A stretch of 64,000 nt of DNA from a virus. Under the pieces are notes generated by a model. The model had not been told where the DNA came from, did no database searches, and worked only from the letters and a program-made list of their open reading frames with translations. The stretch spans positions 1-64,000 of the IMG/VR virus record IMGVR_UViG_3300024261_002139; one strand, written 5' to 3'. Below, piece after piece: positions 1 through 64,000 of the stretch (position 1 is its first letter; every line of letters begins with the position of its first letter). The translations under genes and the position numbers were made by a program.

Positions 1-2
1 CG

Positions 3-569
3 GTTCCCAGAAATGTTTACCCAAGTGCTGGAGCACAATATAAGGGAGAGGAAGGAACAAATATTATGGAACACTTTGATATAAGAAATATAAAACTTAA
101 CAAAACTTTGATGGAAAGATGGGGTTATAAGAAACCGATTAATGAGGAAGGCCCCGTAGAGTATGAGATAATAGATAACGATACTGGTGAAAAGTACGGT
201 GTAGATCAATATACTCCAGGCGAAAATCTTAAGAGAATGCAGCAGGTGCCCTTTCCCGTTAACAGAGGCGGAGACGAAGACGAAGATGTGCGGGCAGCAG
301 TCGATAAACTTGCCAAAGCCGGCGCGCCCACCTTTGATATGATGCCCAAGGAGTGGGCCGCATGGTTAAAACCAGGGGCAATTTGGCAGCCGGATACACA
401 ATACAACCTTCCTCATGATGGTATATCTAAATTTATCAATCTTCCCAAAAAAGTGATGGATGATCCTGACACTCATTTAAGTTCAGACGAAAGAGAGGAG
501 TTTATTAAACTAAAAAATGATTTTCCAGAATACATCGCAAGCCTGGAGGCTGACCCTGCGAAAGGATAA
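3..569 (+). CDS. Conserved phage protein of unknown function, 5' end outside window
   Basis: The frame is open from the first bases of the window and reads smoothly (VPRNVYPSAGAQYKGEEG...) into an internal Met at 66, so the gene most likely begins before the window. A start at ATG 66 is possible because GGAAGG lies about 11 bases upstream. The visible part is acidic and soluble, with charged segments, a Trp/Pro-rich stretch (KEWAAWLKPGAIWQPDTQY, about residues 99-117 counted from ATG 66) and no membrane segment. I do not recognise the family. The next gene follows 4 bases after the stop, so the two are probably co-transcribed. Its place at the head of a block of virion-type genes suggests a structural or assembly role, but that is inference only. 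Confidence 0.6.
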   Translation, partial: VPRNVYPSAGAQYKGEEGTNIMEHFDIRNIKLNKTLMERWGYKKPINEEGPVEYEIIDNDTGEKYGVDQYTPGENLKRMQQVPFPVNRGGDEDEDVRAAVDKLAKAGAPTFDMMPKEWAAWLKPGAIWQPDTQYNLPHDGISKFINLPKKVMDDPDTHLSSDEREEFIKLKNDFPEYIASLEADPAKG

Positions 570-573
570 ATTT

Positions 574-825
574 ATGGATTTAAGTAAAATAACAAAGAAA
601 TTTATATTAGGTGAAAGTTTTTCGCCTCCTTCTCTTTTTTCGTATATACAGGCTCTTCAAGAAACAATGAGCAACATGGTCCCCAGAACTGTATCTGAAA
701 CCAGAAGACTTGAGGTCGCCAAATCCCAAATCAGGGAAATCAGAAAATTCTCCAAAAAATTACAGGAACGAGTTGACATTCTCGAAGAGCAGGTTAAGGT
801 GTTGGAAGAGAACCGTAGCGAATAG
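574..825 (+). CDS. Small coiled-coil protein of unknown function
   Basis: An 83-residue protein starting MDLSKITKKFILG. I chose ATG 574 because AAAGGA (561-566) sits 8 bases upstream. A longer in-frame start at 517 would lie inside the preceding gene and lacks such a signal. The C-terminal half (KFSKKLQERVDILEEQVKVLEE) is strongly heptad-like, with hydrophobic residues spaced for a coiled coil, so the protein probably oligomerises or binds another helical protein. It sits between the upstream unknown gene and the large bifunctional nucleotidyltransferase gene, with 13 bases to the latter. No family recognised. The gene itself is well supported by its ribosome site and compact spacing. Confidence 0.6.
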   Translation: MDLSKITKKFILGESFSPPSLFSYIQALQETMSNMVPRTVSETRRLEVAKSQIREIRKFSKKLQERVDILEEQVKVLEENRSE

Positions 826-838
826 ATAGGAGATCACT

Positions 839-3049
839 ATGACGGCACCTGGCCATATGGCTCACCCATTTGACTGCCCTGATGTAGAGACAGGGCAAGA
901 TTTGGAAAGCATATTCAACTCAATCGCGAAATATCTGAAGAGCAACTCGGCAGCAGTCAAAATTGATGGTGTCAATGTTAGCTTCAAGCTTGTAGACACC
1001 CCTAACGGCAAACAATTTGCTGCTGATCGTGGAAGTCTCAAGCCGATTGATATTTCTGGGATAACCATAGACAAAGTTGCTGATAGGTTCCCAGAAGGAC
1101 ACGGGATGATAGACAAAATCTCCGTTGTCCTGGCTATCTTAAACAACTCCTTGCCGAGTGTAGAGAAAGAGTTAAAAGAGCTTGGAATGTGGGATGATTC
1201 AACCATATTTATGAACACAGAAGCTGTCGATTCCGGACAAACAAATGTTATGGAATACGAAGATAGCTTCCTGGCTATACACGGATTAAATAAGTTTTAT
1301 GAGAAGACACATTCTAGATCTGGCGTAACTCGCCCAGGTTCTGTAAGGCCGGAAGGAGTAACCTCTCCAAGCCACGAAATAGAGTACCCTGACAGTGCTA
1401 TGAAGAAGTTTATTAAGAAACTTAACCCAGCTGCAGAGAAATATAATATGAAAGTTGTTGGTTCAGTTCCAACAGAAACAGTGGAAGATATTAATTTTTC
1501 TAATACATTGTCATCCCGCATAAGAATCAACATCACAGACGAAGATTTTGAAGAAAAAAGTTTATCTTCTTGGCTTAAAGAAGTTGTGAATCCTCGTAAT
1601 GCATTTGTGAGTTTGTCTGATGGTAAAAAAGTAAAAGCTATAAGTAAACACATTTATACTGAACTTATAGCAAACCAAGTTCCTGTTGCTAGCATTTTAA
1701 AGAATGGCTCTGATGTAGCACATGCTATAAATGGAGCTATATTCTGGCATGCAACACGACAGTTAGGTAACGATGTACTGAACTCTGTTACTAGCGATCT
1801 TGGCAAAGGAAAAAATCAAGAAGGAATAGTTATAAGAGATAAACATATCTGCGGAGGAACCCCTGTAAAAGTAACAGGGGATTTTATTGTCAAAGGTATG
1901 GAATCTAAATTTAGCAAAAATGAGATAATCGTGAAAGAAGAGGAACAAGAAGAAAAGCCTGTTGACCCAACTGGCCCAACTGGAAAGATAACGGTTTTGT
2001 TTCCCGGAGGGTTTAAGCCTCCACATGCTGGACATCTTGAAATAGTGAAGAGGTATTTAGATGATCCTGATATTGGAGACATCAATATTTTTATTGGTCC
2101 GCACCGACGCCCAAAGATTGATTCTGGTGCTGAAGTAAGTGTAGGGGAAGAAGAGTCTCTTAAGATTTGGAATATATATTTAAATTCTCTTCCCGGATCT
2201 GAAAGGGTTAATTTAATTCAGATGTCAGCACACTCAGAGCTTGGCCGCACTCCTATGGAAGCAGCATACAAATGGGCAGAAACAAAATCTTCTCCCGGAG
2301 ATGTATATACTATGGCAGCTAGTAGCAAGAAGCAGAAAGGAAACGATCAACATGTAAGATCTTCTGCTTTTGAGAACTACTTTACTTCTGGAAGAGGAAA
2401 AGACACTGCTAGTGAAAGGGGATTCTCTGCCAGAGTCCACCCAATAGCTACTCGTAGTTTGAGATATACCGGAAGAGGAGACAGGCTAGATGGGCAACCA
2501 ATAAGTTCAACTACTATGAGGAGAGATGCACAGAACGGAGACTTGGGTATATTTTCTACTAACATACCAAATGAGGTCATTGGCCAAACAGATGAAATTA
2601 TGAAAATTTTAAATATTCAAATAGTGGAGAACTTCACAAAAAAAAAGTTATATTTATTGGTTAAGGAAGTGATGGCTGATTATGGTGGTGGTGAAATGGT
2701 AGCTAGTGTTGGCGGCTCTAATGCCGGAACTTCAGCCCAAGCACTGGCACACCATAAGGTCCATCATGCATCTGCAGCACCTGATTATAGGATTGCAGAT
2801 TCTAATGAAAACTGCAATAATTGCAAACATCTAAATAAAAAGAAAACAAAAGATTTCTCAGAAGAAGATTTTTGTAAATATTATAATTTCAAAACAACAG
2901 AAAGATATGTATGTGATGACTGGGAAGCAATAAAAGAATTTAGTGCTATGGGAGCAGTCGGAGGCGGAGCTGTTGCTGGTAGTGCTGTCCCAACAAATAC
3001 TGATAAAAAGAAGAAAGGTAAAAAGAAAAAATTAACAATATTTAGATAG
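839..3049 (+). CDS. Multidomain nucleotidyltransferase: ligase-like KxDG domain + HxGH domain + Cys motif
   Basis: A 736-residue protein with AGGAGA 6-7 bases before ATG 839. Three parts are visible. (1) Residues about 20-360 resemble the covalent nucleotidyltransferase (DNA/RNA ligase) fold: K41 in KIDGVNVSFKL matches motif I (KxDG), EGIVIRD near residue 328 matches motif IV, and KVTGDFIVKGMESKF resembles motif V. (2) Residues about 380-600 form a cytidylyltransferase/NMNAT-like domain with the HxGH signature in GGFKPPHAGH (about residue 396) and an ISSTTMRR motif near 554, the usual second nucleotide-binding motif. (3) The C-terminal region carries CNNCKH...FCKYY...YVCDDWE, a four-cysteine metal or Fe-S type cluster seen in several phage proteins. 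The substrate is unknown. NAD or nucleotide-cap metabolism, or nucleic-acid end modification, would be consistent (inference). No frameshift is seen, so this is a true single-chain fusion. Confidence 0.7.
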   Translation: MTAPGHMAHPFDCPDVETGQDLESIFNSIAKYLKSNSAAVKIDGVNVSFKLVDTPNGKQFAADRGSLKPIDISGITIDKVADRFPEGHGMIDKISVVLAILNNSLPSVEKELKELGMWDDSTIFMNTEAVDSGQTNVMEYEDSFLAIHGLNKFYEKTHSRSGVTRPGSVRPEGVTSPSHEIEYPDSAMKKFIKKLNPAAEKYNMKVVGSVPTETVEDINFSNTLSSRIRINITDEDFEEKSLSSWLKEVVNPRNAFVSLSDGKKVKAISKHIYTELIANQVPVASILKNGSDVAHAINGAIFWHATRQLGNDVLNSVTSDLGKGKNQEGIVIRDKHICGGTPVKVTGDFIVKGMESKFSKNEIIVKEEEQEEKPVDPTGPTGKITVLFPGGFKPPHAGHLEIVKRYLDDPDIGDINIFIGPHRRPKIDSGAEVSVGEEESLKIWNIYLNSLPGSERVNLIQMSAHSELGRTPMEAAYKWAETKSSPGDVYTMAASSKKQKGNDQHVRSSAFENYFTSGRGKDTASERGFSARVHPIATRSLRYTGRGDRLDGQPISSTTMRRDAQNGDLGIFSTNIPNEVIGQTDEIMKILNIQIVENFTKKKLYLLVKEVMADYGGGEMVASVGGSNAGTSAQALAHHKVHHASAAPDYRIADSNENCNNCKHLNKKKTKDFSEEDFCKYYNFKTTERYVCDDWEAIKEFSAMGAVGGGAVAGSAVPTNTDKKKKGKKKKLTIFR

Positions 3050-3065
3050 GACAGTAATCTAAAAA

Positions 3066-3073
3066 CTACTTAT
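3066..3073 (+). promoter_or_regulatory. CTACTTAT element, candidate late promoter
   Basis: CTACTTAT lies 17 bases before ATG 3091. It resembles elements before the tail genes at 32923, 41317, 44291 and 63013. Here it is also half of a short palindrome (ACTACTTATGTAGT), so it could instead be a weak hairpin. Confidence 0.25.
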
Positions 3074-3090
3074 GTAGTGAGGGATATTCT

Positions 3091-3870
3091 ATGATCACAG
3101 ATAGACACAGTTTTGCTCAAGAGATGTTATTGAGAGAGCAGATCAGAAATAATATTAGAGAACTAATAACAGAAGAAAAAAGTAAAATTCTCAAAGAAGA
3201 GAAGAAATTAAGATCTATTATTCGCAGCCTGTTAACAGAAGAACAATCTACTTCAGTTAACTTTCTAGAAAATTTGTTTTCTGATACAAATTTAGTATCT
3301 ACTTTACAAGACGGTTATGAATCTTTGGGAAAAGAAGAAGAAAAGAAATCTTATAAAGCACACGTATTAAGTTCTTTGATAAAAACCTTAGATATTTATG
3401 ATACGAATATTAATGCAGCTGGTGGTGAAGAAGCTTCATTAGAAGAAGAAGTAGGAATAGAACTAGAAGATGATCCAGATAGACTATTAGGCCAAAAAGA
3501 AGAGAAAGTCGATGATTCAGCTATGACTGGATTTACTATAGCAGGAGAAAACGAAACAGGTAGAAATCTAGCTCTAGGTGTTCCTGGTGAAAGAGATAAA
3601 GGTGTAGTTGATATTGTTTGGCCAAGTATAAGAAATTGGTATAGTAAAATTGGTTCAGATGACGATGAAGGAAGAGAAGTATTTAAAGATTATTTATTAA
3701 TAAATATTAAAAAGTACTTTGAACTATGGGATTCGGAATCTGATTCTGGGATAGAAGAACCGGAAGTAGAAGAACCAGAGGATATGGTTGAGCCTGGAAT
3801 GGAAGCTTCAGAAGATCCCATGGGTGAGCCAATAGAAGATTCGGATGAATTTAGTGATTTGAATCTATAG
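3091..3870 (+). CDS. Acidic helical protein of unknown function
   Basis: A 259-residue protein beginning MITDRHSFAQEM, with an AGGG-type ribosome site just upstream. The N-terminus holds two similar charged helices (EQIRNNIRELITEEK and KLRSIIRSLLTEEQ, about residues 17-52) that look like a duplicated segment. The middle is soluble with conserved-looking residues (GFTIAGENETGRNLA). The last 45 residues are extremely acidic (EEPEVEEPEDMVEPGMEASE). Acidic tails and paired helices occur in phage scaffolding and capsid-associated proteins, but I do not recognise a specific family. It is separated from the upstream gene by 41 bases holding a candidate late element. Confidence 0.55.
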   Translation: MITDRHSFAQEMLLREQIRNNIRELITEEKSKILKEEKKLRSIIRSLLTEEQSTSVNFLENLFSDTNLVSTLQDGYESLGKEEEKKSYKAHVLSSLIKTLDIYDTNINAAGGEEASLEEEVGIELEDDPDRLLGQKEEKVDDSAMTGFTIAGENETGRNLALGVPGERDKGVVDIVWPSIRNWYSKIGSDDDEGREVFKDYLLINIKKYFELWDSESDSGIEEPEVEEPEDMVEPGMEASEDPMGEPIEDSDEFSDLNL

Positions 3871-3910
3871 AATATAGATCTATAGCATATAAATCCTAAA
3901 TTGTCAATAG

Positions 3911-3932
3911 GGTTCTTAAGAACTTTTTTTTT
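3911..3932 (+). terminator. Possible weak Rho-independent terminator
   Basis: GGTTCTTAAGAAC is a small self-complementary hairpin (4 Watson-Crick pairs plus G-U extension) followed directly by nine T. It sits in the gap after the acidic protein gene and before the HTH gene at 3942. The short stem makes it weak. Confidence 0.35.
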
Positions 3933-3941
3933 GAGTGTCAT

Positions 3942-4295
3942 ATGTCCTGGAATAAAAAGAGAAAAATCTCAGGAAAGAATACAAACTATTCTATCTTGAA
4001 CTCCCTTAAAGAAAAAAAATTATCAAACGATGAATTTGAAGTTATGATCAATTCTATATCATTAGAAGATCTAATAGCTATGAAATTAGAATTAGCAACT
4101 AAAGCAGCTGGTGGTTATTTGTATGGCTTGCCTATTTGGAAGTCTACAAAGAATGTGGTTAGAGATGCATTATTAAAATATGCTCTATCAGCGACAAGAA
4201 CCAAAAAAGAAGCTTCTAGATTTTTAGGTATATCTATACTAGAATTAAATCTTTTCCTTAAGGAATACAAAACAGAAAAGTATTTTGAAGAATAG
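3942..4295 (+). CDS. Small Fis-like helix-turn-helix protein
   Basis: A 117-residue basic protein (MSWNKKRKISGKN...). The C-terminal third, LLKYALSATRTKKEASRFLG followed by ISILELNLFLKEY (about residues 78-110), has the layout of the Fis/NtrC C-terminal helix-turn-helix: a helix, a T-x-x-x-A-A/S turn, then a recognition helix. The N-terminus is lysine-rich, and a glycine pair (AAGGYLYGLP) occurs mid-protein. It therefore probably binds DNA as a transcription or nucleoid-type regulator (inference). The ribosome site is weak (GAGTG). It is the last gene before the non-coding interval with the tmRNA, so it could regulate that region, but nothing in the sequence shows this directly. Confidence 0.55.
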   Translation: MSWNKKRKISGKNTNYSILNSLKEKKLSNDEFEVMINSISLEDLIAMKLELATKAAGGYLYGLPIWKSTKNVVRDALLKYALSATRTKKEASRFLGISILELNLFLKEYKTEKYFEE

Positions 4296-4307
4296 TGCTT
4301 ATTTTTC

Positions 4308-4339
4308 TTGACTTTACTTTTATCTTATGTTACTTATAG
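4308..4339 (+). promoter_or_regulatory. Possible promoter upstream of the structured leader and tmRNA
   Basis: TTGACT (4308-4313) is a good -35-like hexamer. At 17 bases spacing lies TTACTTATAG (4330-4339), a poor match to TATAAT but a match to the CTA(T/C)TTAT element found before several tail genes. It is the only plausible promoter I see for the tmRNA transcript. Confidence 0.3.
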
Positions 4340-4374
4340 AAGAATATAAAAAATAAGACTTTATATGGTTTAAA

Positions 4375-4502
4375 GGGTTGTAAGAATGTGGCAATAATTT
4401 ATTAATAAAAAATAAAGTACCAGCAATGGTCGGCCTCCATGTCTCTAACGAGGTTTATAATTGAAGAGAGACTAGTATGGTTGTGATTCTAGAAAACAAC
4501 CC
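4375..4502 (+). other. Structured non-coding leader of unknown function
   Basis: No gene is seen here. GGGTTGT (4375-4381) is complementary to ACAACCC (4496-4502) and could close a domain of about 128 bases. Inside it, GTCTCT (4441-4446) pairs with AGAGAC (4467-4472). GGTTGT (4479-4484) can pair locally with ACAACC (4496-4501), so the 3' arm has two mutually exclusive partners. A T6 run follows near 4521-4526, before the tmRNA. This could be a small RNA, a processed tmRNA leader or chance pairing. No tRNA cloverleaf is found. Confidence 0.35.
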
Positions 4503-4533
4503 GCCTTTTAAATCATTCGTTTTTTAACTTTTC

Positions 4534-4839
4534 GGGGGTGAGTAGGTTCGATTGCGTAAATAAAAAATTTGTTCAAAGATGTGTAGACAACACAGTAAAA
4601 AACATCTAAAATATAAAAGCCAACGATAATGTTGAATTTGTTCCTGCAGCCATAGCGGCTTAGGTTACTGGGTGCTAACAACCTGGAAACAGAAAGTTAG
4701 AAAAGAGTTTACTGAAACTTTAAATCAGGTGGTGTGGGAATAGAATGGTTTGTTAAGTGCCTAACTTAGCTAACTTTGTAAGTAAACAAATTTTTGATCT
4801 TTGTGTAAGACGCGGGTGCAACTCCCGCCACCTCCACCA
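4534..4839 (+). ncRNA. ssrA: Transfer-messenger RNA (tmRNA), one-piece, phage-encoded
   Basis: tmRNA rescues stalled ribosomes and adds a degradation tag. The evidence is structural and complete. The acceptor stem GGGGGTG (4534-4540) pairs with CACCTCC (4829-4835), giving seven pairs with the G3-U wobble required by alanyl-tRNA synthetase. Discriminator A4836 and an encoded CCA (4837-4839) follow. The T arm is GCGGG/CCCGC (4812-4816 with 4824-4828) around a seven-base loop TGCAACT. The 5' AGTAGGTTCGATTGCG matches the tmRNA D-loop region. Helix 2 is long: 4552-4560 pairs with 4800-4808 (some G-U), and AAAAATTTGTT (4563-4573) with AACAAATTTTT (4785-4795). The tag frame is at 4619-4663, and its 3' part forms a hairpin AGCC-ATAGC-GGCT (4648-4660) like helix 5. 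At about 306 bases it is shorter than the roughly 360 bases of E. coli tmRNA. The T loop has G instead of U at the usual pseudouridine position. No smpB gene is in the window. Confidence 0.95.
4619..4663 (+). other. tmRNA tag-peptide reading frame (ANDNVEFVPAAIAA-stop)
   Basis: Starting at resume codon GCC (4619-4621), the frame reads A-N-D-N-V-E-F-V-P-A-A-I-A-A and stops at TAG (4661-4663). With the alanine carried by the tmRNA, the full tag is A-ANDNVEFVPAAIAA. The bases U(-5)A(-4) before the resume codon match the E. coli pattern. The AND start and hydrophobic AA end are tag-like, but the end is IAA instead of the common LAA. Confidence 0.9.
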
Positions 4840-4864
4840 CCTTTACAGCAGAAAGGTAATATAT

Positions 4865-5260
4865 ATGAAGCACAGAAAACCAACTTGGAATCAAATTTGG
4901 ATGTTGTTGGCAGAGAGTATAGCCGATAAATCTTCAGATGCTCACAAGAAAAATGGTTCTGTGATCGTGACAGGAGACAATGCCAGTGTTTTAGGCATCG
5001 GATACAATAAAACAAAAAAAGATAGCACAAATAAATCAAGAGAGGGTGACTTCGACCATGCCGTAGCAATGGTATTGTTGAATTTTAATTTTGGAGACCT
5101 TAGGGAAAAGAAAATGTATATAACAGAAGCACCCTGTGAACAATGTGCTAACATGATTGTTGACACTGATATAAAAACAGTGATATATCGCAATGATTAT
5201 GGAGATAACACAGGATTAAATATTCTAAAAAGTTCAGGAATAAACTTAGTTCGAGCTTAG
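4865..5260 (+). CDS. Cytidine/dCMP deaminase-fold protein lacking the catalytic Glu
   Basis: A 131-residue protein starting MKHRKPTWNQIW. GAAAGG (4851-4856) sits 8 bases before ATG 4865. The frame stays open upstream but only through the tmRNA 3' end, so the longer version is not a gene. The fold is visible: KNGSVIV (residues 29-35) as in dCMP deaminases, H65 in DHAVAM, then PCEQCA with zinc cysteines C91 and C94, and KTVIYRNDY. In active members the histidine is followed by A-E, with Glu as the proton shuttle. Here it is H-A-V (V67). The zinc ligands therefore look intact while the catalytic acid is missing. It could be a non-catalytic or regulatory homologue, or use another acid such as nearby E60. 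It lies directly downstream of the tmRNA, probably on the same transcript. Confidence 0.65.
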   Translation: MKHRKPTWNQIWMLLAESIADKSSDAHKKNGSVIVTGDNASVLGIGYNKTKKDSTNKSREGDFDHAVAMVLLNFNFGDLREKKMYITEAPCEQCANMIVDTDIKTVIYRNDYGDNTGLNILKSSGINLVRA

Positions 5261-5267
5261 AGGATTT

Positions 5268-5471
5268 ATGAAGATAAATACAAGAGAAAGAGATCTGTTG
5301 TTAAGAATAGCAGAGCACCTACCACAAATAAGTAGTGCGATCATCGGTTTGGTCGAATACGTAAATGATTTAGAAACAGCCTATGTTGAAGAGCACGAGG
5401 CAAATTTAATATTGTATGATGAGATGTGCAAGCTTCAAGATGATTTACAAAATTCCAACATGGTACATTAA
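5268..5471 (+). CDS. Small helical protein of unknown function
   Basis: A 67-residue acidic, helical protein (MKINTRERDLLLRIAEHL...). AGAGGA sits just before the ATG, 7 bases after the preceding stop, so it is translated from the same message as the deaminase-like gene. The centre (ISSAIIGLVEYVNDLE) is mildly hydrophobic and amphipathic, and the C-terminus is rich in E and D. No family recognised. Its stop codon overlaps, tail to tail, with the stop codon of the minus-strand protease gene. Confidence 0.5.
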   Translation: MKINTRERDLLLRIAEHLPQISSAIIGLVEYVNDLETAYVEEHEANLILYDEMCKLQDDLQNSNMVH

Positions 5472-6169
5472 TCAGCAAGTTTTTCATACATGTCTAAGTG
5501 GCTATTAATGAATGTGAATAATTGTGCATGTGTTATAGACACTGATAAGTGGTGAAAATCCCTGTTCACAGCATACAGCAAACCAATCAATTCACCATAC
5601 TGATTGACAACGGGAGATCCAGAACTTCCCGGATAGGAAGGTATCGTATAAATATCAGATTTCATATGTTCTGAATATCCAGAATAAACACCTTTAAAAA
5701 GTGGCACCATATTTCTTTCCAAGACCCCTCCTGGGGAAGCTATATTATATGCTGTTTCACCTTTTTTAGGTCCGTGTAGGGACAACTTTATTTTTGGTTT
5801 GTTAATTCTTTCGCTCTCTAATATACAAATATCTTTATTTTCGCTTCTGGCAAAAACAACAGATTTGTATTTTTCGTTATCGATATCTATTAATATTCTT
5901 TTAATTACTGAATCATCACCGCACACATGATTGGCTGTTAAAATATAACTTTTATTTTTTTTATGGTGGATTATCGAGCCCGAACCAGAACTGGTGGCCA
6001 CAATGGCAAGCTCCACTTCTAGATCCCCAATGGGTATTTCTTTCACTTCATAATTTTCTATTTTTATAAAAGACTGGGTGGGATAATATTTCTTAGGCGT
6101 GTTAAAGCATCCAGATATCGTCAGTGATATACTGGCAGCCAAAACAAGTAGATGCCTTGTCGCCTTCAT
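5468..6169 (-). CDS. Trypsin-like serine protease lipoprotein, the only minus-strand gene
   Basis: A 233-residue protein read on the minus strand. I chose the ATG at 6169 because it gives a clean lipoprotein signal: MKATRHLL, a hydrophobic core, then lipobox I-S-G-C with C21. The frame is open 31 codons further upstream, but that extension spoils the signal peptide. The chymotrypsin-like triad is readable: H81 in LTANHVCG, D113 in ENKDICILE and S183 in YPGSSGSPVV, with PVVNQYGELIGLLYA after the serine as in HtrA/trypsin folds. The enzyme should be exported and lipid-anchored, probably in the host envelope. It is convergent with the preceding gene (stops overlap at 5468-5471) and diverges from phoH. 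Opposite orientation and independent function suggest a moron-type gene acting on the host cell (inference). The promoter is unclear, and a CTAAATAG sequence lies 36-45 bases upstream of its start. Confidence 0.75.
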   Translation of the reverse strand: MKATRHLLVLAASISLTISGCFNTPKKYYPTQSFIKIENYEVKEIPIGDLEVELAIVATSSGSGSIIHHKKNKSYILTANHVCGDDSVIKRILIDIDNEKYKSVVFARSENKDICILESERINKPKIKLSLHGPKKGETAYNIASPGGVLERNMVPLFKGVYSGYSEHMKSDIYTIPSYPGSSGSPVVNQYGELIGLLYAVNRDFHHLSVSITHAQLFTFINSHLDMYEKLAD

Positions 6170-6204
6170 AATAGTAACTATATTATAAAAATGTTTTTTT
6201 ACGA

Positions 6205-6214
6205 CACTATTTAG
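6205..6214. promoter_or_regulatory. Possible late-promoter-like element between divergent genes
   Basis: CACTATTTAG on the plus strand resembles the element before the tail genes. On the minus strand it reads CTAAATAGTG, close to the T4 late core TATAAATA and suitably placed before the protease gene. Which gene, if either, it serves is unclear. Confidence 0.2.
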
Positions 6215-6246
6215 AATATACCAAGAGGCACACTTTAGGATGTTGA

Positions 6247-7584
6247 ATGACAAAAAAGACATATGTTATTGATACTAGCGTTTTCTTAACTGACTCTGAA
6301 TGTATTTATGCTTTTGAAAACAACGATATCGTTATTCCGATAAAAGTATTAGAAGAAATAGACAAACACAAGGGACGCCAAGACTCGCCTGGACTCAATG
6401 CCAGGAGGACGATAAGAACTTTGGATGCCTTTCGAAAAAAAGGTAGTCTTAATGTTGGTGTCCGAATAGGAAAAGGAAAAGGAAAAATCAGGGTGGCCAA
6501 CTTGGGCACCGAGCCTAATCTCCCAGCTGAAATGTCAATGGAGGTTCCAGACCATCAGATAATTGCAACAGCCACCAATGAACAGGAGTTGCTCAAGCCG
6601 AGAAAAGTTATAATGGTGTCTAGGGATATCAACATGAGAGTTTTATGCGATTCTCTCGAACTTCTTTCTGAGGATTATAAATCTGGCAAGGTTGTAAAAG
6701 AAAGAACTGACTTATATGATGGGTTTTCTAGACTTCTGGTTGATGATGAAATAATTGATAGATTCTATTCAGAAGAGAAAATAATTTTAGAGGAAAAAGA
6801 ATCAAAGCTATTTTACCCAAATCAATTTTTGATGCTTGTTTCTAATTCAAGCGAAAAGAAAACTTGTTTAGCTAAATATGCGAACCACGGTGAACCACTG
6901 GGGCAAATTGGTAAGTTTAAAAGCGGAAATAGTATATGGGGAGTTGACCCCAGGAATAAGGAGCAAACATTTGCTCTAGATCTACTAATGGACCCAGACA
7001 TACCGATTGTCACATTAGTCGGTAAAGCTGGGTGTGGGAAGACACTATTAGCAATCGCTAGCGGCCTACAGCAGGTCATAGGCAAGTCAGGCAAGGTAGA
7101 CGGGGACTACACAAGGCTAATAGTTACAAGGCCAGTACAGCCGCTAGGAAGAGACCTGGGCTACCTTCCAGGCACCCTTGAAGAGAAGATGAATCCGTGG
7201 CTGGCTCCAATACAAGATAACTTGCAATTTTTGATGGGAAATGATAAAGTGACCCTTGAAGAATACAGCATGCAGGGGATAATAGAAATAGAAGCACTTA
7301 CTTACATCAGAGGGAGATCTCTGTCAAAGGCTTTCCTTATCGTTGACGAGGCTCAAAATCTCACTAGCCACGAGCTAAAGACAATAGTGACTCGTGTTGG
7401 CGAGGGGACAAAAGTGGTACTAACAGGAGACATAGAGCAAATCGACAATGTGTATATTGACGAAACATCAAACGGATTGGCATACGCCATAGAAAAATTT
7501 AAGCATTATTCGTTGTCCGGACACATCACTCTAAATAAGGGAGAACGATCCGAAGTGGCAACACTGGCATCTAAAGTTTTATAA
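6247..7584 (+). CDS. phoH: PIN-PhoH fusion ATPase (PhoH2 type)
   Basis: A 445-residue protein with AGGA before ATG 6247. The N-terminal PIN nuclease domain (about residues 1-160) begins YVIDTSVFLTD with D9 as the first acidic ligand, continues KVLEEIDKHK, and has MVSRDINMR as the third acidic site. The C-terminal PhoH ATPase (about 235-445) has Walker A VGKAGCGKTLLA (about 258-268), FLIVDEAQN as Walker B (about 364) and VVLTGDIEQID as a sensor-like motif. Such PIN-PhoH proteins in bacteria act as RNA helicase-nucleases. PhoH genes are widespread in marine phages, where their role is unproven. All key residues look intact. It is followed after 10 bases by an unknown gene with a good ribosome site. 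Confidence 0.9.
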   Translation: MTKKTYVIDTSVFLTDSECIYAFENNDIVIPIKVLEEIDKHKGRQDSPGLNARRTIRTLDAFRKKGSLNVGVRIGKGKGKIRVANLGTEPNLPAEMSMEVPDHQIIATATNEQELLKPRKVIMVSRDINMRVLCDSLELLSEDYKSGKVVKERTDLYDGFSRLLVDDEIIDRFYSEEKIILEEKESKLFYPNQFLMLVSNSSEKKTCLAKYANHGEPLGQIGKFKSGNSIWGVDPRNKEQTFALDLLMDPDIPIVTLVGKAGCGKTLLAIASGLQQVIGKSGKVDGDYTRLIVTRPVQPLGRDLGYLPGTLEEKMNPWLAPIQDNLQFLMGNDKVTLEEYSMQGIIEIEALTYIRGRSLSKAFLIVDEAQNLTSHELKTIVTRVGEGTKVVLTGDIEQIDNVYIDETSNGLAYAIEKFKHYSLSGHITLNKGERSEVATLASKVL

Positions 7585-7594
7585 AGGAGAATAT

Positions 7595-7957
7595 ATGACA
7601 AGCTTAGGTAACACAGCAAACGAAGAAGAAGTGATAAATGAAGATTTAAGGAAGGAGGTGCAGATAGATTCTCACCTTAAGACATTGTTGGTGAACTATG
7701 TTGGTGCTCAGCATAACCCAGAGAACAACGAAATCACAGTGGAAATGATTGTTGAAACTATGGCGAAAGAATTCCCAGAATTTCTTATGGCAGTTGCTGA
7801 GGAAAACTTTATCAGGGGATATAAGCAAGCTTTTGCTGATTTGGATGAGCACCAGAGACAAGTTGAAGAAGAAAACAAAAAGCAAGAACCAACGAAAAAG
7901 AGCAAACCAAGAAAGAAAAAAAAGGCTAAGAAAAAAGATGCCAAAAACACTGACTGA
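7595..7957 (+). CDS. Protein of unknown function with lysine-rich tail
   Basis: A 120-residue protein, AAAGGAG about 7 bases upstream of ATG 7595. The N-terminal 90 residues are acidic and helical (EEEVINEDLRKEV..., ITVEMIVETMAKEFPEF). The last 30 residues are almost entirely K, R, E and P (KKSKPRKKKKAKKK), which points to nucleic-acid binding or an unfolded tail (inference). It overlaps the following peptidase gene by 20 bases in another frame. No family recognised. Confidence 0.55.
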   Translation: MTSLGNTANEEEVINEDLRKEVQIDSHLKTLLVNYVGAQHNPENNEITVEMIVETMAKEFPEFLMAVAEENFIRGYKQAFADLDEHQRQVEEENKKQEPTKKSKPRKKKKAKKKDAKNTD

Positions 7958-8630
7958 TTACATATCAAGTTCCAATAATCGAAAACCCAATGAGTTATTA
8001 TTATTCAAAAAAATACCGATACGAATTATAAACAGTTTCATATATGATATCGATATAAGAAATGTCTTATCAACTATAGAAAAAAGAATCCCATCTAGAT
8101 ATTTTAGCGGTATTGAAGCCATATATGTTGGGGATTTCGATTTTCTGGAAGACAGGGAACTAACTTCGTTGTATAGTGACGGTGCAGTTTACATATCACC
8201 AGCTCAAACAGGAGAGCAGGATTTATTCTCAGATGTCGTTCACGAGGTTGCCCACTCACTAGAAGAGTCCTATGCGACTGATATCTACGGCGACGGTGAA
8301 ATAGAAGAAGAATTCTTGAAAAAAAGAAATAAACTTCTTGACATTCTCGTCAGAGAAGGGTATGGTGATGTTGTAAGATCGTTTGATTTTGGACAGTTAG
8401 AATATTCGTCAGAATTTGATAACCTCCTTCACAAGGAGATTGGATATCATCCGTTAACAATGATGACGCTAGGTTTATTTGTTTCTCCATATGGGATCAC
8501 TTCTCTTAGAGAATATTTTGCAAATGTATTTGAAGAATATTACTCTGGAGACAAGAAACATTCTTGTAAGGTGAGCCCTTCTGTTTGCGAAAAAATAAAT
8601 CTGTTGCAGGAAAGTATGGAGGTATATTAA
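7938..8630 (+). CDS. Putative zinc metallopeptidase (HExxH)
   Basis: A 230-residue protein. I chose ATG 7938 (MPKTLTDYISSS). The frame is open further upstream, but that part is a shadow of the preceding gene and its translation is lysine/arginine low-complexity. The zincin motif is H102-E-V-A-H106 in DVVHEVAHSLEE. A likely third zinc ligand is E192 in REYFANVFEEYY, the E-[YF]-F-A helix seen in several gluzincin-like families. No signal peptide or membrane segment is present, so the enzyme should act in the cytoplasm or inside the virion. Its substrate is unknown: prohead or virion protein maturation and host-protein cleavage are both possible. It sits between an unknown gene and another small unknown gene, all in one transcript. 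Confidence 0.65.
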   Translation: MPKTLTDYISSSNNRKPNELLLFKKIPIRIINSFIYDIDIRNVLSTIEKRIPSRYFSGIEAIYVGDFDFLEDRELTSLYSDGAVYISPAQTGEQDLFSDVVHEVAHSLEESYATDIYGDGEIEEEFLKKRNKLLDILVREGYGDVVRSFDFGQLEYSSEFDNLLHKEIGYHPLTMMTLGLFVSPYGITSLREYFANVFEEYYSGDKKHSCKVSPSVCEKINLLQESMEVY

Positions 8631-8634
8631 AAAA

Positions 8635-8991
8635 ATGAATATCGAGCATGAATATGATAAAAACTTAGAAGAATTAAAAATTACCATAACAATTCCGAAA
8701 AGAATTTATGCATCTCAGAAAATTGTTGCTGTAAGGAATCAGGAAGCCACTGCGGCAGCAGAAGCCATTTTATCAGAAATGGGAAAAAAATATAAAAATA
8801 TAGAAGTGCTTTCTGGTACGAAGTTGCACAATGATAATAGGCTGTCTGGGACTTGGGTATTCAAAATAGAAACAGAAAAAAAAGAACAACCAAAGAAAAC
8901 TCTAGAGACCAAGAAATTTAACGATAAGACGAACCAAAGAAAGAAGGTGGATTTTGCCACGATTAGTGAAAATAAACAATTCGAAGAATAG
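8635..8991 (+). CDS. Small conserved protein of unknown function
   Basis: A 118-residue protein starting MNIEHEYDKNLEELKITITIP. A GGAGG site lies about 15 bases before the ATG, inside the end of the preceding gene. The first 85 residues look folded: a beta-alpha-beta pattern with TITIPKRIYASQ, an alanine-rich helix EATAAAEAILSEMGKK, then LSGTWVFKIE. The tail is lysine-rich (KKEQPKKTLETKK). Its 3' end overlaps the start of the nuclease gene by 38 bases, which implies translational coupling. Family not recognised. Confidence 0.5.
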   Translation: MNIEHEYDKNLEELKITITIPKRIYASQKIVAVRNQEATAAAEAILSEMGKKYKNIEVLSGTKLHNDNRLSGTWVFKIETEKKEQPKKTLETKKFNDKTNQRKKVDFATISENKQFEE

Positions 8992-9769
8992 ATTACTAGA
9001 ACACATATCCTACTCAGCACTAAAAGTGTGGAATGAGTGCCCACACAAGCATAAACTTATATATATTGATAGAAACAAGAGGTTTGTAGGAAACCTACAC
9101 ACAGCCTTTGGTAAAGCCGTTCATGATGCTTGTGAGCTTGTCCTGCGCGGAGCTAGCGATATAGAAGACAAGTTTGCTTCATGTTTTGAGAAAGAACTGA
9201 TGGCCTTGGATAAAGAGGTCTTTCACGAATTGGACCAGGAGACCGTTACTGAATTCGAGCAGCAGGGTAAAGAAATACTGCCTTTGATAATGGGTTCTCT
9301 TAAAGATTATTTCGGTGATTTCACATTATCAAGAACAGAAGAAGATTTATTTGAAAGAATAACAGAATACGAAGATTATGATCGCAGGTTTAAAGGGTAT
9401 ATTGATCTTGTATTAAACACCCCAGACGGCAAGACACACATTATTGACTGGAAGACATGCTCTTGGGGCTGGAAACAAGAAAGAAAGAATGAAGCGATAA
9501 CCACATATCAGCTCACACTTTATAAACATTTTTATGCCAGGAAACACAACATCGATCCAGACACAATCGAGACACACTTTGCATTATTAAAAAGAACAGC
9601 AAACAAAAACAAGGTGGAATTATTCAGGGTTAGTAGCGGAAATAAAAAAACAAATAATGCCTTGACATTGCTAGACAAAGCATTATATAATATCGACAGT
9701 GGAAATTATCTTAAAAACAAATTATCTTGCAATTACTGTGAATTTCGTAAAACAGAAGATTGTCCGTAA
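8954..9769 (+). CDS. PD-(D/E)XK nuclease, RecB/Cas4-like with Fe-S cysteines
   Basis: About 271 residues from TTG 8954 (AAGGTGG a few bases upstream). GTG 8966 is the alternative start. Visible features: SYSALKVWNECPHKHKL near residue 20, the usual RecB-family N-terminal motif with the first cluster cysteine; FGKAVHDACEL (motif with H); FKGYIDLVL with the catalytic D; HIIDWKT as the D-x-K motif; and a YQLTLY helix (QxxxY motif). The C-terminal CNYCEFRKTEDCP supplies three more cysteines, matching the four-Cys [4Fe-4S] layout of Cas4/AddB-type nucleases. Likely a DNA exonuclease in phage recombination, replication or packaging. No CRISPR components lie nearby, so there is no reason to call it Cas4. 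Confidence 0.8.
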   Translation: MPRLVKINNSKNRLLEHISYSALKVWNECPHKHKLIYIDRNKRFVGNLHTAFGKAVHDACELVLRGASDIEDKFASCFEKELMALDKEVFHELDQETVTEFEQQGKEILPLIMGSLKDYFGDFTLSRTEEDLFERITEYEDYDRRFKGYIDLVLNTPDGKTHIIDWKTCSWGWKQERKNEAITTYQLTLYKHFYARKHNIDPDTIETHFALLKRTANKNKVELFRVSSGNKKTNNALTLLDKALYNIDSGNYLKNKLSCNYCEFRKTEDCP

Positions 9770-9781
9770 GTGAGAGGAAAT

Positions 9782-11041
9782 ATGAGTGATAAAAAAACAA
9801 AAATACTTACCATAAGCGATCACCCGATGTCTCCATCTGGTGTCGGCACCCAAACAAAGTTCATTATTGAACATCTTTTAAAAACTGGTAAGTACTCTTT
9901 CTTGTCCTTGGGGGGAGCAGTAAAGCATCAAGACTATAGGCCAATGAAAACAGAACAATATGGAGAAGACTGGCTAATTCACCCAGTAGACGGGTATAGT
10001 AACCCCAATATTATCAGAAGTATAGTACGAGACCAAAAACCAGACATCCTTTGGTTTATGACGGACCCAAGATTTTTTACTTGGCTGTGGGAAATGGAAG
10101 ATGAGATAAGGCCACATATGCCAATGATATATTATCATGTGTGGGACAATTATCCTTATCCAAAATTTAATAAAAGATTTTATGATTCAACTGATGTCAT
10201 CTGTACCATATCAAAGGTAACAGATGACATTGTTCGTACAGTAGCACCAGATGTTGAATGTCATTACATTCCACACTGCACAAATATGGATATATTCAAA
10301 AAGAACCCGGAAGAAGAGACAGAAAAGTTCAGGAAGATGGCACTACCCCAAACTGAAGGTAAATTTTTCTTTTTTTGGAATAACAGAAATGCTAGAAGAA
10401 AACAAAGCGGTACTTTGCTTTGGTGGTTTAAGGAATTTCTTGATAAAGTTGGCCATGACAAGGCAATACTAATGATGCATACAGAAGTTCATGATCCCAA
10501 TGGGCAAGATTTACAAGCAATTATTCATGAGCTTGGTTTGACGAATGGCGAAGTTCTATTTTCTCCTGAGAAGATCCCCCCATCAGAACTGGCAAAATTA
10601 TATAATGTTGCTGATTGTACTATAAATGTCTCTGACGCTGAAGGATTTGGCCTCGCCACACTGGAATCACTTGCCTGTGAGACACCAATATTAGTTAATA
10701 TGACCGGCGGCCTTCAAGAACAAGTTACTGATGGTGAAAAATGGTTTGGCATAGGCATTGAACCCGCATCAAAAGCCATAATAGGCTCACAACAGGTTCC
10801 ATATATTAGAGAGGATAGACTGAATAAAGAAGACTTCCTGGAAGCCATGTTGAAAATGTATAATTCTTCAGAAAAACAAAGAAAAAAAATGGGCAGTGAT
10901 GGAAGAAAACACTTGCTAAAGAATTATAATCATGATACGATGATGAGTAAGTGGGAAGAAGTATTAGATAATGTATGTGAAACAAGAGGCTCGTGGGCAG
11001 AAAGGAAGCAGTATGAGCCATGGTGCTTAAGGGAGCTATAA
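9782..11041 (+). CDS. GT-B glycosyltransferase, GT4-like (sugar island 1)
   Basis: 419 residues. Start chosen at ATG 9782 with GAGAGG directly upstream. The N-terminal Rossmann domain begins KILTISDHPMSPSGVGTQT, a GT4-type acceptor-side glycine loop. The C-terminal domain has FFFWNNRNARRKQ (the donor-site basic motif) and DAEGFGLATLESLACE with the E-x7-E pair that binds the nucleotide-sugar phosphate, followed by ILVNMTGGLQEQV. It should transfer an activated sugar to a lipid-, glycan- or protein-linked acceptor. Donor and acceptor cannot be read from sequence. It opens a run of eleven sugar genes. Its stop abuts the next start. Confidence 0.8.
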   Translation: MSDKKTKILTISDHPMSPSGVGTQTKFIIEHLLKTGKYSFLSLGGAVKHQDYRPMKTEQYGEDWLIHPVDGYSNPNIIRSIVRDQKPDILWFMTDPRFFTWLWEMEDEIRPHMPMIYYHVWDNYPYPKFNKRFYDSTDVICTISKVTDDIVRTVAPDVECHYIPHCTNMDIFKKNPEEETEKFRKMALPQTEGKFFFFWNNRNARRKQSGTLLWWFKEFLDKVGHDKAILMMHTEVHDPNGQDLQAIIHELGLTNGEVLFSPEKIPPSELAKLYNVADCTINVSDAEGFGLATLESLACETPILVNMTGGLQEQVTDGEKWFGIGIEPASKAIIGSQQVPYIREDRLNKEDFLEAMLKMYNSSEKQRKKMGSDGRKHLLKNYNHDTMMSKWEEVLDNVCETRGSWAERKQYEPWCLREL

Positions 11042-12301
11042 ATGAAGAAAAAGGTTTTAGTAAGAGGCCCCGCACTTTCTAGAAGCGGATATGGAGTTCA
11101 CGCTCGAACAATTTTGCGGGCTCTTCGTGCCCACGAGGAATACTTTGACATTTTCCTCCAGAACATCAATTGGGGCAAGACCGGCTTCATACATGAGGAC
11201 AACGAAGAAAAGGATTGGTTAAACCATCTAGCTGCCAAAACGGCAAAACATGCAAATGATGGAGGAAGCTTTGATGTATCATTGCAAGTAACTATCCCAC
11301 CAGAGTGGGAGAGGCTTGCCCCTGTAAACATAGGAGTAACAGCCGGGATAGAAACAACCAAGATAGCACCTCAGTGGGTTGAGAAATGTCAATTGGTTGA
11401 TAAGATAATTGTTGTTTCTGAACACGCCAAGGCAGGGTTCGATAACACAGCATATAAGGTAAAGCATCCGCAGACTCAAGAAGAAATAAACTTTAAAAAT
11501 GAAAAACCAATTGAGGTGGTTCATTATCCTGTTCGCGAAGTTGAAGCAAAAAATCTAGATTTAGATTTGCAAACAGATTTTAATTTTCTTGTAGTGGCTC
11601 AAGTTGGCCCTCGTAAGAATGTCGAAAACACAATTCGTGGCTTTATAGAGGAGTTTAAGGAAGATGAGAATGTTGGCTTGGTACTGAAGGTTACCAAAAT
11701 AAACAACTGTATCTCAGACCGTATGATGATGGAAGCTGCTTTAGGGGCAGTCTCTCGTGAAATTCCAGACAGAAAATGCAAGGTATATCTTCTTCACGGT
11801 CATATGACAGAAGAAGAGATGACTGGCTTGTATCGTCATCCAAAAATCAAAGCATTGGTTACTTTGGCCCACGGTGAGGGGTATGGCCTTCCTATATTCG
11901 AAGCAGCACACAATGAGCTTCCTGTAATCTCCCCAGCCTGGGGAGGGCAGTGTGACTTTCTCTACATGCCAATAAAGAACAAAAAGACTGGAAAAATAAA
12001 AAATAAACCTGCTTTTACCAAAGTGGCTTTTGATATAAATAAGATCCAACCAGCAGCCGTTTGGAAGGGTGTTTTGGAAGAAGATTCTATGTGGTGTTTC
12101 CCTAGAAAGGTGAGCTATGAATCTGCTTTACGGGAAGTATACAAGAATTATGATCCGAAGAAGTCAGAAGCAAAGAAGTTAGCGAAGCACATAAAGAAGA
12201 ATTTCACAGAAGAAAAGATATATAAAGAGATTGCAAGTTGCATTGGGGAAATTAATACAGACTGGCATAAGAAGATAGGTGAAATTAGTGAAGAGGGGTA
12301 A
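11042..12301 (+). CDS. GT-B glycosyltransferase (sugar island 2)
   Basis: 419 residues. The ATG follows the previous stop with no gap, and AGGGAG lies 8 bases upstream. N-terminus KVLVRGPALSRSGYGVHARTI is the glycine-rich GT4-type loop. Mid-protein, FLVVAQVGPRKNVENTIRGF is the donor-domain basic motif. The E-x7-E pair is in HGEGYGLPIFEAAH, then ELPVISPAWGGQCDF. The motif set fits the GT4 superfamily, and the overall pattern parallels the gene before it, so the two may be distant paralogues. Substrates unknown. Confidence 0.8.
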   Translation: MKKKVLVRGPALSRSGYGVHARTILRALRAHEEYFDIFLQNINWGKTGFIHEDNEEKDWLNHLAAKTAKHANDGGSFDVSLQVTIPPEWERLAPVNIGVTAGIETTKIAPQWVEKCQLVDKIIVVSEHAKAGFDNTAYKVKHPQTQEEINFKNEKPIEVVHYPVREVEAKNLDLDLQTDFNFLVVAQVGPRKNVENTIRGFIEEFKEDENVGLVLKVTKINNCISDRMMMEAALGAVSREIPDRKCKVYLLHGHMTEEEMTGLYRHPKIKALVTLAHGEGYGLPIFEAAHNELPVISPAWGGQCDFLYMPIKNKKTGKIKNKPAFTKVAFDINKIQPAAVWKGVLEEDSMWCFPRKVSYESALREVYKNYDPKKSEAKKLAKHIKKNFTEEKIYKEIASCIGEINTDWHKKIGEISEEG

Positions 12302-14081
12302 AACAATTGTTTTCGTTGCTGATTTCTTCAAGGGCGATTTGTTCGGCGGCGCTGAGAATAACGATTCTGTCCTTATTGAGCATCTTGAAAAAGTAGGATA
12401 TGAGGTAAAAAAGGTTCATTCGCAAGATTTGCGAGTTTCTGATCTGGACTCGAATAGTTCGACCTTCATTATTGGTAACTTTATTGGATTGACTGAGGAA
12501 GTAAAAACTGCTATGTCATCCGCCAGTATTGATTATATAATCTACGAACATGATCACAAATATTTAAAAACAAGAGACCCTTCTGTTTTTGCGAATTTTA
12601 AGGCACCAGATGATCAGATTATCAATCGTTCGTTTTACGAGAATGCCAGAGCAGTTGTCATTTTGAGCAAAGTGTGTAAAGAAATTGCTGAAAGGAATTT
12701 AGGCATTGGTAGTGTGTATAATATTGGCTCAAGCCTTTGGTCTGAAGACAAGTTCAGTTTGCTGGAGAGGCTTTCTGCAGAAAGGAAACAAAAATCTATT
12801 CAATATGGCATTTTGGATTCCAAAAACCCAATCAAAGGAACAAAACAGTCCGCAGAATGGTGTACCAATAACAACAAGGAATATAAACTTATTGGAAGTT
12901 CTGACGAAGTTGTATTCTTAGATCAATTGCGAGATTGTGAAAAGTTAGTTTTTATGCCACAGGTTTTGGAAACATTTTCTAGACTTACTGCTGAAGCAAA
13001 AATGCTAAAGTGCAAACTGGTGACCACAAAAGGGCTAATTGGTTTTGCCAGCGAAGATTGCTATAGTCTTTCGGGCCTAGAGTTGATTGCCGAAATGAGA
13101 AGACGAGTAGGTGATGCTCTAGAGTTGTTTGAGAAACTAGTAGAAGGTGAGGAGCCTATACAACAGATTAAGAAAGTTGCTTTTATAGGGAAATTTCGTA
13201 AAATTTATGACGAACAAGGAAAGGCGCTTTCTTTAGAAAAAAGCGGATTTGAAGTTAGGAGATTTGATGAAAATACTTTCAATAAAGTGCTGCTAAACAA
13301 CATAGACACTCTTATTGATTATAATCCTGATGTTTTGATTTTTACAAAACTTCGCGTCCCCAATGCTCAGGAGGTTATTGACAAGTGCAGAAACAATGGA
13401 ATTGTGACCGTTTCTTGGATGCCGGATCTTTATTTTGGCCTAAAAAGAGAAAAAGAAATAATAAACAAGAGTCCGATGTTCCAAGCTGATTTTGTTTTTT
13501 CACCTGATGGCGGAAATCAAGATAAGTTTGAAAAAAATAAGGTTAATCATTTTTTAATAAGACAAGCGATTTATGACGAATCTTGTGAAATAAAAAATGT
13601 AGAAAAGAATCATGATTTATTGTTTGTCGGCACCTTGGGGCCAGAACACGGAAATAGTCGTGCCGAACTATTATCTTTTTTAGAGAAAGAATATGGAGAA
13701 AAATTTTATTGGGCTGGAAGAACTGGGCCTCACGAAATAAGAGACGAGGCGCTTACAAGATTAATATCTGAATCAAAAATTGTAATTGGTGACTGCGTAT
13801 TTTCAGACAAATATTGGTCTAATAGGGTTTATGAGACCTTGGGCCGGGGCGGCTTTCTTGTACATCCCAAAATTCCTGGTATTGAAGATGAATTTGAAGA
13901 TGGTAAACACCTTGTTATGTTTGAACACGGAAATATGAAAGAGCTTTCTGAAAAGATAAATTATTACTTGAATTCTGAAAAAGAGCGTGAAAAAATCCGT
14001 CACTGTGGTTTAGGATATGTAAAAACAACGCACACTTTAATGAACAGGGTGGAGCAAGTAATGGAGATACTTCAAAAATGA
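12279..14081 (+). CDS. Two-domain glycosyltransferase, C-terminal CgeB-like (sugar island 3)
   Basis: 600 residues from GTG 12279, overlapping the previous gene by 23 bases. GTG 12288 is an alternative. The N-terminal half (about 1-285) looks like a GT-B domain with GDLFGGAENN as its glycine loop and a degenerate donor site. From about residue 300 a second GT begins (KKVAFIGKFRKIYDEQ). It ends with the CgeB/Glyco_trans_1_2 signature: LLFVGTLGPEHG, FYWAGRTGP, SNRVYETLGRGGFLVHP and a GKHLVMFEHGN tail. The protein is therefore probably a fusion of two glycosyltransferase units able to add two sugars, or one active and one binding unit. The reading frame shows no break. Confidence 0.7.
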   Translation: MKLVKRGKTIVFVADFFKGDLFGGAENNDSVLIEHLEKVGYEVKKVHSQDLRVSDLDSNSSTFIIGNFIGLTEEVKTAMSSASIDYIIYEHDHKYLKTRDPSVFANFKAPDDQIINRSFYENARAVVILSKVCKEIAERNLGIGSVYNIGSSLWSEDKFSLLERLSAERKQKSIQYGILDSKNPIKGTKQSAEWCTNNNKEYKLIGSSDEVVFLDQLRDCEKLVFMPQVLETFSRLTAEAKMLKCKLVTTKGLIGFASEDCYSLSGLELIAEMRRRVGDALELFEKLVEGEEPIQQIKKVAFIGKFRKIYDEQGKALSLEKSGFEVRRFDENTFNKVLLNNIDTLIDYNPDVLIFTKLRVPNAQEVIDKCRNNGIVTVSWMPDLYFGLKREKEIINKSPMFQADFVFSPDGGNQDKFEKNKVNHFLIRQAIYDESCEIKNVEKNHDLLFVGTLGPEHGNSRAELLSFLEKEYGEKFYWAGRTGPHEIRDEALTRLISESKIVIGDCVFSDKYWSNRVYETLGRGGFLVHPKIPGIEDEFEDGKHLVMFEHGNMKELSEKINYYLNSEKEREKIRHCGLGYVKTTHTLMNRVEQVMEILQK

Positions 14082-14581
14082 ATAGACCAATTGATAAGCT
14101 TGAATTTTGGAAATCAAGAATTGATTCCTCCGGTGATAATAAGCACCACAGTGTTTACCGATGTGATAGCGGATTGTGGAGTGTTATAGAGAAGCATCAT
14201 GTGAAGCAGATCAGGCAATTTATAAAACCTACAGATAGAGTCCTTGATGCTGCATGTGGATATGGCAGAATGGCAAAGTATTTTGCTTGTGAAAACTATA
14301 CTGGTGTAGATTTCTCCCCAGACTTTATAGATTTATCTTCCAAGCAATTTCCTGATTATAATTTTGTTGTTGCAGATTTAAAAAAACTTGCTTTCAAAGA
14401 TAACCAATTTGATTGGTGTTTTGGTATCTCGATTAAAGCCATGATTGTTCGCGAACTTGGAGACGATCAGTGGCTAAAGATGGAACAAGAAATTAGGCGC
14501 GTTTCCAAGAAGACAATCTTTTTAGAGTATTCGGATGGAAAAGGTAATCATCTTAAGGACAATTATGAGGTGCTGGGGTGA
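14078..14581 (+). CDS. SAM-dependent methyltransferase, class I (sugar island 4)
   Basis: 167 residues, starting at an ATGA overlap with the previous stop. Motif I is VLDAACGYGRMAKYFA (about residues 52-67), followed by YTGVDFSPDFIDLS (the acidic ribose-binding residue) and FVVADLKKLAFKDNQFDW, the Methyltransf_11-type pattern. It is shorter than the usual 200-250 residues, and the C-terminal substrate-binding part looks reduced. In this setting it most likely methylates a sugar or glycan intermediate (inference). Confidence 0.75.
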   Translation: MNRPIDKLEFWKSRIDSSGDNKHHSVYRCDSGLWSVIEKHHVKQIRQFIKPTDRVLDAACGYGRMAKYFACENYTGVDFSPDFIDLSSKQFPDYNFVVADLKKLAFKDNQFDWCFGISIKAMIVRELGDDQWLKMEQEIRRVSKKTIFLEYSDGKGNHLKDNYEVLG

Positions 14582-15429
14582 AAATACTTATTGTTAAACC
14601 AAAATCAGTAAACATAGATCCTTGGGTTCCTGAATTACAAAGACGTGGGCACACTGTTATAGAAAATGATTCTAAATCTATAAAACCAGATGTCATTATT
14701 GGTGCCAGCATTTCTGTAATTAACAAAATTCGGCATGCTCATAATATCTTTCCAGATGTGCCCATGATCAATTATAATTGGGATGTTTATGAATGGGTTT
14801 GGAAACATCCTAGAGGTTATGATTGGGAGAATTACGGAGAGCTTTTAAAGAAGAGTCACGAAGTGTGGTGTCCGTCAGAGTCAGTTGTAAGAAGAAATTG
14901 GGATTGGTTTAAAATTGGTGAAGATAAATCTATAATTATAAAAACGTTCGCTAGGTTGTTTGATTACGAGGGAGAAGTGAAAGACGAGAGATTTATTTAT
15001 AATCCACTTCGGTCCATTCCCGATAGAAATTTAGGCTGGTTAAACAAGGCATGCACAAAATTAAACATACCTTTAGTGCAGAGCGCTCACCGCTTGACAG
15101 AATCTAAATTTCAGAAAACAATTTTAAATTGTAGTTTTATGGTCTGTGAGTACTATGAAGCTTCAACAGGCGGCTTAACATTGGTTGAAGGCCATAAATA
15201 CGGAAAGCCTGTACTTGTAAGCGATTCCCCATACATGGGCGCTAGAGATTATTTCGGTGACAGGGCGGAATATTTTAAGCACGATGATTATGGATCGTTT
15301 GAAAAAAAAATAAAAGAACTTTGGGAAAACACTCCTATTTTGAATCGTGACGAATGTGAAAAATTTGTTGAGCAATATACCATAGAGTCTATGATAGATA
15401 AAATGGAAGAGAGGTTAGCCAAGTTGTGA
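14578..15429 (+). CDS. Glycosyltransferase-like protein (sugar island 5)
   Basis: 283 residues from GTG 14578, a GTGA overlap with the previous stop. N-terminus KILIVKPKSVNIDPWVPELQRRGH is a Rossmann opening. INYNWDVYEWVW, EVWCPSESVVRR and, near the C-terminus, EYYEASTGGLTLVEGHKYGK with PVLVSDSPYMGARDYFG match the GT4 donor-site region, with a glycine-rich loop before the glutamate. It is short for GT-B (usually 350 or more), so one domain is compact. No gap or frameshift seen. Confidence 0.65.
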   Translation: MKILIVKPKSVNIDPWVPELQRRGHTVIENDSKSIKPDVIIGASISVINKIRHAHNIFPDVPMINYNWDVYEWVWKHPRGYDWENYGELLKKSHEVWCPSESVVRRNWDWFKIGEDKSIIIKTFARLFDYEGEVKDERFIYNPLRSIPDRNLGWLNKACTKLNIPLVQSAHRLTESKFQKTILNCSFMVCEYYEASTGGLTLVEGHKYGKPVLVSDSPYMGARDYFGDRAEYFKHDDYGSFEKKIKELWENTPILNRDECEKFVEQYTIESMIDKMEERLAKL

Positions 15430-15878
15430 AAAAAAGCAATGTAGAAGATTATCTCACAATTGCTGATTGTGAGATAGGGAAAAGAGTAAAAATTATGGAA
15501 CCCGTTAACATATACGGGTGTAAAATAGGAGAAGGATCTTTTATTGGCCCATTCGTAGAAATACAAAAAGGAGTCAACATTGGAGAAAACACAAGAATTA
15601 GTAGCCACACTTTCATATGTGAGGGAGTTACAATTGGAAATGGTGTGTTTGTTGCTCATGGTGTTATGTTTGTAAATGATAAATTTATTGACAACAATAA
15701 AATGAGAAAAACAATAATAGAAGATGAAGTAAAGATAGGTTCGGGAGCAGTCATTCTTCCAGTAAAAATCGGCAAAGGGGCAGTGATAGGTGCAGGATCC
15801 ATAGTTACCAAAAACATCCCCGAAAATGCAGTTGTGAGCGGAAACCCTGCTGAATTTAAGTACAGGAGAGGCAATTGA
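15426..15878 (+). CDS. Left-handed beta-helix acyltransferase, WbpD/WlbB-like (sugar island 6)
   Basis: 150 residues from GTG 15426 (GTGA overlap). The sequence is built of hexapeptide repeats with a hydrophobic residue every sixth position (CKIGEGSFIGPFVEIQKGVN, ENTRISSHTFICEGVTIGNG, KIGSGAVILPVKIGKGAV), giving a left-handed parallel beta-helix trimer. VFVAHGVMFVNDKF corresponds to the active-site loop of amino-sugar N-acetyltransferases of the WbpD/WlbB type, and NAVVSGNPAEFKYRR is the usual C-terminal cap. It probably N-acetylates the amino sugar made by the aminotransferase in the same operon. Confidence 0.8.
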   Translation: MKKSNVEDYLTIADCEIGKRVKIMEPVNIYGCKIGEGSFIGPFVEIQKGVNIGENTRISSHTFICEGVTIGNGVFVAHGVMFVNDKFIDNNKMRKTIIEDEVKIGSGAVILPVKIGKGAVIGAGSIVTKNIPENAVVSGNPAEFKYRRGN

Positions 15879-16507
15879 CTAGAATAGAACTTTCAAATTA
15901 TGTTAAAGTTTTAAAAGAAAAGACCAACATTGAACCTAGGGTTCTTTTTGAGGCCGGCTCTAAAACTGGTGACGATGCTCTGTGGCTAGCACAAAATTTA
16001 TCTATACCGAACGAAGGGGTGTTCGTCGTAGAGCCACACTCTAAGTTTTTTTCAGACATAGTTGGAAAATATCCGCAGTTTACAGTTTTAAACTTGGCTA
16101 TCTTTAATAAAGATGGCACAATGGTTTTTCATGAAGCAGATAATTTAGATGATGGCCGTTCTTCTCTGATGGATAGGGAGATTTATACAAAAGACTTTAC
16201 TCGGAAAGAGATAAAAACAGTCAGAATGGATACCCTGATGAAAGAACTCGACATCGATACCGTGGATGCATTCAAATTAGATGTAGAAGGAGCCTCATAC
16301 GAAGTTTTAGAAAGTTTTGGAGAGTGTATCGATGATTTGAAATCAGTTCAAATCGAAGCAGAATACAGCGAAGTGTGGAAAGGGCAAAAAACTTATGGTT
16401 CTATTGTCGATTTTATGATAGAGAACGAGTTTATGAATGTGTGGGAACATGACATCATAGGAATTCAGGTGGATTCCGTCTGGGTTAAAAAGGAGTTTTT
16501 AAAGTGA
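15875..16507 (+). CDS. FkbM-family methyltransferase (sugar island 7)
   Basis: 210 residues from TTG 15875 (AGGAGAGG upstream, TTGA overlap with the previous stop). FkbM signatures: VLFEAGSKTGDDALWLA as motif I, VFVVEPHSKFF with the acidic ribose contact, TVRMDTLMKEL and VDAFKLDVEGASYEVLESFG, the family's most conserved block, then KSVQIEAEYSEVWKGQ. FkbM enzymes O-methylate sugars and secondary metabolites. With the neighbouring methyltransferase this makes two candidate sugar methylases in the island. The non-ATG start is supported by the close overlap and ribosome site. Confidence 0.8.
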   Translation: MTRIELSNYVKVLKEKTNIEPRVLFEAGSKTGDDALWLAQNLSIPNEGVFVVEPHSKFFSDIVGKYPQFTVLNLAIFNKDGTMVFHEADNLDDGRSSLMDREIYTKDFTRKEIKTVRMDTLMKELDIDTVDAFKLDVEGASYEVLESFGECIDDLKSVQIEAEYSEVWKGQKTYGSIVDFMIENEFMNVWEHDIIGIQVDSVWVKKEFLK

Positions 16508-17511
16508 GAGTTGGTTCTGTTGTGTTATCAACATTTCAGGGGTTGGGAATTTTAGCTAAATCATTTTATGAAAACGGTATTTTAGACGAGGTTCTAATTA
16601 AACGTTCTGGCAGGATGGAAAATCATCCCCAATGGTTTGCAAATTCCCCGCTAATTGGCAATCCTTTGAATGATTTTGAAAAAAAGTTTTCAAAATCAGA
16701 ACACCCAGCTGTCGTTGACTTTCTTTCTAAAATTGATGTTCTTTTGTTGTTCGAAATACCTTTTGTTGATGAACTGATCACCCTGGCAAAACAGATGGGT
16801 GTCAAGGTTGCACTAATGCCAATGTATGAATGCACTCCCTATCCTGTTTATGCCGACTTGTACATTTGCCCTTCAGTTTTGGACGAAGATTATTATAGAA
16901 ACCTGTATCCTGATTCCAAAGTAGTTCAAATAAATGTACCTGTTGATGTTAAATGGCGGCTAAGAAAAAAAGCTGAAGTCTTTGTTCACAATGCAGGCAA
17001 TGGAGGAACATATGGCAGAAATGGAACAAAGGAACTTTTAGAAGCGATGAAATATGTTAATTCCCCAATTAAGCTTATCCTCAGAACTCAAAAAGATGGC
17101 CTTTCGTCCGATGATTCCCGTATAGAAATAGTAACAGAAACTGTACCATTCGAAGAATTATGGAAAGAAGGGGACGCTTTTGTTTTCCCAGAAAAATTCA
17201 ATGGCCTTTCTTTGCCACTGCAAGAAGCTTATGCCAGTGGTATGATGGTAATGGCGGGGGATCGCCGGCCAAATAATGTTTGGTTACCTAATGAGCCTTT
17301 GTTTCCAGTACATTCAGAGAAAGAGACTAGAATTGTTAATGTTAATTTCAAAATGTCAAAATTTGAACCAAGAGAAATAGCAAAAAAAATTGATAAATGG
17401 TATAATAAGGACATACAAAAATTTTCTTTAAAGGGGAAATCATGGGCTGAAGATAATTCTTGGGGCAACCTTCAGCCAATCTACATTGAAAGTTTGAGGA
17501 GTATAAAATGA
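16504..17511 (+). CDS. Glycosyltransferase (sugar island 8)
   Basis: 335 residues from GTG 16504 (GTGA overlap). N-terminus VGSVVLSTFQGLGILAKSFYENG; mid-protein FVHNAGNGGTYGRNGTKELL, a glycine-rich donor-domain loop; and EKFNGLSLPLQEAYASGMMVM, the acidic donor-site motif followed by the typical E-A-x-A-x-G helix. This is the layout of GT4-like enzymes. Donor and acceptor unknown. No signal peptide or membrane helix, so it should act on the cytoplasmic side. Confidence 0.7.
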   Translation: MRVGSVVLSTFQGLGILAKSFYENGILDEVLIKRSGRMENHPQWFANSPLIGNPLNDFEKKFSKSEHPAVVDFLSKIDVLLLFEIPFVDELITLAKQMGVKVALMPMYECTPYPVYADLYICPSVLDEDYYRNLYPDSKVVQINVPVDVKWRLRKKAEVFVHNAGNGGTYGRNGTKELLEAMKYVNSPIKLILRTQKDGLSSDDSRIEIVTETVPFEELWKEGDAFVFPEKFNGLSLPLQEAYASGMMVMAGDRRPNNVWLPNEPLFPVHSEKETRIVNVNFKMSKFEPREIAKKIDKWYNKDIQKFSLKGKSWAEDNSWGNLQPIYIESLRSIK

Positions 17512-18470
17512 GTAGAAATGAGAAAATAGAAAATTCTAAAGTTTGTGTAATTGGTGGAGCAGGTTTTCTTGGCTCACATTTGGTTGATCACCTAATTCAA
17601 GATAAAAAGTGTGAAGTATTGGTGCTTGACAATTTAATTACGGGCCTAACAAAATATGTCAATAAAGATGCTAAATTCAAGTGGTTTGATATTAGGGATG
17701 ATGAAAATGATTTAGCAAAGATTCTAGAAAAAGAGGAAATAGAGTGGGTTTTTAATTATGCTGCGGAACCTTACATTCCAGAATGTTTTGAGCGCCCAAT
17801 GCATTTTTTTGATATTAATGCAACGGCAGTCTTGAGAGTTTTAAATGCCAGCCAGAAAGCAGGAATTAGGGGCTTGCTACAGGTTTCTTCTGCGGAAATT
17901 TATGGAGACATGAAAGGAAAAATCACAGAAAAAGATCTTGTAATACCACACTCAACTTATGGTGTTTCGAAAATGGCTGCTGATGGATTGGTGCAGGTGC
18001 GCCGGAGAGAAGCAGGTGTTCCTGCTATAGCAATGCGCCAGTTTAACTGCGTCGGAGAGAGAGAAACACACGAATATGTTATACCTGAAATAATTCAACA
18101 ACTAGCAAAATCAAATATGGTCCGTTTGGGAAATAATTCGTTTAGAGATTTTCAATATGCTGGAGACGCCGTAAGAATGGCAGTGGAATTGCTTGAAAAG
18201 GGAGAACTTGGAGAAGTCTACAACATGGGTAGTGAAAACGGAATTCAAATATACGATCTTGCTTACCTGATTGGCGATTTAATGGGCCACAAAGAAATAA
18301 TTATTGAAACAGACGATTCACGTAAAAGACCGTGGGAAATTTGGCATCTTCAATCTGACAACACTAAGCTTTATTCTGTTATTGAAGCACGCCCCGAAGT
18401 TAATTTAAGGGATGCTTTGCAGAAAACTATTTCTTATTTTTGTGAAAATGGTAATAACTGGGATTTCTAA
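17508..18470 (+). CDS. NAD-dependent epimerase/dehydratase, extended SDR (sugar island 9)
   Basis: 320 residues, ATGA overlap with the previous gene. The NAD-binding G-x-x-G-x-x-G is in VCVIGGAGFLGSHLVDHL (about residues 11-28). DNLITGL follows as in sugar-nucleotide SDRs. The active-site tyrosine and lysine are in STYGVSKMAADG (Y-x3-K), with the serine in QVSSAEIYGD. RKRPWEIWHLQSDNTKLY near the C-terminus is the sugar-nucleotide binding end. It acts on a UDP-, GDP- or dTDP-sugar as an epimerase, dehydratase or decarboxylase. Sequence alone does not settle which. Confidence 0.85.
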   Translation: MSRNEKIENSKVCVIGGAGFLGSHLVDHLIQDKKCEVLVLDNLITGLTKYVNKDAKFKWFDIRDDENDLAKILEKEEIEWVFNYAAEPYIPECFERPMHFFDINATAVLRVLNASQKAGIRGLLQVSSAEIYGDMKGKITEKDLVIPHSTYGVSKMAADGLVQVRRREAGVPAIAMRQFNCVGERETHEYVIPEIIQQLAKSNMVRLGNNSFRDFQYAGDAVRMAVELLEKGELGEVYNMGSENGIQIYDLAYLIGDLMGHKEIIIETDDSRKRPWEIWHLQSDNTKLYSVIEARPEVNLRDALQKTISYFCENGNNWDF

Positions 18471-19468
18471 TGAAGCCTGAATATATTAAACTTGAAGAAG
18501 AATATTGTAAATTTGTAGGAACTTCTGGGTGCGTGACCACGAATACAGGAACTGGCGCCCTGCATCTTGCACTCGAAGGCTTGAATTTAGAGCCGGGTGA
18601 TGAAATTATAGTTCCTGAGTTTACCATGATAGCGTCTGCTTGGTCAGTTGTATATGCTGGACTAAAGCCCGTTTTTGTAGATTGTGATGAAGAGCTTCTT
18701 ATTGATGCTAGCAAGATTGTCAATAAAATTACATCGCACACAAAAGCTATTATGGTTACCCACATATACGGCCGTGTATGTGACATGAGTTCTATAATGA
18801 ATATAGCAAACAAATACGGCTTAAGAGTTATCGAAGATGCTTGTGAATCTCAAGGAGCTTTTTATGGTGGCGACGAAGGCTCCGCAACAATACCAAATAA
18901 AATGGTCGGTTCTTATGATATAGGTTGTTTTTCTTTTTACAGAAATAAGATTGTTTGTGCAGAAGAGGGGGGTGCGATCACAACAGACGACAAAGAATTG
19001 TTAAAAAGATGTGCAGATTTAAAAAGCATGTCTTTTGGTGAGAATCACGATTATCTTCATGGTAAAATTGGTTTCAACTACAGAATGACAGACGGGCAGG
19101 CAACAAAAGCACTAGAATCACTTAAAAATGTAGAGAAGAACAACAAAAAGAGAAAAAAGATAGAAAGGTGGTATAATAATTTTATACCAGATTATATAAA
19201 AATGCCTGATACTAGGAAAGTTGTTTGGGTATATGATATCAAAATACCTGACGAGAGAAAAGACGATTTGGTGAAATTTTTGAATAACCGCAATATTGCT
19301 GCAAGGCACAGCTTTAAGCCAATGTCTATGCAACCAACATTCAATTACAATTACAAACACCTAAATGCGTATAAAATGTCCAGAAAGGTATGTTATTTGC
19401 CAGTTTTTCCAGACCTAAGAGAGACAGATGTTGCTGATATTTGCAAACTAGTTAAGGAATTTTTATGA
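18470..19468 (+). CDS. DegT/DnrJ/EryC1-type sugar aminotransferase (sugar island 10)
   Basis: 332 residues, start overlapping the previous stop by one base (TAATG). PLP enzyme signatures: TNTGTGALHLALEGL (cofactor phosphate loop), GDEIIVPEFTMIASAWSVVY, VIEDACESQGAFYGG (Asp pairing with the pyridine nitrogen) and SFYRNKIVCAEEGGA with the Schiff-base lysine at about K160. Family members transfer an amino group from glutamate to a keto-sugar nucleotide. With the acetyltransferase and sugar dehydrogenase here, it would make an N-acylated amino sugar. The length is a little short (370 is usual) but the core is complete. Confidence 0.85.
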   Translation: MKPEYIKLEEEYCKFVGTSGCVTTNTGTGALHLALEGLNLEPGDEIIVPEFTMIASAWSVVYAGLKPVFVDCDEELLIDASKIVNKITSHTKAIMVTHIYGRVCDMSSIMNIANKYGLRVIEDACESQGAFYGGDEGSATIPNKMVGSYDIGCFSFYRNKIVCAEEGGAITTDDKELLKRCADLKSMSFGENHDYLHGKIGFNYRMTDGQATKALESLKNVEKNNKKRKKIERWYNNFIPDYIKMPDTRKVVWVYDIKIPDERKDDLVKFLNNRNIAARHSFKPMSMQPTFNYNYKHLNAYKMSRKVCYLPVFPDLRETDVADICKLVKEFL

Positions 19469-20283
19469 AAAAGACAATTGGAATAATTGGTTATGGTTTT
19501 GTAGGAAAAGCGGTTTCTCAATTGAAAGAAAAATATCCTGTAGAAATTTACGATCCATACGTGCCGCCATATGATAAAAGCTTAAAAGCTTTTCAACAAA
19601 ACTATGTGTTTGTTTGTGTGCCCACACCGCTCAGCGCCGCCGGCAATTATGATTTGTCAGCACTAGAACAGACTGTTGCTAGGTGGAGAGAAAAGGGAGC
19701 AAAAGAGTCTATCTTGATAATTAAATCCACTATTTCGGTAGGTACGGTGAGGCGCCTGTGTGGCCATTTCGGAACAGACAGGATTTTACACAATCCAGAA
19801 TTTTTAACACAAAAAACTGCGATGAAAGATTTTCTTAGTCCTTCTGAGATTATTGTTGGGGGCAGTAGAAAAGATTTATCAAAAAAACTTATTGATTTAT
19901 ATAAAAAGTTTTATCAGTTAAATCATCATGAGACGAAATATTATGCAATAGATGCAGAAATGGCCGAAATGGTTAAAACTGTTAGAAATTCATATTATGC
20001 CACAAAGGTAAGTTTTTTTAATGAAATTTATGAATTGTGCGAAAGTCAAAATATAGATTATAACAATTTTCGCAAAGTTCTTACTTCAGAAGGAGAACAC
20101 CCATGGCTCGCGAAGCAACACACACAGGTTCCGGGTCCAGATGGCATGTTTGGTTTTGGCGGTGCATGTTTACCAAAAGACGCCAATGGATTAGCAGACT
20201 TCGCCCGCAAAATAGGTGTAGAGATGAAAGTGTTGGAAGCGGCAATTGCATCCAATAACAAAAGGAGAAAAAGAGATGATTGA
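19465..20283 (+). CDS. UDP-glucose/GDP-mannose-type 6-dehydrogenase, shortened (sugar island 11)
   Basis: 272 residues, ATGA overlap. N-terminus TIGIIGYGFVGKAVSQL is the NAD-binding loop. VFVCVPTPLSAAGNYDLSAL and IIKSTISVGTVRRL are family hallmarks. HNPEFLTQKTAMKDF and AEMAEMVKTVRNSYYATKVSF form the substrate and dimer helix. The catalytic cysteine is C235 in GFGGACLPKD. The usual C-terminal nucleotide-binding domain (about 100-130 residues) is missing: the protein ends 37 residues after the catalytic cysteine. It may still oxidise a sugar nucleotide to a uronate, or act on a different substrate. It overlaps the next gene by 8 bases. Confidence 0.8.
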   Translation: MKKTIGIIGYGFVGKAVSQLKEKYPVEIYDPYVPPYDKSLKAFQQNYVFVCVPTPLSAAGNYDLSALEQTVARWREKGAKESILIIKSTISVGTVRRLCGHFGTDRILHNPEFLTQKTAMKDFLSPSEIIVGGSRKDLSKKLIDLYKKFYQLNHHETKYYAIDAEMAEMVKTVRNSYYATKVSFFNEIYELCESQNIDYNNFRKVLTSEGEHPWLAKQHTQVPGPDGMFGFGGACLPKDANGLADFARKIGVEMKVLEAAIASNNKRRKRDD

Positions 20284-21004
20284 TAGCGGAATAAGGAGTG
20301 TTGTAAAATCATTGTCGTGGAGGGCAATCGCAACTGTTGTTCTGGGAACTGTCTCCTATCTTGCGACAAGAGACCCCATTCAGACATCTATAATCACTAT
20401 AGTCTATCACATATTTCAAGTGGGGGTGTTCTTTCTGCACGAACGCATCTGGAATTATGTGGCTTGGGGCCGCACTAGTGGCTTATTTGTCCAAATGACA
20501 GGTCTTAGTGGAGCTGGCAAATCCACAATTGCCAAAAAAGTACAGAAAGGGCTTATTGGGAAAGGGTTTCGAGTAGAGGTCATTGACGGGGATGAATACC
20601 GCGAAGGGCTGTGTAGTGACCTTGGTTTTTCAAAGGAAGACAGGAACACCAATATTCGTAGGCTTGGCTTCGTGGGGAAAGTCCTCGCAAGGAACGATGT
20701 GATTACTATCATGTCCGCAATCAACCCATACGAGGAAATTAGGAAAGAGTTGAGAGAGCTATCCGGGAAAAGCAGGACCGTTTTTATTAATTGTGGTTTG
20801 GAAGAATTGAAGAAAAGGGACACAAAAGGACTATACAGGAAGGCCCTCCTGCCAGACGGAGACCCAGAAAAAATAAATAATTTTACAGGAATCTCCGACC
20901 CTTTTGATTCTCCTCTCGTATGCGACCTTACAATCAATACCGAAAAGGAAACAATAGAACAATCCGCCGCCAGGTTAGAGAAATTTATCTTGGAGAGCAT
21001 ATGA
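20276..21004 (+). CDS. cysC: DUF2061 membrane domain fused to APS kinase
   Basis: 242 residues from ATG 20276 (AGGAGA at 20263-20268). An earlier in-frame start lacks a ribosome site. The N-terminal 60 residues are a DUF2061 module: SLSWRAIATVVLGTVSYLAT, then a second hydrophobic helix IITIVYHIFQVGVFFLHERI, so the protein is membrane-anchored. The rest is adenylylsulfate kinase: P-loop TGLSGAGKSTIAKKVQ, DGDEYREGLCSDLGF, DRNTNIRRLGFV, and the RDTKGLYRKAL loop that binds APS. It would make PAPS, the sulfate donor, or phosphorylate a related nucleotide, at the membrane. Placed just after the sugar island, it may supply sulfate for glycan decoration, although no sulfotransferase is visible here. 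Confidence 0.85.
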   Translation: MIDSGIRSVVKSLSWRAIATVVLGTVSYLATRDPIQTSIITIVYHIFQVGVFFLHERIWNYVAWGRTSGLFVQMTGLSGAGKSTIAKKVQKGLIGKGFRVEVIDGDEYREGLCSDLGFSKEDRNTNIRRLGFVGKVLARNDVITIMSAINPYEEIRKELRELSGKSRTVFINCGLEELKKRDTKGLYRKALLPDGDPEKINNFTGISDPFDSPLVCDLTINTEKETIEQSAARLEKFILESI

Positions 21005-21369
21005 AAGAGGTAAAGACAGAGTTTAAGGAAAAAACAATAGCGATTGATTTTGATGGTGTCATACATAAATATTCGAAAGGGTTCCAGGGTCTTGAAAATG
21101 CTTATGACCCGCCCATGGCAGGAGCAAGGGAATCAATTCAAGATTTAATAAAAAAAGGATATCGTCTGATAATTGTATCGAGTCGCCCAGTTGATGTGAT
21201 CAAGCAATGGCTAAAAAAAGAGAAAATGGACCATTTTTTTGATGATGTCACAAACACGAAACATCCCGCACGATATTATATTGATGATCATGCGATTCGC
21301 TTTGAAAAAGGCGACCCGAATGCATGGCCAGATACCTTAAAGCTTATAGATAAATTGGAGAGCGAATAA
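21001..21369 (+). CDS. Small HAD-family hydrolase
   Basis: 122 residues from ATG 21001 (ATGA overlap). An upstream in-frame extension runs inside the APS kinase gene. HAD motif I is IAIDFDGVIHKYS (nucleophile Asp and acid Asp about residues 15-17). LIIVSSRP is motif II with Ser. YYIDDHAIRF supplies the motif IV acidic pair. It lacks a large cap domain, as in small phosphatases. It could remove a phosphate from a nucleotide or sugar intermediate made by the neighbouring enzymes, but the substrate is unknown. One base overlaps the next gene (TAATG). Confidence 0.75.
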   Translation: MKEVKTEFKEKTIAIDFDGVIHKYSKGFQGLENAYDPPMAGARESIQDLIKKGYRLIIVSSRPVDVIKQWLKKEKMDHFFDDVTNTKHPARYYIDDHAIRFEKGDPNAWPDTLKLIDKLESE

Positions 21370-21770
21370 TGAAGAGAGCAATGTTTATTGGCCGCTGGCA
21401 GCCCATGCACAACGGCCACAAATGGCTAATCAGCCAAAAATTAGATAAAGAAATCCCGGTTCTAATTTGTGTCAGAGATATTCCACCAGATGAAAAGAAC
21501 CCCTTCACCACCGCACAAACAGTAGAGATGGTTGAGGATGTGTATAGCGAGAAAGATGTTGAAGTTATGGTGATACCTGACATTGAAAGTGTGAACTGGG
21601 GCCGTGGAGTTGGTTACGAAACAAACGAACATAAGCCACCCCCCAACGTAGGTTTTGTTTCAGCAACAAGTATTAGAGAATCTATAGCGAACGGAACAGA
21701 CGAGTGGAAAGAGAATGTAGATGAAAAAATTCACGACAAAGTGATAAACTATTTGAAGGAGAACAATTAA
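21369..21770 (+). CDS. NMN adenylyltransferase-like (HxGH) nucleotidyltransferase
   Basis: 133 residues. N-terminus AMFIGRWQPMHNGHKWLI is the archaeal/NadM-type GRFQPxHxGH motif. FTTAQTVEMVEDVY corresponds to the NMNAT helix after the first strand, and VSATSIRESIANG is the ISSTxIR motif that binds the adenylate. At 133 residues it is compact (NadM about 170-180). Probable reaction: adenylylation of NMN, giving NAD, or of another small phosphate. It is the third enzyme in a row with APS kinase and HAD phosphatase, and it is unrelated in arrangement to the HxGH domain in the gene at 839. Confidence 0.7.
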   Translation: MKRAMFIGRWQPMHNGHKWLISQKLDKEIPVLICVRDIPPDEKNPFTTAQTVEMVEDVYSEKDVEVMVIPDIESVNWGRGVGYETNEHKPPPNVGFVSATSIRESIANGTDEWKENVDEKIHDKVINYLKENN

Positions 21771-21771
21771 A

Positions 21772-21963
21772 ATGAAATTATCAGATCAAGCAGTCGGCGC
21801 AGTTATGATGGCACTTCAAAAGTGTCTTATGGAACAAACAGACATTGTTCCCATTTTAAAGGAGATGAACTTGGAAGCAAAAAAAGTTCAAGGAAGCGAA
21901 GAGCTGGTTGTTGACAACCCACCAGTTGTTCAGGCAGATTTAGAGCAGTTACAACAGGAGTAG
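21772..21963 (+). CDS. Small protein of unknown function
   Basis: 63 residues, AAGGAG about 10 bases before the ATG. Acidic, with a helical N-terminus (DQAVGAVMMALQKCLMEQTD) and a flexible Val/Pro/Gln-rich end. The strong ribosome site and tight packing between coding neighbours support a real gene. No family recognised. Confidence 0.5.
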   Translation: MKLSDQAVGAVMMALQKCLMEQTDIVPILKEMNLEAKKVQGSEELVVDNPPVVQADLEQLQQE

Positions 21964-21966
21964 AAC

Positions 21967-22230
21967 ATGCCTAGGTATTCATACAGGTGTGATAAGTGCG
22001 AGTGCATAATGGATGTCACTCACCCCATGAAGGAAAGATATACAGATTGTTCGGAATGTGAAGCCGAGGGCTCGTTGACGAGAGTGCCATCGACTTTCTT
22101 TTCCGAATCAATAATATCTGAGAACAGGGAGAACATCAAGCCTGGTGAAAAGGTAAAAGAATACATCGAAGAAGTTAGAGAAGAGATCAGAACAGAGAAA
22201 CAAAGACTAAGAGAAAGGAAACACGAATGA
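21967..22230 (+). CDS. FmdB-type zinc-ribbon protein
   Basis: 87 residues, CAGGAG upstream. N-terminus MPRYSYRCDKCECIMDV with a second pair in CSECEAEG gives the C-x2-C...C-x2-C knuckle of the FmdB regulatory-protein family, which usually starts MP-x-Y-x-Y-x-C. The C-terminal half is a highly charged helix (EEVREEIRTEKQRLRERKHE). Function unknown. Small phage zinc ribbons of this kind often bind nucleic acid or RNA polymerase. It lies two genes before the late sigma factor. Confidence 0.65.
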   Translation: MPRYSYRCDKCECIMDVTHPMKERYTDCSECEAEGSLTRVPSTFFSESIISENRENIKPGEKVKEYIEEVREEIRTEKQRLRERKHE

Positions 22231-22661
22231 TAAATTATTATTTTATAGTAGCTTTGAGTATGTCCGGAGTATTGAACATATTTCTTTTTTGGTATACATG
22301 GAAAGCACTTAAAAAATTATTGTTTGTTTCTGACAACATAGGTTATCTGCATGAAGCTATGACCGGGTTCTCAGAACATTTGACCAATATTCATGAACTA
22401 GAGATGTTTTATGGTGACGAAACACTAAAATCACTGATAGAGCATTCAAAAGGATTCAAAAAGATAATCAATGAGTTTGAAGATATTCATGCTTTGACGG
22501 ATATCCAAGAAGAATATATTGACGATAATGATGGCATCCTTTCTCTCCCAATAGACATTACACAGGGAGATATATATGGGAGCGACCCAGCCGAAGAGAA
22601 AATTGACACCAGTGAGAAAAAGGAAGCCAAAGGGGAAGCTGTATTTCACGCAGCTTCATGA
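22227..22661 (+). CDS. Single-span membrane protein of unknown function
   Basis: 144 residues, ATGA overlap with the zinc-ribbon gene. Residues about 4-24 (YYFIVALSMSGVLNIFLFWYT) form one membrane helix, followed by a basic stop-transfer segment (WKALKKLL) and an acidic cytoplasmic or soluble domain. The C-terminal 86 bases overlap the sigma-factor gene in a different frame. No family recognised. Confidence 0.55.
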   Translation: MINYYFIVALSMSGVLNIFLFWYTWKALKKLLFVSDNIGYLHEAMTGFSEHLTNIHELEMFYGDETLKSLIEHSKGFKKIINEFEDIHALTDIQEEYIDDNDGILSLPIDITQGDIYGSDPAEEKIDTSEKKEAKGEAVFHAAS

Positions 22662-23295
22662 GGATGCTATAGTCGAATATGCTAGGAAGGAAACAGAACT
22701 TTTAAGAAGGCAAGAGCTTTATACCAAGTACATTGGTCCAACATTCAACGAAATGGTTGACAAGATAGTGTTCACTTACAAGTTCACATCGTTGCCAAAT
22801 ATTGACGATCTGAGATCTGAGTGCAAGGTATTCTTAACCACCGTACTTGGAAAGTTTGACCCTGCCAAGGGCTCGAAAGCATTTTCATATTTCAGTGTCA
22901 TTACTAAAAATTGGTTTATACACAAGGTAAAGAAGAACTCCCTACAAATGAAAAGGGAAGTTTATTATGATGACATGTCAAAGGATTCGGAATTCTTTCA
23001 TATGTCTGTGGAAAATGATTACGAAGAAAAGAGAGAGAAGCACGAATTCTGGCAGGATATGTGGCAAGAGATGGGTAAGTGGGATGCCCAAGATCTAAAA
23101 GACAACGAAAGGAAAGTATTAGAAGCAATAAAGATACTGTTGGCAGACCCAGAGGCTATAGACATTTTTAACAAGAAGGCCATATATCTTTATATAAGAG
23201 AAATAACCGGTCTAAATACTAAGCAAGTTGTTAGTAATTTGAACAGAATAAGAAAGAAATACCATCTTTTTAAGAAAAAGTGGGTTCAAACATAA
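22576..23295 (+). CDS. 55: Late-transcription sigma factor, T4 gp55-like
   Basis: 239 residues from ATG 22576, with AGGGAG just upstream, inside the end of the preceding gene. The core LPNIDDLRSECKVFLTTVLG then KFDPAKGSKAFSYFSVITKN and WFIHKVKKN is the divergent sigma region 2 seen in T4 gp55 and its phage relatives: a short helical block that contacts the polymerase clamp and melts the promoter. The N-terminus is very basic (KRKLTPVRKRKPKGK), and the C-terminus has a helical region with ITGLNTKQVVSNLNRIRKKY, like an HTH. It should direct host RNA polymerase to late promoters. The tail block downstream is its natural target. Confidence 0.8.
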   Translation: MGATQPKRKLTPVRKRKPKGKLYFTQLHEDAIVEYARKETELLRRQELYTKYIGPTFNEMVDKIVFTYKFTSLPNIDDLRSECKVFLTTVLGKFDPAKGSKAFSYFSVITKNWFIHKVKKNSLQMKREVYYDDMSKDSEFFHMSVENDYEEKREKHEFWQDMWQEMGKWDAQDLKDNERKVLEAIKILLADPEAIDIFNKKAIYLYIREITGLNTKQVVSNLNRIRKKYHLFKKKWVQT

Positions 23296-23329
23296 GATAA
23301 CAAAATCTTTTAGAAATCTAATTACAGGT

Positions 23330-23638
23330 ATGAAAGAACTAGAAGACTATCTTGTTGAAGCCGTAGGCAACATAAGAAATGATAGAAAATTAGCCACTCA
23401 ATTACTTGAAGATGTGGCTAAGTATATTGGCGGTAGCGAAGAGCGGCACAAAGATGTCGGTGTCGTTGCCGCCAAATATATGGAAACCCTACAAAGATCC
23501 AACGAACAATTAGTTAAGATTGTCGGCCTAATGGAAAAAGCCAATAGGGGCAGTGAAGGTTTGTCCGAAGAGGATAAAGATGACTTGTTTGATTTTATCG
23601 AGAGTGAGAAAAATAAAGATAAAGAGGAAAACAAATAA
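23330..23638 (+). CDS. Helical acidic protein of unknown function
   Basis: 102 residues, almost entirely helical: LEDYLVEAVGNIRNDRKLAT, VAAKYMETLQRSNEQLVKIV, then an acidic tail (EEDKDDLFDFIESEKNKDKE). Its place directly after the late sigma factor recalls T4-type transcription co-factors such as gp33, but I see no sequence basis for that name. The last base overlaps the start of the spike gene (TAATG), so it is coupled to virion gene expression. Confidence 0.55.
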   Translation: MKELEDYLVEAVGNIRNDRKLATQLLEDVAKYIGGSEERHKDVGVVAAKYMETLQRSNEQLVKIVGLMEKANRGSEGLSEEDKDDLFDFIESEKNKDKEENK

Positions 23639-25272
23639 TGTCTAATACCGAAAAGTCTTTGGAGAAAAGCCTTGGCAAAGATGTTATACAAGGCCCCAGC
23701 GCCCAAAGAAAGTATTATGCTTCCGGTGAGCTGAATGCCGAAAAGGCAATTCGGGATGGTAAAACTTTGGATCCGGGGAACAATAGTGGGCTGCAATTAC
23801 TAGCAGGCATAGCCGAAGAGAGAGCTAATCCAAGCTTTATAGATCCAGCTAGTTTTTATGGAAAATGGAAGGCAATTGTTTTGAGAGTAGAGCCGCCAGC
23901 ACTGACAGCACAAAGTACAGAAATGCAATTGAATATGGGAAACACTACACTTCCGCTGACTAGGATAAAAGCACGAATACCAGAGATGGATGGTTTTTTG
24001 CCAGATCCTTTGTTCTATGGGAAAGGCGGCGGTACTGAAACAATAAATGTTCATAGGACATTTGAGGCAGCGAATACAGAGACGAGAGAGCCAGCAGTTG
24101 GAGACATCGTGTGGGTCGAGGTTACAAATTTAGATGATTTCGATTCTGCCGGAACTTATACAGATGTTGTTTTCCACACACCAGTTGATGGTGGGGCTGT
24201 TGGTGCTGACGACAAAACGGGCTCGAAAGCTTTCGATAAGGGAAACAAATTAAATGCCGCAGCTGCTACTGGCGATGGTATTGCCGGCCTTGGACCAGTT
24301 GGGATGACTGGGCAGACACCAACTCCGCTTCAGGAACAACTTGATCTTCTCCCTCCTGTCCCTGGCATCAATCCGCCGATTAGTAATAAACAGATGGCTT
24401 ATGAAGGTAAAGGTGAAGGCTCCCCAATGGGTCCAATTATGTACAACAATAACCAATTCGGACCCAGAGGGCGACGGTGGCCATTCAGGAGAAACAAGCT
24501 TCCAGGATACAGGGAGCTTGGGGAGGTTGAGCTGACAAAGTGGACAAATCTAGGTCGGGGAACTTATTCTCGTGCCAGGAAAGACGGACAAGGAGACCAG
24601 AAGGATGTTGTTGCCGCAGCGTACCCCTATTTAAAACTATTTTCTAAAGCTCTCAACGAAGAATTTGGGGTGACACTGAGAGTGAATAGTGGCTTTAGGA
24701 CAATGGCAGAACAAGAGAGGTTATTTAACAGATATCTTAGGCAAGTTGAGCAGTGGAAGAGGAGGAATAAAGACAAGACGAAAAAATTTCTCTGGAAAGG
24801 CGACAATAAATATTATTCAGGAAAGAGTTGGGGGTGGAAAACAGTAGAAGAAGAAGGGAAGCCGCCAAGAGAGGTGGAAAAGAGACCACCACCGGCTGCT
24901 TATCCTGGCAGATCAAACCACCAGAGCGGTAGAGCATACGACTTAAAATATTATGATAAACGAGGCCGCCCCAAGAAACTATACAAGGGGACAAGAATAT
25001 TTAACTGGATGATTAAAAATGGACCTAAATATGGATTTAGTTGGGGTGAGGTAAAAAGCGAGCCGTGGCATTGGTCATTTGATATCAACAAAGCTCCACC
25101 AATAGCGGAGTCGTTCACTGAACCAAATAGTGTTTCTGATGATATTGGTCAGACACCTATTGACGGTGATGTTGACTTGCCACCGATGGACAACGAACAA
25201 TCAGTTGAGAGCCCATGCGAAGAAGGCCAAAATCCAATTCAACTGCAAGACGGAACTATTGAGTGTATATAA
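23638..25272 (+). CDS. Baseplate spike/hub protein, gp5-like, with M15 (VanY) peptidase domain
   Basis: 544 residues. Residues about 55-200 look like the OB-fold found at the base of T4 gp5-type spikes (FYGKWKAIVLRVEPP, RIKARIPEMDGFLPDPL, AVGDIVWVEV). After a low-complexity linker, residues about 290-480 are an M15 D-Ala-D-Ala carboxypeptidase/endopeptidase: VNSGFRTMAEQERLF, SNHQSGRAYDLKYY (His and Asp zinc ligands, about 425-433) and KSEPWHWSFD (third zinc His, about 476). The virion would therefore cut cell-wall peptide cross-links during entry, where T4 uses a lysozyme domain. The C-terminus is acidic with two cysteines. It starts the tail block. Confidence 0.8.
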   Translation: MSNTEKSLEKSLGKDVIQGPSAQRKYYASGELNAEKAIRDGKTLDPGNNSGLQLLAGIAEERANPSFIDPASFYGKWKAIVLRVEPPALTAQSTEMQLNMGNTTLPLTRIKARIPEMDGFLPDPLFYGKGGGTETINVHRTFEAANTETREPAVGDIVWVEVTNLDDFDSAGTYTDVVFHTPVDGGAVGADDKTGSKAFDKGNKLNAAAATGDGIAGLGPVGMTGQTPTPLQEQLDLLPPVPGINPPISNKQMAYEGKGEGSPMGPIMYNNNQFGPRGRRWPFRRNKLPGYRELGEVELTKWTNLGRGTYSRARKDGQGDQKDVVAAAYPYLKLFSKALNEEFGVTLRVNSGFRTMAEQERLFNRYLRQVEQWKRRNKDKTKKFLWKGDNKYYSGKSWGWKTVEEEGKPPREVEKRPPPAAYPGRSNHQSGRAYDLKYYDKRGRPKKLYKGTRIFNWMIKNGPKYGFSWGEVKSEPWHWSFDINKAPPIAESFTEPNSVSDDIGQTPIDGDVDLPPMDNEQSVESPCEEGQNPIQLQDGTIECI

Positions 25273-25281
25273 GGAGTTAAT

Positions 25282-26253
25282 ATGTCTGGAATAAAACCAA
25301 ACAAAGGTAAAGAAGGTCTCGGTGATTTTTCGATTTCGCAAGATAGGAATGATGGGGTTCCCGATGCGATAAGGGCAGATAGTTTAGGGGTTGGGGGAGA
25401 TCACTTATTAGAAGCTGGTGGTGCTATATCGTTCCAAAAACTTCCAAGTGAAAAAGTGGTCGTTGGGGCAAACAATTCCTGGATTGTCTTGGGCAGAGAT
25501 CGTCCAGGCAAAGAATTCAGCGGCTACGGTGGTCTAAGTGACCATGGTGCTGGCTCGATTGACATCGTAGTCGGAAGAATGGGGCCAAGACCACAATGTG
25601 GTGTTTGGGTCGCTCCTGACTTCTTTCAGGATGCTGCCAGAATACACATCAGCCAAAAGACAGATATAGATGAAAACTTTGGTTTGGCTACTGGGAGAGT
25701 TGGGGCTTCTTTTGCTCGCTCTGGCATAGGTATCAAAGCAGACGAGGTTAGAGTTGTGGCGAGAGAAGGAATAAAACTGGTCACCGGAACTGACTTTGAA
25801 AATTCCCAAGGCGGGGTTACAGACTTGCAGCTAGGGGTAGATATTATAGCGAATAATGATGATACTGAATTACAGCCAATGGTGAAAGGAGATAATCTGG
25901 TTTTTGCTCTACACTATATGGTTGATTTGATTGATGAGACTTTGTCAATAATGACATCTATTCTCAAATCACAAATGGAATTTAACTCTAAAGTTAGCAG
26001 TCACTATCATGACGTGACATATTTCTGGAGCACACCAACATCAACTAGCGGAACATCAATCGGAGCCGGCGCAACTGCGATGACAACACAAATGCAAGAC
26101 GGCATCAGCTCTCTTCAATTTATGAAGTCAAATATAGCAAATTTTTATCCTCAATATTTGAGAGATAATCCGCAACTAATTTCAAATCGAGAAAATCAAT
26201 TACCACCAGGTACTGATAAATACATACTGAGCAAATACAATAATGTCAATTAG
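25282..26253 (+). CDS. Probable spike-tip or baseplate beta-helix protein
   Basis: 323 residues, AAGGAG upstream. The central part is built of short beta repeats (GRVGASFARSGIGIKADEVR, VVAREGIKLVTGTDFE), like the strand-turn units of gp5-type beta-helical spikes. The C-terminal third is helical and contains SHYHDV, reminiscent of the metal-binding HxH of spike tips. Position directly after the spike/peptidase gene supports a spike extension or hub role. I cannot assign a T4 number. Confidence 0.55.
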   Translation: MSGIKPNKGKEGLGDFSISQDRNDGVPDAIRADSLGVGGDHLLEAGGAISFQKLPSEKVVVGANNSWIVLGRDRPGKEFSGYGGLSDHGAGSIDIVVGRMGPRPQCGVWVAPDFFQDAARIHISQKTDIDENFGLATGRVGASFARSGIGIKADEVRVVAREGIKLVTGTDFENSQGGVTDLQLGVDIIANNDDTELQPMVKGDNLVFALHYMVDLIDETLSIMTSILKSQMEFNSKVSSHYHDVTYFWSTPTSTSGTSIGAGATAMTTQMQDGISSLQFMKSNIANFYPQYLRDNPQLISNRENQLPPGTDKYILSKYNNVN

Positions 26254-26266
26254 GCAAAATCAATAA

Positions 26267-29200
26267 ATGGTAGAAGAAAACGACAACATAGAATTGCCAC
26301 CAGGCGACGATGACGAAGAATCACCTCTTCACGATGATACTTTTCACCAAGGAGAAGACGAAGAAGATATTATTATAGAAGACGAAGAATCGCCCCTTCG
26401 TGACGATACCTTTCACCAAGGCGAAAAACAGAGATTAGATAGCTATGGGCGAGAGATAGAGGAAAGCCAAGGCGAAAAAAGAAGCTTCGTTATAAACCTT
26501 TTTAAGTTAAAAGAAAATTTAGATTTAGTATCACAACTTTTAACAAAATACGATAAAGACTTTAAGGAATCTGGAAAAAGTGCAACAGGTTTAGATTTTC
26601 TTCGTCTCGCTTCGGAGATTAAACAATTCCAGTCTGGGTTTGATCGATCTCTCAGAAGAGGGGTAGCATCGGTAAAGAGGAACAGAGATGAAGGGAAAGA
26701 CTTGTTTGGGAATGAATTCAAAACATCTAACGGCAAACCAAGTTACAACAGAGCACAAATAATACACAGTAACGATTATATTATATTTTCAGTAAGGATG
26801 TATGACACGGGAGACAGAGAAGTAGAGAGTTTCTTACAGTCGTCCAATGCATATGTATTGACTGGCGAAGACATGTTGAATTTTAACGGTGGTATTGTTA
26901 ATGATCCTACCATAATGAACTTGGTTGCCAACTTGGACGAAATAGCAGAGCAAATAACCTTTTCAGGCTTGTTGCCCCAGAGCGGGCCACTTTCTTTACA
27001 GTGCGGGGGAAGAAATGCTTTTAGCGATATAGCATCTGGCCCAGGCTTATCAAATGCTGAAAAGCTTGGAGATGCCGCAGCAGACTTTGTTACTTCTACT
27101 GCCACCATAGAAGATTTGACATGGGAAGGTTTTACTAAAAAATATATTTATCCAACCGTAGATATCGAACCGGCTAAATCCAAGAAGATGACATCTGGCG
27201 ATGCTGCTGCTTTCCTAAAATCGCTAGAGAAGAAATTAAAGAATGTACGAACAGAAGCAGAAAGAGCCCGTGATCGTGACAAGTATGGTGCTGGTTTCAA
27301 ATTGGCAATAAGCTCAGCCCGAGAAAAAGGATTTGAGTTTACAAACAGTTCACACAAACTGTTGTCAAACGAGGCAAAGGAAGAACTAAAAAATAGCTTG
27401 AATAGCTTTAGAGACGGGTTTACAGAGGTTTTGGATCGTGTGTCTCTCGGGTGCTTGCTAAAATCAGCAGCAGAATGTTTACTTCCGGCACTGAGTTGCC
27501 GCGACATACTTAGGGGAGTCAGGTTTGCCAACTTACCGAATCGCTTAAGTGCTGCTTTTCCCAACCAACCAAGGCTCGTTGAGAAGATAAATAAAGAACT
27601 TTGCAAAATAGAAGATCCAGACGGAAACATAGATCTTGTTCTTGATACCATAGAAAAATTTGTGGATCTAGAAGTTCTTTGTGATGTTGGTAACTGGGCA
27701 CTTGGCGGCGGTGGTGGCTTTGACTTGCCTCCGTTTTCTCTTCCGAGATTTGACATAATGGACTTGTTCGGCTCTCTTCGAATATCTATTGACCAGGCAG
27801 TTTTGGAGTTTTTAAACGAAGCCATCATACAGATGATTTTGGGCATATTAGAAGACCTGGCATCTTGTGACAATTTGGATGCTTTGGTATCTGGTGTCAT
27901 TGACGGGGAAATAGGTACTGATGCTGGTGTGGCTGGAGATGTAGCAAACCTATTTATTAAGGGCGAAGATTTTCAACCAGGGGAAAGTTCCATCGCTACT
28001 AGCCTTGGAAATAGGTGGGAAGAATTTGAAACAAGAGCAGAGCCCATGTTTGCTAGGCTTATAAAACTAGAACAATCTTCAGAATTCAATGCTCTTGGCG
28101 GAGCACTAGAGGCCAAGCAGGACTTCACCGCTAGGCCACTACAGACTGTTTTTCCTCGTAAAACCCAAAAAGCCAAAACAGCATCTGAACTGCTGGATGA
28201 CGCTGTAGACCAATCTGCTGAAATATCTTTGGACACTAGAGAGCTAATAAAGTTTGACGGAGAAGGGAAAGAAGTATATGAATCTGCGGTTGATCAATTT
28301 GGGAAATACACTTTGTCTTCTGATGGAAAGCGATTCGTGTTTGAAAGACAAACTGATGATACTTTAATTGTTGAGTCTGTACCAGCAACCCCAGCAGGAG
28401 TTGCTTCTACGGTTCCAGTACCTGGTGGTCAGGCACCTGGCGCTAGGCCCGGCTGCCCAGACGTTCCAGAGCCAGAAATAGAACTAGCACTACCATCAAA
28501 AAAAGAAATGCAACTCGCCCAAGCAGTTGCCATGAAAGAGGGTGTTTATAACCAATTGGCACAGAGATCTGGGACGAAAAGCGCAAGAGCAGGAATCAAA
28601 GATTTTTCTAAGCTGTTGGACGATGTTACTGTTCTCTTTGCACCTAGAGAGGTGTTGAGATTGTTATCCGGAGAAGCAGATGAAGCACTCTGTAAAGAAG
28701 TCCAGAACTTTGCGAATATCAAACATCCTGGGCTGAAGTTTATGAAGAGCCCAATGAAGATTTGTCAGATGTTTGATACTCTTGGGAAAATAACTGGCCT
28801 TGACAAACTGCAAGATGATATATTGCTTGCGTCAGCTGGGGCAACAATAAAAGAAGTTAAAATCCCTTGTGCCCCTGGCGACGATCCGGCAGAGAACTTA
28901 CGAGAAAAAATTCTTGAAGATGGTGGCCTTCCACCGGAAGAAATAAAAAAGAAGTTAGACGACATTAGAGACAAAAAGAGAGACAGATATAACGAAATAG
29001 CAGACACCATAGCGAACTTACAAGATCCAACAATATCTCTAGAAGAAGCATTGGCACCTCTTGCTTGTGGCCTAGACCCATCCACTAGGGAGATGCCTCC
29101 ATTGGTTGATAATATGCTGGACCTCACAATCGACACTTACTTACAGCCTGTCCAGATATCATTTAATGAAGAGGTTGATGTATATACAGAAGCGATAACA

Positions 29201-32200
29201 GAACAAAAGATGGAGACAATTGAGGTTCCCCCCACTCTTGGCTCCAGTCCCACCACCACACCCACTGGCGGATCCCCGCCCTCCCTTACTAGTTTTGAGG
29301 ATATCGGACAGCTACTGATTCAGCTTGGCGGCGGCGGAGCTGACGAAGTATTTGGCGATGAAGAACGTGGCGATATGATGAACCCCCGCTGGGCAAAAAT
29401 GATAAACGAGGGCTTTGTACCGGCCAATGGCACACCCGATGATCCGCTCGGCCCATATACTGAGGCTTCGATGGAAGGGTGGTCAGGCACCGGCCCACGA
29501 AGTAACTTCGGCCCAGATTCAGGGTGGCCAACAGTGAAAGAGCCCACAAGTGTAATCGGAGAATCTTTGAAAGAAGGTTTAGCCAAATTTAAAATTCCTG
29601 ATAATAATGGAGAAGCAATATTCTTAGCCGGCAGCATGGGCGGGAGCACCAATTTCAGTAGCTTACTAGGAAGCGGTGATATCAACCTGGGTTTGAGTGG
29701 TTTTTTTCCCAATTCCGATTCTAACGATCCTGAATCTACACGGGAAGTGAACTTAAACACTTTCGTTATGAAGTACATTCCAGATAATAATGGTGAGACT
29801 GAACTTGATATAGTAACAAATGGTTCGTCTAAAATGTTTCGACCTATACCTGGCAGGGATTCTTCTACTCTTTTTACGTTGAGGAAAACATACGAAAAAG
29901 ACAAACAAATACAAAATATTTTAGATAACGAATTCAACGGTTCAAATTCTAGAGCTGAAACTTTCGCTGGTCTTATAATAAATAGGTTAAAAGGTGGTTT
30001 TGCGAATCAAGGCGATCCTGGAGAGGAATATAATGATTTCTTCCAAGGCAAACACAAAGACTTGGTTTCTGGAAGTGTCGAGGTCAAAGCCGCGAAGGTG
30101 ATAGGCAACCGTCTCCTGGAAACACCGGCCTCTATAAATTCAACAACAAGCATGCCAGCACCGTCTGAGAGCAGCCCCTCGCAAAAGAATGCTATTGTTA
30201 GCATAGTAGATTTTGCTGCCTCTGCCTCTCCTGCCCAAAAGGCTTGTGGTCAAAATCCGAACTTAATGGCTCTTGATGATTTAAAATTTACGATGAAGGA
30301 AGAATTTTCCAGATCTAGTTGCGAAGACAGGAGGCCAGTTGGAGACGGCACAACTGAACAAAGAGGACCAGTAGTTAGTGCTGCTATCATTGGTGCCGTT
30401 ATGGGAACGATTAGGCTCTTTATGGTAGACCAAGTTCTTCGTGCATTGTTTGTTTATGACGAGTTTAGGTATTCTGAAAATCTTTTTGTTGAAGACGATC
30501 TTTTGATGGACTTTACGATTGAGAGAATGAAAATTAGTATAAAATCTCAAGAAAAGAATGACAACTATTATAGGATATTCTTGAAAGAGTCAATACTGAC
30601 ATACAACAGGAGAATAAAAAAGGGCGATGTTAATCTTAAGGGCGATTTGATACCCTTTGAGAGAAAAGTGAACAAAGGGGAAATAAAAAAGAAAGTTAGT
30701 GGTGAAACACTTGAAATGAAAGAAGAGAGATATCTTTCTTCTTTGTCACTAGTGGACTTGGAAGACCTTGCAACAGCGGCACTTAAAGAATTGTCAAAAG
30801 AACAGATGAGATCAGTTCTTAAGAAATTTTCTTTTATACTTGGTGGAAGGCAGCCGGTGAATTTCAAAAGAGAACTCTTAAAAGAAACACCAATAGTTGA
30901 AATAAAGGATGAAGAAACTCCTGATAGATTTGACGGTATATTCGCAGAAGGCATTCCAGAAGGCGGCAAATTCATATTGGAGAAATATATCAGATCGGCA
31001 AAAGATCCATCCTCAGTTGAGGGTGTTGGTATTGTTGAAGTTAACGACAAGATCAACTCATTGGCGGAGTGGGATAGATTTATTCAGCAACAATCAGAAG
31101 AAAATTCTGAGATGAATATAAAAGACAACTTTAATGGTTTGTGGAAATACGGAATGAGGTTGACATACATACCATATATTGAACCAGACAATGTTCCTGA
31201 TTTTTCTAGCAAAGTCGATCTGGACAAGGCAGATACTTTTAAGACATACCATGAAAAATTAGAAAATGGAAACATCATAACACCAATACCCATAACTACT
31301 GTGGAAATACCAATACAAGAGTTTGAGAAAATAGAAGATTCTCTAGGAAGGGTGTCCTCTCTATATAATTCGAAATACGAAGACATCTTGTTAAGTCTGA
31401 TGGTGGAAGACCAATATTTTAAATTAATATTTGATTACTGCTTGTCAGCCAAGGAGAGTGCAGCACTTCTTACAATATACACCACCATGGTGCTAAACAG
31501 CATGGAAATGGACAAGTTATTTGTTGAGACAAAGGGTAGATTGAAAAGTTTGCTTCTGGATGTTCTTGAATCAACGAACGCACTTAAAAAACCAGATCAA
31601 AGATTTGAGACAGACACATCAACAGAGTTACAGAATGCTCAGAGATCTGCAGGGCAAGAAAGCCCAGGAATGGGCCTTAAAGTCTTAAAAATAATATTAA
31701 ACACCCCGATATGGATAATGAAAGGTGTTGCCGAAATGATAGATCCGAATGTCTTTATCACATCAAAGGTTCAAGCTGCCGGGAAAGCTGGGTACTTGAT
31801 ACCTAGGTTACAACTTAAGCCAGGCTGGAACAGGGCACCAAAACTGGACGGAGACGGAAACCCAATAGAGGGTGGAGGCTGTGACTTTGTTCCGACTGCA
31901 CCAACCACCCCAGGCAAATATAAAACACTAGAGGCTGCCATCGCAGACGAGCCACAAATAGAAGATTTTGAAGGAAAACTCCTGGGTGTAATAGAACCAA
32001 AGCCAAGCGATCTCCGCATCGCCGCAATTCCGGACCAAGATGATGGCCCAGAAGCTTTAGGAAAAACAGATATTGTAAAACTAGCCACTGAAGCCTCCGT
32101 TGAAGTAATGAAGCAACTAACATTGTTGTTCGTTGCGACAACAGATCCATTGGGTGGCCTTGCTGCCGCCCTTGCGATCACCCTCCAGCCTGATATACCA

Positions 32201-32905
32201 ATCTCTAAAAACCCAGCCTTGGCACTCCAACAACTGGAAAGCGGTTATTTAGGGCCAGGTCTTCCGTTTGCTGTAACTAATAAGATAGTGACTGCTGAAA
32301 ATGCAAACTCTTTTTTTTCGAGCATCGTATCTAACGTGGGTATCCCCGGAGAAATACCAGAAATAAAAAACACAGCAAGAGATACAATAATAGAGGAATT
32401 GGATGGAACAGAGATCTCTGTGGTCTCCCTCTTGGAATCCTTGGGGCCTGTTTTTGCATCTCTTGGAATAAGTCAGTCAGCCATCGACACTGTTGTAACC
32501 CTCATCGAGCAGCCCTTGAACGTTGCCGGCAATCCTTCGGTGACACTAAACAGGGACATAATAGAATATCTTTTGGATCTTCTTGATCCAGGCCCTTCAG
32601 CACCAGTTTTCCCAGGCCACAAAGTAGACATTCCGTTGAACTTCTTGACTTGGGTTGTACCAATCTTTAGACCATATAATCTTTACCTAGGCCCAGGTCA
32701 GATTCTTTGGATTGGAATGGCATTTTTGCTTAACGAGGCCGCCCTTTATAATCTACCAAAAGCGAAGGAAGAAGCAAAATACAAGATAATTCCCCCAGAG
32801 ATAGATTTCAACCCATCTTCTGCTAGTGAAGTAGAGTGTTCTCCGGGAGAAGATGACAATGGCAATCTTTCACCAGGTACAGCTAAAAACTGTTCTGAAA
32901 CCTAA
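26267..32905 (+). CDS. Giant virion protein (2212 residues), probable baseplate component
   Basis: One uninterrupted frame of 2212 residues, far larger than any T4 baseplate protein. The N-terminus is acidic and carries a 15-residue repeat (DEESPLHDDTFHQGE and DEESPLRDDTFHQGE, residues 16-30 and 39-53). Residues 60-600 are mostly helical. A Pro/Gly-rich linker follows near 700-730. A second low-complexity segment (Pro/Thr/Gly/Ser) is near 985-1020. The later part contains long helices and a hydrophobic C-terminal region (FLTWVVPIFRPYNLYLGPGQ). Cysteines are spread out. No enzyme motif is seen. Flanking spike, gp25 and gp6 genes argue for a baseplate or hub part. A tape-measure role cannot be excluded. 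Confidence 0.65.
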   Translation: MVEENDNIELPPGDDDEESPLHDDTFHQGEDEEDIIIEDEESPLRDDTFHQGEKQRLDSYGREIEESQGEKRSFVINLFKLKENLDLVSQLLTKYDKDFKESGKSATGLDFLRLASEIKQFQSGFDRSLRRGVASVKRNRDEGKDLFGNEFKTSNGKPSYNRAQIIHSNDYIIFSVRMYDTGDREVESFLQSSNAYVLTGEDMLNFNGGIVNDPTIMNLVANLDEIAEQITFSGLLPQSGPLSLQCGGRNAFSDIASGPGLSNAEKLGDAAADFVTSTATIEDLTWEGFTKKYIYPTVDIEPAKSKKMTSGDAAAFLKSLEKKLKNVRTEAERARDRDKYGAGFKLAISSAREKGFEFTNSSHKLLSNEAKEELKNSLNSFRDGFTEVLDRVSLGCLLKSAAECLLPALSCRDILRGVRFANLPNRLSAAFPNQPRLVEKINKELCKIEDPDGNIDLVLDTIEKFVDLEVLCDVGNWALGGGGGFDLPPFSLPRFDIMDLFGSLRISIDQAVLEFLNEAIIQMILGILEDLASCDNLDALVSGVIDGEIGTDAGVAGDVANLFIKGEDFQPGESSIATSLGNRWEEFETRAEPMFARLIKLEQSSEFNALGGALEAKQDFTARPLQTVFPRKTQKAKTASELLDDAVDQSAEISLDTRELIKFDGEGKEVYESAVDQFGKYTLSSDGKRFVFERQTDDTLIVESVPATPAGVASTVPVPGGQAPGARPGCPDVPEPEIELALPSKKEMQLAQAVAMKEGVYNQLAQRSGTKSARAGIKDFSKLLDDVTVLFAPREVLRLLSGEADEALCKEVQNFANIKHPGLKFMKSPMKICQMFDTLGKITGLDKLQDDILLASAGATIKEVKIPCAPGDDPAENLREKILEDGGLPPEEIKKKLDDIRDKKRDRYNEIADTIANLQDPTISLEEALAPLACGLDPSTREMPPLVDNMLDLTIDTYLQPVQISFNEEVDVYTEAITEQKMETIEVPPTLGSSPTTTPTGGSPPSLTSFEDIGQLLIQLGGGGADEVFGDEERGDMMNPRWAKMINEGFVPANGTPDDPLGPYTEASMEGWSGTGPRSNFGPDSGWPTVKEPTSVIGESLKEGLAKFKIPDNNGEAIFLAGSMGGSTNFSSLLGSGDINLGLSGFFPNSDSNDPESTREVNLNTFVMKYIPDNNGETELDIVTNGSSKMFRPIPGRDSSTLFTLRKTYEKDKQIQNILDNEFNGSNSRAETFAGLIINRLKGGFANQGDPGEEYNDFFQGKHKDLVSGSVEVKAAKVIGNRLLETPASINSTTSMPAPSESSPSQKNAIVSIVDFAASASPAQKACGQNPNLMALDDLKFTMKEEFSRSSCEDRRPVGDGTTEQRGPVVSAAIIGAVMGTIRLFMVDQVLRALFVYDEFRYSENLFVEDDLLMDFTIERMKISIKSQEKNDNYYRIFLKESILTYNRRIKKGDVNLKGDLIPFERKVNKGEIKKKVSGETLEMKEERYLSSLSLVDLEDLATAALKELSKEQMRSVLKKFSFILGGRQPVNFKRELLKETPIVEIKDEETPDRFDGIFAEGIPEGGKFILEKYIRSAKDPSSVEGVGIVEVNDKINSLAEWDRFIQQQSEENSEMNIKDNFNGLWKYGMRLTYIPYIEPDNVPDFSSKVDLDKADTFKTYHEKLENGNIITPIPITTVEIPIQEFEKIEDSLGRVSSLYNSKYEDILLSLMVEDQYFKLIFDYCLSAKESAALLTIYTTMVLNSMEMDKLFVETKGRLKSLLLDVLESTNALKKPDQRFETDTSTELQNAQRSAGQESPGMGLKVLKIILNTPIWIMKGVAEMIDPNVFITSKVQAAGKAGYLIPRLQLKPGWNRAPKLDGDGNPIEGGGCDFVPTAPTTPGKYKTLEAAIADEPQIEDFEGKLLGVIEPKPSDLRIAAIPDQDDGPEALGKTDIVKLATEASVEVMKQLTLLFVATTDPLGGLAAALAITLQPDIPISKNPALALQQLESGYLGPGLPFAVTNKIVTAENANSFFSSIVSNVGIPGEIPEIKNTARDTIIEELDGTEISVVSLLESLGPVFASLGISQSAIDTVVTLIEQPLNVAGNPSVTLNRDIIEYLLDLLDPGPSAPVFPGHKVDIPLNFLTWVVPIFRPYNLYLGPGQILWIGMAFLLNEAALYNLPKAKEEAKYKIIPPEIDFNPSSASEVECSPGEDDNGNLSPGTAKNCSET
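26312..26425 (+). repeat. Duplicated acidic peptide motif at the N-terminus of the giant protein
   Basis: Two 45-base units (26312-26356 and 26381-26425) encode DEESPL(H/R)DDTFHQGE. The protein is nearly identical while several synonymous positions differ, so the peptide is conserved by selection and not by recent copying. Confidence 0.75.
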
Positions 32906-32922
32906 CAAAAAGAATGTCGCTT

Positions 32923-32933
32923 GATATTTATAG
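32923..32933 (+). promoter_or_regulatory. GATATTTATAG element before gene 25, candidate late promoter
   Basis: Lies in the 46-base gap after the giant gene, 18 bases before ATG 32952. It contains TATTTATA, the exact reverse complement of the T4 late core TATAAATA, and matches similar elements before the sheath, tube and 63043 genes. Confidence 0.35.
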
Positions 32934-32951
32934 TGTAGGAGAATACGAACA

Positions 32952-33335
32952 ATGCCGGGATTAGCTCCATTAACACCTTTATCACTTGGTGGCCCATACG
33001 GTTACACTCTGGTAAACGATATACCCGCTCTAGTAAAGCAGAACTTGAAGATGTTGTTGTTGACAGCGCCCGGCGAAAGGATGATGGATCCTAACTTTGG
33101 GGTTGGCCTGAGAAACTATCTATTTGAGCAAAAATCGGAATCAGTATATGCAGACATTACATCCAACATTGGACAGCAGGTATCAACATATATGCCATTT
33201 ATAAATTTGGTTGATGTTTTGATAGAGGATTTGAGAGATGAATCTTCCATCAGTGAGAATTCTGTCACACTGCGTGTTGTATATTCCATCCCGGCGATTG
33301 AAACACAAGATCAAGTTGATGTTAGTTTGAAATAA
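32952..33335 (+). CDS. 25: Baseplate wedge protein gp25-like
   Basis: 127 residues. Signatures of the GPW/gp25 family: KQNLKMLLLTAPGERMMDPN, FGVGLRNYLFEQKS, then INLVDVLIEDL and a beta-rich C-terminal LRVVYSIPAIETQDQ. Gp25 forms the inner baseplate wedge and nucleates sheath polymerisation. Full length for the family. It precedes gp6, as in many contractile systems. Confidence 0.9.
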   Translation: MPGLAPLTPLSLGGPYGYTLVNDIPALVKQNLKMLLLTAPGERMMDPNFGVGLRNYLFEQKSESVYADITSNIGQQVSTYMPFINLVDVLIEDLRDESSISENSVTLRVVYSIPAIETQDQVDVSLK

Positions 33336-33353
33336 AAGAGGAATCTACAACAG

Positions 33354-35159
33354 ATGGCAATAAAAAAGAATGTACCAATAAAATATACTAGCAGAGATTA
33401 TGCCAGCATACGAGAAGATTTGATTCAGCATGCTAAAAGGTATTATCCAGATACCTTTAAGGACTTTAACGAAGCAGGCTTCGGATCTTTGATGCTTGAC
33501 ACCGTTTCTTATGTTGGGGATGTGATGTCTTTCTATCTGGATTACCAAGCTAATGAATCTTTTTTGAGCACAGCAACAGAATTTCAAAATGTTATAAAAC
33601 TTGGACAACAGCTTGGCTATCGGTTCAAAGAAAACCCTTCATCTCACGGTGTCTGTACTTTCTTTGTTCTTGTGCCTGCCAATGAAACGGGAACAGGCCC
33701 AGATGCCAGATATATTCCAATACTCAAGAGAGGCTCTCTGTTATCCTCTACGGATGGAAATAGCTTTTTGTTAGATGACGATGTGTTCTTTTCAGACCCA
33801 AGCAATGAAATAGTTGTTGGTAGGGCAGATGACGACACTGGTGTTCCGACAGCATATGCTATAAGAGCGTATGGGAAGATAGTTTCAGGAAAATTTGAAC
33901 AAGTTCTTATACCAGTTGGTGAGTTTAAAAGATTTTTGAATACGAGAGTTAATTTATCCAATGTTACTGAGGTGATATCTGTATTTGACACCGAAGGGCA
34001 CGAATACTTTGAAGTAAGTTATTTGTCACAGGATGTTGTTTACAGGCCGGTTACAAACCGCACATTAACAACGAATGATCAAGCCTCAGCACTTCTTAAG
34101 CCATTTACGGTGCCTAGGAGATTTGTGGTTGTTCCTGCTGCTGGAGGTGGTATTGCTTTACAATTCGGTACGGGAGATCAAAACTCCACAACGACGACTG
34201 CAAATGTTGCGGATCCAAGTAATGTAACTTTGGAGATTTTCGGTAAAGACTATATTTCAGATACTTCTTTTGATCCAACAAACCTTGTAAAAACGGACAA
34301 GATGGGTGTTTCTCCTGTCAACACGACACTTAGGGTTGTTTGTAGGACGAACGACAGACTCAATGTTAATGCTGGTGCTGATAGCATTACAAATGTTGAT
34401 TCCTCATTGTTTGAGTTTGACAATGAAGTTGATTTGAGTCCTGTCTTAACAAAATTTGTTAGGAATTCTCTGGAGTCAACAAACGAGGAGCCCGTCATTG
34501 GAGATACAACATTCCCATCAGTTGACGAACTTAAAATAAGGATAAACGATTCATTCGCCACTCAGAACCGGGCGGTGACAAAACAAGATTATCAAAGTTT
34601 GATATATTCAATGCCACCAAAGTTTGGAAGTGTTAAAAGGGTTAATATTATGAGAGATCCTGATTCGCTGAAGAGGAATTTAAATCTTTATGTTGTGGCG
34701 GAGAATCTTGACGGAAGTTTAACGATGCCAAACAGTGTTGTAAAAGAGAATTTAAAAATGTGGCTCAATGAAAATAGGATGATAAATGACACCATTGATA
34801 TAATAGATGGCAAGATAGTGAATCTTGCTGTGGAATTTGTTGCTGTTGGTGATTTAGAGACGAACCGTTTTGATCTACTTGACAGTGCATTGATAAATCT
34901 GAGAAGAGGGCTATTGAGAGGGAGAGATCTTGGTGAGCCATTCTTTGTAACGGATATATACGATCTATTGAAAGAAGTTGATGGTATTATAGATGTATCT
35001 GATGTAAAGGTAACCACAAAGAATGGAAGCTTCTATTCGGATGTAAAATTTAATGTAAAAGACAACACATCAGCTGACGGAAGATATATAAAGTGCCCAG
35101 GAAATGTTGTTTTTGAACTTAAATTTCCAAACTCAGACATTAAAGGATCTATTGAATAA
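33354..35159 (+). CDS. 6: Baseplate wedge protein gp6-like (baseplate J family)
   Basis: 601 residues. N-terminus YTSRDYASIREDLIQHAKRY and LMLDTVSYVGDVMSFYLDYQ is the conserved start of T4-like gp6, followed by SFLSTATEFQNVIKLGQQLG. The middle is a beta-rich domain with insertions. The C-terminal part (FATQNRAVTKQDYQSLIYSM, KVNIMRDPDSL-like strands, REPFFVTDIYDLL-type ending) matches baseplate J. It dimerises in the wedge. Following the gp25 gene by 18 bases fits standard order. Confidence 0.85.
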   Translation: MAIKKNVPIKYTSRDYASIREDLIQHAKRYYPDTFKDFNEAGFGSLMLDTVSYVGDVMSFYLDYQANESFLSTATEFQNVIKLGQQLGYRFKENPSSHGVCTFFVLVPANETGTGPDARYIPILKRGSLLSSTDGNSFLLDDDVFFSDPSNEIVVGRADDDTGVPTAYAIRAYGKIVSGKFEQVLIPVGEFKRFLNTRVNLSNVTEVISVFDTEGHEYFEVSYLSQDVVYRPVTNRTLTTNDQASALLKPFTVPRRFVVVPAAGGGIALQFGTGDQNSTTTTANVADPSNVTLEIFGKDYISDTSFDPTNLVKTDKMGVSPVNTTLRVVCRTNDRLNVNAGADSITNVDSSLFEFDNEVDLSPVLTKFVRNSLESTNEEPVIGDTTFPSVDELKIRINDSFATQNRAVTKQDYQSLIYSMPPKFGSVKRVNIMRDPDSLKRNLNLYVVAENLDGSLTMPNSVVKENLKMWLNENRMINDTIDIIDGKIVNLAVEFVAVGDLETNRFDLLDSALINLRRGLLRGRDLGEPFFVTDIYDLLKEVDGIIDVSDVKVTTKNGSFYSDVKFNVKDNTSADGRYIKCPGNVVFELKFPNSDIKGSIE

Positions 35160-36601
35160 TGGCTATAAAGAGATATACAGCAGATGCTGATACAACCATA
35201 ACCAATGCCTACAAACCGAATCTAAGGACACGGGCAACAGATGCGAACATGGGGGAATCTGACATCCTAGAGACGTTCTCCATTTATGCTCAAGCATCTT
35301 CGTCTTCTTACGAGAAATCAAGGATATTAACGAAGTTCCCGATCAGTGAAATAATAAGTGACAGAGCAGCTGGATCTATACCTGCTAGTGGTAGTGTCAA
35401 CTTCTTTATAAAATTATCAAACGCAAAACACAGTGAAGCCACCCCAGAAGACTTTACATTAAATGTTCTAGCCGTTTCGAAATCTTGGGATGAAGGTTAT
35501 GGTTTGGATATGGAGTCTTATAAAGATTTGGGCACCGCTAACTGGATATCCGCATCTTGTCTTAATGGTACTGGAAGTGCTTGGGCCACCGAAGGCGGAG
35601 ATTACCATACTTCCCCTGTATATGAATCTTTCTTTGGCTACGGCACAGAAGACCTAGAAGTTGACATAACACAGCTTGTTGAGGAGTGGATTGACGGAAC
35701 TAAATCAAATTATGGTGTTGGGGTCCACCTCACTTCGAGCGATGAAGGTGCTGCTAGGTCTTTTTACACAAAGAGGTTTTTTGCTAGAGGGAGCGAGTTC
35801 TTCTTCAAACGTCCGTATATTGAGGCAAGGTATGACTCTACCATAAAAGACAGAAGAAACAGCTTTATCGTCAGTAGTTCGCTTTTGGAAGCAGAAGACA
35901 ACGAGAACACTTTGTTCATATACAACAGAGTTAGAGGTCATTTAAAAAACATCCCCGGAGTTGGAACGGGTTCTATACATGTTAGTCTTTACTCTGGGTC
36001 TTATTTGCCGGTCGGCAATCCCCTCACTTTATCAAATGGGAATCAGTCGGTTGAGGGAGGGTTTTACGATACTGGGATATACACAGCATCGGTTGGTGTG
36101 TTCGTAGAATTCCCTTATGTCTATGATGTGTGGCATAACGACTTGCCAGACCCTGGTAGGGTAGAATACACAACCGGGAGTAGAATAAGTGTACTGGCTC
36201 ATGATGCCTCAAACCAGGTAGACACTGCTGGATATGTATCTTCGATAACAAACCTTCAGAGATCTTACCGGAAAGGTGAAAATGTCAGATTCAGGACTTT
36301 CGCAAGATTTAAAGATTGGAATCCAACAATTTATACTGTATCAACAACCAACATCGAAAGTGAAATAATAGAAGATGCATATTATAAGATTTATAGAATT
36401 ATAGATGGGTTTGAGGTTACTGGTTATGGCACAGGAAGTTTAAATCACACCAGACTATCATATGATCTAGAAGGGAATTACTTCGACTTTGATATGTCTA
36501 TTCTCGAACCTGGGTATATGTATGCTATCAAACTGGCATATTTCCGTTCTGGGAAGTACGAAGAGCAACCAGAAACTTTTAAATTTAAAGTAAAACAATA
36601 G
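35159..36601 (+). CDS. Virion protein with DNRLRE-like beta domain
   Basis: 480 residues, start overlapping the gp6 stop (TAATG). The N-terminal 200 residues resemble DNRLRE-type beta-sandwich domains (YTADADTTITNAY at the start, then KFPISEI, LNVLAVSKSWDEG, LEVDITQLVEEWIDG and YIEARYDSTIKD), which occur in surface and cell-wall-associated proteins. The rest is beta-rich, with FN3-like strands near the C-terminus (MYAIKLAYFRSGKYEEQPET). Position in the baseplate block suggests a peripheral baseplate or fibre-attachment protein. Confidence 0.6.
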   Translation: MAIKRYTADADTTITNAYKPNLRTRATDANMGESDILETFSIYAQASSSSYEKSRILTKFPISEIISDRAAGSIPASGSVNFFIKLSNAKHSEATPEDFTLNVLAVSKSWDEGYGLDMESYKDLGTANWISASCLNGTGSAWATEGGDYHTSPVYESFFGYGTEDLEVDITQLVEEWIDGTKSNYGVGVHLTSSDEGAARSFYTKRFFARGSEFFFKRPYIEARYDSTIKDRRNSFIVSSSLLEAEDNENTLFIYNRVRGHLKNIPGVGTGSIHVSLYSGSYLPVGNPLTLSNGNQSVEGGFYDTGIYTASVGVFVEFPYVYDVWHNDLPDPGRVEYTTGSRISVLAHDASNQVDTAGYVSSITNLQRSYRKGENVRFRTFARFKDWNPTIYTVSTTNIESEIIEDAYYKIYRIIDGFEVTGYGTGSLNHTRLSYDLEGNYFDFDMSILEPGYMYAIKLAYFRSGKYEEQPETFKFKVKQ

Positions 36602-36613
36602 GTCTAACGTGGA

Positions 36614-39600
36614 ATGTCGATAAAAAAGCTTTTTGGCGAGAAATCAAATAAGATCCTAACTGCGACAAGTTACGACGACTTGTCTAAGGAAGTTGAATCT
36701 AACAACTTTGTTAGTTCCAAGGCAAAAGAAGATAACAGGTTTGTACCAATAGTAGACTTCTCAAGACCCGAGAATTTTGCTAAATTTGGATCAGCAGAGA
36801 AGTATTACACAGATGCCATTAGGGGAATATATAATACATTTCCTTATGACGGCTCTTTATATGAAAAGCAGAATTGGCTCAATAGTGCTTCTTATATCGA
36901 GAACTACATTTTTGAAAACGAATACCCAAGATTCAATGGCTATATAAATATCGGGGATAGTTATGGATCTACTGGTTCAACTTCTGATGGATATGGAGAA
37001 GTAGCTGCTGCCAAAGAATATATTTTCTTCAAAGGTGGCCCAAACGAGGATCCGGAAAGGACAAAACTAACAAAAATATTTCCAGATTACGATGGTAAGG
37101 CAAACGTATATGACCCTGACGAAGATAGGGAAGCAAACCTCGTAATCAACGGAGCAGATGGGCTTACTTTAGAATTTTGGCTTAAGCGAAGTTCTTCTCT
37201 GGCACAAGAATCAGATAAACAAGTAATTTTTGATGTATGGAACAGTGCTTCTTTTGGGAGTTCTGATTATGGTAGATTTAGGGTTGAAGTACATCCTGGA
37301 ACCTCCGGAGAGGAAAACCAGATTTATGTAGAATTGATGTCTGGAACTTCCGGCATATTTGAAACATCTTTGGGGCAGAATTTAACAGTAACTGGGTCTT
37401 CCTGGCACCACTATGCTGTATCAGCAGCTAACTCTGGAAGCGAACTGTCTCTCAGGCTAAGTGTTGATGGGGTAACGAACGACTCGTCAGTAACAGGCTC
37501 TTCTATCGGGTTGGTTACTGGATCTATGTTTGGCTATGTTGGTGCTCTTGGGACATCTGTTTCTGGGACACACGGAGATATAGGATGGGGTAAGTTATCT
37601 GGTTCGGTAGATGAAGTTCGATATTGGAAAAAGAAAAGAACAGACAAAGACATAGGCAGATATTGGTTTAGGGATGCTGGCGGCGGAACAAACACCGATG
37701 ATGCTAATACCTCTTTGGGGGTTTATTACAAGTTTAATGAAGGTGTAATAGATACATCCAACACGAACCAGACAGATGCTGTTGTCCTGGATTATTCTGG
37801 TAGGCTATCAAACGGAAATTGGGTTGGCTATTCTGTCGGTGCAAGAACTACTGGCTCTGCCATGGTGGAGTCGAATGCTGCCACAAGCGAATACAAAGAC
37901 CCTGTGATTTATTCTTTTAATCCAGAAGTAGTGTCATATACGAACAGCAAGACAGTAGCTGGTTCTGTATACGACACGACAAACAATGCTTCTATATATA
38001 ATTCGTTGCCATCTTGGTTGACCTCGGAAGACGAAGAAGTAGGTGGTCGTGTCTTGCTGAATCTTGTTCAGATAATCGCTGGCTATTTTGATAATCTATA
38101 TCTACAAATAGAAGCATTGCCGAGAATAAAAGACTTAAATTATTTTGCAGCAGAAAACAAACCATATCCGTTTGTTGGAAGAAGTTTGGACAACATGGGA
38201 TTTATAGCCCCAGAGCTATTTTCAGACTCTTCTGTAATAGAAGCCCTCTCAGCAAGAGACGAAACCAGAGACTACGAAGATAGATTAAGTGATATAAAGA
38301 ACTTAATATATCAGAATATCTACAACAATTTAACACATCTTTACAAATCAAAGGGAACGGAAAAATCCTTTACAAACCTTATAAGATGTTTTGGTGTTGA
38401 TGATGAGCTGGTTAGGATCAACGCCTATTCGGATGGCATAACATACGAACTTAGGGACAATGTTAGATATACAAGTTATAAAAAGAAATATGCTGATTTC
38501 AACAATGTAGATAGGTTTGACTCCACTGTCTTTCAGCAAACCGCTAGCAACAATCCAAATAGCTTTTCCTATATATCTGGCTCTATAGACACTAGGCACA
38601 TGGGAACGACAACGGAAGCTGAAGTTATCTTTCCCAAAAAGTTTAAGAAAGGAGACCCTTTCTATTTTGCTACGGACTTTGTTAGTGGATCTATTTTTGG
38701 CATGCATGAGCCACTCTATACGAGTTCAGACGACACAGCCTGGGCAACTACCGACAGGGGACACTTTTCTGTTTATGCTGTAAGAACAGAAGAAGAGTCT
38801 GATGATGTATATTTTAAATTAACATCTTCTTATATGGGTGTTGAGCTGACAAGTAGTGTTTACAAAGAAGTTTACAACAACGAGAAATGGAATTTTGCTG
38901 TAAGGGTAAGAGGGGCAGAATATCCATCTCCATCTGGTGTTACTGGGGCATTCTCGGCAACTGACGAATACCTAGTAGACTTTGTTGGTGTTAATGCTAC
39001 TTTGGATGTGATAAGGAATGAGTTTTCTCTGAGTGCTAGTGTCAGCAAAACATTGGCAGAAAATCACTTATCCGCAAACAAGAGAATATATGTGGGGGCA
39101 CATAGAGAGAACTTTACTGGCTCTGTTCAGGATTTAATACCAGCAGAAAACACAGAAGAAAAATCTGATTTCAAGATATCCTCTACTAGATATTGGTTAA
39201 ATTATCTTTCTGATGACACGATAAAGAATCATGCAAAAGATGCATCGAGCTTCGGCTCAGAGAGCCCATATTGGAATGTAGGGTATGATGATGTGCGAGT
39301 TCCAGAGATAGCAACTCTAGCATTGCATTGGACATTTGATAATGTGACATCTTCAGATGCTGGAACGAATCCGATGATATTATTGGATGACGCTCAATTT
39401 ACAGTAGAAGATGCTTCTTCCGGAAATATATCACAAGAAAACAGATATGGGTGGGTAGACGGGATAGTCAACAGACAACATCCGGGAGTAGGTGCTCTGT
39501 ACCCGCCTTTTGATACTCAGGCCGTTGATGTAGAATATGTTTATGCTGCTCGCAAACAAATGCCAGAGACAATAAACAGCTCTGATATGGTTCAGGTGCT

Positions 39601-40444
39601 GAATCAGGAAGACGATGAGCTTTTCACCAAAGACACGAAGAGACCAATATCGTTTTTCTTCGCTGTTGAGAAGAGCATGTATCAAGTTATCTCCGATGAA
39701 ATAATAAAATACTTTGCTACCATAAAAGATTTCAATTTACTTGTTGGAAAACCAGTTGAAAGGTACAGACAGAAGTACAAACATTTAGAAAAATTGCGGA
39801 ACTTGTTCTTTGAGAAAGTTGGGAATGTTCCCGACTTTGAAAGGTTTACTGATTTTTATAAATGGTTTGATTCCTCTATGACAGAGATGATAAACGAACT
39901 GATCCCGGCATCAGCAAACTTCGCAGACAATATGAGAAATATGGTTGAAAGCCACATTTTAGAAAGAAACAAATATTGGACTAAATTCCCAACACTAGAA
40001 CTCAAGAGTACACCCCCAGAAGGCGGCACTCACGGTATTAACGAATTAAAATATGATTGGCAACACGGTCATGCTCCACCGGGAACACTTGTTGATATAA
40101 ACGAGGTAGAGAGTGAAAATTGCTTTTGGTGGAGAGAAAGAGCAGAAAGATCTGGAAGTTTGAACCCAGACAGGCAAGCGATACTTGATACAACTTTGCA
40201 GGTTCTTAATCGCAGATTCACAACTCCATACGATTTTGCGGTAGACACATCAAAGTTTGTTTTAGACCTAGAGGCTAAAGGTGGTGCGATTTCTATAATA
40301 AGAAAGACAACTTCGTTTGGTTCTGGAAACTCGCTACTAATTACAACAGGAAGCTTGGTAGAGCAAGATTGTAATGATTCTCGTGATTCTCATCACGGAA
40401 AAAACAAAGTGAAGCTAGGGTTCACAGTTGTAATAGAGGAATAA
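36614..40444 (+). CDS. Large baseplate/fibre protein with LamG-like lectin domain
   Basis: 1276 residues. About residues 180-355 form a LamG/concanavalin-like jelly roll: ADGLTLEFWLKRSS, a SSWHHYAVSA strand, LSLRLSVDGV and KLSGSVDEVRYWKKKRTD, the usual end of such domains. The rest is mixed: an N-terminal structural part, then a helical region with YFDNLYLQIEALPRIKDLNY, and repeated beta segments to the C-terminus. The lectin fold implies binding to a glycan, of the host surface or of another virion part. Neighbours are gp6/DNRLRE and the tail terminator, so it may occupy the place of large wedge proteins such as T4 gp7 (inference). Confidence 0.65.
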   Translation: MSIKKLFGEKSNKILTATSYDDLSKEVESNNFVSSKAKEDNRFVPIVDFSRPENFAKFGSAEKYYTDAIRGIYNTFPYDGSLYEKQNWLNSASYIENYIFENEYPRFNGYINIGDSYGSTGSTSDGYGEVAAAKEYIFFKGGPNEDPERTKLTKIFPDYDGKANVYDPDEDREANLVINGADGLTLEFWLKRSSSLAQESDKQVIFDVWNSASFGSSDYGRFRVEVHPGTSGEENQIYVELMSGTSGIFETSLGQNLTVTGSSWHHYAVSAANSGSELSLRLSVDGVTNDSSVTGSSIGLVTGSMFGYVGALGTSVSGTHGDIGWGKLSGSVDEVRYWKKKRTDKDIGRYWFRDAGGGTNTDDANTSLGVYYKFNEGVIDTSNTNQTDAVVLDYSGRLSNGNWVGYSVGARTTGSAMVESNAATSEYKDPVIYSFNPEVVSYTNSKTVAGSVYDTTNNASIYNSLPSWLTSEDEEVGGRVLLNLVQIIAGYFDNLYLQIEALPRIKDLNYFAAENKPYPFVGRSLDNMGFIAPELFSDSSVIEALSARDETRDYEDRLSDIKNLIYQNIYNNLTHLYKSKGTEKSFTNLIRCFGVDDELVRINAYSDGITYELRDNVRYTSYKKKYADFNNVDRFDSTVFQQTASNNPNSFSYISGSIDTRHMGTTTEAEVIFPKKFKKGDPFYFATDFVSGSIFGMHEPLYTSSDDTAWATTDRGHFSVYAVRTEEESDDVYFKLTSSYMGVELTSSVYKEVYNNEKWNFAVRVRGAEYPSPSGVTGAFSATDEYLVDFVGVNATLDVIRNEFSLSASVSKTLAENHLSANKRIYVGAHRENFTGSVQDLIPAENTEEKSDFKISSTRYWLNYLSDDTIKNHAKDASSFGSESPYWNVGYDDVRVPEIATLALHWTFDNVTSSDAGTNPMILLDDAQFTVEDASSGNISQENRYGWVDGIVNRQHPGVGALYPPFDTQAVDVEYVYAARKQMPETINSSDMVQVLNQEDDELFTKDTKRPISFFFAVEKSMYQVISDEIIKYFATIKDFNLLVGKPVERYRQKYKHLEKLRNLFFEKVGNVPDFERFTDFYKWFDSSMTEMINELIPASANFADNMRNMVESHILERNKYWTKFPTLELKSTPPEGGTHGINELKYDWQHGHAPPGTLVDINEVESENCFWWRERAERSGSLNPDRQAILDTTLQVLNRRFTTPYDFAVDTSKFVLDLEAKGGAISIIRKTTSFGSGNSLLITTGSLVEQDCNDSRDSHHGKNKVKLGFTVVIEE

Positions 40445-40447
40445 GAT

Positions 40448-41287
40448 GTGTCTGAAGATCAAAGAAACATACAAGAAATACAGATACCGCCAGCAGATAT
40501 AGAGAATGTTGATGTTGCGATATATAATTGGCTCAATGATGAAATGAACCTTTTCTCCACCACGAACAGGAGCTGGAAAAAAGTTCCTACATTGTGGGTG
40601 TCGGCAGAAAGAGCATTTCAGACAAAAAGAGACAAGGGGCTAAGAGATAAAGACGGTGCTCTTATCTTGCCGATTATAACAATAGAAAGAACCGGAATAA
40701 CAAAAGACCCAGGGAAGAAGGGCATTTACTGGGGCAACATACCCCCCGCTAATGATGCTCGCGGCGGCTCTATAGAAATAACAAAGATTATAAACCAAGA
40801 TAAGACATCTAATTTTGCTAATGCTGCATCGAAAAGAAAGACTGGACAACTAAACTTTGCGATGAAAGACCCAAACAAAAAAATAGTATATCAGACGGCA
40901 TCTATCCCAATGCCTGTTTATATTGAAATGGATTATGCTATTAATGTGAGGACGGAGTATCAGCAGCAGATGAACGAAATCACACAAGCATTTATGTCCA
41001 AACCAGGAGGCATAAACAGAATTGAGATAAACAACAACGGCTATAAGTACGAAGGTTTCGTCCAGCCAGATTTCTCGCAAGAGAGCAACGTTGCCGATAT
41101 GGGCGACGAAGAGCGAAGATACCAGACAATCATAACAGTTAAAGTCTTGGGGTATGTAATTGGAGAAGGTAACAATGAAAACAGGCCCGCAATCATTGTT
41201 CGCGAAAATGCCGTTGAAGTTAAATTTCCGAAAGAAAGTGTGATGGTTGGTGACGAATCCCCTTGGGATAAAATAAAGGGCTGCTGA
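40448..41287 (+). CDS. 15: Tail sheath stabiliser/tail terminator, gp15-like
   Basis: 279 residues from GTG 40448, AGAGGA upstream. Compared by eye with T4 gp15, several blocks line up: WKKVPTLWVSAERAFQTKRD against the VP-x-x-Y-x-S-x-E region; ILPIITIER; MPVYIEMDYAINVRTEYQQQ against the P-x-x-x-x-Y-x-L-x-I-x-T-R-Y block; and EERRYQTIITVKVLGYVI against the R-R-I-x-W-x-L-x-F-x-V-x-G end. Gp15 caps the sheath and tube at the neck end. The gene directly precedes the sheath gene, which fits. The similarity is modest, so a structural or profile check is needed. Confidence 0.55.
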   Translation: MSEDQRNIQEIQIPPADIENVDVAIYNWLNDEMNLFSTTNRSWKKVPTLWVSAERAFQTKRDKGLRDKDGALILPIITIERTGITKDPGKKGIYWGNIPPANDARGGSIEITKIINQDKTSNFANAASKRKTGQLNFAMKDPNKKIVYQTASIPMPVYIEMDYAINVRTEYQQQMNEITQAFMSKPGGINRIEINNNGYKYEGFVQPDFSQESNVADMGDEERRYQTIITVKVLGYVIGEGNNENRPAIIVRENAVEVKFPKESVMVGDESPWDKIKGC

Positions 41288-41316
41288 TAAAGAAACTTCT
41301 TTTGGGCTCTTGGACT

Positions 41317-41328
41317 ACTACTTATTAG
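41317..41328 (+). promoter_or_regulatory. ACTACTTATTAG element before the sheath gene, candidate late promoter
   Basis: Located in the 105-base gap between the terminator-protein and sheath genes, 64 bases before ATG 41393. It closely matches ACTATTTATTAG before the tube gene, differing at one base. Confidence 0.4.
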
Positions 41329-41392
41329 AGAAAATAGTGCGATTTTGAAGTAATTGCATACACCATATCACAAAAAACGAGGGCAAGCAATA

Positions 41393-44278
41393 ATGGCAAT
41401 AGATCAAACACAGAAATTCAGATTTGTTTCACCTGGTATCTTCATCGATGAAATTGACAGATCGCAATTACCAAAAATACCCGGAGCAATCGGCCCAGTA
41501 GTCATTGGCAGATCCGAAAGAGGCCCCGGCTTGACACCAGTTAAGCTGAACTCTTACTTGGATTTTGTGAACATATTCGGAAACCCACAAAGGGGAGTTG
41601 GTAGCAACGATGTCTGGAGAAACGGAAACAACACTGCTCCTACATATGGTGCTTATGCTGCACAAGCATATTTGAAGAACTCTGCACCCCTGACTTTCGT
41701 TCGTTTGCTCGGCGCTGAATCCCCCGATGCCTTTGCGAACGAAGGTGAGGCTGGATGGAAAACTAAAAACTTGGCCTTTGAATCAGACTCGCCTAGCACC
41801 AATGGTGGTGCTTATGGTTTGTTCTTAATCCCCTCTGGTACTTTTGCAGCAGACACCGCAGTTGATTGTCCTCTGGCAGCCGTCTTTTATGTTGGCGAAG
41901 GCAAGATGAGATTGGTTGGTAAAACCCCTGCCGGAAGAATTGTCTCTTCGTCTGCCGGCCAAGATGGTTGCGGAACCTTTGTCCGGACGATAGGTAGTGA
42001 CTTTGAGCTTGAAGCAACTATCTTTAAAGCTGATGGTACTGACATAGAAAAGAGAACGACTTTTAACTTTAATGAAAACTCTCACAAGTATATCCGAAGA
42101 GTGTTCAACACGAACCCTACTCTTACAAACTCGGACATAACACCATCAGACGGACTCACGAACTATTGGCTTGGGGAAACTTTTGACAATTTCATCAAGA
42201 ACAAGATCAATGCTAATCTAGATGCTGGCGAAGCATATGGTTGCTTAGTGCCGCTTCAACAAGGCTCATCAACTGCCTATGCCGATCAGAGACAGCCTGC
42301 TCAGGCAGCTGCTTCCGGTTGGGTAATCTCTCAAGATCTCAATACGGTTACTGCTTCTTTTGATCCTTCTGATATGACGAAGTTGTTCAAGTTCCATGCT
42401 CTTGGCGAAGGGGCTGGCGAATGGGAACAGAACAACATTAAGGTTTCCATTACAGATATAAAAACCTCAAACAACCCATTGGTTAACGAGTATGGAAGCT
42501 TTACTGTCTTAGTCAGGCAATTGGAAGATGATAAAGATGCATCTCCCGTCATACTAGAACAATATACTGAATGTGGCCTTAATCCCGCTGCAAATAACTA
42601 TGTTGCCAATAAGATTGGTGACAAGTCTTTGGAATGGAGTGACTCTGAAAGAAGATATACCACTCTTGGAACTTATCCCAACAGCTCAAGATATATTAGG
42701 GTAGAGATGAATCCAGATATTGAAGTAGGTGGAGTTGATCCTAGGACTCTCCCCTTCGGTGCCTTTGGGCCTCTCAAGTTGAATACTGTACCGGTCGCTT
42801 CTGGTTCTAGTGTTGAGAGCGGAACTAGCTTTCTACAAGGTTCAGGAAGCTCTCCTGACTTTCCGACGACTGCGACAGGAAGTGGGTTTGACATAGATAT
42901 TAGTTTCTCTGGCTCTTTCCTTTTTCCGGAAATCCCACTTGTTGCCACGGCATCAGAAACTGGGGTTCCTGATTTTAAGGATGCTTTCTATGGCATTGAT
43001 GTAACTAAATCTGGTAGCTATTCTTTTGATGAGGGGTACAGAGATTATGTCAAAGTAAAACCAAAAACAGTAGATAATCATGCTGACGATGGAAGCACTG
43101 TCTATCAATGGGTGTTTACTCTTGATGATGTCATTGCCACAACTGGTTCTTCAGGCGACATAGACGATGCTTATTATCAAGCAAACTCCAGGCTCTCAGG
43201 AACTTCCATCAGTGCTAGTGGTTCTCTGAACTATGAGAGCACCCTTGATGCCGGCGTCACACAGTTTACTATTCCACTGTTCGGTGGTTCTGACGGGCTA
43301 GACCTAACAGAACAAGAGCCGTTCAGAAACTCTGGAACGAAGAGCAAAACAGAGAAGACAAGCTATGCTTACTACTCAATCAAGAGAGCGATTGATTCTG
43401 TCTCGGATCCGGAAGTGATTGAGATGAATATAGCTACTGTGCCTGGTGTCACTAATACGGGTCTAACAGACCACCTTATGAACACTTGCGAATCCAGGGC
43501 AGATGCTCTTGCGATTATTGACCCGGAAGGTGGCTACACTCCGGCATCGGAAGCAGCAACTACGGAAGCAGTAAGATCACGAACTGGTGTTGACGAAGTT
43601 GTATCAAACATACGGGATAGAGGATTAAACACTAGCTATGGCTGTGCTTACTATCCTTGGGTACAGATCAGAGATAGAACAACTAATTTTCCTCTCAATG
43701 TGCCACCTAGTGTTGTTGCCCTGGGCACCATGGCTAGTTCACAAGAGAGTACTGCGGTTTGGTTCGCTCCTGCTGGATTTAACCGAGGCGGATTGTCCGA
43801 AGGCTCCGCTGGTATCGCGGTGACAGATGTTAAAGATAGACTTACTGCCAAGAAGCGAGACAAGTTGTATGAACACAATATTAATCCGATTGCCTCATTC
43901 CCGTCAGAGGGTATTGTGATTTTCGGACAAAAAACTCTTCAGTCTACTCCTTCTGCTCTTGACAGAATTAATGTTAGAAGATTGTTGATTTTCTTGAAGA
44001 AGGGTATTTCCAATATCGCTTCTAGAATTTTGTTTGACCAGAATGTCCAAGTGACTTGGGATAGGTTCACGAGCCAGGTTAATCCATATTTAGATTCTGT
44101 TAAATCCGGACTAGGGTTGACTGACTATAAAGTCCTTCTTGATGAAACCACAACGACACCTGATTTGATTGATAGAAACATCTTGTATGCCAAGATTTTC
44201 CTGAAGCCAGCCCGTGCAATTGAGTTCATTGCTTTGGATTTCATAGTCACGAGAACCGGTGCTTCTTTCGACGATTAA
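41393..44278 (+). CDS. 18: Tail sheath protein gp18-like
   Basis: 961 residues from ATG 41393 (GAGGG 9 bases upstream). An in-frame TTG at 41354 is less likely. N-terminus FRFVSPGIFIDEIDRSQLPK, then GPVVIGRSERGPGLTPVKL and FVNIFGNPQRG, is the classic sheath opening. The C-terminal region (RINVRRLLIFLKKGISNIAS, FDQNVQVTWDRFTSQVN, PARAIEFIALDFIVTRTGAS) is the conserved contractile core. At 961 residues it is much longer than T4 gp18 (659), with the extra length in the middle, implying additional outward-facing domains on the sheath. Confidence 0.95.
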   Translation: MAIDQTQKFRFVSPGIFIDEIDRSQLPKIPGAIGPVVIGRSERGPGLTPVKLNSYLDFVNIFGNPQRGVGSNDVWRNGNNTAPTYGAYAAQAYLKNSAPLTFVRLLGAESPDAFANEGEAGWKTKNLAFESDSPSTNGGAYGLFLIPSGTFAADTAVDCPLAAVFYVGEGKMRLVGKTPAGRIVSSSAGQDGCGTFVRTIGSDFELEATIFKADGTDIEKRTTFNFNENSHKYIRRVFNTNPTLTNSDITPSDGLTNYWLGETFDNFIKNKINANLDAGEAYGCLVPLQQGSSTAYADQRQPAQAAASGWVISQDLNTVTASFDPSDMTKLFKFHALGEGAGEWEQNNIKVSITDIKTSNNPLVNEYGSFTVLVRQLEDDKDASPVILEQYTECGLNPAANNYVANKIGDKSLEWSDSERRYTTLGTYPNSSRYIRVEMNPDIEVGGVDPRTLPFGAFGPLKLNTVPVASGSSVESGTSFLQGSGSSPDFPTTATGSGFDIDISFSGSFLFPEIPLVATASETGVPDFKDAFYGIDVTKSGSYSFDEGYRDYVKVKPKTVDNHADDGSTVYQWVFTLDDVIATTGSSGDIDDAYYQANSRLSGTSISASGSLNYESTLDAGVTQFTIPLFGGSDGLDLTEQEPFRNSGTKSKTEKTSYAYYSIKRAIDSVSDPEVIEMNIATVPGVTNTGLTDHLMNTCESRADALAIIDPEGGYTPASEAATTEAVRSRTGVDEVVSNIRDRGLNTSYGCAYYPWVQIRDRTTNFPLNVPPSVVALGTMASSQESTAVWFAPAGFNRGGLSEGSAGIAVTDVKDRLTAKKRDKLYEHNINPIASFPSEGIVIFGQKTLQSTPSALDRINVRRLLIFLKKGISNIASRILFDQNVQVTWDRFTSQVNPYLDSVKSGLGLTDYKVLLDETTTTPDLIDRNILYAKIFLKPARAIEFIALDFIVTRTGASFDD

Positions 44279-44290
44279 AAAAAAGACATT

Positions 44291-44302
44291 ACTATTTATT
44301 AG
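44291..44302 (+). promoter_or_regulatory. ACTATTTATTAG element before the tube gene, candidate late promoter
   Basis: In the 46-base gap between sheath and tube genes, 22 bases before ATG 44325 and upstream of the GGAGG ribosome site. Best representative of the recurring element. Confidence 0.4.
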
Positions 44303-44324
44303 TAAATTTGGAGGATAATAAAAA

Positions 44325-44999
44325 ATGGCAAATGATGTAACTAACTTTTGGACAACCCCCGGAGAAGATCCGAAAAGAGCATATAGGTTCTTGGTTACTT
44401 TCCCTAACATGCCTAATGGAGCTACTTGGTATGCTAAAAAGTGTTCCAAGCCATCTATGACAATAAGTGAGGCAGCCCATAAATACATTAATCACACTTT
44501 TTATTATCCTGGCAAAGTTGAGTGGGACAAAGTTACCGTCACATTGGTAGACCCTGTTTCGCCAGATGCTGCTAATAATCTGGCAGCGTTGTTAGAATCG
44601 GCTGGGTATGTTATCCCAGGAGATTATGCAGATACCACTACTATGTCAAAAGCAGCTGCCACTAGGATGTTAGGGGAGATTAAAATTCGTCAACTTGGAT
44701 CCAGATCACCAAACGGTGGCAATATCCAGCCAGCTTTGGAAACCTGGACATTGAAAAATGCTTGGATCACTTCCGTTAAGTTTGGCGAGTTGGACTATGA
44801 TTCAGATGATCTGACGAATATTGACCTTGAAATTCGATATGACTGGGCAGAATTAGAAACGTCAAACAAAGACATCACTTCCATCACAACAGCAGCAGAC
44901 ACGAATGCAGAACATGGTACACAGGCACCGAGCCCCAGTAATGCCAGATTTAAGCCCACCAGCCGCGACGCGGTAACCGATCCGGCTCTGGAATCATAA
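44325..44999 (+). CDS. 19: Tail tube protein gp19-like
   Basis: 224 residues, strong GGAGG site. Family signatures: RAYRFLVTFPNMPNGATWYA near the N-terminus, KKCSKPSMTIS, HTFYYPGKVEWDKVTVTLVD, then a helical middle (AAATRMLGEIKIRQLG) and WTLKNAWITSVKFGELDYDS with the beta-hairpin end LEIRYDWAELE. It forms the inner tail tube. Slightly longer than T4 gp19 (163) because of a C-terminal extension rich in S, T and P. Its position directly after the sheath gene is standard. Confidence 0.95.
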   Translation: MANDVTNFWTTPGEDPKRAYRFLVTFPNMPNGATWYAKKCSKPSMTISEAAHKYINHTFYYPGKVEWDKVTVTLVDPVSPDAANNLAALLESAGYVIPGDYADTTTMSKAAATRMLGEIKIRQLGSRSPNGGNIQPALETWTLKNAWITSVKFGELDYDSDDLTNIDLEIRYDWAELETSNKDITSITTAADTNAEHGTQAPSPSNARFKPTSRDAVTDPALES

Positions 45000-45029
45000 G
45001 ATAAGACAAAATAAATATACGAGGTATTT

Positions 45030-45908
45030 ATGACCGTAAGAAACAATGAAGAGCGATTGGGGGTTAAAGACACTGGTACTAACCCGCCAATCACTCAACC
45101 TGCTTCAAGTGAAGCATCTGTTCCGAACACTCCATTACAATTTTCAACACCAACAGAATTTGTTGATTTGCCATCAAAGGGTAAATATTATCCAAGTGGT
45201 CACCCACTTCACGGCAAAGACAGTGTTGAGATTCGTTTTATGACAGCGAAGGAAGAAGACATTCTAACATCAAAAACTCTTTTAAAGAAGGGCATAGCGA
45301 TTGACAGAATGCTTCAGAATTTGGTTGTTGATAAATCTGTCCTTATAGACGATCTTCTCGTTGGAGACAAAAATGCTCTAATAGTTGCTGCTCGTGTATC
45401 TGGGTATGGAGCAGAATATGAAACCAGTGTAACTTGTCCTGCTTGCGGGACATCCTGTAAACACTCTTTTGATCTAAGCGACGGCTCCGTCCAAGGGGGA
45501 GAAGAAAATTTAGAAGATGTCGGCATGGGAGTGACGAAAACACCAGACAACACTTTCATAACAAGGTTGATAAAAACAGATGTGGAAGTGGAATTGAGGT
45601 TGCTTATTGGGAAAGATGAAAAAGCCCTAATGAAGACAGCCGAGAAGAGAAAGAAACACAAGCTACCAGAAAACAACTCAACAGAACAAACCAAGATGAT
45701 ATTGGTGTCTGTTGGGGGGCATACAGATGCAGCGACCATCAACTCTCTTGTTGATAATCTTCCGGCTCTTGATTCTAGACAGCTGAGAGAAGCATATCAA
45801 AAGATAACACCAAACATTGATTTAACACAGGAGTTCGTCTGTGGCACTTGCGATTACGAACAGGACATGGAGGTTCCTTTTACAACGGACTTTTTTTGGC
45901 CTAAGTGA
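45030..45908 (+). CDS. 26: Baseplate hub assembly protein gp26-like
   Basis: 292 residues, ACGAGG upstream. Features of the T4_baseplate (gp26) group: FVDLPSKGKYYPSGHPLHGK, VEIRFMTAKEEDILTSKTLL, ALIVAARVSGYGAEYETSVT, CPACGTSCKHSFDLS as a zinc knuckle, then LRLLIGKDE, and the C-terminal EFVCGTCDYEQDMEVPFTTD ending FFWPK. Two C-x2-C pairs suggest a zinc ribbon. These proteins act as hub assembly chaperones next to the tube genes. Its 3' end overlaps the gp51-like frame by 68 bases across a run of seven T. Confidence 0.75.
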   Translation: MTVRNNEERLGVKDTGTNPPITQPASSEASVPNTPLQFSTPTEFVDLPSKGKYYPSGHPLHGKDSVEIRFMTAKEEDILTSKTLLKKGIAIDRMLQNLVVDKSVLIDDLLVGDKNALIVAARVSGYGAEYETSVTCPACGTSCKHSFDLSDGSVQGGEENLEDVGMGVTKTPDNTFITRLIKTDVEVELRLLIGKDEKALMKTAEKRKKHKLPENNSTEQTKMILVSVGGHTDAATINSLVDNLPALDSRQLREAYQKITPNIDLTQEFVCGTCDYEQDMEVPFTTDFFWPK

Positions 45909-46086
45909 TGAATACATAAAAAATGTATATGAAGAATTTTTTCTAATGAAATATCATGGTGGGTGGAGCTTCATTGAGGCTTACAACCTTCCAGTGCTTA
46001 TCAGAAGGTGGTTTTTGGAAAGATTAAGCGAGCAACTTGAAAAAGAAGCCGAATCTATGGAAAAAGCGTCCAAAGGCAAAAAGTAA
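45841..46086 (+). CDS. 51: Baseplate hub assembly catalyst gp51-like (overlapping frame)
   Basis: 81 residues if started at GTG 45841 (AGGAG 8 bases upstream, within the gp26-like gene). The core YIKNVYEEFFLMKYHGGWSF then IEAYNLPVLIRRWFLERL has the W-S-F-x-E-A-Y-N-L-P pattern shared by gp51 homologues of T4-like phages. In T4, genes 26 and 51 are also adjacent. The part before the core is encoded in the overlap and reads poorly (NRTWRFLLQRTFFGL), so the protein may instead be made as a +1 frameshift extension of the gp26-like protein at the T7 run 45891-45897. It ends just before a strong terminator. Confidence 0.6.
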   Translation: MALAITNRTWRFLLQRTFFGLSDEYIKNVYEEFFLMKYHGGWSFIEAYNLPVLIRRWFLERLSEQLEKEAESMEKASKGKK

Positions 46087-46107
46087 AAAATAGGAACTAT
46101 GCATTAT

Positions 46108-46144
46108 AAAAGAGCCAATATTGGCTCTTTTATTTTGTTTTCAG
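46108..46144 (+). terminator. Strong Rho-independent terminator
   Basis: AAAAGAGCCAAT/ATTGGCTCTTTT (46108-46131) is a perfect inverted repeat giving about a 10-base-pair stem with a 4-base loop, followed by a T-rich tract (TATTTTGTTTT). It ends the transcript after the gp51-like gene. This is the clearest terminator in the window. Confidence 0.9.
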
Positions 46145-46188
46145 TTGACTAATTAGAAGGTAAAGGTGAACCTTAAGGAGTGTTTTGC

Positions 46189-46533
46189 ATGGAAAATACG
46201 GAAATAAAAGAAGACAAACTACAAGAAGTCACAATTGATCTGAATGCCGCCTCTAAAGGCAAGCTAGATGAAAGTTGGCTGACTATGTTTGGCTCTGGAA
46301 TACAGATGATATTAAAGAAGATGTTTGGGGGCTCTACGATACCTGTCGCTGTCAAAGGGACAAGAACTCAGATAGATTCTTTTGCCAAAACCATTGGAAG
46401 AGAAAAGAAATATATGGATACATATCTCAAGCATGGTTTGGATAATCCACGAACATATAAGAGCAGATATAGACTTGATCAGGCGGTTAATAAATTTGAA
46501 AGAGCTACTGGTATAAAATGGCCTTTTAAATAA
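46189..46533 (+). CDS. Small virion-block protein of unknown function
   Basis: 114 residues from ATG 46189, with AAGGAG 8 bases before it. An in-frame GTG 9 bases upstream lies inside that site and is unlikely. Basic C-terminal half (KGTRTQIDSFAKTIGREKKY, SRYRLDQAVNKFERATGI). The N-terminus is acidic, and there is a possible glycine loop (MFGGSTIP). No family recognised. It opens the transcript after the strong terminator and precedes the 2674-residue propeller protein by 20 bases. Confidence 0.6.
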   Translation: MENTEIKEDKLQEVTIDLNAASKGKLDESWLTMFGSGIQMILKKMFGGSTIPVAVKGTRTQIDSFAKTIGREKKYMDTYLKHGLDNPRTYKSRYRLDQAVNKFERATGIKWPFK

Positions 46534-46553
46534 ACAAAAAGGTTGTAGCATAG

Positions 46554-49500
46554 ATGGCAAACACCACAAAGAAAACACCGTTTAGCATATACAGTTCTTC
46601 GGTTAACACAGGTTACGGCTCGGAGATATCCTCCAGCTTTATGCCTGGTGTTGATATTACTAATCTACACTCAGATGAATACGGTGATTCTCGTGATGCC
46701 CCTGCTCAAGGCCCATTTACAGAAAAGTATGTTGGTGGCAATCAACATAGACATGTTGCCTTAAACGATGGTGGCGATACTCCTGAAACCCGTCCAGAGT
46801 TGTTTCATTTATCAATGAGCCTTGGGGCTCTTGAGATATCTGGGATTGATACTTTGGACGTAAATCGACCAAGGGCATATTATCTTAGAGACGAACTCGC
46901 AAAGAGGCCCCTTAACATAAGGAATATCCAACAGACCACTGGCTCAACAATCATCGGGAATTATACTCACGATTATGAGTTTGTTCAGACTTCTGGAAGA
47001 TTTGTAAACAACAGGGCATTCATAGAAAGTCAAGGTGAAGGGTTTGCTCAGTATGTTACAACACAGTTTATTACAGGGGCAAAAGACCCAAATAGAGCTT
47101 TACCAGACTTCGATCTAACCGGTTCAAACAAATTTGTATTTGTCAATCGTTTTAATGCCCCAGGAGGCCCTGATGTAAGCTCTAGGGGAGTTCTAGATAC
47201 ATACTCGGAAGAGTATGCCCCCAACAATGTAATGACAGTGAGGAACCACTCAGTTCGTTCTTTACTAAGAAGTGATTTAGCAAGACATACACCGAAGGCA
47301 ACGACTCGAACTTCTGCTTATAAAGGTTATACAACTCCAACTGAATTTCACAACGACAATAGAAATCCAAAAGCAACGAAAAATTTGAGAGTGTATCAAT
47401 TAGGCTTATCACCACAGGACTCAATTGAGGATTTGGTTGCGACCCCACCGTCGCCACATGGTGTTGCCATTGATGTGATTGCTGGGAAGATGTACTGGGT
47501 AGATGATAGCACCGATGAGATTCAGAGAGCAAACTTAGATGGCTCTAACCAAGAAGTGGTTCTTGTGCCTTCTGGCAACCCCACCATGTATGATGTTGCC
47601 ATAGACACAACTGCTGGAAAAATGTATTGGACAGATTATACCACTCCAAGAATCCAACGAGCAAACTTAGATGGATCCGGTGAAGAAGACCTTGTTACAG
47701 CAGGGCTATCTACTCCATTTGGTATTGCTCTGGACACAGATGCTGGAAAAATGTATTGGACAGATTATACCACTCCAAAGATCCAACGAGCGAATTTAGA
47801 CGGCTCCAGTGTAGAAGACCTTCCCACAGTAGTAGGTTCTCAGCCAAAAGGTATCGCTTTGGACGTGACTGCGGGAAAGATGTATTGGATAGAGAGAGTC
47901 GGCTCAAAAATCCGTCGTGCAAACCTAGATGGCAGTGACTCTGAAGACATTCTTTCAGATAGTGGTACAATTTCTTACCTTTTTCTTGATACGGTTGCTG
48001 AAAAGATATACTGGACAAATAATACATATGACAACATCAAAAGAGCAAATTTCGATGGAACGAGTGTAGAAAGCATTGTTAGCATTTCTGCTCCTAGTGA
48101 ACTCACAGGCATTGCCCTTGACACTTCGGCTGGGAAAATATACTGGGCAGACAGGACAACTGACAAGATTCAACGAGCAAATATGCCAGATGTGAGTGAA
48201 TATAAATCATTCGACAATGCACACGTAACTCACGAAATACCACAAGCAGATTTAAGATATGCTTGGATTCATGCTTCTGCCATCACAACAGAAGACCAAT
48301 TACCAGGACACCAAAATAGTAGTTCTGTTCCTTATCGACCCTTTGATGATATTCAATATGTATCAAGCAGTGATTTTGTGTCGTTCGGGTTACAGGGTGA
48401 TGTTGGGTATCCTAGTGGCTATGCAAAAGGAAGAAGATTCGGAAAGAGCAAGTCAGATGTTTATACTGGAGGTTCAACGGATACTAGCGGGGGGTTAGAT
48501 CTTCTTACCAACACTATCTCTTCTATGACAGTAGTAGATATGTCACTGGATCCATATAGAGAAAAAATATATTATATTGATAGAGCCACCGCCACTAATT
48601 TTAAAATAAAAAGAATAGATTTTGATGGAATGAATGATGCGGTACTATATGAGACGGGATCTGAGATCACGGCATTAGAATTGGATATCCCAAATGAAAA
48701 AATTTATTTCTCAATTGCATATGACTCTGCGGCATCGCCTTCCGGTGCTGAAGTGTTTGAAATGCCATCAGCTGGAACTGCATCAGCTGCTTCCTCCTCT
48801 GTGGCTATTTTTGGAGATTATGATACATCTGAGATAAAGGCATTAACATATGATTCTATCGACGCGAGATTATATTATAATTTAAACAATGGAGCATCCG
48901 CCCTCTCCGCTGATGACTATATTAAATTTGGATATATTGATATATCTGATTCATCAAGAAACGATGTCTGGACTAATCCACCTGGATCAAGACATTTTGT
49001 AACTTCTATGGCTTTTGATTCGGCAGAGAAAAAGATATACTGGGCTCAGCACCACGACAGTTCTGGCTTTGCAGAGATGGGGATATATAAGACATCTAGA
49101 CTTGATCTTCCAGAAATCACGGCATCTTTAATATTGTCAGTTGACGATGTTGGCTCTTCACCGAGGGAAGTCATTTCTGTATCTTTAGACAACTACCGCA
49201 ATAAGGTGTATTTTACTGCAAGACAATCTTTGACTGGTGCCGAGATTCCAGAAATGTATCGTTGTGATAAAGATGGAAGCAACTTGGAATATGTCTTTAC
49301 CGAATTATATTATGGACCAAATGTATCTGCCCCTTTATCGTATGGTGTACAGATAAATTCGTTTGAATATAACGCTGCTGATGACGGAATCTATTGGGCA
49401 TCTAGATCTGGAAGTTCTGATGCCAGAATCGCCCGCTGGCGAGGTTTCCACGGACCTGGCACCCACACCGATCAAGTTTGGACTGACTTTGCTGGGATAA

Positions 49501-52500
49501 ATTTCCATATCTATGAACCTGTAGATTTAACTCAGAATACGGCAGGACACACTGATTCAACTTTCGTTGCCGGCGACTCAGAACCAAATCAAAAGCCGAA
49601 GAATTTCGTAAAGACATTGATAGACAACCCTTCTTCCCCCGCTACAACACTTAGAGATGTAGAGCTTGACACCGTTAACAAAAAAATGTACTGGACTGAC
49701 TCAAGTTTGCACACTATAGAGAGAGCAGACTTGGATGGTGGCAATAGAGAGATTTTATATAATACAACTATAGACGAATATGGTGTTGCCATACAAAGTC
49801 CATATGGACTTGCATTAGACATTGATGCTGGCTTTCTTTATTTTACCGATTTTGGTACACTGCAAAAGAGAGTGAGAAGGGGCAGCCTTGATGGTACTGC
49901 TCCCTTGCTGGTCTTGGCAGACAGCAACGACGGCTTGGGCCTTCCCGCTGGGATGAATATCGATGTGGCAAATTCAAGATTGTATTTTGTTGACAGTGTA
50001 GCTGATGTTATCTTTACCATGAGCACCGTGTCTGGAAGCGCAGTTACCACCCTCCTACAAACTGGAAAAAGCCCAAACTGTATTGCACTAGATACGGTTA
50101 ACAACAAAATGTATTGGACAGACTCTGGCGACGGCACCGCCGTCGATGACCTTGATACAATACAGAGAGCAAATTTAGATGGCACTGGTGCGGAGGTATT
50201 GATAAATTTTCCCAATCCAACCGCTAACACTCCCCGTGGCATCGTCCTCGATGTGTCTGCCAATAAAATGTATTGGACAGACTCTAATATAGACAAAATC
50301 CAGCGAGCTAATCTAGATGGCACAAACATAGAAACATTGTTCGACAGTGAAGAGCCAGGCGATTTGCAAGACCCATCCGGCATAACAATAGATACCAGCA
50401 CTGGTTTGTTGTACTGGTCTGATTTCGGTTCTTCGGAAGATAATATAAAAAGGTCTTATATACCAGAAGCTTTAATATTCGGAAATGCTAACGAAGCCGA
50501 TCCCTCTGTATATAACGAAAGAGGCATTGTTCAGTATCTAAATGCTCACGGACCAGGACATACAATCGATTATAGAGTAGACGTTGACAATAGCGGGTCT
50601 GATATAGGCAGAACAGCCATCTTCAACTCACTTATGCTTCATCGCAACGGACCATATCAACACCCTTCTTGGAAGTCAATCAGAACTGGCGAGCACAAAG
50701 TTGCTCGTCAAATGAAAAAAGAAAATATCATTTCAGTTGAAGATCCAGCTGAAGCATTTACTGTTGTTGAGGGTAACACAAGATTGACAATAAACCCAAA
50801 AGGCAGCAATACATCAACAAACTTTACAGAGCCCCTAGTCAGCTCAAAGTATAAACCAGTCAAACACCTTTTCACTTTGAAAGGTGCTAAATCTAACACA
50901 TCTGCTTATCAAGTGAAAAGCACATATGCTAATAACATATCTTATTTTGCGAACAAGGCATTGAATGCGAAATTAACTTTGCTTAAGTGTGGTGATCAAG
51001 CATATAATAGATTTCTGGACATGTATGATAGTGTCAATAGCACACTGGCAGAAGAAGAAAACCCAGTAAAAGATTTCATTTCTTTCAAATACAACGAAAC
51101 AGTTTATCCAAAGGAAGAGAACACTTATTTGAACATAATTCGCACAAGAGATCAATATGCCGAGGTTGCTGGTTATGGTGTTAATGGTTACGACAAGCAG
51201 TATGGAACCCAAAGAACCTTTTGGAGAGACAATATTGCTGATAGGCAGAGAACACCAGAAGAGTTTTTGGATTCTTTGGGGCAGAAAACGATAGAACCTA
51301 TATTCACAGCTTTACAATCTGTTAAGGCAGGTAGCTTAAATGTTCATGCTGGTGGTAGGTCCGTGTGGCCAATTGATGTTGCGTCAGATATAGAATTTGA
51401 AAGTTTAGTTGATTCTGTTCTTTTAAGTTCCTTTGGCTTCACAACAGATTTGGAAACATGGCCCTGGAAGACTTTAAGCTCTCAGGATTCTGGAGAACTA
51501 GTAAAAGGTAATTTTATTTTTAACCTTATGTATAGTGGAACCAACCCCCCCTTAGACAATAACGGGTTTTTTAGATTAATACAAAGAGAAAGGTGGTATA
51601 ATTCTTGGACAGATGAGCTTGTTGGCGGATACAGCGGTAGAAATGCTCCTCTTGACTATTGTTATTTTCTTGGTGGCTATCAATCTGGATCTGGTGTTTC
51701 TGGTTCATCTGCTCCATACAATTCTACCTTAGATCACGGGTTAAACTATAAGATACAAGAAGAGTCTGGCAAAAAACCATGGTTTGATTCTTATGATGAG
51801 TATTCAAGTGATATTAGATATGCAGCAAAGGACTATTCTGTCATTCCCGAATTTAGAATATCTGATCAAATAGAGTATTATTTCGGACAGAACACAGGAA
51901 AGCATGTGGGGATAAGTAATAACAAGATTTTCAATTTGAAGGGTGCTAGTCTATCTTCCAGCGCCACAACAGAAACATCACCCTTTGATGAGGATTTCTT
52001 TAAGACATACCTTCATTCAGATATTTCGAAAGATTATGATAGGGTATCTTCAGACCACAAAGGATTGGCTTCTTTAGACAGGATCACCCTCAGATGCAAG
52101 GGAATCAAAAAGCTCCTTCCATATACAGGGTTCTATCCGCAAAACAGAACATTGCAAATGGCATCTCTCTTGTCGCAGTCTCTAATACCATATGTAGGCG
52201 GCAAGCAACTGGTGTTGGACGACACAACAAATTTCTATACAGATGTGGATACCGAGACACAGATAAAAGCGTCGGCAACACAGCCACTCTTTAGTCCAGG
52301 AATTTTATATAACACGATAAAGTCAGGGATAGCTGTTGATTGGCCTCTCTTCACCGGCTCCATAATGGAAGACGAATATAGTGTTGCGTCACTGGCGAAT
52401 CCTATAAATCGGCTATTTCCATCGTCTACCCCGCCAGACACTTACGGGGAGTCGTTCCCCTGGCCCCACGAGGTATACGGTAGGGCCGCAAACTATAGAT

Positions 52501-54578
52501 TACCGTTTGAGACGTTGGCTTCTTTGAAGCTCGGATTACCGCAAAGCTCCTCAAACGGAGAAGCGAAGATTTGGTATACCAATCACGAAGTTATACCTAC
52601 TGGCTTGTCAGACCCATTGACTGTTGGTGTCACACCGAAGGAGGGGCTGAGAATATCTTTTATAGGGCTCGATGTCCCAGGCGGCAACGATAACACATAT
52701 TCTATTCCGTATTTCGACTGGGATCACAAACAATCCCTTCCATTATTCGAAATGGCAATGAACAACTTTTTGGCAGAAACAGTAAATTTCTTTATCAAAG
52801 GAAAACAGCTACTCTCTCTTAGTTCCAAAACACAATCTGAGTGGCAAGTGTTACAAAAAGATCTACCATATTATATGGATGTAACTCTGAACAAAGTAGA
52901 CTTGGATATGATAAGGGCATACCATTCGTCAAATCATCCACTTGATACTGATGTGTATTCAGAAGGCAGAAAGATGAATGGTAGATATTTCGGCCCACCA
53001 AGTATGAGAAAAGAAGCCGATGATCCTTCGTATGGGTCACCACCATACCCTACAGACGAATATGCATGGAACGATCCAGCCTATGCTCCGTATACTCCTC
53101 CATATTTTGAAGGAAAGGCAACAGCAAGAATAACATTTACTCCGTCAGAAACAAAACAACACACGATAGAAGAAATATTCTCTGGCTCAACTGTAACATA
53201 TATAAATGCTGGCTTTGGTGGAGATTATTCTGGATCAATTGCTCATAGCGGAACCATGAAGCTAGATTCTTCTATTAACATCTTTGGAAGACGGACGATA
53301 TTGGAAAGAAAGTATGAAGTAGCTGATGATCAAAGTATAGCAGATACACAAGGGGTCCAGTATGCAGCGGGTAATCTCAATTTGACATCAGGTCCAGCGG
53401 GAGAACCACCCTTAATAGCGAAAGAAATAGGAATAGATTTTAGCGGAGACAATGATGTGTGGACTATTTCTCCAAAATTCGAATGCCCTGTTCTTGACTT
53501 TCAGGGAGAATTAGAAGCACTAACGGGCAGAACTACTGGCAGCGGAGGACTGACAGATACTTCGTTGATACAGACGAGTGGCTTCGGTAGAGGAATGTGG
53601 GGCAATTACGGAACACAACCAACAGGTTCGCAAGGTATATTTTTAGGCGTGGAAGACCACCCCAAGCTTCACAATCCCAATGGCCCAATTCAGCCCACCA
53701 CCATTCCGGGAGGCTCTTTATTATCAGCACTTGGTTTTAGTGCCGAGCAAAAGAGAATTGGAGAAGTAGCAGATACTAAACAGATTAGTGAAGCTATTGT
53801 TGCTATTCCCTTTGTCGATTATCCAGTAACGCAGGAAAATACAGATTTTGCTTTTACTAGAGAATATATCTGCAAGAATGTTATTGGCATTGACAGAGAG
53901 ATTTTTGATATCCAGAAAGTCAATCTAGAGAAAGGAAGACCTGCCATTAGGGAAGGCGACTTCGGAAGCAACATTGCTGTTCAGTCTACATCAATAACAG
54001 ACATGATAACAAAGATGAAGAAATACATCTTACCACCTCAACTTGACTTCGTTAAACTCAGTAGTGCCATTGATCCATTTGTTATGTATATAATGGAGTT
54101 TGAGCACACATTAGATAACGAAGATTTGTCAGATATCTGGCAAGGGGTTATGCCAAAGATCGCGATATCGGCAGAAAAAGATGAAGCAGTTGTTTCGCAC
54201 AAAACTGGTAAATTTGAGTTCTTTGGCGACAAGGGGTTACCGACAGAACTTAGATGGATGGTGTTCAAGGTGAAGAGAAAGGCTGCAGATAATTATTTTA
54301 ATTTGTTGCCAGAACTCAAAGACAAATCAATTAAACAAAACTTTAATTTTGATTATACTTATAACTGGCCATATGATCACTTTTCTTTGGTCGAATTGGC
54401 AAAAATAGAGGTAGAGACTGAATTCAATAACCACCTGGGATACGAGAACACACAGCAGGCAATGGCAACCAGCACTGGTGCCACAGCCAACCCCTCAAAC
54501 ATAGTCAACGCAGAGGGGGGGGCGAGCAAACTGAAGACGAATGTTCCCAATAGGGCGACTACAAAGAAAAAGAGATAA
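46554..54578 (+). CDS. Giant virion protein (2674 residues) with three six-bladed YWTD-type propellers
   Basis: Residues 1-290 are a structural N-terminal part. Residues about 292-545 hold six units of the LDL-receptor class B pattern (GKMYWTDYTTPKIQRANLDG and relatives). About 649-975 there are six weaker units (EKIYYIDRATATN, KKIYWAQHH, NKVYFTARQ, DGIYWASRSG). About 1029-1302 there are six more (KKMYWTDSSLHTIERADLDG, NKMYWTDSNIDKIQRANLDG, GLLYWSDFG). The spacing is about 40-50 residues per unit, so each set makes one closed six-bladed propeller. The remaining 1370 residues are a mixed beta/alpha structural part. YWTD propellers normally bind protein or sugar ligands, so this is a good candidate for an adhesin or tail-fibre-like part. 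No enzyme motif and no frameshift seen. Confidence 0.8.
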   Translation: MANTTKKTPFSIYSSSVNTGYGSEISSSFMPGVDITNLHSDEYGDSRDAPAQGPFTEKYVGGNQHRHVALNDGGDTPETRPELFHLSMSLGALEISGIDTLDVNRPRAYYLRDELAKRPLNIRNIQQTTGSTIIGNYTHDYEFVQTSGRFVNNRAFIESQGEGFAQYVTTQFITGAKDPNRALPDFDLTGSNKFVFVNRFNAPGGPDVSSRGVLDTYSEEYAPNNVMTVRNHSVRSLLRSDLARHTPKATTRTSAYKGYTTPTEFHNDNRNPKATKNLRVYQLGLSPQDSIEDLVATPPSPHGVAIDVIAGKMYWVDDSTDEIQRANLDGSNQEVVLVPSGNPTMYDVAIDTTAGKMYWTDYTTPRIQRANLDGSGEEDLVTAGLSTPFGIALDTDAGKMYWTDYTTPKIQRANLDGSSVEDLPTVVGSQPKGIALDVTAGKMYWIERVGSKIRRANLDGSDSEDILSDSGTISYLFLDTVAEKIYWTNNTYDNIKRANFDGTSVESIVSISAPSELTGIALDTSAGKIYWADRTTDKIQRANMPDVSEYKSFDNAHVTHEIPQADLRYAWIHASAITTEDQLPGHQNSSSVPYRPFDDIQYVSSSDFVSFGLQGDVGYPSGYAKGRRFGKSKSDVYTGGSTDTSGGLDLLTNTISSMTVVDMSLDPYREKIYYIDRATATNFKIKRIDFDGMNDAVLYETGSEITALELDIPNEKIYFSIAYDSAASPSGAEVFEMPSAGTASAASSSVAIFGDYDTSEIKALTYDSIDARLYYNLNNGASALSADDYIKFGYIDISDSSRNDVWTNPPGSRHFVTSMAFDSAEKKIYWAQHHDSSGFAEMGIYKTSRLDLPEITASLILSVDDVGSSPREVISVSLDNYRNKVYFTARQSLTGAEIPEMYRCDKDGSNLEYVFTELYYGPNVSAPLSYGVQINSFEYNAADDGIYWASRSGSSDARIARWRGFHGPGTHTDQVWTDFAGINFHIYEPVDLTQNTAGHTDSTFVAGDSEPNQKPKNFVKTLIDNPSSPATTLRDVELDTVNKKMYWTDSSLHTIERADLDGGNREILYNTTIDEYGVAIQSPYGLALDIDAGFLYFTDFGTLQKRVRRGSLDGTAPLLVLADSNDGLGLPAGMNIDVANSRLYFVDSVADVIFTMSTVSGSAVTTLLQTGKSPNCIALDTVNNKMYWTDSGDGTAVDDLDTIQRANLDGTGAEVLINFPNPTANTPRGIVLDVSANKMYWTDSNIDKIQRANLDGTNIETLFDSEEPGDLQDPSGITIDTSTGLLYWSDFGSSEDNIKRSYIPEALIFGNANEADPSVYNERGIVQYLNAHGPGHTIDYRVDVDNSGSDIGRTAIFNSLMLHRNGPYQHPSWKSIRTGEHKVARQMKKENIISVEDPAEAFTVVEGNTRLTINPKGSNTSTNFTEPLVSSKYKPVKHLFTLKGAKSNTSAYQVKSTYANNISYFANKALNAKLTLLKCGDQAYNRFLDMYDSVNSTLAEEENPVKDFISFKYNETVYPKEENTYLNIIRTRDQYAEVAGYGVNGYDKQYGTQRTFWRDNIADRQRTPEEFLDSLGQKTIEPIFTALQSVKAGSLNVHAGGRSVWPIDVASDIEFESLVDSVLLSSFGFTTDLETWPWKTLSSQDSGELVKGNFIFNLMYSGTNPPLDNNGFFRLIQRERWYNSWTDELVGGYSGRNAPLDYCYFLGGYQSGSGVSGSSAPYNSTLDHGLNYKIQEESGKKPWFDSYDEYSSDIRYAAKDYSVIPEFRISDQIEYYFGQNTGKHVGISNNKIFNLKGASLSSSATTETSPFDEDFFKTYLHSDISKDYDRVSSDHKGLASLDRITLRCKGIKKLLPYTGFYPQNRTLQMASLLSQSLIPYVGGKQLVLDDTTNFYTDVDTETQIKASATQPLFSPGILYNTIKSGIAVDWPLFTGSIMEDEYSVASLANPINRLFPSSTPPDTYGESFPWPHEVYGRAANYRLPFETLASLKLGLPQSSSNGEAKIWYTNHEVIPTGLSDPLTVGVTPKEGLRISFIGLDVPGGNDNTYSIPYFDWDHKQSLPLFEMAMNNFLAETVNFFIKGKQLLSLSSKTQSEWQVLQKDLPYYMDVTLNKVDLDMIRAYHSSNHPLDTDVYSEGRKMNGRYFGPPSMRKEADDPSYGSPPYPTDEYAWNDPAYAPYTPPYFEGKATARITFTPSETKQHTIEEIFSGSTVTYINAGFGGDYSGSIAHSGTMKLDSSINIFGRRTILERKYEVADDQSIADTQGVQYAAGNLNLTSGPAGEPPLIAKEIGIDFSGDNDVWTISPKFECPVLDFQGELEALTGRTTGSGGLTDTSLIQTSGFGRGMWGNYGTQPTGSQGIFLGVEDHPKLHNPNGPIQPTTIPGGSLLSALGFSAEQKRIGEVADTKQISEAIVAIPFVDYPVTQENTDFAFTREYICKNVIGIDREIFDIQKVNLEKGRPAIREGDFGSNIAVQSTSITDMITKMKKYILPPQLDFVKLSSAIDPFVMYIMEFEHTLDNEDLSDIWQGVMPKIAISAEKDEAVVSHKTGKFEFFGDKGLPTELRWMVFKVKRKAADNYFNLLPELKDKSIKQNFNFDYTYNWPYDHFSLVELAKIEVETEFNNHLGYENTQQAMATSTGATANPSNIVNAEGGASKLKTNVPNRATTKKKR
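47613..47803 (+). repeat. Near-identical adjacent propeller-blade repeats
   Basis: The segment 47613-47674 is repeated at 47742-47803 with about four differences in 62 bases, period 129 bases (43 codons, one blade). DNA identity this high inside a protein repeat suggests recent blade duplication or gene conversion. Confidence 0.85.
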
Positions 54579-54585
54579 TAAATGA

Positions 54586-55653
54586 ATGACATTTTTAGAT
54601 AAAAAAGAACAAGTTTTAGACATACAGCTTACTCAATATGGCAAATTTCTGCTGTCGCAGGGTAAGCTGAAACCCGTTTATTATAATTTTTTTGATGATG
54701 ATATATTATACGATTCAACATATGCCGGCATAACTGAGCAACAAAACGAAACTCAGGGTAGAATATTAAACCAAGCCAGAACAGAAACACAATATGTTTA
54801 TGATGGCTTGGAAACAAATATTAGAAAAGCCCAAGAGTTGGTTAGGAACGGACTAACACCAAAGATAAGAGAGAAGATACAGAAGACACCAGAAAAACAT
54901 TATGCCCTATCTGCTCCGATAGGAAATAGCAGCCTTATGTCCAATAAGATGCCTGCTTGGAACTTAGATATTCTATATGGCGAGATAAGCGGAAGTGTAT
55001 CTTACTCAACAGGTTCTCACCAAACATTGAGAATTCCACAGGTTAATATTGACACTATAACTTTTGAAACCTACACAAAGAGAACAACCCAAACTCCAGA
55101 AGAGTTTGGGGAAGAGAGAGAGTTTTCTAGACAAGAGGGGCAAACATCTGATCTGACTTTGGCATCTGATTTGTTTAAAGACGGAACCTATATTGATGTC
55201 AAGGAAGATTATTTATTGCTGCAGGTAAGAGAAGAAAATTCAGTATTCTCAAACGAAAACTTTGATGTTGAGATATTTTTAGTTGAGGAAGAAAAGACAG
55301 ATGTTGTTGTGGGTAGCAGCACTTTAACGAACGAAGTTTTAGTTCCGTTAGTGTTCGACAAAAAGAAACCAAAGATAGTGAACAATATATTACTAGACGA
55401 GGAAGAAGAAGAAAATGTAGTGTTAGACCCTACATATGCTGACTATTATTTTTATGTTCACATAGATGATGAGATAGGCAGAGATATCTTGTGCCGGGCT
55501 AGCCCAACTCGGGATAAAACTCTTTCTGAAGTTAAGAGTTTGGAAGATTTTGAGTGTCCAAGGCCAACTAAACCAGCTCCAGACATATATATAAGTGATG
55601 TTGATTTGTGTGACGATGTTTGTTGCCCGGAAATAGACTTTGAGGCTTCATAA
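54586..55653 (+). CDS. Virion protein with an N-terminal module shared with the gene at 63043
   Basis: 355 residues. N-terminus MTFLDKKEQVLDIQLTQYGK then FLLSQGKLKPVYYNFFDDDI is a module found at the start of several phage tail proteins. The gene at 63043 starts with a similar pattern. The middle is beta-rich, and the C-terminus is acidic with several cysteines (VDLCDDVCCPEIDF). It starts 7 bases after the giant propeller gene and overlaps the next start. Probable tail or baseplate structural protein. Confidence 0.6.
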   Translation: MTFLDKKEQVLDIQLTQYGKFLLSQGKLKPVYYNFFDDDILYDSTYAGITEQQNETQGRILNQARTETQYVYDGLETNIRKAQELVRNGLTPKIREKIQKTPEKHYALSAPIGNSSLMSNKMPAWNLDILYGEISGSVSYSTGSHQTLRIPQVNIDTITFETYTKRTTQTPEEFGEEREFSRQEGQTSDLTLASDLFKDGTYIDVKEDYLLLQVREENSVFSNENFDVEIFLVEEEKTDVVVGSSTLTNEVLVPLVFDKKKPKIVNNILLDEEEEENVVLDPTYADYYFYVHIDDEIGRDILCRASPTRDKTLSEVKSLEDFECPRPTKPAPDIYISDVDLCDDVCCPEIDFEAS

Positions 55654-58600
55654 TGGCGATTAATCAAGAAGAAATAATTGGAATGCTCTTACCGTATGTC
55701 TCTATAAATAGAGTCACTCTGGAGTCGTCTGGCCTCACCCGAACCGAAGAAAATCCGCACATAGATTCTCCCTTGGAGAACCCTCTACCGGATAACCCAA
55801 GTGGGTTGAGAATTCGTCTGGACTTATACCTAAAGGATGTGGTAAATGATGATGCTATCAGTACTTGGTTTGACCAACAAGACTTCGCAAAATACATAAG
55901 TCTTAAAATATTCCAAAGTGTAGACCCTAGAATCACTAGCGTTTTGTCAGCCGGTAGAGAGATGATCTCTCTGGTGGACCCTGATGCGGGAATGAACGAT
56001 AACGATGCCCGGAACAAAATTCTTATGGCGGCACTAGATGTTGGTAATGTTGGAGATGCTAGAAATATACTTTTCAGGAAGACGAAATATAAAAAATTGT
56101 CACTAAAGAGAGATATGCTTGGTTCGTCTTCAAAATTATCACAACACGGAGCAAAAGTTGATGCTGACGGGGACAAAGTATTTGAAATAAATTATTCTGT
56201 TAATTTTGAATTGCCAGAAATAACCCCAGAGCACATATCGTATTTTGCCATGACTTCGTTGGATGTTGAGGCGCTGGCTAGGGATTTCGGTTTAGATTTT
56301 CAGTCAACAAACTTATACAGAATGAACGGAAACCTCGTTTCAGAAATAGTGATTGATGACTATGCTGTCAAATCTGAGTCAACAATATACTATACTGACG
56401 ATGGAAAAGTGTGGTCTGGGCCAATTCATAAATTGAAAGGCCAACTCAGAACTGGCTTTGAAGAGGCTTCCAATTCGAGAAATATCAGCAAAGCTACTGT
56501 TGTGAACTCGGTAGTACAGGACTTTAGAGTTCCTGCTGCGATAAGGAGCATTCCGATAAATTTTTCTTCATTTAGCGATCCAATGCTGAAAGCCCCAATA
56601 AGGAATAAAGACAACAAGGGTGTTGTTCGGCATGAATCGTATTTTTCAGATATGTTTTTGACAAGAGACGCAAGCAGCAATGGAAGATTCTTGTTCGCAA
56701 CTAACATTCGTAATCTGGTTTTACACAAAACTGTTTATGGCTCACTTATAAAAAATATGAGCCCAATGGCATTTCAAGAGCTGCTTCGCGATACTAGAAT
56801 ATTAAGCATGAAGGTGTGGAGAAAGAGAATAAAGAGAAAGGATAGATTTAAAAAAGATCTCCGCTCAGGGCTTAAAACAACCTTAGTAGACTTTGATGTG
56901 AACAACTATCCGCCTGAATTGGTTGCTTCTACTGGTGAGAAGGTTCCTGGAAAGTTAGCAAAAGTTGGGAACGGAAAATCTTATATACGGGAATCAAACT
57001 TAAGAGCCGGCAATGCTGCCGGTGTCAGGTTTTTTACCGGAATGGACAAAAGAACAAAGCAGCTCAATAGAGGTACTTACCAATATGGAGTTGAACTGGA
57101 AATAAATGATAGTTCGGTTCGTTTCTTTAAGAGGCATTTGAATTCTCTGAAAATAGCAAAAAAAGAATTGGTAGATTATTACAACGAGGCAGTTACCCCA
57201 ACTATGTCAAAGTATCTTGCCGAAGTTAGCAATCCACATATAGATCACCCTGATGAGTTTGCTGGCACATACGGGGACACATATGGTGGTTGGGATCCAT
57301 TCTTGGAAAGGTTCTCTCAATCATTTATAAGAAAGATGAAAAAGAAATATGTTGACAAGAGAACCCAAGCACCTTGGATAAAGTCTGTTACGATTTATCT
57401 AAATGCTTTAAATATATTTACTAATATTCTTGCCACGCCAGGCCCTCGCAAAAAACTATTGTTAAGTCTTGGCATGTATGTGAATCCGAAGACAGCAACC
57501 CCAAAGGGTATTAGCTCTGTTATAAAATTGATAGATGATTTGTCTTCCAAGATAGAAGAGATCTTGGAAACAACTGAAAAACGATCACGACACAATACAA
57601 CTTCGGCTCAAGAGAGCCTTAATTTGAGGTCTGGCAAATCTACAACTAGAAAAATAAAAATATTAGAATACCTCTATGGGTCTTATGAAGCAGAATCAAA
57701 TAATAAACCAGCATGGGATTACATCGGGGTATCAGGAAAAGAGATAGGGAAGAATGATGGGTTGTTGAAGCTGTCGGCTGCTGAATGGACGGGAAGGGTT
57801 AATGCCGAAACTGCCAAACACTTTAATGACATTCAAGCAGATATAAATATGCAAGGCGGAGACAAGACGATAACAACAGGTGATTCCATATCTGAGACGA
57901 GTCACGGATTTCTAACTCCAGCGATTATTCACTTTGCTCAAGACTCTGTGTCATTAACAGAGGGGATGCCAGATGCCACAATACAGCCCATAGAATCTCC
58001 CCCATCGGAGTCCGACAAAGAAGAAGGGAAGATAGACAGAAATGTCAAAAATATAAGCAACTTTAATATTTCCCCAGCCAAAAAAATGACTGAACTTAGG
58101 GCGAAGGTTCTACAACAAAATTCCTCTACTTCGGCAGCAGGCACTGGCAGGCCATCACTGAGAGCAGAGAGAACCGAAGACAAAGATCAGATATCTGATA
58201 GCACAACATTCAATAGCATGAATGGCTTTTTGGCAACAACTATGAATATAGTTATAGAACCAGCAACGATAGAAGTGAAACCTCACGAAGACGGAACTCT
58301 TGGGATGAACTTCGTAACACCTCAAGATTTAGCAGATATCATAGCACCTTGTGCCGGAAACATAGTTGATAAAGTTGTTGATGTAGGTGAAGGGTGTGCT
58401 AGCAACAAAAACAATACTGTTCCTGTGGAAGTTGACGAGGGTGGTGCAAATGTTCTTTTTGGGACTTTAATAAACACTCTTTCTATATCTGGGGCCACAA
58501 ACGAAGAAAAAAAGAACCAAAGTGGTATATTGAGAAGAAGCAATGCTGCCTCTTCCGCGAAGCCAAAGCGGAGAACAACAATCAGCCGCTTTAGTCTATC

Positions 58601-60092
58601 TGGGCTTACTTCCGATGGTGGAAGTGGCTACACCGGAAACGGATATCAAGTAACAACAGCAGAAATAAGTGCATTACCTAACCAACTAAAGAGCTTGTAT
58701 CTTGCTAGTGCCGGCTCTTCTGTGGTCAAAAAGAGTACTAAAAGGCTAGTCAGTGCTCTGACATCTCCTGACGGCGGCGCAATCAAAGCAGGGGCACAAT
58801 TTACATTTAATTTTGGTATGATATCTGAAGTGGAATTTCTTGCTGGGTTTAGAAAAGATATAACCGGAGAGGCAATCGTAAGTGAAGGGGTGTGGAAGCA
58901 GTTGACGGAAGAGGGATACAAGAACTTTATTGGAAAGGAAGTCCTCTGTCGATTCAAAGATTATGAAAACAAGAAGCTCGGAATCGAGAAGAGCAAGGGC
59001 ATGAAAAACACGATGGTTAATGAGTTTTTTATCTTGGTGCCAGAGAAACAGAAACCGCCACCACCCGCGCCCATCCTCGAAGGCCCAGAGATGCCCAGTG
59101 TAATCAGCAAGATAAATGAAGACTTTCGAGCCGCTTTCACCCGCAGGGTGCCTGGTATACCAAGCAAAGGTGCTTCTCCAGCAAGTGACTCTCCATCGGG
59201 TGGTTCTATTCCGTCTGGCAGGGGCATGCCGCCCCTTAACCCTCTTTTGAACAACATAGCTGCTACTTTGGGGGCACTAGATTGCGAAACTAATGAGATA
59301 TCTTCTGACGATATGCAATCAAACAATTCAGATGACAACGAAGTTGATATTCCTGGCATCAATTGTCTTAATCCTGCTGATAGGGAAATCTTACAAGCAA
59401 GCATTGATGAAGCATCGCAAATATTGACGGATGCAGAATCAAAGATAAACGATCTAAATAATCAGAAGCAGAATCTAAAGGCTGCTGGACTATCAGGGAG
59501 AGACTTGGCACCGGTCCACCGCGAAATAGTAGAAGCAACCGCTGTTCGTGATGGAGCACTTGCTTTGGTAAACGAAACCAAAGAAAAGCTCGAACTACCT
59601 CAATGTGGACAAACCCTCGGCTTCACTCTTCCTCTGACAGACCGTTCTGGCAATGATCCATGTGGTGAAGTAACTCCTGCCTCTACGGACGAAAATAATG
59701 GTGGGGCTTCCGGAGAGAGCGAAAACGGAGAAACGCTTCTTGGTCTTGCCGGCGGTATCCTTGCGGGAGGGCTTGCCGGCGGTGCTGCAGGAGCAGGCGC
59801 CGGCCTCGCGGGAGGGCTTGTCGGTGGTGCTGCAGGAGCTGCAATTGGCTTTGGTCTTGGTGCCGGAATTGGCTTTGGTCTTGGTGCCGGTACCGCAGCT
59901 GCAGCGTTACTATCGGACCCAGAAACACAAGAAGCACTGGACGACTGTGTTAACAACCCAGCTTTGTGTGCTGAAGAGGTAGTCGATGCTGCTCAGGATG
60001 ATGCGGAAGAGGCTGTCGAAGAAGTTGGCGAAGCCGTTGGCACTGTTAGCAACACTGTCGGCAATGCTGTTGGTACAATTCTGGGCTTCTAA
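55653..60092 (+). CDS. Large virion protein (1479 residues) with C-terminal glycine zipper
   Basis: The start overlaps the previous stop (TAATG). The N-terminal two-thirds are mixed alpha/beta without recognised enzyme motifs (VSINRVTLESSGLTRTEENP; YISLKIFQSVDPRITSVLSA; RFLFATNIRNLVLHKTVYGS). Coiled-coil-like helices occur near residues 1250-1320 (SQILTDAESKINDLNNQKQN). Residues about 1362-1422 are an unusual hydrophobic glycine/alanine region (GGILAGGLAGGAAGAGAG, AIGFGLGAGIGFGLGAGT) with G-x3-G spacing, as in membrane-embedded glycine zippers, followed by an acidic amphipathic tail. It could be a membrane-inserting or tail-tip component (inference). Confidence 0.6.
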   Translation: MAINQEEIIGMLLPYVSINRVTLESSGLTRTEENPHIDSPLENPLPDNPSGLRIRLDLYLKDVVNDDAISTWFDQQDFAKYISLKIFQSVDPRITSVLSAGREMISLVDPDAGMNDNDARNKILMAALDVGNVGDARNILFRKTKYKKLSLKRDMLGSSSKLSQHGAKVDADGDKVFEINYSVNFELPEITPEHISYFAMTSLDVEALARDFGLDFQSTNLYRMNGNLVSEIVIDDYAVKSESTIYYTDDGKVWSGPIHKLKGQLRTGFEEASNSRNISKATVVNSVVQDFRVPAAIRSIPINFSSFSDPMLKAPIRNKDNKGVVRHESYFSDMFLTRDASSNGRFLFATNIRNLVLHKTVYGSLIKNMSPMAFQELLRDTRILSMKVWRKRIKRKDRFKKDLRSGLKTTLVDFDVNNYPPELVASTGEKVPGKLAKVGNGKSYIRESNLRAGNAAGVRFFTGMDKRTKQLNRGTYQYGVELEINDSSVRFFKRHLNSLKIAKKELVDYYNEAVTPTMSKYLAEVSNPHIDHPDEFAGTYGDTYGGWDPFLERFSQSFIRKMKKKYVDKRTQAPWIKSVTIYLNALNIFTNILATPGPRKKLLLSLGMYVNPKTATPKGISSVIKLIDDLSSKIEEILETTEKRSRHNTTSAQESLNLRSGKSTTRKIKILEYLYGSYEAESNNKPAWDYIGVSGKEIGKNDGLLKLSAAEWTGRVNAETAKHFNDIQADINMQGGDKTITTGDSISETSHGFLTPAIIHFAQDSVSLTEGMPDATIQPIESPPSESDKEEGKIDRNVKNISNFNISPAKKMTELRAKVLQQNSSTSAAGTGRPSLRAERTEDKDQISDSTTFNSMNGFLATTMNIVIEPATIEVKPHEDGTLGMNFVTPQDLADIIAPCAGNIVDKVVDVGEGCASNKNNTVPVEVDEGGANVLFGTLINTLSISGATNEEKKNQSGILRRSNAASSAKPKRRTTISRFSLSGLTSDGGSGYTGNGYQVTTAEISALPNQLKSLYLASAGSSVVKKSTKRLVSALTSPDGGAIKAGAQFTFNFGMISEVEFLAGFRKDITGEAIVSEGVWKQLTEEGYKNFIGKEVLCRFKDYENKKLGIEKSKGMKNTMVNEFFILVPEKQKPPPPAPILEGPEMPSVISKINEDFRAAFTRRVPGIPSKGASPASDSPSGGSIPSGRGMPPLNPLLNNIAATLGALDCETNEISSDDMQSNNSDDNEVDIPGINCLNPADREILQASIDEASQILTDAESKINDLNNQKQNLKAAGLSGRDLAPVHREIVEATAVRDGALALVNETKEKLELPQCGQTLGFTLPLTDRSGNDPCGEVTPASTDENNGGASGESENGETLLGLAGGILAGGLAGGAAGAGAGLAGGLVGGAAGAAIGFGLGAGIGFGLGAGTAAAALLSDPETQEALDDCVNNPALCAEEVVDAAQDDAEEAVEEVGEAVGTVSNTVGNAVGTILGF
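59740..59900 (+). repeat. GC-rich repeats encoding the glycine zipper
   Basis: Short direct repeats such as ATTGGCTTTGGTCTTGGTGC occur twice in tandem (from about 59846 and 59870), as do GCGGGAGGGCTTG-type units. Local GC is clearly higher than in the surrounding sequence. They encode G-x3-G hydrophobic repeats. Confidence 0.7.
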
Positions 60093-60109
60093 AGGGGTAT
60101 AGGGAAAAA

Positions 60110-62986
60110 ATGGCAAAACTTAGCAAAGACACAATATTAAGAGCGACACAGATAGAGATAGCAGATATCACTTCTCGTGTTTCACAAATCACATCTGCGA
60201 CTTCTAGTGCGGAAGGTGATCAGCTGAAGAATAATGATTTTTTTTCACGAGATGGGATTATTCCGCTTACCAAGAAAGGAAAGATATTTGAAGGTGGGAA
60301 GCTGGTGGACACTTTTGCATCCCCAAGGGCCAACCCCACCGCGATAGATGAATTGATAACCAACATACAGAACGTTCCATCAAACTATGGCGAAGTTGAG
60401 GAAGTTAATAAGTCGAACTACCCAGAAGAAGTTGGAGCACTGACAGTTTCAGCAGGAAAGAGGCTTGTTTCAATTGACAGAAATTTTTATGGCCCCAATG
60501 AACAGGTATATTTAGAGAACTCTGATCCGAGAGAGGGGAAGAACTTTGTTGGAGATCCTCTTCGTGGAAGAACAGGGGCATATTGGACAAAGGACTCAGA
60601 AAATAGAAATTTTACTTTCTTGAACAAGCACAATATCCAAGGTAATGTTCCAGTTAAAATAAATTATCTTGAAGTATACGATGACGAGCCAAGGTACAAT
60701 CACGGTCTTCAGAAAAGTGATTTTGGAAGAACTTGGCAATGGCTTTTGATGAAACCAAACAAAACACAGTTTAAAACCCCAAAGGGGAATTATTCTAAGA
60801 AGCTTTGGTCTTCTTATGTGCAGGGTGGGACATATAGCGGAAAGAAGCTAGGATCTGCAGTTGTTCCAGCGAACAGGGCAGGAACATCTATTGGAGTTTC
60901 AGACAAGATAACGAGCACTAGACCAGGCTCACGACCAGCTGACAGAGGTGATTTCCGCCCATCATCACTAGGCGCCTTGCAAAATTCAGTTGCGAATGTC
61001 CCGACACGAACAGAGATATTCTTCGATCACTCTTTTGATATGGTTGCTCCCTTTGTAGAGAAAGAAGTAGAAAAGATCAATCCAATATTCGGTTCAAAAA
61101 CAGCAGACATAAAAGCAGTATACAATTTCTATATAGATGAATACGAAAGTACCATTTCCAGCAATATAGTATCAGAAAAGACACTTCCCAACATGTATGT
61201 TATGATATCTGAAAATGAGGCATCAAGCCCACCACCGATATTTAAGAAACACATAACTTTGAATAATAACCTGAAGACAGATCAGAAAGCATTTAGTCGT
61301 GTTGGTGAACAAAAATACGATCTAAGGGATAGTCCAATCGGCGAGTACTTCGATCTTTACGGAACTCAATACGGAGAAATAATACGAAAAGATTCTTTAG
61401 AGGATTTAAAAACGACATTTACGAATTTGATGTTTTCTGTGAATGACTTGGGTATGCTTAGGGAGCAAGCAGAAAAGAAAGAAATGTTCCCAATGTTCTT
61501 TGATATAAAATTCTCAACAGATAAAAATGCATTCTTTGCCGAAATTTTGAAAGAAGCAAAGTTGATGGACTATATGACAAACTTTGTTATGAAGATGACG
61601 AAAAACAAACAATTTGAAACGAAAGAATATCAAACAGGAAAAGAAATAGTAATTCAAAGAGGTGAAGAAGTTCAGAGAGAAATGAAGTTTACCACATCCA
61701 GAAGAAGAATGTGGGATATGAACCAGTGGTTAAGCCAGCCATTAGCGAACATACAAATTAGTGGTGGCACATTCTTAGGTGAGATGGACAACAGCATAAT
61801 GGCAGAGAATGGAGAGCAATATAAACTTTTCAACAGTTTGATGCGGATTGTCATGACAGACAAAACCAACAAGCTGATTAGGACAAACTTTCGCACCTAT
61901 GAGGATATGCTGAATGGTAAGCTAGCATATAACGAAACAGTATTATATAGAGTTGCTAAGTTTGAGGGCAGAACTACTTCGGGAGACCCCATACAGAATT
62001 TTTATTTCCCCAACTCCCTAGAAGAAGATATGGTGAGATATGTTGATACCCAAGTTAAATACGACAAGGAATACACATATGTTGTATATGCATATCAAAT
62101 TGTTGTTGGGAACAAGTATTGGTATGACCAAACAAACGCCACCAACAATGAAGAGACCGCTCGGTGTAAACTCTTCCAGGAACCAAGTGTGACTTTGGTA
62201 GAAGTTCCTTATTATAGTTTTGCTGGCAGGATTGTGGACCGCCCACCAGTTATTCCAGATGTGACAATCACGCCGTATAAATCAATTGATAACAAGGTAT
62301 TAATATCTTTTAATACTGGTGTTGGGGATTATAAAGATAACCCAATTGTTATTGAACCAGAAGACAGGACGGAAATAAACAAAATAAGAATGTTACAGAA
62401 GGTTGGCCCCGATGATCCAATTGAATTTGGTAGCGATGATGGGGACTCAACATATGAGGTCTACAGGCTAGACAAAAAACCAGAGAGCTATTCAGACTTT
62501 TCTAAAAACCTTAGAGCTGTTGTTAGCACTGATGTTGATCCGCTCACAGCACAGAAGGCAACATCAGCTGCCTTTGTGGATGTGGTGAAGCCAAACAAAA
62601 AACATTATTATACTTTTAGATCGATTGATGTACATGGCAACAAGTCTAATCCGACAGCACTGTACGAAGTCGAGATGGTTAATGATGCTGGCACTATATA
62701 TCCAGAGTTTAATGTCGTGGACTTTGACAAGCCAGAAACAATAGGGAGCAGAACAGCCAAGAAATACATCCAAATCATACCGACTATCTTTCAGGGCCTT
62801 ATAAACGAAAAAGCTTCTGGGTTTGACAAGGTTGAATCAGCAAACGATTTACCAACAGGTGTCCAGCTTGGCATTGCAGAGGAATCGGTTTGGAATAAGA
62901 AATTCAAATTAGTGATGACCTCTCGGTCTTCTGGCAAAAAAATGCACATCAATTTTGATTTCAAACACAAACACGTGACTACATAA
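60110..62986 (+). CDS. Large virion protein (958 residues) with FN3-like domains
   Basis: AGGG upstream of the ATG. N-terminus is helical and heptad-like (IEIADITSRVSQITSATSS). The middle has long structural segments. About residues 640-670 (YDKEYTYVVYAYQIVVGNKY) and 710-860 (IPDVTITPYKSIDNKVLISF; YEVYRLDKK; KHYYTFRSIDVHGNKSNPTA) read like fibronectin-III or related Ig-fold strands, common in phage tail fibres and adhesins. No catalytic motif seen. Between the glycine-zipper gene and the 63043 gene, it is probably a tail or fibre-attachment structural protein. Confidence 0.6.
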   Translation: MAKLSKDTILRATQIEIADITSRVSQITSATSSAEGDQLKNNDFFSRDGIIPLTKKGKIFEGGKLVDTFASPRANPTAIDELITNIQNVPSNYGEVEEVNKSNYPEEVGALTVSAGKRLVSIDRNFYGPNEQVYLENSDPREGKNFVGDPLRGRTGAYWTKDSENRNFTFLNKHNIQGNVPVKINYLEVYDDEPRYNHGLQKSDFGRTWQWLLMKPNKTQFKTPKGNYSKKLWSSYVQGGTYSGKKLGSAVVPANRAGTSIGVSDKITSTRPGSRPADRGDFRPSSLGALQNSVANVPTRTEIFFDHSFDMVAPFVEKEVEKINPIFGSKTADIKAVYNFYIDEYESTISSNIVSEKTLPNMYVMISENEASSPPPIFKKHITLNNNLKTDQKAFSRVGEQKYDLRDSPIGEYFDLYGTQYGEIIRKDSLEDLKTTFTNLMFSVNDLGMLREQAEKKEMFPMFFDIKFSTDKNAFFAEILKEAKLMDYMTNFVMKMTKNKQFETKEYQTGKEIVIQRGEEVQREMKFTTSRRRMWDMNQWLSQPLANIQISGGTFLGEMDNSIMAENGEQYKLFNSLMRIVMTDKTNKLIRTNFRTYEDMLNGKLAYNETVLYRVAKFEGRTTSGDPIQNFYFPNSLEEDMVRYVDTQVKYDKEYTYVVYAYQIVVGNKYWYDQTNATNNEETARCKLFQEPSVTLVEVPYYSFAGRIVDRPPVIPDVTITPYKSIDNKVLISFNTGVGDYKDNPIVIEPEDRTEINKIRMLQKVGPDDPIEFGSDDGDSTYEVYRLDKKPESYSDFSKNLRAVVSTDVDPLTAQKATSAAFVDVVKPNKKHYYTFRSIDVHGNKSNPTALYEVEMVNDAGTIYPEFNVVDFDKPETIGSRTAKKYIQIIPTIFQGLINEKASGFDKVESANDLPTGVQLGIAEESVWNKKFKLVMTSRSSGKKMHINFDFKHKHVTT

Positions 62987-63012
62987 ACAAAGAAGTATTT
63001 TGTTTCTAAAGA

Positions 63013-63025
63013 ACTATTTATTTAG
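63013..63025 (+). promoter_or_regulatory. ACTATTTATTTAG element before the 63043 gene, candidate late promoter
   Basis: In the 56-base gap, 17 bases before ATG 63043 and just upstream of AAGGAG. It matches the element before the tube gene apart from one inserted T. Confidence 0.4.
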
Positions 63026-63042
63026 CAAAGGAGTTAAAAACT

Positions 63043-63957
63043 ATGGGTTTTCTTGACAATTCTGGAGATATCATTCTAGACGCCGTATTAACGGACACGG
63101 GAAGAATGAGATTAGCAAAGGGCGATGGTTCTTTCAAAATAGCGAAGTTCGCTCTTGGCGATGACGAAGTTGATTATTCTTTATATGATAAGAACAATGC
63201 TAGCGGAAGTGCCTACTTCGATATAAGCATACTCACAACCCCTGTTCTAGAGGCATTCACTGATAATGCTGCTTCTATGAAATCAAAACTTATTTCAATT
63301 CCAGCCACGAACCTGCTATACCTTCCAGTCATGAAGCTGAATGAACTTTATCCAAAAACATCGATGCATTCTAGCGGAGCTTTCATGGTCGCGGTAGACA
63401 AAGAGACTGAAGAAGCGGTGACTATCAATGCAGATGGTGCTGCTGTTGACGGCATTATCCCTGGTTTTACTTTAGTTGGCGGAACTTCGATCAGGGCAGA
63501 CCAGGGCCTGGACACTGCGGAGATATCTCCTGCCTCTACTATCGACTCGCAGTTGTTAGAGACCCAATATATCGTTGAGATAGACAATAGGTTTGGTAAG
63601 ATAGTCAACTACAAGAACGGCAACACTGCTAAGGTTTCTTATATAGATGACGACAGCGTTGCTAGCTATTATTTCACTTCGGGAGTGGATCAGGACTTTG
63701 TTAGAGAGAACACTGATAAAGAAAAATCTACCGGAACAAAACAAGTTATAGCTGGCCCAAGAGGGACTATTTTTCAATTTGGCATAGGAGCTTCGTTGGA
63801 AACAAACACTAGTGATTTCTTGTTTGCGCAGCTTGGTGGCACCGCCACCTTGGAAGGAAGCAGTGTATATTTCATTGATTCAATTGTGAGGATAAACGGA
63901 GCAACAACCGGATATAAACTAGATATACCAGTCAGGTTTGTTAAGCTGGTGAGCTAG
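63043..63957 (+). CDS. Virion structural protein of unknown role
   Basis: 304 residues, strong AAGGAG site. N-terminus MGFLDNSGDIILDAVLTDTG then RMRLAKGDGSFKIAKFALGD matches, in spacing and key residues, the N-terminal module of the gene at 54586 (F-L-D...L-D-x-x-L-T...G...L-x-x-G...F...D-D). The rest is beta-rich and acidic. I cannot give a specific role. A tail-fibre or baseplate peripheral protein is likely from context and from the candidate late element in front. Confidence 0.6.
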   Translation: MGFLDNSGDIILDAVLTDTGRMRLAKGDGSFKIAKFALGDDEVDYSLYDKNNASGSAYFDISILTTPVLEAFTDNAASMKSKLISIPATNLLYLPVMKLNELYPKTSMHSSGAFMVAVDKETEEAVTINADGAAVDGIIPGFTLVGGTSIRADQGLDTAEISPASTIDSQLLETQYIVEIDNRFGKIVNYKNGNTAKVSYIDDDSVASYYFTSGVDQDFVRENTDKEKSTGTKQVIAGPRGTIFQFGIGASLETNTSDFLFAQLGGTATLEGSSVYFIDSIVRINGATTGYKLDIPVRFVKLVS

Positions 63958-63974
63958 GAAGGACATAATAAGAT

Positions 63975-64000
63975 ATGGCAACAGTATTTAAAACTTTTCT
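63975..64000 (+). CDS. Start of the next gene (partial)
   Basis: ATG 63975 preceded by GGAAGG (about 63958-63963). It begins MATVFKTF and runs off the window. Too short to assign. Confidence 0.5.

What the first reader, a model, noticed from the sequence alone, without database searches (positions are those of the whole stretch)
4534..4839. Complete tmRNA gene encoded by the phage
Acceptor stem with the G3-U pair, encoded CCA, T arm, long helix 2 and an in-frame tag ending at a stop are all present, so this is a functional-looking ssrA gene inside a virion-gene region. Phage-encoded tmRNAs have been reported only rarely to my knowledge. It would let the phage rescue ribosomes stalled on degraded host or phage mRNA and mark products with its own tag.
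Basis: partly seen in the sequence, partly recalled or inferred. Interest (0 to 1): 0.9.

Follow-up and report, generated by a model that had tools for sequence, protein, structure and literature searches.

The report
Phage-encoded tmRNA with tag-less sister forms
This phage carries a complete copy of the bacterial ribosome-rescue RNA (tmRNA), which is a known if uncommon phage trait; its phage relatives in some cases keep only the tRNA-like half of that RNA at the same place, and over a hundred other viral contigs carry such stripped-down copies, which would be expected to interfere with rescue rather than perform it.

Summary
Window 4534-4839 (+) is a full-length one-piece tmRNA: ARAGORN calls it with tag ANDNVEFVPAAIAA, and Rfam RF00023 matches it end to end (79.3 bits, E 4e-29). 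The nearest relative, L002, keeps the gene in place with a compensatory base-pair change and a conserved tag end. "Rare" is out of date: 402 of 18,146 phage genomes had tmRNA in 2021. The gene lies beside PhoH and deaminase genes, not among the tail genes. No SmpB gene was found, so it would have to work through host SmpB.

The surprise is in the relatives. Right after the same small gene, sister myophages carry either a full tmRNA or an 82-83-nt RNA that keeps only the tRNA-like domain (TLD), without tag. It is about 91% identical within its clade where flanks are 66-68% and PhoH fourfold sites 43%. Pattern scans of IMG/VR found TLD-only RNAs in at least 126 contigs (~99 distinct), with strongly covarying helices. 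One of the patterns in 257 Gb of GTDB genomes gave one real hit, a viral contig in a Prochlorococcus single-cell genome. The only phage precedent I found is mycobacteriophage DS6A, reported to inhibit tmRNA. Function here is untested.

The parts
4534..4839 (+). ssrA, full-length one-piece tmRNA
   Evidence: ARAGORN; Rfam RF00023, 79.3 bits, E 4.1e-29, model 1-374
4534..4540 (+). acceptor stem, 5' strand GGGGGTG; G3 pairs with U70
   Evidence: sequence; paired in the MFE fold
4552..4578 (+). helix 2, 5' strand (GCGTAAAT, AAAAATTTGTT, CAAAG)
   Evidence: MFE fold pairs most of it with 4774-4808
4619..4663 (+). tag reading frame: resume codon GCC, ANDNVEFVPAAIAA, stop TAG
   Evidence: ARAGORN. 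L002 has ANDNVELVPTAIAA: 4 changes in 45 nt, two silent
4675..4700 (+). stem of the pseudoknot after the tag: CTAAC (4675-4679) with GTTAG (4696-4700)
   Evidence: L002 has CTAGC/GCTAG, a compensatory change; GCAGC/GCTGC and others at the same place in further relatives
4774..4808 (+). helix 2, 3' strand
   Evidence: MFE fold
4812..4828 (+). T arm GCGGG-TGCAACT-CCCGC; the T loop is atypical
   Evidence: sequence; identical in L002
4829..4839 (+). acceptor 3' strand CACCTCC, A73 and encoded CCA end
   Evidence: sequence; Rfam alignment
3942..4295 (+). 117-aa ORF that precedes ssrA (full or TLD-only) in relatives
   Evidence: tblastn synteny in the PhoH-relative loci
3091..3870 (+). 259-aa ORF, next conserved gene upstream of the 117-aa ORF
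   Evidence: tblastn synteny
4417..4533 (+). intergenic leader with a stretch nearly unchanged in L002; possible interleaved stems CCTC/GAGG and GTCTCT/AGAGAC; unidentified
   Evidence: pairwise alignment; no Rfam family at E<=5; fold z-score not significant
4865..5260 (+). deaminase-like protein downstream of ssrA
   Evidence: PF00383 E 5.3e-13; phrog_174 dCMP deaminase

Best explanation
Window 4534-4839 is a phage ssrA gene whose product most likely works as ordinary tmRNA. It would be alanylated by host AlaRS, bound by host SmpB and EF-Tu, enter ribosomes stalled on cut or degraded mRNA, and append ANDNVEFVPAAIAA. The product would be released at the TAG stop with a hydrophobic -IAA end of the kind that host proteases read as a degradation tag. 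Shown by sequence: gene, folds, tag, conservation, synteny. Inferred: expression, charging, SmpB use, tagging. In sister phages the same locus holds the TLD alone. Such an RNA keeps the AlaRS and elbow features but cannot give a resume codon, so I infer that it acts as a decoy or modulator of host trans-translation.
For:: full tmRNA anatomy, tag and stop, compensatory change in L002; tmRNA follows the 117-aa ORF in the window, L002, L003, L004, L009, L021 and L017/G016; tags of the full-length relatives keep an -AA end (ANDADYDLALAA, ANDNVAFDYALAA, ANDNVELNYAQAA, ANNNYYFEESRLAA and others); no SmpB in G000 or 40 other records, while 10 bacterial controls ring. TLD-only forms: L010; 32 sequences, 96.8% of cells paired against 75.8% shuffled; covariation 0.524 against 0.135; single starred clade with L004; 126 of 130 pattern matches pass; acceptor pair 5 is GC 47, AT 36, CG 13; selection.
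Against: No expression or biochemistry. Rfam score 79 against 96-129 for most full-length relatives; the T loop lost the usual U55 and pseudoknot 1 is weak, so reduced function is possible. Host unknown, so host SmpB, proteases and the host tag cannot be compared. The record is a linear fragment.
Confidence: 0.83

Rival explanations
1. The window copy is on its way to loss or acts mainly as a competitor: it binds SmpB and AlaRS but tags poorly, like the TLD-only forms of its sisters.
For: Lower model score (79.3 bits), atypical T loop TGCAACT, weak pseudoknot 1; sister phages keep only the TLD.
Against: Tag frame, stop, helix 2 and the pseudoknot stem after the tag are kept between the window and L002, with a compensatory change and two silent changes among the four in the tag.
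Confidence: 0.12
2. The gene is a host fragment: passenger DNA from imprecise excision or assembly of a bacterial contig into the phage record.
For: ssrA is a known integration site for phages and islands (PMC9004378, PMC3146451).
Against: Same gene order in several independent phage contigs, phage genes on both sides, no integrase seen among the proteins scanned.
Confidence: 0.02
3. For the TLD-only sisters: not decoys but tag-less rescue RNAs that let ribosomes receive one alanine and be freed by other factors, sparing phage proteins from proteolysis.
For: G3.U70 and A73 are kept in essentially all validated sequences, so charging seems to matter. A pure decoy need not be charged: PMC4131195 says inhibition occurs whether or not the RNA can be charged.
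Against: No known release step without a resume codon. The DS6A form was reported to inhibit the endogenous tmRNA in E. coli (PMC11915505).
Confidence: 0.25

Closest known systems
One-piece bacterial tmRNA (Rfam RF00023)
   Same: full-length model match, acceptor with G3.U70, T arm, helix 2, tag frame with stop, CCA
   Different: carried by a phage, shorter mRNA-like domain (306 nt in all), T loop TGCAACT, tag ends AIAA
Phage-encoded tmRNAs (mycobacteriophages Bxz1, Cali, Wildcat; Bacillus phage G; 402 phage genomes in 2021; huge phages)
   Same: a complete ssrA gene in a phage genome
   Different: another phage lineage with no nucleotide match for the region in the phage collection; not the permuted two-piece type of Melnitz and pelagiphages
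TLD-only tmRNA of mycobacteriophage DS6A and of Mallomonadaceae plastids
   Same: described as little more than the tRNA-like domain without a tag; comparable to the 82-83-nt RNAs of the sister phages
   Different: the window gene itself is full length; the TLD-only RNAs found here are in at least 126 viral contigs of many sequence types, where the literature read here names one phage. DS6A itself was not in the searched collection, so it could not be compared directly

Membership tests
tmRNA (ssrA) | covariance-model match over the whole model above the curated cut-off | tested here: met
   79.3 bits against 47, positions 1-374
tmRNA (ssrA) | AlaRS identity: G3.U70 in the acceptor, discriminator A73, CCA end | tested here: met
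   GGGGGTG/CACCTCC + ACCA
tmRNA (ssrA) | tRNA-like domain without anticodon arm, T arm, long helix 2 | tested here: met
   MFE fold gives the 7-bp acceptor, 5-bp T stem and two-part helix 2; the T loop is atypical
tmRNA (ssrA) | tag reading frame with resume codon and stop, hydrophobic -AA end | tested here: met
   ANDNVEFVPAAIAA*; end kept in L002
tmRNA (ssrA) | pseudoknots around the tag | tested here: inconclusive
   stem of the pseudoknot after the tag supported by a compensatory change; pseudoknot 1 weak in the window copy
tmRNA (ssrA) | partner SmpB | tested here: inconclusive
   none in the 66.9-kb fragment or related records; the host would have to supply it and is unknown
tmRNA (ssrA) | alanylation and tagging activity | not testable with these tools
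   needs experiment
TLD-only (CDS-less) tmRNA | no mRNA-like domain | tested here: not met
   the window copy is full length; sister phages L010, L012 and seven other mini-bearing records meet it

The most novel reading that the evidence does not exclude
The ssrA locus of this myophage group switches between a full tmRNA and a TLD-only RNA, and TLD-only tmRNAs are a large, largely unrecognised, essentially phage-borne RNA family that antagonises or reroutes host trans-translation during infection. The existence, structure and conservation of the family are well supported here; the antagonist function is inferred from the published DS6A result.
Probability: 0.5. Interest if true: 0.78.

Novelty: new member of a known kind. 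Interest (0 to 1): 0.52.

Why it matters
A phage tmRNA alone adds one more case to a known set. What makes this locus useful is the natural comparison: related phages carry, in one syntenic place, either the complete rescue RNA or only its tRNA-like half. That makes the open question of why phages carry tmRNA at all (help rescue, or sabotage it) testable by swapping two natural alleles. If the TLD-only RNAs are trans-translation antagonists, then interference with ribosome rescue is a widespread phage strategy carried out by an RNA of about 80 nt. ARAGORN mostly does not call these RNAs (it missed them in L010, L163, L159 and others), and in the papers read here they are described from a single phage.

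Tried and rejected
Host fragment or misassembly: rejected by conserved synteny. Permuted two-piece tmRNA: rejected for the window (RF04321 only 31 bits, below its cut-off) and for the TLD-only RNAs (5' acceptor strand comes before the 3' strand). S-CAM3, PaMx31 and DLP_6, which surfaced as blast neighbours, read as permuted tmRNAs in ARAGORN and are not minis; Kumao has an annotated full-length tmRNA. Chance origin of the minis: the first pattern in GTDB gave 33 hits of which 32 have poor T stems (1-4 of 5, mostly 2), against 5/5 in all 32 distinct viral ones. MAFFT alignment A3 misregistered the acceptor, so its RNAalifold consensus was not used for helices other than the T stem; pairs were counted on sequences anchored at invariant blocks instead. 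Regulatory RNA upstream of ssrA: no Rfam match and no significant fold; left open. Promoter and terminator scan: no excess over shuffles. DS6A could not be fetched. Named isolates with a mini: four short blast searches found none; a blast of 80 nt is weak evidence of absence. Host of the window phage: not determined.

Full report
Observation. ARAGORN finds exactly one RNA gene in the 64-kb window, a tmRNA at 4534-4839 on the + strand with tag ANDNVEFVPAAIAA. Rfam RF00023 matches the same 306 bases from the first to the last model position with 79.3 bits, E 4.1e-29, and nothing else in Rfam reaches its threshold in the window. The anatomy can be read directly: acceptor GGGGGTG/CACCTCC with the G3.U70 pair, A73 and an encoded CCA, T arm GCGGG-TGCAACT-CCCGC, a long helix 2 which the minimum-energy fold returns unprompted, and a tag frame at 4619-4663 ending in TAG.

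Surroundings. The window is 64.0 of 66.9 kb of a linear IMG/VR record from a contractile-tailed phage: tail sheath, tail tube, baseplate wedge and hub proteins. The tmRNA is not among those genes. It lies between a 117-aa ORF without a family (3942-4295) and a deaminase-like protein (4865-5260, PF00383), followed by a trypsin-like protease and PhoH. No SmpB was found in this record or in 40 related or mini-bearing records, while ten bacterial controls ring, so the RNA would depend on the host's SmpB.

Conservation. The nearest relative, L002 (PhoH 90% identical), has the gene in the same place with tag ANDNVELVPTAIAA. The two tmRNAs are 92% identical, the 3' TLD 35 of 35, and the 26 nt just downstream 35%. 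The stem after the tag changes from CTAAC/GTTAG to CTAGC/GCTAG, a compensatory change, and two of four differences in the tag are silent. So the mRNA-like part appears to be under constraint too. Odd points are the T loop TGCAACT, shared with L002 but not with other relatives, and a weak pseudoknot 1.

Known or not. Phage tmRNAs are established: PMC4131195 lists ten phages, PMC9004378 counts 402 of 18,146 genomes in 2021, and PMC7162821 reports tmRNA and SmpB in huge phages. The window gene is a new member of a known kind, in a lineage without a nucleotide match in the phage collection.

Where the evidence led. Relatives found through PhoH keep the order 259-aa ORF, 117-aa ORF, ssrA, then PhoH (the 259-aa ORF was not found in L003). 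In L003, L004, L009, L021 and G016 the RNA after the 117-aa ORF is a full tmRNA. In L010 and L012 Rfam reports tmRNA over only 83 nt: in L010 GGGGGTGGTTTGGGAATTCGACTGAGATTAAATCCTGCAATGGCAGTCTCAGGACCACGGTTCGACTCCGTGCACCTCCACCA. It has the acceptor, the tmRNA-type D loop, a short helix 2 closed by a hairpin, the T arm and CCA, but no mRNA-like domain. Seven more records with 57-61% identical PhoH carry the same kind of RNA and no full tmRNA. In a PhoH tree all nine mini-bearing phages fall in one fully supported clade with L004 (full), while the window, L002, L003, L009, L021 and L017, all full, lie outside it. A tree of three proteins puts L004 among the minis with moderate support. The simplest history is one change from full to TLD-only and perhaps one later regain; the exact order is not settled. 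Other relatives (L007, L013) have the 117-aa ORF and no tmRNA found, and L006 and L014 have a full tmRNA elsewhere in the genome.

The TLD-only RNA is not decay. Within the clade it is 91% identical on average, flanks of equal length 66-68%, and fourfold degenerate sites of PhoH 43%.

How far it extends. A first pattern found 52 IMG/VR contigs with 32 distinct sequences. All have a perfect 5-bp T stem, which the pattern did not require. On their alignment 96.8% of cells are paired (75.8% after shuffling); all six helix-2 pairs and four of five T-stem pairs show changes on both sides; covariation 0.524 against 0.135 shuffled and at most 0.086 when slid. The same pattern in 257 Gb of GTDB genomes gave 33 hits of which one is real; that one is a contig in the Prochlorococcus single-cell genome AG-409-P03 of the same length (130,604 bases) and with the same RNA as viral contig L163. 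Over both sets 126 of 130 readable matches have T stem 5/5 and acceptor at least 6/7, about 99 distinct; the four others are plainly chance. Acceptor pair 5 occurs as GC 47, AT 36 and CG 13, although its 3' partner was free in the second pattern, while G3.U70 and A73 stay fixed in nearly all. A covariance model separates minis (52-88 bits) from tRNAs and full tmRNAs (at most about 40). Of 40 records tested (the window record and 39 mini-bearing ones), 18 encode a phage terminase, and the clade sisters G011 and G059 share the 970-1,000-aa tail sheath with the window.

Mechanism. For the window gene: ordinary trans-translation with host SmpB, AlaRS and EF-Tu, adding a tag with an -IAA end (inferred from anatomy; about 0.83 that it is a working tmRNA). 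For the TLD-only sisters: the features for charging and for the tRNA-like elbow are kept, the resume codon is gone. The papers read here name one such phage RNA, from DS6A, reported to inhibit the endogenous tmRNA in E. coli (PMC11915505), perhaps by titrating SmpB (PMC4131195). I therefore favour a decoy or modulator. The strict retention of G3.U70 leaves room for tag-less rescue.

Limits.

Noticed in passing
L010:1676-1758 (+), L012:5057-5139 (+); further L222-L228: TLD-only tmRNAs of 82-83 nt at the same syntenic place where the window has a full tmRNA; strongly conserved, no mRNA-like domain.
   Followed up: yes
L134-L185 and L235-L335: At least 126 viral contigs (about 99 distinct sequences) with TLD-only tmRNA; essentially absent from GTDB genomes by the first pattern. 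A 69-nt subtype (L134 and 11 identical copies, plus L142) has T loop CGCGATA and an adjacent terminator-like hairpin.
   Followed up: partly
L153:6093-6154 (-), L159:13302-13377 (-), L163:1621-1716 (+), L166:5916-6012 (-), L152:5224-5296 (+): Pistol ribozymes (Rfam RF02679) within about 0.1-2.7 kb of the TLD-only RNA in what look like marine cyanophage contigs.
   Followed up: no
window 4417-4533: Leader between the 117-aa ORF and ssrA holds a stretch nearly unchanged in L002, with possible interleaved stems CCTC/GAGG and GTCTCT/AGAGAC; no Rfam match, no significant fold energy.
   Followed up: partly
window 839-3049: 736-aa protein with a weak cytidylyltransferase match (GGFKPPHAGH) in its C-terminal half and a KIDG motif near the N-terminus that resembles the KxDG motif of nucleic-acid ligases (resemblance from memory, untested); conserved upstream of ssrA in relatives.
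   Followed up: no
L002:5068-5900: In L002 a patatin-like-looking ORF (GTSGG motif, untested) and a small ORF sit between ssrA and the deaminase gene; they are missing from the window, so the 3' flank of ssrA is a gain/loss site.
   Followed up: no
window 41354-44278: Tail sheath protein of 974 aa, about twice the length of the sheath family profile (phrog_23, 496 positions), with relatives of similar length in many viral contigs.
   Followed up: no
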